A stretch of DNA of 16,863 nt from Anaerolineales bacterium. GTDB taxonomy: Bacteria; Chloroflexota; Anaerolineae; Anaerolineales; Villigracilaceae. Under the pieces are notes generated by a model. The model was not told where the DNA came from. It did no database searches and worked only from the letters and a program-made list of their open reading frames with translations. Shown in pieces: positions 1 to 16,863 of this stretch. Where the stretch lies: contig JAICRQ010000025.1 of assembly GCA_025966435.1 (NCBI GenBank), forward strand, positions 1 through 16,863, in the 5' to 3' direction. Position numbers and translations under genes: made by a program. Numbering within the stretch: the stretch's first letter is position 1; every line of letters begins with the position of its first letter.

Positions 1-531
1 AAGATGCTTCAGACGATTGCCCTGGCTGCAGGGCAACTCCATCATCCTGAAAACCTGCAGTTCGGTGTGCTGACCAACCACCCCGACGAATGGAACGGTT
101 TGGAACAGATTCCCAACAACGTGGGAGTCTTCCCGCTTTACCATAAGTCTGCCGAAGATTTCATTCTCTCGCTTGCATCTTGGGCACATGACAATAAGAC
201 GAGCCAGCAATGCGTTTTGTTACTTTTAGATGACCTGGAGGCTGCATCGAATCTCGATTTTGATGCCCGCCAGAACCTGCGCTGGCTCCTGCTGCGTGGA
301 CCGGCCCGCCGCGTGTGGCCGATCCTCACGTTGAACCCCAATCGTATGGAAAACATCATGCCCTGGCTGGATGCGTTCCATACGCGCATCTTTGGCACGA
401 TGAAAAATCCGCGGCACCTCAGCCAACTGGACGCTGTCAGTGCGAGGCTGGAGGCTCTTCACAGCGGTTCACACTTTACATTAAAAGAAGGAGACCACTG
501 GCTTCGATTTTGGTTACCAAGCATAGATTAA
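1..531 (+). CDS. FtsK/HerA-like P-loop ATPase, C-terminal fragment (5' end outside window)
   Basis: The reading frame is open to the left edge, so this is the last ~176 residues of a larger protein. The first visible residues (K-M-L-Q-T-I-A-L) look like the helix that follows a Walker A motif in FtsK/EssC/HerA-type ATPases, with the P-loop just outside the window. A Walker B-like strand, VLLLLDDLEAA, is seen around residues 71-81. It is followed by a helix and LLLRGPARRVWPILTLNP, which matches the place where FtsK-type pumps have their 'R-G-R...H-x-x-x-A-T-Q-R-P' strand. The usual Gln of that strand is not evident. A small unknown gene follows 17 nt later, and a terminator closes the unit. 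FtsK/HerA-like is inferred from motif order only; the substrate, DNA or protein, cannot be told from this fragment. Confidence 0.55.
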   Translation, partial: KMLQTIALAAGQLHHPENLQFGVLTNHPDEWNGLEQIPNNVGVFPLYHKSAEDFILSLASWAHDNKTSQQCVLLLLDDLEAASNLDFDARQNLRWLLLRGPARRVWPILTLNPNRMENIMPWLDAFHTRIFGTMKNPRHLSQLDAVSARLEALHSGSHFTLKEGDHWLRFWLPSID

Positions 532-548
532 TAGACAAGGAGTTGAAT

Positions 549-803
549 ATGCACACTGGAATGCTTTGGTTCGATAACTCACAAACGGCTCTTAACATCA
601 AAATTCAAAAGGCGGTGGACTACTACCACAAGAAATATGGTCGTACGCCTGACCTGTGTCTGGTTCACCCGAGCATGCTCGAGGCTCAGGAGAAAAATCA
701 ACGGACGGTCGAGACACCTGCAAGTGTCAACAAATTGACTGTTCGACCCTACCGGCCTGTTTTACCGGGCCACATTTGGATTGGCATAGAGGACAAAAAC
801 TAG
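549..803 (+). CDS. small conserved hypothetical protein (84 aa)
   Basis: The start ATG at 549 is set by a good Shine-Dalgarno (AAGGAG at 537-542). The protein is 84 residues, soluble and slightly basic. It begins MHTGMLWFDNS, has a Lys/Tyr-rich helix (KIQKAVDYYHKKYGRTP) at about residues 18-34, and then LCLVHPSML. The pattern recalls short proteins found beside FtsK/HerA-like ATPases in Chloroflexota, but I know no assigned function. It lies 17 nt behind the ATPase gene and immediately ahead of an intrinsic terminator, so it is the last gene of that transcript and may work with the ATPase. A longer reading of the same frame, starting at 315, would overlap the ATPase gene and has no ribosome site. 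Confidence 0.7.
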   Translation: MHTGMLWFDNSQTALNIKIQKAVDYYHKKYGRTPDLCLVHPSMLEAQEKNQRTVETPASVNKLTVRPYRPVLPGHIWIGIEDKN

Positions 804-821
804 TCGAGTCCTGTCCCTTGC

Positions 822-858
822 TCCTCCCGCAGTACTGGCCTGCGGGAGGAATTTTTTT
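822..858 (+). terminator. intrinsic terminator after the ATPase / small-protein unit
   Basis: A perfect 10-bp stem (TCCTCCCGCA at 822-831 with TGCGGGAGGA at 841-850) encloses a 9-nt loop and is followed by seven T residues (852-858). It acts on the + strand. The T tract overlaps the stop codon of the convergent acpS gene. Read on the - strand the stem has no T tract after it, so it should not terminate acpS. Confidence 0.93.
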
Positions 859-1222
859 AACCGAGAGCAACGACGAGCGCCACCGAATGACTCTGACTAT
901 GACTGATGCTCACGGACCAGTTCGTCAGGCCAAGCTCCCTTGCTTTCTTTTCCGCGTTGCCATGCAGCGTGAGCTTCGGGGCTTTCTGTTCATCGCCCAG
1001 AATCTCGATTTCCTGCCATGAGACATCACCGATCCCTGAACCAAGCGCCTTGGCGACGGCTTCCTTTGCAGCCCACCTCCCCGCGAGCGATTCGGCGCGT
1101 TTGCCACAATACTCCAGCTCGCCGGGTGTAAAAATTCTCTCGAGCCAGGCTTTGCCCTGCCTTGAGAGCACCACTTCGATGCGGGCGATTTCAATCAGAT
1201 CTACACCGGTTGCAAGTTTCAT
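857..1222 (-). CDS. acpS: holo-[acyl-carrier-protein] synthase
   Basis: This enzyme transfers the 4'-phosphopantetheine arm of coenzyme A to a serine of acyl carrier protein, activating it for fatty-acid synthesis in the cytoplasm. The 121-residue length is typical of AcpS. Diagnostic motifs are visible: GVDLIEI at residues 6-12 (Asp8 is a Mg2+ ligand), FTPGELEYC at 31-39, RWAAKEAVAKALG at 49-61 (Glu54 is the second Mg2+ ligand) and the C-terminal WSVSISHS. It starts 9 nt after the stop of the M16 partner gene with no clear Shine-Dalgarno, so translation is probably coupled to that gene. AcpS is often the distal gene of unrelated operons. No terminator for this strand was found. Confidence 0.95.
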   Translation of the reverse strand: MKLATGVDLIEIARIEVVLSRQGKAWLERIFTPGELEYCGKRAESLAGRWAAKEAVAKALGSGIGDVSWQEIEILGDEQKAPKLTLHGNAEKKARELGLTNWSVSISHSQSHSVALVVALG

Positions 1223-1231
1223 CTTAGTTGG

Positions 1232-2500
1232 TTACGGACCCGCCGAGGCGATCACTAATTTATCAAGATCAATGAATTTTCTTGCGGTAGTCAAAACATT
1301 GTCAGCGGTCACTTCCTCCACTAAGCCCTGATAGCGGTGGTAATAATCCAGCCCCAGTTGATGGCGCTCGATATTCAGCAGTGCATTTGCTACTCCCCCA
1401 TTTGACTCCAAGGAGAGTGGCACACGTCCGATGAAATTTGCCTTCGTATCTGCCAACTCGTCCGCCGTGACGCCTTCCTGTATGAAGCGCTTGAGTTCAT
1501 CGAGGATGAGCTCAGAAGCCTTCTTTACATTTTGTGGATTCACCCCCGCGCTTACTTCCCAGGAACCGGGACCGAGACCTGCACTGAGGCTTGAATAGGC
1601 ATAATATGCCAGCCCGGATTTTTCGCGCACCACATCGCCGATGCGCCCCATCATCCCGAACTGTCCGAGGATATTGTTTCCAATTGACGCCGACATAAAC
1701 TCCGGGTCACGCCGCATGGGTCCGTTGGTACCGATAATCAGATCCGATTGTGACTTGCCGACAATACGATGATGCTTGTTAATAGTTCTCTTCAACGGTT
1801 TGAGGGAAGGCAAGGCAGGCGTGTTCTTTTGATGCTTATTCTGCCAGCCACCCAGGGCGCGCTTGACCTGTTTTACGGCATCTTCCGGTTTCACTCCTCC
1901 CACAATCGCGATCACCATTCCGCGCGGACCATAGTGTTCACGATGAAATTTGACAAGATCACCGCGCTTGATCTCCCTGATCGTTTCCGGAAATCCATCT
2001 TCCGGGCGGCTGTAGGGATGGCCCTTAAAGAGGATGTTGTCGAAGACCATCGAAGCCATATCCGAGGTGTCTTCTGCGCGGATGGCGAGACCTGTCAGCA
2101 ATTGTGCCCGAAGCTTCTCCATCTCCGTCTTGGGAAAAACGGGTGTTGTAAGCGCCTCACAGAGGAGCTCGAGCAGGAGATGGAGATCTTCGGCGAGAGA
2201 GCGCCCATGGAATCCCGATTTATGAACACCCGTATTGAAACCCAGCCCTGCCCCGACGGACTCGAGAGCATTGTAGATTTCGTCGAAGGTGCGGCTCCTG
2301 GTGCCGCGCATCAGGGCGAGAGATGTATATTCGGCAAGCCCCAGTTTCTCGTCCGGGTCGAACAAGGCGCCAGCCTCGAAAAAACCGGTGACAACCACCG
2401 AGGGACTGTTGAAGTTCGAACGCGATAACACCGTGATACCGTTTGGCAACACTTCACGGTAGATGTCATCCGGCCCTGGCAAGGAATTGACGTTCTTCAC
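1232..2500 (-). CDS. M16 family peptidase-like protein, non-catalytic partner subunit
   Basis: This 422-residue protein has the two-lobed M16 (pitrilysin/mitochondrial processing peptidase) fold by sequence pattern but lacks the zinc motif. Where HxxEH is expected it reads GLAEYTSLALMRGT (residues 54-67), with both histidines replaced. It keeps the C-lobe Arg/Tyr signature, VREKSGLAYYAYSS at about 291-304 (Arg292, Tyr299/300), which in heterodimeric M16B enzymes helps bind substrate in the partner's active site. The start is a GTG overlapping the TGA of the upstream catalytic subunit (GTGA), with AAGGGG just ahead. The arrangement is that of two-gene M16B heterodimers, one subunit carrying HxxEH and the other R/Y. 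Dimer formation is inferred; no signal peptide is seen. Confidence 0.9.
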   Translation of the reverse strand: MKNVNSLPGPDDIYREVLPNGITVLSRSNFNSPSVVVTGFFEAGALFDPDEKLGLAEYTSLALMRGTRSRTFDEIYNALESVGAGLGFNTGVHKSGFHGRSLAEDLHLLLELLCEALTTPVFPKTEMEKLRAQLLTGLAIRAEDTSDMASMVFDNILFKGHPYSRPEDGFPETIREIKRGDLVKFHREHYGPRGMVIAIVGGVKPEDAVKQVKRALGGWQNKHQKNTPALPSLKPLKRTINKHHRIVGKSQSDLIIGTNGPMRRDPEFMSASIGNNILGQFGMMGRIGDVVREKSGLAYYAYSSLSAGLGPGSWEVSAGVNPQNVKKASELILDELKRFIQEGVTADELADTKANFIGRVPLSLESNGGVANALLNIERHQLGLDYYHRYQGLVEEVTADNVLTTARKFIDLDKLVIASAGP

Positions 2501-3786
2501 GATGACCCCTTCCTATCCAGCGGGATATACGTGCCAACCACACGACTTTGCAGCTTGAAATATTCATTCGCAACGCGTTGCACGTCCTTTACAGTGACAG
2601 CAGACAACTTCTCCAGATACGTCTCGAACCAGTTGTAATCCGCGAACATCTCCGCATAGCCCAGCCAGAATCCCTGGTTGGTGATGTTCTCGCTACCATA
2701 GGCAAATAACGCCCGCGCCTGCTTGATCGCGCGCGTGATTTCTTCCTTCGTTACTTTTTCTTCTTTCACCCGCTGAATTTCCCGATCCAAAGCGGCGAGG
2801 GCCTCCTCAGGCTTCCGTCGCGGGTGAATCGTCATTGTGATCGTATACATGAATGGCTCGATCGTCGCCTGCGCGCCGCCGTGAACACTGACCACGTATT
2901 CCTTATCTACCAGGGCGCGATAGAGCCGTGAGGTCTTGTTTGAAATCCCGCCGCTGAACATATTCAAGTTGCTGGGACCCGCCAGTAAACTATCTAAAAC
3001 GGCTAGCGGGAAGAAATCCGGGTGCGAAGCCGGTGGAAAGCGGTAACAAACCTGAACGTAGGAGGTGGAGCCAGGTCCTTCCACAGCGAGACGCACTTCC
3101 CCCTGTTGGGCAGGCTCCGGTCGTGCCAGCCGAGCAGGTTCCCTGCCAGCAGGAATTCGTTCGAACAATTCGCGAATTCGCCCGAGCATCGACTGCGTAT
3201 CAAAATCCCCGGCGACTGCCATCACAGCATTGTTGGGAACGTAAAACGTACGGTAGTGATTGTAGAGATCGTCGCGTGTTATCGTGCGCAAATCTGCCAT
3301 GTCACCAATGACTTCGTGGTGATAGGGATGGATGCGGAACGCCGTCTGCTGGACGGCTTCCCCTAAAAGGAAGAGCGGCTCGTTTTCACTGCCTTCGCGC
3401 TCCGAGATGATGACCGTGCGCTCGGAGGCAACCTCCTCCGGAAGAAAGCGGCTGTTCTGCATTCGATCCGCTTCGAGTCGGAGAGCGAGGTCGATCTTAT
3501 CGGCAGGCATCGTCTCAAAGTACGCTGTCCAATCCATATACGTGAAGGCGTTCCACGTGCCGCCTTCGCGCGAGATCGCTTTATCGAGGATATTGGCAGG
3601 GAATTGGTCGGTACCTTTAAATTGCATATGTTCCACCCAGTGAGAGACGCCGGTACGACCCTGAATTTCATCCCGTGAGCCCACGCGATACCACAACCAC
3701 GACGAAATGATCGGCGCGGTGTGCACCTCTTTTAAAAGAACCTTAAGACCATTTGAGAGTGTTGTTTGTATAAGAGTATGAGTCAT
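2497..3786 (-). CDS. M16 family zinc metallopeptidase, catalytic subunit
   Basis: This 429-residue protein carries the inverted zinc motif HWVEH (His49, Glu52, His53) followed by MQFKGT. Third-ligand glutamate candidates are Glu129 and Glu131 in the ISEREGSENEP stretch, at the M16 spacing of about 76 residues. N- and C-terminal M16 lobes are both present (for example RTFYVPNNAVMAVAGDF at about 176-192). It should cleave peptides or small unfolded proteins. There is no signal peptide, so a cytoplasmic location is likely unless the membrane protein encoded just upstream anchors it. It overlaps that gene by 4 bp (ATGA) and its inactive partner downstream by 4 bp, so the three are translationally coupled. 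The substrate is not known. Confidence 0.93.
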   Translation of the reverse strand: MTHTLIQTTLSNGLKVLLKEVHTAPIISSWLWYRVGSRDEIQGRTGVSHWVEHMQFKGTDQFPANILDKAISREGGTWNAFTYMDWTAYFETMPADKIDLALRLEADRMQNSRFLPEEVASERTVIISEREGSENEPLFLLGEAVQQTAFRIHPYHHEVIGDMADLRTITRDDLYNHYRTFYVPNNAVMAVAGDFDTQSMLGRIRELFERIPAGREPARLARPEPAQQGEVRLAVEGPGSTSYVQVCYRFPPASHPDFFPLAVLDSLLAGPSNLNMFSGGISNKTSRLYRALVDKEYVVSVHGGAQATIEPFMYTITMTIHPRRKPEEALAALDREIQRVKEEKVTKEEITRAIKQARALFAYGSENITNQGFWLGYAEMFADYNWFETYLEKLSAVTVKDVQRVANEYFKLQSRVVGTYIPLDRKGSS

Positions 3787-4613
3787 GGAATCACGGTCTC
3801 TACCGGTGTAGGCCGCAAAGTTGGGTCGACCAGGGTTGGGTCAGCAGCACAAACTTGCAACCCATTGACCGTGGCATCTGGTTGGATGAGGCAATACCAG
3901 GGTTTAACAACCTCCTGCAGACCGACAAACGGCTCATGCAACTCAGTTTGACTTAAAGGAATATCCACGGGTACATCCAGCACGGCTGGCACTTGCTGGT
4001 CCACGGGTACAACCAGATTTTCGATGTTGATGGGCAAAACAACCCCTGCTGGCAAAACAATGGTTGCATTCGCATCCCGGATATTCAAGCCGCCGGTCTG
4101 CACCCAGACCGTCGCGCCGCTAATGGTCACCGGTTGACTCAGGGTCACATTGGTAGGACCGCTGACGTTCAGGCTAAACTGCACGGGGATATCTTTCTCT
4201 ACATGGATATTGGTGCGGATGCTTGCCTGGTCCATTTTGACAAAGTTTGAATACAACCCACCCAGCAAGCCAGAAGTCTGACCCACACCATAGGTTTGCA
4301 ACCCCAGGATTGTGTCCAGCATTTGATAAGCGAGCAGAAGAGCAATGATCAGTATCAAGTTGACTGATAAGGAGAGAATGCTCGCGATCGTCCAAAACGC
4401 TGGCAGGAATCTGAAGCGCCGTTCTCTAGGCTGTGGCTCCGCTGTTGTGGAAGTTGTGACAGGAGGGGTCGAGGGCGTCGAGACCTGTGTTCGAGGGCGG
4501 TCGGCACTATCTCGAGGGGGGAGCTTGGAGTGGAGAGATTTGTCGCTCTCTGTATCTGAAGTTATTTTTTTCATCTTGCTGGTTTGGTTTTGATCGGTGT
4601 CAGGCGTCGTCAT
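3783..4613 (-). CDS. single-pass membrane protein of unknown function, first gene of the M16 operon
   Basis: A 276-residue protein. Residues 1-66 are polar, rich in Ser/Thr/Pro/Lys and probably disordered. Residues 71-96 form one hydrophobic membrane helix (AFWTIASILS then a run of Leu/Ile). The remaining ~180 residues are a beta-rich domain with repeated 'V-P-V' phrases (DIPVQFSL, LVVPVDQQVPAVLDVPVDIPL), a LEVEQ-like coil being absent. Two cysteines near the end (WYC, QVC) could pair outside the cell. Topology by the positive-inside rule: the N-terminus is inside (RERRFRF precedes the helix) and the large domain outside. The start is fixed by a strong Shine-Dalgarno (GAGGAGG at 4624-4618). 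No family is recognised. Its 4-bp overlap with the catalytic M16 gene suggests a linked role. Confidence 0.8.
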   Translation of the reverse strand: MTTPDTDQNQTSKMKKITSDTESDKSLHSKLPPRDSADRPRTQVSTPSTPPVTTSTTAEPQPRERRFRFLPAFWTIASILSLSVNLILIIALLLAYQMLDTILGLQTYGVGQTSGLLGGLYSNFVKMDQASIRTNIHVEKDIPVQFSLNVSGPTNVTLSQPVTISGATVWVQTGGLNIRDANATIVLPAGVVLPINIENLVVPVDQQVPAVLDVPVDIPLSQTELHEPFVGLQEVVKPWYCLIQPDATVNGLQVCAADPTLVDPTLRPTPVETVIP

Positions 4614-4671
4614 ACGACCTCCTCAATCGTGATGGTTCTTCTGGGTTTCCCAGTTCTTGCGTGAATTCACA

Positions 4672-4695
4672 ATTATCCCAGGATAATAAGATTAT
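4672..4695. promoter_or_regulatory. nested inverted repeats in a divergent control region (candidate operator)
   Basis: ATTATCC-CA-GGATAAT (4672-4687) is a perfect 7-bp inverted repeat. Its right arm also pairs with a second repeat, ATAAT-AAG-ATTAT (4683-4695). A palindrome GTGAATTCAC lies just left at 4661-4670, and CTGGG-TTT-CCCAG at 4641-4653. They sit between the divergent starts at 4613 (-) and 4867 (+), where a repressor site would be expected. The AT-rich GATAAT-type arms recall metal-responsive repressor boxes such as Fur, but do not match a consensus well enough to name one. Confidence 0.35.
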
Positions 4696-4793
4696 GGCTG
4701 CAATGTATCTGCAATCTTAACATAGATATGGATTTTCGAGGATCGATATTTTCCTGCCGATTTGCGCGTTACATAAAGGTTTGCGCACTCGTC

Positions 4794-4822
4794 TTGTATC
4801 TGAATTTCTTTTTGACTATAAT
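4794..4822 (+). promoter_or_regulatory. sigma-70-type promoter for the FAD reductase gene
   Basis: TTGTAT (4794-4799) is separated by 17 bp from a consensus TATAAT (4817-4822). Transcription would start near 4829, giving a leader of about 38 nt that contains the Shine-Dalgarno GGAGG (4858-4862) for the GTG start at 4867. Confidence 0.7.
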
Positions 4823-4866
4823 CAGCCAGTTTGCAGGCTTGATTTGGAGCAATTTTTGGAGGCGTT

Positions 4867-6204
4867 GTGACTGCTACGCAACAATACTTTGTCGCCGTGA
4901 TTGGCGCGGGACCGGCGGGGTTATTCGGGGCGCGCGAACTTGCGAATAAAGGCGCGCGTGTTCTTTTACTCAACCGCGATATTAAGCCGGGCGGGCTGGC
5001 AGAGTATGGGATTTATCCCAATAAATATACGATGAAGAATGGCTTGCGCAAGCAATTCCGACAGATCCTCGAGCTGCCGAACATTGACTATTACGGAAAC
5101 ATCACGGTAGGGGCGCAGGGAGATTTGACCCTCGACGATTTGCGTGCCCTCGGTGTCCAGGCGATCCTGGTGACAGTCGGGGCGCAGGGCACGAAATGGC
5201 TCGGGCTGCCAGGGGAGGATCTGCAAGGGGTCTATCACGCCAAAGACGTTGTCTATTATTACAACCACCTCCCGCCGTTCAGCCAGAAATCCTTCCGTTT
5301 TGGGAAGCGCTGCGCGGTGATCGGCGCCGGCAACGTGATGCTCGACATCACCCATTATCTGACGCGCGAGCTCAAAGTAGATGAGGTCATCGCGGTCGTG
5401 CGGCGCGGTCCGACGGAAATCAAGTTCGAAAAGAAGGAAATGGAATACGTGATCGACAATCTCGATCAAGCGGCGCTGGATGCCGAAATCCAGCGAGTTG
5501 CCCCAATTATGGAAGCGGTTCATCAGGACCCGCAGGCTGCCAAAGCCACAATTTTGGAAGCCCTCCCCAAGGCGCTGCCGAAAGTGTCTGACACGCGTTT
5601 CCGTTTCGAGTTCCTCGCTTCCCCTGTCCAGATGATCGGGGATGAAAACGGCAAGCTGACCCAGGTGGAAATTGAAGATAACATCCTTGTGGAAGCCAAC
5701 GGCGACACAAAAGCCCGCGGCACTGGGAACAAGCGCCGGATGGATGTGGAAACGGTCATCTTTGCTATCGGTGACAAGGTGGATGAGTCCTTCGGCCTGG
5801 CGATCGAATGGAATGAATTCGTCAAGAATCAGCATCCGCGCTTCCCCATCGATGGCATTTCCTATGAAGCGCCTGCCGAGGATGTATTCGTCGGCGGCTG
5901 GTCGCGGCAGGCGAGCACGGGTCTGGTTGGCTACGCCCGCAAGGACGGCACAAATGCTGCGAGAGCGGTCTGGCAATATCTGCAAACGAAACAACCGCTA
6001 GAGCCAAACCTGAAAGTGGCGGCGGAGAAGATCAAAAGCCTGAACAAACCAGTTGTGATGAAAGATGATATCAAGAAGCTGGAAGCCGTAGAGATTGCTG
6101 AGGCGCAAAAGCGCGGTATAGAGGAATTCAAGTTCGACACGAACGACGATATGTTGCAAGCCATGGGCTTGACTGTGACGGCGGAAATCAAAACCCCTCT
6201 TTAA
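4867..6204 (+). CDS. FAD-dependent NAD(P)H oxidoreductase, ferredoxin/adrenodoxin-NADP reductase or GltD-like
   Basis: A 445-residue flavoprotein with two dinucleotide-binding folds. The FAD-binding VIGAGPAG is at residues 11-18, with PGGLAEYGIYP at 41-51. The NAD(P)-binding VIGAGNVMLD is at 151-160, followed by VVRRGP at 177-182, whose arginines suit NADPH. A late FAD motif (VIFAIGDKVDES, then DVFVGGWSRQASTGLVGYARKDG) completes the fold. This order is that of adrenodoxin reductase/FprA and the small subunit of glutamate synthase. Such enzymes pass electrons between NADPH and ferredoxin or a partner flavoprotein. No N-terminal iron-sulfur cysteines are seen, which argues against GltD proper. 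The GTG start at 4867 is supported by GGAGG four bases upstream. The C-terminal ~60 residues are a charged extension. A hairpin closes the gene, and a DHOD-like gene follows. Confidence 0.85.
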   Translation: MTATQQYFVAVIGAGPAGLFGARELANKGARVLLLNRDIKPGGLAEYGIYPNKYTMKNGLRKQFRQILELPNIDYYGNITVGAQGDLTLDDLRALGVQAILVTVGAQGTKWLGLPGEDLQGVYHAKDVVYYYNHLPPFSQKSFRFGKRCAVIGAGNVMLDITHYLTRELKVDEVIAVVRRGPTEIKFEKKEMEYVIDNLDQAALDAEIQRVAPIMEAVHQDPQAAKATILEALPKALPKVSDTRFRFEFLASPVQMIGDENGKLTQVEIEDNILVEANGDTKARGTGNKRRMDVETVIFAIGDKVDESFGLAIEWNEFVKNQHPRFPIDGISYEAPAEDVFVGGWSRQASTGLVGYARKDGTNAARAVWQYLQTKQPLEPNLKVAAEKIKSLNKPVVMKDDIKKLEAVEIAEAQKRGIEEFKFDTNDDMLQAMGLTVTAEIKTPL

Positions 6205-6221
6205 GTAAGGGGGGTTATTTT
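6192..6221 (+). terminator. probable intrinsic terminator or attenuator overlapping the end of the FAD reductase gene
   Basis: AACCCCTCTT (6192-6201) pairs with AAGGGGGGTT (6207-6216) over 10 bp with one G-U, around a 5-nt loop that holds most of the stop codon. A short T run follows (6218-6221). The short tract suggests partial termination, leaving some read-through to the next gene. Confidence 0.6.
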
Positions 6222-6238
6222 CACCTATATAACGTGAA

Positions 6239-6994
6239 ATGAAACGTGACCTGTATTTTCGCAAGCCACTCATGAACGCCGCGGGGTCCTTAGGCTTCGC
6301 GCCCGATTCTCGTGTGGGGATTTCACTTGACTCGTTCGGCGCGTTCGTAACAAACCCATTCTCCCTTCGCCCGCGCAAGCCTGCGGCCCAACCAGAGATA
6401 ATCGAATACCCGGGAGGCTTTCTTCTTCACAGCGGCTTACCCAACCCAGGATTCAGCGCGGGCGTCAAACGGTACGCCTCCCGCTGGGATAAATCGGACC
6501 TGCCGGTCATCGTCCATCTCATGGCAGATCGTCCGGACGAAACCCGGCAGATGGTGCGGATGCTGGAAACGCATGAGAATGTGATGGCAGCAGAACTCGG
6601 TTTTGCACCTCTGCTTGCCGACGATATCTTGCTGCTCACGCTTGAAATGTGTTTGGGGGAGCTGCCTCTGATCTTTTCCCTGCCGGTGGAGCAGGTGCTG
6701 AGCCTGGGTCCGCGGTTGATTCAGGAAGGTGCGCGGGCGATTAGTATTTCGGCTCCGCGTGGGGCGCTGATGAAGGATCACTTGATCACAGGCAGGCTGT
6801 ATGGCCCATCTCTATTTCCTCGCGCACTCGAAACGGTTTACTCCGCGGCAAAACTTGGCCTGCCTATTATCGGTGCAGGCGGGGTGTGGGCAAAGGAAAA
6901 CGCCGACGCAATACTCTCGGCTGGCGCGCTGGCGGTGCAGGCGGACGCGGTCCTATGGGGCGTTAACTGGCTGAGTCAATCCTCGATGGTGTAA
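6239..6994 (+). CDS. dihydroorotate dehydrogenase-like protein lacking the catalytic motif
   Basis: A 251-residue protein with the beta/alpha-barrel landmarks of class 1 dihydroorotate dehydrogenases: KPLMNAAGSLGF at 9-20, GFLLHSGLPNPGF at 60-72, TGRLYGPSLFPRALETV at 184-200 and the FMN-phosphate motif PIIGAGGV at 209-216. It is about 50 residues shorter than the family. The catalytic loop (normally N-x-S-C-P-N) is replaced by ELGFAPLL at 119-126, and the FMN-contacting Lys strand reads LPLIFSLP at 142-149 with no Lys. It is therefore unlikely to oxidise dihydroorotate and may bind FMN for another purpose. A stop codon 9 nt upstream makes ATG 6239 the first possible start. No Shine-Dalgarno is present; TATAAC at 6228-6233 would permit a leaderless mRNA. 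It overlaps the convergent lipoprotein gene by 19 bp. Confidence 0.75.
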   Translation: MKRDLYFRKPLMNAAGSLGFAPDSRVGISLDSFGAFVTNPFSLRPRKPAAQPEIIEYPGGFLLHSGLPNPGFSAGVKRYASRWDKSDLPVIVHLMADRPDETRQMVRMLETHENVMAAELGFAPLLADDILLLTLEMCLGELPLIFSLPVEQVLSLGPRLIQEGARAISISAPRGALMKDHLITGRLYGPSLFPRALETVYSAAKLGLPIIGAGGVWAKENADAILSAGALAVQADAVLWGVNWLSQSSMV

Positions 6995-7455
6995 TCGAGC
7001 GTTTCGAGAAACCGTTCGCGCTCCTCGGGTGACATCCGTTGCACGGCGAGGCGGATGGTATAACCGCCGACCAGCTTTCCGTCTTCCACGATCATCCAAT
7101 CTACAATATCTTCTTCATTAATCGTGACCTTTTCTCCGGCTTCTAGCCTTAGCGATGGAATGTCATCGCCCATATTGCCGTGGAAAACACCGTTCGTATA
7201 TGTCACCTCATCCACCCAGATATCCTGCGGGGACTCGCCGGGTGGCGTAAAACTGACTTTCACGGCAACAAAGGTCTGGTTCGGGTGAGGTGTTGTGATC
7301 TTCGTAATAAATGTATCTAATGAGCCGCGTGCCTCTGCAATAGCAGAGTCGGGTTCGGTGTCCTCCGATGACGTTGCGGACGTGGAGGGAGTGGCAAGTC
7401 GCGGAGTGCATGAAAACGTTAGAAGAGAAACAAATAAGACAAGTTTGTAAAACAT
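6976..7455 (-). CDS. DUF2314-family putative lipoprotein (copy 2)
   Basis: A 159-residue exported protein. A short hydrophobic N-terminus (FYKLVLFVSLLTFSC) ends in a Cys at residue 16. The lipobox L-T-F-S-C is not canonical, so lipid attachment is likely but not certain. A Ser/Thr/Glu-rich linker runs to about residue 42. The rest matches the DUF2314 pattern: FVAVKVSF, then DIWVDEVTYTNGVFHGNM, a 'G-E-K-V-T-I...D-I-V-D-W-M' segment and GKLVGGYTIRL. The ending MSPEERERFLETL is shared with the paralogue at 8388-8924. The function of DUF2314 (YegJ-like) is unknown. The ATG directly abuts the TAA of the Ddn-like gene, so it ends the operon. Confidence 0.8.
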   Translation of the reverse strand: MFYKLVLFVSLLTFSCTPRLATPSTSATSSEDTEPDSAIAEARGSLDTFITKITTPHPNQTFVAVKVSFTPPGESPQDIWVDEVTYTNGVFHGNMGDDIPSLRLEAGEKVTINEEDIVDWMIVEDGKLVGGYTIRLAVQRMSPEERERFLETLDYTIED

Positions 7456-7944
7456 TTAAGTCTTAGGTTCCAACACCATCACCGGGATATGACGGTGAGC
7501 AGCACATTGTTTGTATCTGTCGTATCCTTCATACCATGAAACCGCCATCTGCCAGTATCGCTGGTATTCCTCCCCGGCTGCTTCATGGGCAATATAGGTT
7601 CCTGAACGACCATTCAATTGGACCTCACAATCGGGATGAGCTTTCAGGTTGTAGTACCAGCCCGGGTTGTATTCCCGCCCAAAGCTGGAGGCAATGAGAG
7701 CAATCTTTTCATCGTCAAACACGCCCACAAGCGGCATTGTACGCGGTTGATTCGTCCTCGCGCCTTTCGTTGTGAGTTGAATAATATTCCACCCAAGGAT
7801 TTCAGAGATCGTGAATTTCCCTCTGGTCAGCTTCAGTATTGCCTGATCTATGTGCTGGACTCTCGAGGCGGCGAAGGCTGTGATGGGACGCAGCATCAAA
7901 ATACGATGCAATCGTTTCTGGAAAACATTAGGCTTGCGTGTCAT
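7456..7944 (-). CDS. Ddn-like nitroreductase / deazaflavin (F420)-dependent family protein
   Basis: A 162-residue protein of the DUF385/Ddn split-barrel family, whose best-known members use reduced cofactor F420 to reduce quinones or nitro compounds. Family features are [27 protein letters not shown] (residues about 49-75), [27 protein letters not shown] (84-110) and a late Trp/Tyr-rich helix ([15 protein letters not shown]). The N-terminal ~45 residues are basic and amphipathic, as in membrane-associated members. It overlaps dtd by 4 bp (ATGA) and abuts the DUF2314 gene, so it lies inside a translationally coupled run. Whether this organism makes F420 cannot be judged from the window; haem or flavin use occurs in related subfamilies. 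Confidence 0.85.
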
Positions 7945-8378
7945 TTTTCGAGCCAGATTGTCACGGGTCCGTCGTTGTGAATCTCCACCTGCATATGCGC
8001 GCCGAACTTTCCCGTCTGGGTGGGGACGCCATGTCCGCGCAGTAACTCGACAAAGCGGCTCACCAGCGGCTCGGCAACATCTGGCAGTGCGGCGTCGATG
8101 AACGAAGGACGCCGCCCTTTGCGTGTATCGGCGTAAAGCGTGAATTGAGAGACGACGATCGCTTCCCCTTTTACATCCAGGATCGAAAGGTTTGTCTTTC
8201 CCTGTTCATCTTCGAAGACGCGCAGGTTGGCGATCTTCTCAGCGAGGAACTTCGCCTGCTCCTCGCTATCCCCGTGACCCACGCCCAATAAAATCAACAG
8301 ACCCTTCCCAATCGAGGAAATGGCATGTCCTTCTACACTTACACTTGCCCTGGAAACTCGCTGCAACAGAGCGCGCAT
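7941..8378 (-). CDS. dtd: D-aminoacyl-tRNA deacylase
   Basis: A cytoplasmic editing enzyme that hydrolyses D-amino acids (and glycine) wrongly attached to tRNA. The 145-residue length is standard. Motifs include [13 protein letters not shown] at the N-terminus, [14 protein letters not shown] at 24-37, the SQFTLYAD catalytic segment at 77-84 and the C-terminal [11 protein letters not shown], whose Gly137-Pro138 forms the cross-subunit cis-Pro motif that rejects L-amino acids. I chose ATG 8378 because the family begins M-R/I-A-L; a TTG two codons upstream (8384) is less likely. It starts 9 nt after the DUF2314 lipoprotein gene and overlaps the Ddn-like gene by 4 bp. No Shine-Dalgarno is evident. 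Confidence 0.95.
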
Positions 8379-8387
8379 AAACAAGAA

Positions 8388-8924
8388 TCATTCAGTCTTA
8401 TCGAACCGAATGCCGGTAACCTCAATATATCTCTTTTGCTGTTCGGGGGTCATACGTTTGTATTCCAGCCGGAGAGTGTAGCCGCCAACGAGCGTTCCAT
8501 CCTCTTCCAGAAGCATCCAATCGATAATGTCCTCCGGTCTAACGTCTACAAGACGGTCCGGATGAATGCCCTGCTCCACCGTCACACCTTCGATCATTCT
8601 CACTGTATACAGGTTGTCCAAAATATAAAGTGGCTCCGTCCACATATCTTCGATGTCGCCTTCTTCTCCAAAACGGATTTTCAGGCTGGTGATGGAATAT
8701 GCTTTTTTAGGAGCCAGGAATTCCTGACGCCAGATGTGGAGTGTTTCCTGCGCCTGACGAATCGCGTCCGCCAGTTCTTCATCAGCCAGCACAGGGATTG
8801 GCGTATGGAAAGTTATGGGATCAGGTGTGGAGATCGAAGTAGCAGTAGGTTCAGCAGGGCTGCAAGAAGCCAGGATTATAAACACGAGGAGAATAAAGGA
8901 TTTCCACTGGAGAGACTTGTGCAT
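8388..8924 (-). CDS. DUF2314-family lipoprotein (copy 1)
   Basis: A 178-residue exported lipoprotein. The signal peptide SFILLVFIILASC ends in a canonical lipobox (L-A-S-C, Cys21). A Pro/Thr-rich linker to about residue 45 precedes the DUF2314 domain: KAYSITSLKIRF, then DIEDMWTEPLYILDNLYTV, the 'R-P-E-D-I-I-D-W-M' motif and GTLVGGYTLRLEYKRMTPEQQKRY near the end. It is a paralogue of the protein at 6976-7455; dtd and the Ddn-like gene lie between the two. The start is supported by GGAG seven bases upstream of the ATG. A role in the cell envelope is inferred from the signal only. It follows the SelW-like gene by 58 nt. Confidence 0.85.
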   Translation of the reverse strand: MHKSLQWKSFILLVFIILASCSPAEPTATSISTPDPITFHTPIPVLADEELADAIRQAQETLHIWRQEFLAPKKAYSITSLKIRFGEEGDIEDMWTEPLYILDNLYTVRMIEGVTVEQGIHPDRLVDVRPEDIIDWMLLEEDGTLVGGYTLRLEYKRMTPEQQKRYIEVTGIRFDKTE

Positions 8925-8982
8925 TTAAAATCTCCATTCTGGACGGCCCAATTGGTCGGCTGCTTCTATGAAAGGGTGCTGC

Positions 8983-9225
8983 CTATTCCCCAACCATCTC
9001 CCTTACCAACCCGAGGATTTCTCCAGGTGCGGCATGGCGATGCGTTGACAGTTTCGAATACAACAACTGCCCGTTGACAGTCACTTCAAACGTCCCGCCA
9101 TCCGACGGGATCAGTTTGACCTCTTCGATCAAATGCTCATAATGCTTAAGCAATTCATCCATCAGGCTCACGGCCCGACCGGTGTAGTGTCAGACCGCAC
9201 AATAGACGATCTCTATTTTCAACAT
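8983..9225 (-). CDS. SelW-like (Rdx family) selenoprotein with in-frame UGA
   Basis: Reading the UGA at 9192-9190 as selenocysteine gives an 80-residue protein: M-L-K-I-E-I-V-Y-C-A-V-U-H-Y, then TGRAVSLMDELLKHYEHL and on to VREMVGE and a TAG. Cys9 and Sec12 form the CxxU redox motif in the first beta-alpha unit of the thioredoxin-like Rdx fold (SelW/SelT/SelH). The later SDGGTFEVTVNGQLLYSKL and RHAAPGEI are also family features. GGAGG (9234-9230) sits 4 nt before ATG 9225; an adjacent ATG at 9228 is too close to it. A SECIS-like hairpin follows the UGA. Rdx proteins are small thiol/selenol oxidoreductases of uncertain substrate. The gene begins 28 nt after tupC. Alternative reading: translation from the GTG at 9171 would give only 62 residues without the active site and has no ribosome site. 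Selenocysteine machinery lies outside the window. Confidence 0.88.
9159..9182 (-). promoter_or_regulatory. bacterial SECIS-like hairpin for UGA recoding
   Basis: Starting 10 nt after the UGA, GTCGGGC (9179-9173) pairs with GCCTGAT (9167-9161), including two G-U pairs, around the 5-nt loop CGTGA (9172-9168). CC (9182-9181) can pair with GG (9160-9159) past a bulged G. The loop begins 18 nt after the UGA and has G as its second base. This fits the known bacterial SECIS rule of a loop 16-37 nt downstream with a G in its first two positions, where SelB binds. Confidence 0.72.
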
Positions 9226-9253
9226 CATCCCTCCGTCAATTTCGAAAATTATA

Positions 9254-9970
9254 TCATTGTGGCAACTCCTGCAAAAACGCGGCGACCGTCTCGTCCGCCG
9301 GGTTAGACTTAATCTGCCCTGCTGTCCCCACTTGGCGCAGGACTCCTCCCACGAGCACGGCAATTCGGTGACTCAACGTTGCCGCCTCATTTAAGTTATG
9401 CGTGACAAAGACCGCGGTGCGCTGGTGAGCTCTTAGCAAAGTGGATAGATCGTCGATCAGCTTCGCACGCGTTGGCGGATCGAGCGCTGAGAACGGCTCG
9501 TCGAGCAGCAGGAGCTCTGGCTCGAGCACGAGCGCCCGCGCCAGGCTGACTCGCTGCGCCTCTCCGCCAGATAACTGGCCCGCCCGCCGTTTCGCCAGGG
9601 CTTCCACTCCCAGTTGTTTCATCCATTTGCCTGCGCGCTGGCTGATCTCTTGCTTTGGCACGCCGCGGAACTTGAGCCCGAGCGCGACATTCTGTTCCAC
9701 CGTCATATCCATTAACAACGGAGCCTGGAATACAAACGATATTTTCCGGCGGTATTCCAGTTCCTTCCAATCCTTGAGAGGCTTTCCATCATAGAGTATC
9801 TCACCCTGTGAAGGATAGAGCAACCGCGCCAGCGCAAGCAACAGTGTGCTCTTCCCCGCGCCGTTCGGTCCTACAACCGCGAGTGTTTCGCCGCGTTGAA
9901 TAGCCAGAGAATCGACCTGAAGCACCTTCAGCCCATTCCGTTCGATCAGCAGATCGCGAATTTGAATCAT
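9254..9970 (-). CDS. tupC: tungstate ABC transporter, ATP-binding protein
   Basis: A 238-residue ABC ATPase that powers anion import from the cytoplasmic side of the membrane. Walker A GPNGAGKST is at residues 34-42, the Q-loop Gln at 82, the signature LSGGE at 133-137, Walker B LLLLDE at 153-158 and the switch His at 191 (VTHN). It ends soon after the ATPase domain, without the C-terminal molybdate-binding (TOBE) domain of ModC. That fits the TupC/WtpC type. Assignment to tungstate rests on the two TupA-type binding proteins and the permease encoded directly upstream. One base separates its ATG from the permease stop codon. The selenoprotein gene follows 28 nt after its TGA. Confidence 0.88.
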   Translation of the reverse strand: MIQIRDLLIERNGLKVLQVDSLAIQRGETLAVVGPNGAGKSTLLLALARLLYPSQGEILYDGKPLKDWKELEYRRKISFVFQAPLLMDMTVEQNVALGLKFRGVPKQEISQRAGKWMKQLGVEALAKRRAGQLSGGEAQRVSLARALVLEPELLLLDEPFSALDPPTRAKLIDDLSTLLRAHQRTAVFVTHNLNEAATLSHRIAVLVGGVLRQVGTAGQIKSNPADETVAAFLQELPQ

Positions 9971-9971
9971 G

Positions 9972-10658
9972 CTAGTTCCGCGAGATAGATGGAGTCCCCC
10001 TCGAGGAGTGCCAGTCCGCCTTGCGTCCCCTTTGCTGGATCCATGTCAGCGCGAGGTTGATCAGATAGGTGAGGACAAGCAGCAGGGTGGATAGAGCAAG
10101 CGCCTGTCCGAATTCCCCCTTGCTTGTCTCGAGGACGATCGCCGTCGTGAGGACGCGCGTCTGTCCGCGGATGTTGCCCCCCACCATCATTGAGGCGCCC
10201 ACCTCTGAGATAACGGAACCGAACCCCGCCATCAGCGCGGCGAGCAGAGGCAGCCGCGCCTCCCGCCACAGATACCAGACCATTTGTCCGCGTGAGGCGC
10301 CAAGCCCGAGCAACTGCTGTTGAAGACGCGGGTCGAGGGCTTCAAGCGCCGCAGCGGTCAAGCCTGTGACGACGGGCGCGGCGATGATCGTCTGTGCGAT
10401 GATGATCGCGACCGGCGTATAGATCAGGCGCAAATTCCCAAGCGGACCACTGCGCCAGAGCAGGATCGCGACGACCAGACCAACGACAACCGGCGGCAAT
10501 GCCATGCCCGTGTTAATCACGCTCAAAATAAACGAACGCCCGCGGAAGTTCCCCAGCGCAAGCCAGGTGCCCAACGGCAGACCAATCAACAAACTGATGA
10601 CCGTTGCAATAGCAGAGACTTGAATGGAGAGTATCGTGATATCGAAAATTTCATTCAT
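9972..10658 (-). CDS. tupB: tungstate ABC transporter, permease
   Basis: A 228-residue membrane protein with about five helices. The first spans residues 8-30, followed by ILSVINTGMALPPVVVGLVVAILLW (45-69), a segment at 81-107, and two more after the coupling loop. The EAA-like cytoplasmic loop, GLGASRGQMVWYLWREARLPLL (118-139), is where the ATPase docks. GMALPPVVVG and FGSVISEVGASMMVGGNIRG are typical of TupB/WtpB-type permeases. It lies 36 nt after the second binding-protein gene. No good Shine-Dalgarno precedes ATG 10658; an overlapping out-of-frame ATG at 10654 is ignored. Confidence 0.9.
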   Translation of the reverse strand: MNEIFDITILSIQVSAIATVISLLIGLPLGTWLALGNFRGRSFILSVINTGMALPPVVVGLVVAILLWRSGPLGNLRLIYTPVAIIIAQTIIAAPVVTGLTAAALEALDPRLQQQLLGLGASRGQMVWYLWREARLPLLAALMAGFGSVISEVGASMMVGGNIRGQTRVLTTAIVLETSKGEFGQALALSTLLLVLTYLINLALTWIQQRGRKADWHSSRGTPSISRN

Positions 10659-10694
10659 GGGAAGATGTTTTACGTGCGTGATGCAGAAATTTAC

Positions 10695-11537
10695 TTACTC
10701 CAAGCCCAGGTCCGCATCCGTCTTATCTGCGTCAGGAAAGAAAAAAGGCTCACCAAACTCGTCCACACCAAATTCGGCGATAATGGTTTGACCTTCAGGA
10801 GACGTGATGAAATCGGCAAATGCCCGAGCACCGTCGAGGTTCACCGCCGGGTGCTTCTCAGGGTTGACCGTAATCACATGATACACATTCAACAAAAACG
10901 GATCGCCCTCGACCAGGCTTTCCAAATCCACATTGGTTTTGTAAGCAAGGAAAGTACCGCGGTCGGTCAGCGCATACCCGCTTTTTTCGGAAGCGATCGA
11001 GAGCGTCGCACCCTGTCCCTGACCGGTTTCGAGATACCAGCTTTCGGCGGGCGGGGTAAGCCCTGCGTTCGCCCACAGCGCCAGCTCCTTGACGTGCGTA
11101 CCTGAGTCGTCACCGCGCGAGACAAAGGTCGCGCCCGCCGCGTGGATCTTCCTAAACGCCTCCACCGGACTCCCGCCGCGAATCCCGGCTGGGTCGGAGG
11201 GAGGTCCAACAATCACAAAGTCATTATGCATCACAAGGCGGCGATCGATGCCAAACCCGCTGGCAACGAATTCCTTCTCCGCCTCGGGCGAGTGAAGCAG
11301 GATTACATCGGCATTTCCCTGCTCGCCAATCTTCAGCGCCTGCCCGCTGCCCACCGCGACGAGTTGAACGTTATAGCCTGTTTTTTCCGTGAATGCCGGG
11401 AGCAGCACATCCAGCAAACCCGAGTCCTGTGTGGAGGTGGTAGAAATCAGCAAAAGATCATGGTTTTGAGAAGGCGCCAGATTGCATGACGAGAGAAGAA
11501 ACGCAACGATCAAGAACCAGGAAGCGAGTGTTTTCAT
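10695..11537 (-). CDS. tupA: tungstate-binding lipoprotein (copy next to tupBC)
   Basis: A 280-residue extracytoplasmic solute-binding protein that would capture tungstate (or molybdate) and deliver it to TupBC. A lipoprotein signal (WFLIVAFLLSSC, Cys18) tethers it to the membrane. The oxyanion-binding signature TTSTQDSGLLD is at 33-43. FVSRGDDSGTH, WYLETGQGQGATL, SEKSGYALTDRGTFLA and LLNVYHVITVNPEKHP follow in the order typical of TupA. The C-terminus FPDADKTDADLGLE is nearly the same as in the other copy. The start is supported by GGAG just upstream, immediately after the T tract of a terminator, so this gene begins where the transcript of the first copy should largely stop. Confidence 0.92.
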   Translation of the reverse strand: MKTLASWFLIVAFLLSSCNLAPSQNHDLLLISTTSTQDSGLLDVLLPAFTEKTGYNVQLVAVGSGQALKIGEQGNADVILLHSPEAEKEFVASGFGIDRRLVMHNDFVIVGPPSDPAGIRGGSPVEAFRKIHAAGATFVSRGDDSGTHVKELALWANAGLTPPAESWYLETGQGQGATLSIASEKSGYALTDRGTFLAYKTNVDLESLVEGDPFLLNVYHVITVNPEKHPAVNLDGARAFADFITSPEGQTIIAEFGVDEFGEPFFFPDADKTDADLGLE

Positions 11538-11545
11538 TCATCTCC

Positions 11546-11582
11546 AAAAGAAAAAGGCGACTCCGCTCTTTTGCGAGCCGCC
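11546..11582 (-). terminator. intrinsic terminator between the two tupA copies
   Basis: On the - strand GGCGGCTC (11582-11575) pairs with GAGTCGCC (11563-11556) over 8 bp with one G-T, around an 11-nt loop. Then TTTTTCTTTT (11555-11546) runs directly into the ribosome site of the next tupA. It would end most transcripts of the first copy or attenuate the downstream genes. Confidence 0.8.
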
Positions 11583-11600
11583 CCTCTCAATCGGGATGGA

Positions 11601-12461
11601 TTATAAGCCCAAGTCTGCATCTGTTTTATCAGCGTCAGGGTAGAACAATGGCTGACCATATTTGTCCATACCGAATTGACCGATGATTTCCTGTGTAGCG
11701 GGTGCAGTCATGAATTCCAGAAAAGTCTTTGCACCGTCATAATTGACCTTGGGCCTCTTTTCCGCATTAACGGTGATCACATGATACACATTGAGCAATG
11801 AGGTGTCGCCTTCCACCAGGATTTCCAGGTCCAGATGATCCCTGTTTGCGAGGAACGTCGCTCTGTCCGTCAGGGTGTATCCATTCTTTTCTGAAGCAAT
11901 GATCAGGGTGGCACCCATGCCCTGTCCGGTTTCGGTATACCAGGCAGGCTGTTCAGCAGCCGGGTCGAGCTCCGCTTTTGTCCAAATGCCAAGTTCCTTG
12001 GTGCTTGTCCCCGACTCATCCCCTCGGGCAATGAAGCTTGTTTGCGCAGCGGCGATCGCCTTGAAGGCATCTGTCGCGCTGAGACCTCTGATCTGCGCCG
12101 GATCATCGGTGGGACCGACGATAACGAAATCATTATGCATGACGAGGGCACGATCTTTGCCCCATCCATCTGCCATGAATTGGTTTTCGGCTGACGGCGA
12201 ATGAACCAGTAAAACATCCGCGTTGCCTTCCTGCCCCATCTTCATGGCTTGACCGGAGCCCACCGCAACCGTCTGGACCGTGTAGCCTGACTCCGCTTCG
12301 AACATGGGGATCAGCACATCGAGTAAGCCCGAGTCCTGCGTGGATGTTGTTGTGGCAAGAATCAGGTTTGGCTGAAAGACCGGAGGCACAACAATAGCAG
12401 GGGTTGCAAAACCACATGCGGTCAACAAGAATGAAAAAGCAATCAAAGACAACTTGTACAT
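11601..12461 (-). CDS. tupA: tungstate-binding lipoprotein, paralogue
   Basis: A 286-residue TupA-type binding protein. The lipoprotein signal LSLIAFSFLLTAC (Cys16) fixes the start at ATG 12461; the open frame continues upstream to 12590, but that part lies across the riboswitch and has no signal-like sequence. Oxyanion signature TTTSTQDSGLLD is at 37-48. FIARGDESGTS, WYTETGQGMGATL, SEKNGYTLTDRATFLA and LLNVYHVITVNAEKRP match the neighbouring copy, and both end PDADKTDADLGL, so the pair looks like a tandem duplication that has since diverged. No clear Shine-Dalgarno is visible. A terminator follows, so this copy may be expressed apart from tupABC. Tungstate versus molybdate preference cannot be read from the sequence. 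Confidence 0.9.
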   Translation of the reverse strand: MYKLSLIAFSFLLTACGFATPAIVVPPVFQPNLILATTTSTQDSGLLDVLIPMFEAESGYTVQTVAVGSGQAMKMGQEGNADVLLVHSPSAENQFMADGWGKDRALVMHNDFVIVGPTDDPAQIRGLSATDAFKAIAAAQTSFIARGDESGTSTKELGIWTKAELDPAAEQPAWYTETGQGMGATLIIASEKNGYTLTDRATFLANRDHLDLEILVEGDTSLLNVYHVITVNAEKRPKVNYDGAKTFLEFMTAPATQEIIGQFGMDKYGQPLFYPDADKTDADLGL

Positions 12462-12479
12462 TTCATAAGTGTACCAAAG

Positions 12480-12508
12480 TTGACATGACCTTCTGCCTAT
12501 GTTATAAC
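12480..12508 (+). promoter_or_regulatory. sigma-70-type promoter for the SAM riboswitch transcript
   Basis: A consensus TTGACA (12480-12485), a 17-bp spacer and TATAAC (12503-12508) predict transcription from about 12515, just ahead of the aptamer. The -10 lies in a palindrome, GTTATAAC (12501-12508). Confidence 0.8.
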
Positions 12509-12509
12509 T

Positions 12510-12524
12510 CGTAAACAATTTACG
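12510..12524. repeat. inverted repeat at the riboswitch transcription start (candidate operator)
   Basis: CGTAAA-CAA-TTTACG is a perfect 6-3-6 inverted repeat spanning the predicted + strand start site and lying upstream of the divergent tupA. It could be an operator for either direction. It matches no ModE-type or other consensus I know. Confidence 0.35.
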
Positions 12525-12530
12525 GATTTG

Positions 12531-12657
12531 CTCATCCAGAGAGGCTGAGGGACCGACCCTGTGACGCCTCGGCAACCATTCCGTGATCATTCATCCATGA
12601 TCACTGAAGCTGGTGCCAACTTCGGCGGACACACTACATGTGTGTCCGGGAGATGAG
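12531..12657 (+). ncRNA. SAM-I (S-box) riboswitch aptamer
   Basis: All parts of the S-box fold can be drawn. P1 is CTCATC (12531-12536) with GATGAG (12652-12657). P2 is GAGGC (12541-12545) with GCCTC (12566-12570). The conserved GGCAACC is at 12571-12577. P3 is GTGATCAT (12583-12590) with ATGATCAC (12597-12604), and the conserved GGTGCCAAC is at 12612-12620. P4 is GGACACAC (12627-12634) with GTGTGTCC (12640-12647). The 5' part (CCAGAGAGGCTGAGGGACC) matches the S-box consensus closely. Binding of S-adenosylmethionine stabilises P1, freeing the terminator that follows and switching expression off. Such switches normally control methionine or SAM synthesis and transport genes; here metH is the only candidate downstream. 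Confidence 0.95.
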
Positions 12658-12678
12658 AGAGGACTTGTGCTTGCATGT

Positions 12679-12704
12679 CGCCTCTCATTGCGAGAGGCGC
12701 TTTT
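12679..12704 (+). terminator. riboswitch-controlled terminator
   Basis: CGCCTCTC (12679-12686) pairs perfectly with GAGAGGCG (12692-12699) around a 5-nt loop, then C-TTTT. The competing antiterminator uses CTCTCAT (12682-12688) with ATGAGAG (12653-12659), which contains most of the 3' strand of aptamer P1. SAM binding thus favours termination. The T tract is short. Confidence 0.85.
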
Positions 12705-12814
12705 GTTGCAAGCCAATCTGCTGTTTTAAAACGGCATCCCTCGATAAGATTATCTCTTCCAAATGGAGATTGTTTCGGCGGAAGAACGCCGCCTCGTAAA
12801 GACATAGAGGTTAT

Positions 12815-13165
12815 ATGGACATCGGTGAAACTCTGTATGTAACAACCGGGGATGGCTTTCGCAGGTGGCTGGAAAAGTATCATCAAACCAAGAAAGAAAT
12901 TTGGTTGATTCAATACAAGAAAGCCACAAAGAAACCATCTATTAGTTATGTCGACGCGGTGGAAGAAGCGCTATGCTTCGGCTGGATCGATGGCACCCAG
13001 AAATCTATGGACGTGGAACGCTATGCCTTACGTTTCTCACCACGCCGACCGAAGTCAAATTGGACAGAAACAAATAAGGAACGTGCTCGCCGTTTGATTG
13101 CCGGAGGCAAAATGACGGAAGCAGGTCACGCAATGTTGCCTCCTGATATGAAGGAAGATGATTGA
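12815..13165 (+). CDS. YdeI/OmpD-associated family protein, short form
   Basis: A 116-residue protein with the YdeI core: FRRWLEKYHQTKKEIWLIQYKKATKKPSISY (residues 15-45), the diagnostic EALCFGWIDG (51-60), YALRFSPRRPKSNWTETN (70-87) and LIAGGKMTEAGHAM (95-108). Usual members are about 190 residues, so the C-terminal third is absent here. The gene instead ends in an acidic tail (PPDMKEDD) and overlaps the next gene by 8 bp. Some family members are annotated as bacteriocin-protection proteins, but the biochemical role is unknown. AGAGG at 12806-12810 supports the start. It is the first gene after the SAM riboswitch, although nothing links this family to methionine. Confidence 0.85.
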   Translation: MDIGETLYVTTGDGFRRWLEKYHQTKKEIWLIQYKKATKKPSISYVDAVEEALCFGWIDGTQKSMDVERYALRFSPRRPKSNWTETNKERARRLIAGGKMTEAGHAMLPPDMKEDD

Positions 13166-13469
13166 AAAAATCAAGCTAACCGGCGGACCCGAGAAAACCG
13201 TCACATGGATCTGGCTGGACCCCGAAACGGACGGTCAGCTCAAGGTAGAGTTTTACGACTTCAGTGAGATCGCCCAAAGAATGTTTGGAAACGATATTGC
13301 GTATATTTTGACCGTACATGAGATGGCAAAACTTTATCGGCTTGCAAGCCAGGACGAGACTTCACTCCTTCCCTGGATCATGGAACACTTCAAGAGTTAC
13401 TTTGGCATCAAACAATGGCTCGAAGAACACGAAATTGACTTTGACAGGGAAATCGATCCTTGGGCTTAA
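13158..13469 (+). CDS. hypothetical protein (103 aa)
   Basis: No family is recognised. The 103-residue protein is acidic and rich in aromatics. It begins with a possible beta-sheet half (TGGPEKTVTWIWLDPETDGQLKVEFYDFS, residues 8-36), then has helices (IAQRMFGNDIAYILTVHEMAKLYRLA) and an amphipathic acidic end (SYFGIKQWLEEHEIDFDREIDPWA). It has no signal peptide or membrane helix. Its ATG lies inside the last codons of the YdeI-like gene (8-bp overlap), so translation is probably coupled. DinB follows 13 nt later. The coding frame is credible because it fills the gap exactly between overlapping neighbours. Confidence 0.7.
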   Translation: MIEKIKLTGGPEKTVTWIWLDPETDGQLKVEFYDFSEIAQRMFGNDIAYILTVHEMAKLYRLASQDETSLLPWIMEHFKSYFGIKQWLEEHEIDFDREIDPWA

Positions 13470-13482
13470 GCAAGGAATAATG

Positions 13483-13956
13483 ATGAATCTTGAGTCGATC
13501 AAACTCTTCATTGAATATCATATTGATATGACCCGTCGGGTCTGGGATTCCATTGACCATATCACCGATGAGCAATTTCTGGTACACGATGCGTATTCAC
13601 AGGGCTCGATCCGTAGCCTGATGGTCCATCTCGCCAGCACCGATCGTCGCTGGCTGGCGGGGCTGAAAAATCAACCCGATGTCGGTCATTTGAGTCTCGA
13701 GGACTATCCAACACGTGCCGCGGCGCGTGAAATCTCTCAAGATGTTGCAAAGCATCTGATCGAGTACGTTTCTACACTTACGGATATTGACTTGAACGAA
13801 CACACTGAGCAAGTTACCGAACCACGATGGCAAATACTTTTGCACCTTGTCAATCATGGCACCGATCATCGCGCCACTGTATTACAAAAGCTTCACGATC
13901 TCGGTGCGCCGACATTCCCACAGGATTTTATTATTTGGCTATGGGAGCGAAAATGA
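13483..13956 (+). CDS. DinB-family four-helix metal-binding protein
   Basis: A 157-residue DinB/DUF664-type protein. The metal triad of the fold is visible: His49 (MVHLASTDRRWL) and the H-x-x-x-H pair His125/His129 (LVNHGTDHR). The start region (LFIEYHIDMTRRVWDSI) and DLGAPTFPQDFIIWLWE at the end are typical. Family members include thiol S-transferases that use bacillithiol or mycothiol, but most are uncharacterised, so the reaction is unknown. ATG 13483 is preferred over the adjacent ATG 13480 because AAGGA (13472-13476) is then 6 nt away. The gene overlaps the DUF5946 gene by 4 bp. Confidence 0.88.
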   Translation: MNLESIKLFIEYHIDMTRRVWDSIDHITDEQFLVHDAYSQGSIRSLMVHLASTDRRWLAGLKNQPDVGHLSLEDYPTRAAAREISQDVAKHLIEYVSTLTDIDLNEHTEQVTEPRWQILLHLVNHGTDHRATVLQKLHDLGAPTFPQDFIIWLWERK

Positions 13957-14384
13957 ACTGTCCCGAATGCGGCGCGCGGAATCATCAATGTAAAACGCGC
14001 TTCGATGAATTCCTCGTCTTGGAATTCACCGACGCAGGCTATGGCGCGGTCCATCATTTGACCGTTGCCGCATACATGGTTCAACACTCCAGCAAATTGA
14101 CGCGCGAAGGCTGGCTTTTTGAACGGGATCTCTTGCGAGAATTTCTTGCGGAAAATAAGTCGCCAGCCTACATCAGAAAGCAAAACAAAGATGTCGTTGA
14201 CAGCGGCAAGCGCACGTTCAAGATCAAATCAAAAACTGGCGTGCCTGTAATTAACAAAACGACATGGAAGAAGACGATCCTCGATGTCCGCTCGGAGAAT
14301 TCGGAGGTGTATTGTGAAGGTATTAGCGCGTGGGCAAGATCTGTGCTGGAGGAGGCTGAGGCGATTGAGATTGAGCGGGGATGA
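13953..14384 (+). CDS. DUF5946-family protein
   Basis: A 143-residue protein of unknown function. It starts with a CPEC motif (residues 3-6) and a further Cys at about 13, which may bind a metal, then FDEFLVLEFTDAGYGAVHHLTVAAYMVQHSSKLTREGW. This is the recognisable core of the DUF5946 group found in Chloroflexota and Actinobacteria. GGGAG (13943-13947) and an ATGA overlap with DinB fix the start. The last residues (IEIERG) and the stop codon lie within the left REP-like hairpin of the transposase region, so the natural C-terminus may have been changed by that insertion. Confidence 0.8.
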   Translation: MNCPECGARNHQCKTRFDEFLVLEFTDAGYGAVHHLTVAAYMVQHSSKLTREGWLFERDLLREFLAENKSPAYIRKQNKDVVDSGKRTFKIKSKTGVPVINKTTWKKTILDVRSENSEVYCEGISAWARSVLEEAEAIEIERG

Positions 14385-14944
14385 ATCCCCTGCTCAGCAC
14401 CTGGAAGCCCTTCGGGCTGACAAGCAAAGGAATTACTATGACCTACTGGCGACTTCACTACCACATCATCTGGGCAACAAACAATCGTGAACCAACTCTT
14501 ACGCCCGACCGGGAGAAAATGTTTTATGGAGTGCTATACAAGAAGGGCGAAGAGCTCGGATTGAAAATTCACGCGGCGGGCAACTTAGAAGACCATGCTC
14601 ACGTGGTTGCCTCTATTCCTCCAAAATTGGCTGTAGCTGATTGTGTCCGCCACCTTAAAGGCGCAAGCACGTTCGCGATCAATCATATGTCTGGAAGTGA
14701 TGGTCAATTCAAGTGGCAAGGTGGGTACGGCGTATTAACTGTTGGTGAGAGGTCACTGGAAACAGTGATGGAATATGCCGCCAAGCAAAAGGAACACCAT
14801 CGCGCAAATAGGCTTGTTGAGGTTTATGAGAGGATTGATGAGGAGACTGAGCAGGGCTGAACCCCACTGTTCAATCTATGAAAGCACTCCGCGCCCACGA
14901 GTCCGCTTAGCGGACTTCCACGAGCTGAGGCAGGGCTTTAGCCC
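14372..14944 (+). mobile_element. REP/RAYT-like element: Y1 transposase with flanking hairpins
   Basis: The transposase gene is bracketed by similar imperfect palindromes. The left one has TGAGCGGGG (14372-14380) against CCCCTGCTCA (14387-14396); the right one has TGAGCAGGG (14848-14856) against CCCCACTGTTCA (14862-14873). More hairpins lie inside and outside: AGCCC-TTC-GGGCT (14406-14418), GTCCGC-TTA-GCGGAC (14901-14915) and GGGC-TTTA-GCCC (14933-14944). Hairpins at both ends are the hallmark of IS200/IS605 and REP-associated elements, which move as single strands without target duplication. The exact ends cannot be fixed from one copy. Confidence 0.55.
14438..14860 (+). CDS. IS200/REP-associated Y1 (HUH) transposase
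   Basis: A 140-residue single-domain transposase of the COG1943 type. The opening YWRLHYHIIWATNNREPTL is typical. The HUH metal motif is His53-Ala-His55 (EDHAHVV). KWQGGYGVLTV is at 93-103, and the catalytic Tyr is probably Tyr113 in VMEYAAKQKEHH. These enzymes cut and rejoin single-stranded DNA at hairpins. ATG 14438 is chosen because of AAAGGAA just upstream and because the family starts here; the open frame runs back to 14381, but that part is the hairpin region. Full length and intact motifs suggest it is active. No tnpB/IscB accessory gene is present. The stop codon lies in the right-hand hairpin loop. Confidence 0.88.
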   Translation: MTYWRLHYHIIWATNNREPTLTPDREKMFYGVLYKKGEELGLKIHAAGNLEDHAHVVASIPPKLAVADCVRHLKGASTFAINHMSGSDGQFKWQGGYGVLTVGERSLETVMEYAAKQKEHHRANRLVEVYERIDEETEQG

Positions 14945-15059
14945 GACGAATCGATATAGACCATTTCAACGCTTGACGATGTCGAAAGTTTGAAAATCGA
15001 AACTTACGAGAAGAAATTGTACACGATCTGCCTAATCTGTGTCAAAAAACAGGAGCAAT
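14861..15059 (+). repeat. intergenic stretch with hairpins and a direct repeat before metH
   Basis: This 199-nt gap holds the right REP-like hairpin (to 14873), the GTCCGC palindrome (14901-14915) flanked by direct repeats of CCACGAG (14895-14901 and 14918-14924), the GGGC/GCCC hairpin (14933-14944), and then AT-richer sequence. I find no convincing -35/-10 pair or second riboswitch for metH here. AGGAG at 15051-15055 is its Shine-Dalgarno. Confidence 0.5.
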
Positions 15060-16863
15060 ATGAATCGAAAATACACAAACAGAAAATACCTCGACGCCCT
15101 CGAACAGAAAGTCCTCGTCTTCGACGGCGCAATGGGCACCAGCCTGCAAAACCAGCATCTCACCGCCGAGCATTTCGGCGGCGAGCAATATAACGGGTGT
15201 AACGACTATCTAGTTATCTCCTACCCTGAAACCGTTGAAAATGTCCATCGTTCGTTCCTCGAGGTCGGCGTGGACGTGCTCGAAACAGACACCTTCCGTT
15301 CCAACCGGATCACAATGGCAGAGTACAACCTGCAAGACCGCGTCATTGAGATCAACGAAACTGCTGCGCGCCTCGCGCGACGACTCGCGGATGAATATGC
15401 TGAGAAGACGGGGCAGCCACGTTTTGTCGCGGGTTCGATTGGTCCTTCAGGCAAACTGCCTTCTGCCAATGACCCTGATTTATCCAATGTCACTTTCGAT
15501 GATCTCGCCGAGACCTTCCGCGAACAAGCGGTCGGGTTGATCCGCGGTGGTGTGGACCTGCTGCTGATCGAGACCTCGCAGGATATTCTCGAAGTCAAAG
15601 CCGCGATCAGAGGCATCCACCAAGCCTTCGACGAGACCGGCATCTTTGTGCCGATCCAAGCCCAGGTCACGCTCGATACGACGGGGCGCATGCTGCTCGG
15701 CACCGACGTCAACGCCGCGCTCGCTATCCTCGAAGGCATGGGCATCGATGTGATCGGTCTTAACTGTTCCACAGGACCCGAGCACATGCGCGAGCCCATC
15801 CGCATCCTTGGGGAAACTGCCACGCTACCTGTTTCGTGCATCCCCAACGCCGGGCTTCCGCTCAATGTGGATGGACAGGCGGTCTATCCGCTCGAGCCCG
15901 AACCATTCGCGAACGACCTGTACGAATTCGTGACTAAGCACAAAATTTCTGTCGTCGGGGGATGCTGTGGAACGACGCCCGAACACTTAAGGCTGCTGGT
16001 GGAAAAGCTGAACGCCCATCCGCACCCGGACCGCCCGGCTCACGCGACGCCTCAGCTTGCCTCTGCTATGTCGGCGATTGCCATGCGACAAGACCCGCCG
16101 CCCACCCTGCTTGGCGAACGGCTCAACGCACAGGGCTCGCGCAAGTTCAAGCGCCTTCTATTGGAGGAAGATTACGACTCGATTCTCGAAATCGCACGCG
16201 AACAGGTTGAGTTTGGCGCGCACGCCCTCGACATCTCCTGCGCCGTCACCGAACGCCCAGACGAAGTGGAGCTGATGCGTAATGTTGTCAAGAAGCTCGA
16301 AATGGGCGTTGATGTGCCTCTTGTGATCGATACAACTGAGCTTGATGTGCTCGAGGTTGCGCTCAAGACCACGCCGGGACGCTGTATGATCAATTCCACC
16401 CATCTTGAAGCCGGGCGCGAAAAAGCGGACAAGATTTTTAAGCTCGCCAAAGAACATAACGCGGCAGTCATCGTGCTGACGATCGACGAAGCCGGCATGG
16501 CGAAGACTCGCGAGAAAAAATTGGAAGTCGCCAGGCGCATCTACGATATTGCCGTCAATGACCACGGACTAAAGCCCGAAGATCTGGTCTACGACACGCT
16601 GACCTTTACGCTCGCCACAGGCGATGAAGAATTCCTCAACTCCGCGATCGAAACAATCGAAGGCATTCGCCTCATCAAACAAAATCTGCCAGGTGTAATG
16701 GCATCGCTCGGTGTAAGCAACCTTTCGTTCGGTTTCGCGCCTCACGCAAGACCGGTGCTGAACTCGGTCGTGCTGTATCACTGCATCCAGGCTGGTTTGG
16801 ATATGGCAATCGTCAATCCGGCACATATCACTGCCTATCCCGACATCCCGCAGGAAGAAAAAG
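15060..16863 (+). CDS. metH: cobalamin-dependent methionine synthase, N-terminal part (3' end outside window)
   Basis: The frame stays open from ATG 15060 to the right edge (601 codons seen). MetH moves a methyl group from methyltetrahydrofolate via cobalamin to homocysteine, giving methionine. The first module is the homocysteine-binding barrel: VFDGAMGTSLQ at about 19-29, and zinc ligands Cys236 (GLNCSTGPEHMR) and Cys302/Cys303 (GGCCGTTPEHL), matching the Cys, Cys-Cys pattern of the family. The second is the folate-binding barrel, starting TLLGERLNAQGSRKF, with DISCAVTERPDEVELM, VDVPLVIDTTELDVLE and DLVYDTLTFTLATGDEE. The cobalamin and reactivation modules would lie beyond the window. A shorter protein with only these modules cannot be excluded. 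The nearest regulatory RNA is the SAM-I riboswitch 2.4 kb upstream. Confidence 0.93.
   Translation, partial: MNRKYTNRKYLDALEQKVLVFDGAMGTSLQNQHLTAEHFGGEQYNGCNDYLVISYPETVENVHRSFLEVGVDVLETDTFRSNRITMAEYNLQDRVIEINETAARLARRLADEYAEKTGQPRFVAGSIGPSGKLPSANDPDLSNVTFDDLAETFREQAVGLIRGGVDLLLIETSQDILEVKAAIRGIHQAFDETGIFVPIQAQVTLDTTGRMLLGTDVNAALAILEGMGIDVIGLNCSTGPEHMREPIRILGETATLPVSCIPNAGLPLNVDGQAVYPLEPEPFANDLYEFVTKHKISVVGGCCGTTPEHLRLLVEKLNAHPHPDRPAHATPQLASAMSAIAMRQDPPPTLLGERLNAQGSRKFKRLLLEEDYDSILEIAREQVEFGAHALDISCAVTERPDEVELMRNVVKKLEMGVDVPLVIDTTELDVLEVALKTTPGRCMINSTHLEAGREKADKIFKLAKEHNAAVIVLTIDEAGMAKTREKKLEVARRIYDIAVNDHGLKPEDLVYDTLTFTLATGDEEFLNSAIETIEGIRLIKQNLPGVMASLGVSNLSFGFAPHARPVLNSVVLYHCIQAGLDMAIVNPAHITAYPDIPQEEK

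Follow-up and report, generated by a model that had tools for sequence, protein, structure and literature searches.

Organization of the locus

The window, i.e. the whole stretch of 16,863 nucleotides that was analysed, is contig 56 of a draft metagenome-assembled genome (3.84 Mb, 635 contigs, 80% complete) of an Anaerolineales bacterium. It carries the gene order tupA-tupA-tupB-tupC-selW-DUF2314-dtd. The features relevant to the selW-like gene, all on the minus strand, are the following:

11601..12590, minus: TupA-like binding protein 2 (NF041772, 248.4 bits, below the cut-off of 400)
10695..11537, minus: TupA-like binding protein 1 (NF041772, 249.6 bits, below the cut-off of 400)
9972..10658, minus: TupB-like permease (NF038017, 260 bits, cut-off 100; NF041773 TupB, 156 bits, below 320)
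9254..9970, minus: ABC ATPase gene, TupC-like by position (ABC_tran, 132 bits), ending 28 nt upstream of selW
9230..9234, minus: Shine-Dalgarno-like GGAGG, 4 nt upstream of ATG 9225
8983..9225, minus: selW-like gene, 80 codons and TAG, with UGA predicted to be read as selenocysteine (Sec)
9199..9201, minus: Cys9 (TGT), with which the CxxU motif begins, invariant in a 29-row alignment
9190..9192, minus: UGA codon 12, the putative Sec codon, TGA in the window and in 42/42 named loci
9162..9178, minus: bacterial SECIS-like hairpin (5' arm 9178-9173, loop CGUGA 9172-9168, 3' arm 9167-9162)
9169..9171, minus: GTG codon inside the hairpin loop, gene-caller start of a shortened 62-aa ORF

The named loci come from a scan of named genome contigs (42 loci, 40 assemblies) labelled Chloroflexi, Chloroflexota, Anaerolineae or subgroups; one of them (L090) is a 20-codon piece at a contig end. 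The NCBIfam profiles shown for the TupC-like ATPase all score below cut-off (tungstate WtpC, 200 bits of 440). Its gene is on the same strand as selW and the two possibly form an operon. Two adjoining tungstate-binding-protein-like genes are found at 10695-12590, accompanied by one permease and one ATPase gene. A general function of selW in tungstate uptake was considered and then discarded, since same-strand tupB-tupC genes lie upstream of selW in just 8 of the 42 named loci, some of which have less than 1 kb of upstream sequence. Downstream of selW, the regions 6976-7455 and 8388-8924 code for two short proteins with lipoprotein-like amino termini, the latter a DUF2314 protein (54.1 bits). 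Both products match the same relatives' genes near dtd.

The recoded reading frame and its family

The selW-like frame starts with ATG at 9225-9223, meets UGA at codon 12 and continues in the same frame to TAG at 8985-8983. Its recoded product is MLKIEIVYCAVUHYTGRAVSLMDELLKHYEHLIEEVKLIPSDGGTFEVTVNGQLLYSKLSTHRHAAPGEILGLVREMVGE. An additional in-frame ATG (9228-9226) lies directly 5' of ATG 9225, which is where the match to the relatives begins. An SD-like tetramer (any of five) is found at most 20 nt from the ATG in 41/42 genes (raw count). The preliminary description, made from the DNA letters, had noted the GGAGG and placed the start codon and the UGA at these positions, and its coordinates are exact to the base. 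The sequence likewise bears out its placing of Cys9-Ala-Val before the UGA, which puts the UGA at the second redox position of a CxxU motif, and its statement that the part following the UGA has neither active site nor ribosome site of its own: this part is devoid of Cys and no GGAGG-like site is present upstream of GTG 9171.

The search against the Rdx/SelW families that it had proposed gives matches over the cut-off to Pfam Rdx (PF10262; 71 bits versus 22.6, E 9.9e-20, profile positions 1-74 of 74) and to TIGR02174 (CXXU_selWTH; 59.5 bits versus 34.2). The best NCBIfam match by E-value, the equivalog NF041051 (SelTWH_Campy), scores 78.5 bits, below its cut-off of 88. The predicted model (pLDDT 95.5) has the thioredoxin-like SelW fold and matches solved proteins of the SelW family. 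It features a strand at residues 2-9 and a helix at residues 15-32, with the CxxU motif following strand 1.

Conservation of the UGA and selection on the coding sequence

TGA is found at codon 12 in all 42 named loci. Across the class, Rdx is present in 179 of 396 genomes, with 187 matches as the sum of per-genome counts; among the 150 matches listed (37 are outside this list), 141 carry one TGA and 9 are stop-free, and the UGA form is thus the prevailing one in the class sample. Thirty of the 150 were read as sequence: 27 have TGA at the CxxU place and three (L019, L020, L044) are CxxC proteins whose Cys aligns with the UGA position. The homologues with Sec or Cys at position 12 that the preliminary description had suggested looking for therefore both exist. 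In one selW copy (L086:3001-3327) about 31 codons are duplicated in tandem within the gene, which then codes for 111 aa in total and retains the UGA at codon 12.

Selection was assessed on 41 window-group genes, L086 having been removed from the 42 on account of its duplication. The pN/pS ratio of codons 2-11, which precede the UGA, is 0.029; for codons 13-23 it is 0.480 and for codons 24-76 it is 0.305. Purifying selection thus acts on both sides of the UGA and is strong on the codons before it. Together with the Rdx E-value and the TGA shared by all named loci, the ratios of 0.029 and 0.305 place the recoded frame far beyond chance. Synonymous divergence drops to 0.34 in codons 13-23, versus 0.73 and 0.67, as expected of a nested RNA element. 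Ala+6 is encoded by GCC and Val+7 by GTG in each of the 42 window-group genes; from codon 27 on, the same genes use GCC in 32/112 and GTG in 105/246 cases.

A SECIS-like hairpin following the UGA

The loop of the window hairpin begins 17 nt past the UGA and has G at its second position, followed by U; the stem has 7 bp and the MFE is -12.7 kcal/mol (51-nt piece). Bacterial SECIS rules in the accessible text of PMC13188914 define a loop of 3-9 nt, a stem of 4-16 bp, a G within the first two loop positions, a distance of 16-37 nt from the UGA and an MFE of -7.5 or lower. The window hairpin lies within all of these limits. Taken by itself, the window segment does not fold better than its shuffled versions (z -0.60, 51/200), and the Rfam search of 8900-9400 gave just two sub-threshold matches, the SECIS family not being among them.

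Two alignments of 63 nt from the UGA on were used, A1 for the window group (42 sequences) and A3 for 27 other loci of the class (26 distinct). RNAalifold finds in A1 one helix, pairing columns 15-20 with 26-31 around the loop CGUGA, whose five inner pairs form in 42/42 sequences and whose outer pair forms in 36/42 (it fails in 6/42). The codon CGA (Arg) occurs only alongside TTG (Leu), in 5/5 cases (p 2.5e-5), a synonymous compensatory change; two of these five, L059 and L063, are closely related. The covariation score, the number of cells paired and the number of cells changed on both sides beat 500/500 shuffles, which ignore relatedness among the sequences, and every slid version of the helix. 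Two pairs show a change on both sides and five further pair types occur; 230/500 and 316/500 shuffles, respectively, reach these counts. Sampling of synonymous codons gives a mean folding energy z of -1.82 for the window group, with 34/42 sequences below -1, versus -0.01 (8/42) and 0.14 (6/42) for two control regions.

In A3 the helix pairs columns 20-25 with 29-34 and is thus in a different register, with the loop centre 4 nt further downstream than in A1; both registers lie over the same protein positions. The A3 helix displays exchanges of C-G to G-C (20 and 6) and of U-A to C-G (14 and 7). Its covariation score and cells beat 500/500 shuffles, while 297/500 shuffles reach its count of pairs changed on both sides and 409/500 its count of further pair types. 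The A3 folding energy is not below that of the controls (mean z -0.56 versus -0.04 and -0.58). With spacings of 17 and 22 nt, both hairpins comply with the bacterial SECIS rules of PMC13188914 for distance, loop and position of the G. The two registers provide a natural system for studying the tolerance of SelB.

Selenocysteine machinery in the genome and in the class

The selA, selB, selD and tRNA-Sec genes, whose absence had been put forward as a refutation of Sec use, are all present in the window's genome with scores above their cut-offs: SelA 545 bits, SelB 344 bits, SelD 350 bits and tRNA-Sec 68.7 bits, the latter identified by ARAGORN as SeC with anticodon tca. The own-genome SelD (L018:1501-2433) reads SACAGUASK with an in-frame UGA, at what we take to be the catalytic position, and is thus apparently itself a selenoprotein. 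SelD with one UGA is found in 25/25 same-family genomes sampled.

Within the class, 170 of the 179 genomes with Rdx have selA (E up to 0.001), against 169 of the 217 others (Fisher p 6e-7); a 'strong' selA set, 314 genomes chosen by eye from E-values (315 are over the cut-off by program count), gives 163/179 versus 151/217. Genomes with Rdx thus almost always have selA, but the presence of selA does not entail that of Rdx. Ten of the 16 Rdx genomes with absent or weak selA have a convincing tRNA-Sec, i.e. at least 56 bits (12/16 are above the formal cut-off), in a loose search that yields matches in all 14 control genomes, 5 of them over the cut-off. Both Rdx matches of G326, which lacks a convincing tRNA-Sec, are stop-free. 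Four genomes (G132, G205, G289, G369) count against the reading of the UGA as Sec, as they have UGA-containing Rdx but show no full selA and no convincing tRNA-Sec; this is perhaps due to incompleteness, although G289 is rated 99% complete. In G146, whose Rdx match is outside those listed, the tRNA-Sec match has only 50.5 bits and 87 nt. The search for a Sec formate dehydrogenase in the window's own genome gave only four sub-cut-off pieces of one stop-free open frame of 746 aa. UGA-containing FdhA is found in G351, G223 and G130, which belong to the same genus; none is among the matches listed for G280 of this genus.

Assignment as a SelW-like selenoprotein

The window gene is best explained as a bacterial SelW-like selenoprotein of the Rdx family whose UGA is read as Sec (probability about 0.96). 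Frame, family, predicted fold, UGA conservation, Sec machinery genes and a hairpin with compensatory changes constitute its computed support. These features argue for actual Sec insertion in the window's organism. The ribosome would initiate at ATG 9225, and the hairpin just 3' of UGA 9192-9190, within the coding sequence, would recruit SelB with Sec-tRNA-Sec. The UGA would then be decoded as Sec and translation would proceed to the TAG at 8983. The product would have 80 residues and a thioredoxin-like fold with the redox motif C9-A-V-U12 between strand 1 and the first helix. It may act in thiol/selenol-disulfide redox reactions, probably with a small thiol or a thioredoxin-like protein as partner.

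The trpS-dtd neighbourhood and a possible leader function

In 41/41 named loci scored (L049-L089), the next gene after selW on the same strand is trpS-like, at a median distance of 46 nt and within 12 nt in 17/41 (a few starts were extrapolated). These genes are 76-93% identical to the L069 query (L069 itself excluded), and we take them to be trpS from motifs in their sequence. The dtd gene is found in 38/42 named loci, the remaining four being short or cut by contig ends. The order selW-trpS-dtd is present in 4/4 same-genus stretches, two of which are probably from the same genomes as L059 and L063. The window's group thus displays a trio of selW, an apparent tryptophanyl-tRNA synthetase gene (trpS) and a D-aminoacyl-tRNA deacylase gene (dtd). 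The 30 other class loci (L019-L048) gave no trpS or dtd match within flanks of about 1.5 kb or less.

The window is alone in its group in having no trpS behind selW (8924-8983). A search for a trpS remnant in the gap 8925-8982 by local alignment to four relatives gave scores of 18-23, with a shuffle maximum of 23. A search for trpS elsewhere in its own genome gave no match, which carries no weight given an 80%-complete draft and a search run without a positive control. The absence may reflect real loss, relocation or an assembly fault.

The close spacing of the trpS-like gene in 17 of the 41 loci, and its presence in all of them, would fit a reading in which the same selenoprotein has a mainly regulatory selected role, selenium-dependent read-through of a leader tuning the gene downstream (trpS in the relatives). 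With Sec-tRNA scarce, ribosomes would stop at codon 12 and about 200 nt before trpS would be left untranslated, lowering the TrpRS output via lost translational coupling or polarity; with ample selenium, read-through would carry ribosomes to trpS, whose start is 3-12 nt past the selW stop in those 17 loci. Such a leader would link selenium supply to tryptophan-tRNA charging. The literature search found no paper joining selenoprotein W, tryptophanyl-tRNA synthetase and operon. Conservation of the protein itself, with redox motif and fold, speaks against regulation as the main selected role, which is considered unlikely. As neither the window nor the 30 other class loci have a trpS match, regulation cannot be the general function of the gene. 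In the window's part of the Anaerolineales, a selenium-sensing leader role for selW is likewise considered unlikely.

Database annotation and readings without selenocysteine

The database search found 861 homologues, of which 120 were listed, nine being read as sequence and the others judged by length. Among the matches listed, 88 have 62 aa, 26 have 59 aa and 3 have 66 aa, lengths that exclude the UGA and everything before it, and 3 have 80 aa with W at position 12. Many carry the JGI name 'selenoprotein W-related protein'. The expectation that standard annotation would miscall the gene as a short protein is thus borne out in 117 of these 120, whose lengths leave no room for the UGA and the active site, and the gene is a well-supported case of a selenoprotein missed by routine gene calling.

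These shortened lengths could also be taken at face value, the locus then coding for two pieces: an 11-codon stub ending at the UGA and a separate protein of 62 aa from GTG 9171 (or 59 aa from the next ATG). The 62-aa ORF is in the mechanical ORF list and its GTG is kept in 42/42 window-group genes. The 26 distinct genes of the other class group all have GTC or GCC at this position, so the GTG start is not conserved; it is also without a GGAGG-like site, and the 62-aa form lacks strand 1 and CxxU. With the constraint on codons 2-11 (pN/pS 0.029) in addition, this reading was rejected as very improbable.

Two further readings have a negligible probability. Reassignment of UGA to Trp (genetic code 4) in the lineage would account for W at position 12 in the three 80-aa homologues (P0005, P0008, P0011), presumably products of table-4 gene calls. 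It was rejected because TGA terminates neighbouring genes: TGA closes 6 of the 14 ORFs of the window that were taken as genes, including 3 of the 6 profile-matched ones (TupC-like, Dtd, DUF2314), and in 7 of the 42 selW genes TGA is the terminator (placed by length) as well as codon 12. The Sec pathway of the genome also speaks against it. A pseudogene or a sequencing error, in which TGA would have arisen from a Cys or Trp codon by mutation or misreading, would fit a draft MAG and a single in-frame stop near the 5' end, a common sign of decay, but is refuted by the identical TGA in the 42 named loci and in 141 of the 150 class matches listed, and by purifying selection on both of its sides.

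Relation to known selenoproteins

Publications on bacterial SelW-like selenoproteins go back to 2005, and the window gene, read as a selenoprotein, is a further member of a known family, listed in PMC1088965, PMC1794560, PMC2398784 and PMC13188914. In the accessible parts of these sources it is the most abundant family of the Sargasso Sea set (48 genes, CxxU; PMC1088965) and of the GOS set (427 Sec, 56 Cys; PMC2398784). Sec use had been described as sparsely documented in this group of Chloroflexota. Among the titles listed by literature searches on selenoprotein or selenocysteine with Chloroflexi and SelW, Chloroflexota, Anaerolinea or Anaerolineae, none was on SelW in the class. Sec use in the group is not undocumented: three selenoproteins were counted in Chloroflexi in 2006 (PMC1794560), and Sec formate dehydrogenases are reported from Anaerolineales single-cell genomes in the accessible text of PMC4959059. 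A term search for Chloroflexi found no mention in the available text of PMC12013277, PMC13188914, PMC5029168 and PMC9312934, and that of PMC7117926 holds nothing further on SelW. According to the same portion of PMC4959059, Anaerolinea thermophila has a Sec elongation factor but no Sec dehydrogenase; the SelW-like family may help to explain such Anaerolineae.

The bacterial SELENOW-like selenoproteins described in the accessible text of these sources (PF10262; TIGR02174) share with the window protein the CxxU motif, the Rdx domain and a SECIS-like hairpin following the UGA within the coding sequence. The window group differs in its motif, CAVUHY, and Anaerolineae are not named as hosts of the family in the available parts of PMC1088965, PMC1794560, PMC2398784 and PMC13188914. 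Campylobacter jejuni SelW (CJnc60; NF041051) is, like the window protein, a protein of about 80 aa with a UGA read by tRNA-Sec, and ribosome profiling and proteomics support its full-length translation in the accessible text of PMC11955535. It belongs to another phylum and the window protein is below the equivalog cut-off of its family.

The solved bacterial SelW-family proteins 2fa8 (Atu0228), 2p0g, 2obk, 3dex, 2oka and 2ojl share the fold of the predicted model over 75-80 residues at 1.1-1.5 A and are 25-35% identical to the window protein. Identity to mouse SelW (2npb) is 22%. Eukaryotic SECIS elements, in contrast to the hairpin described here, are located in the 3' UTR.
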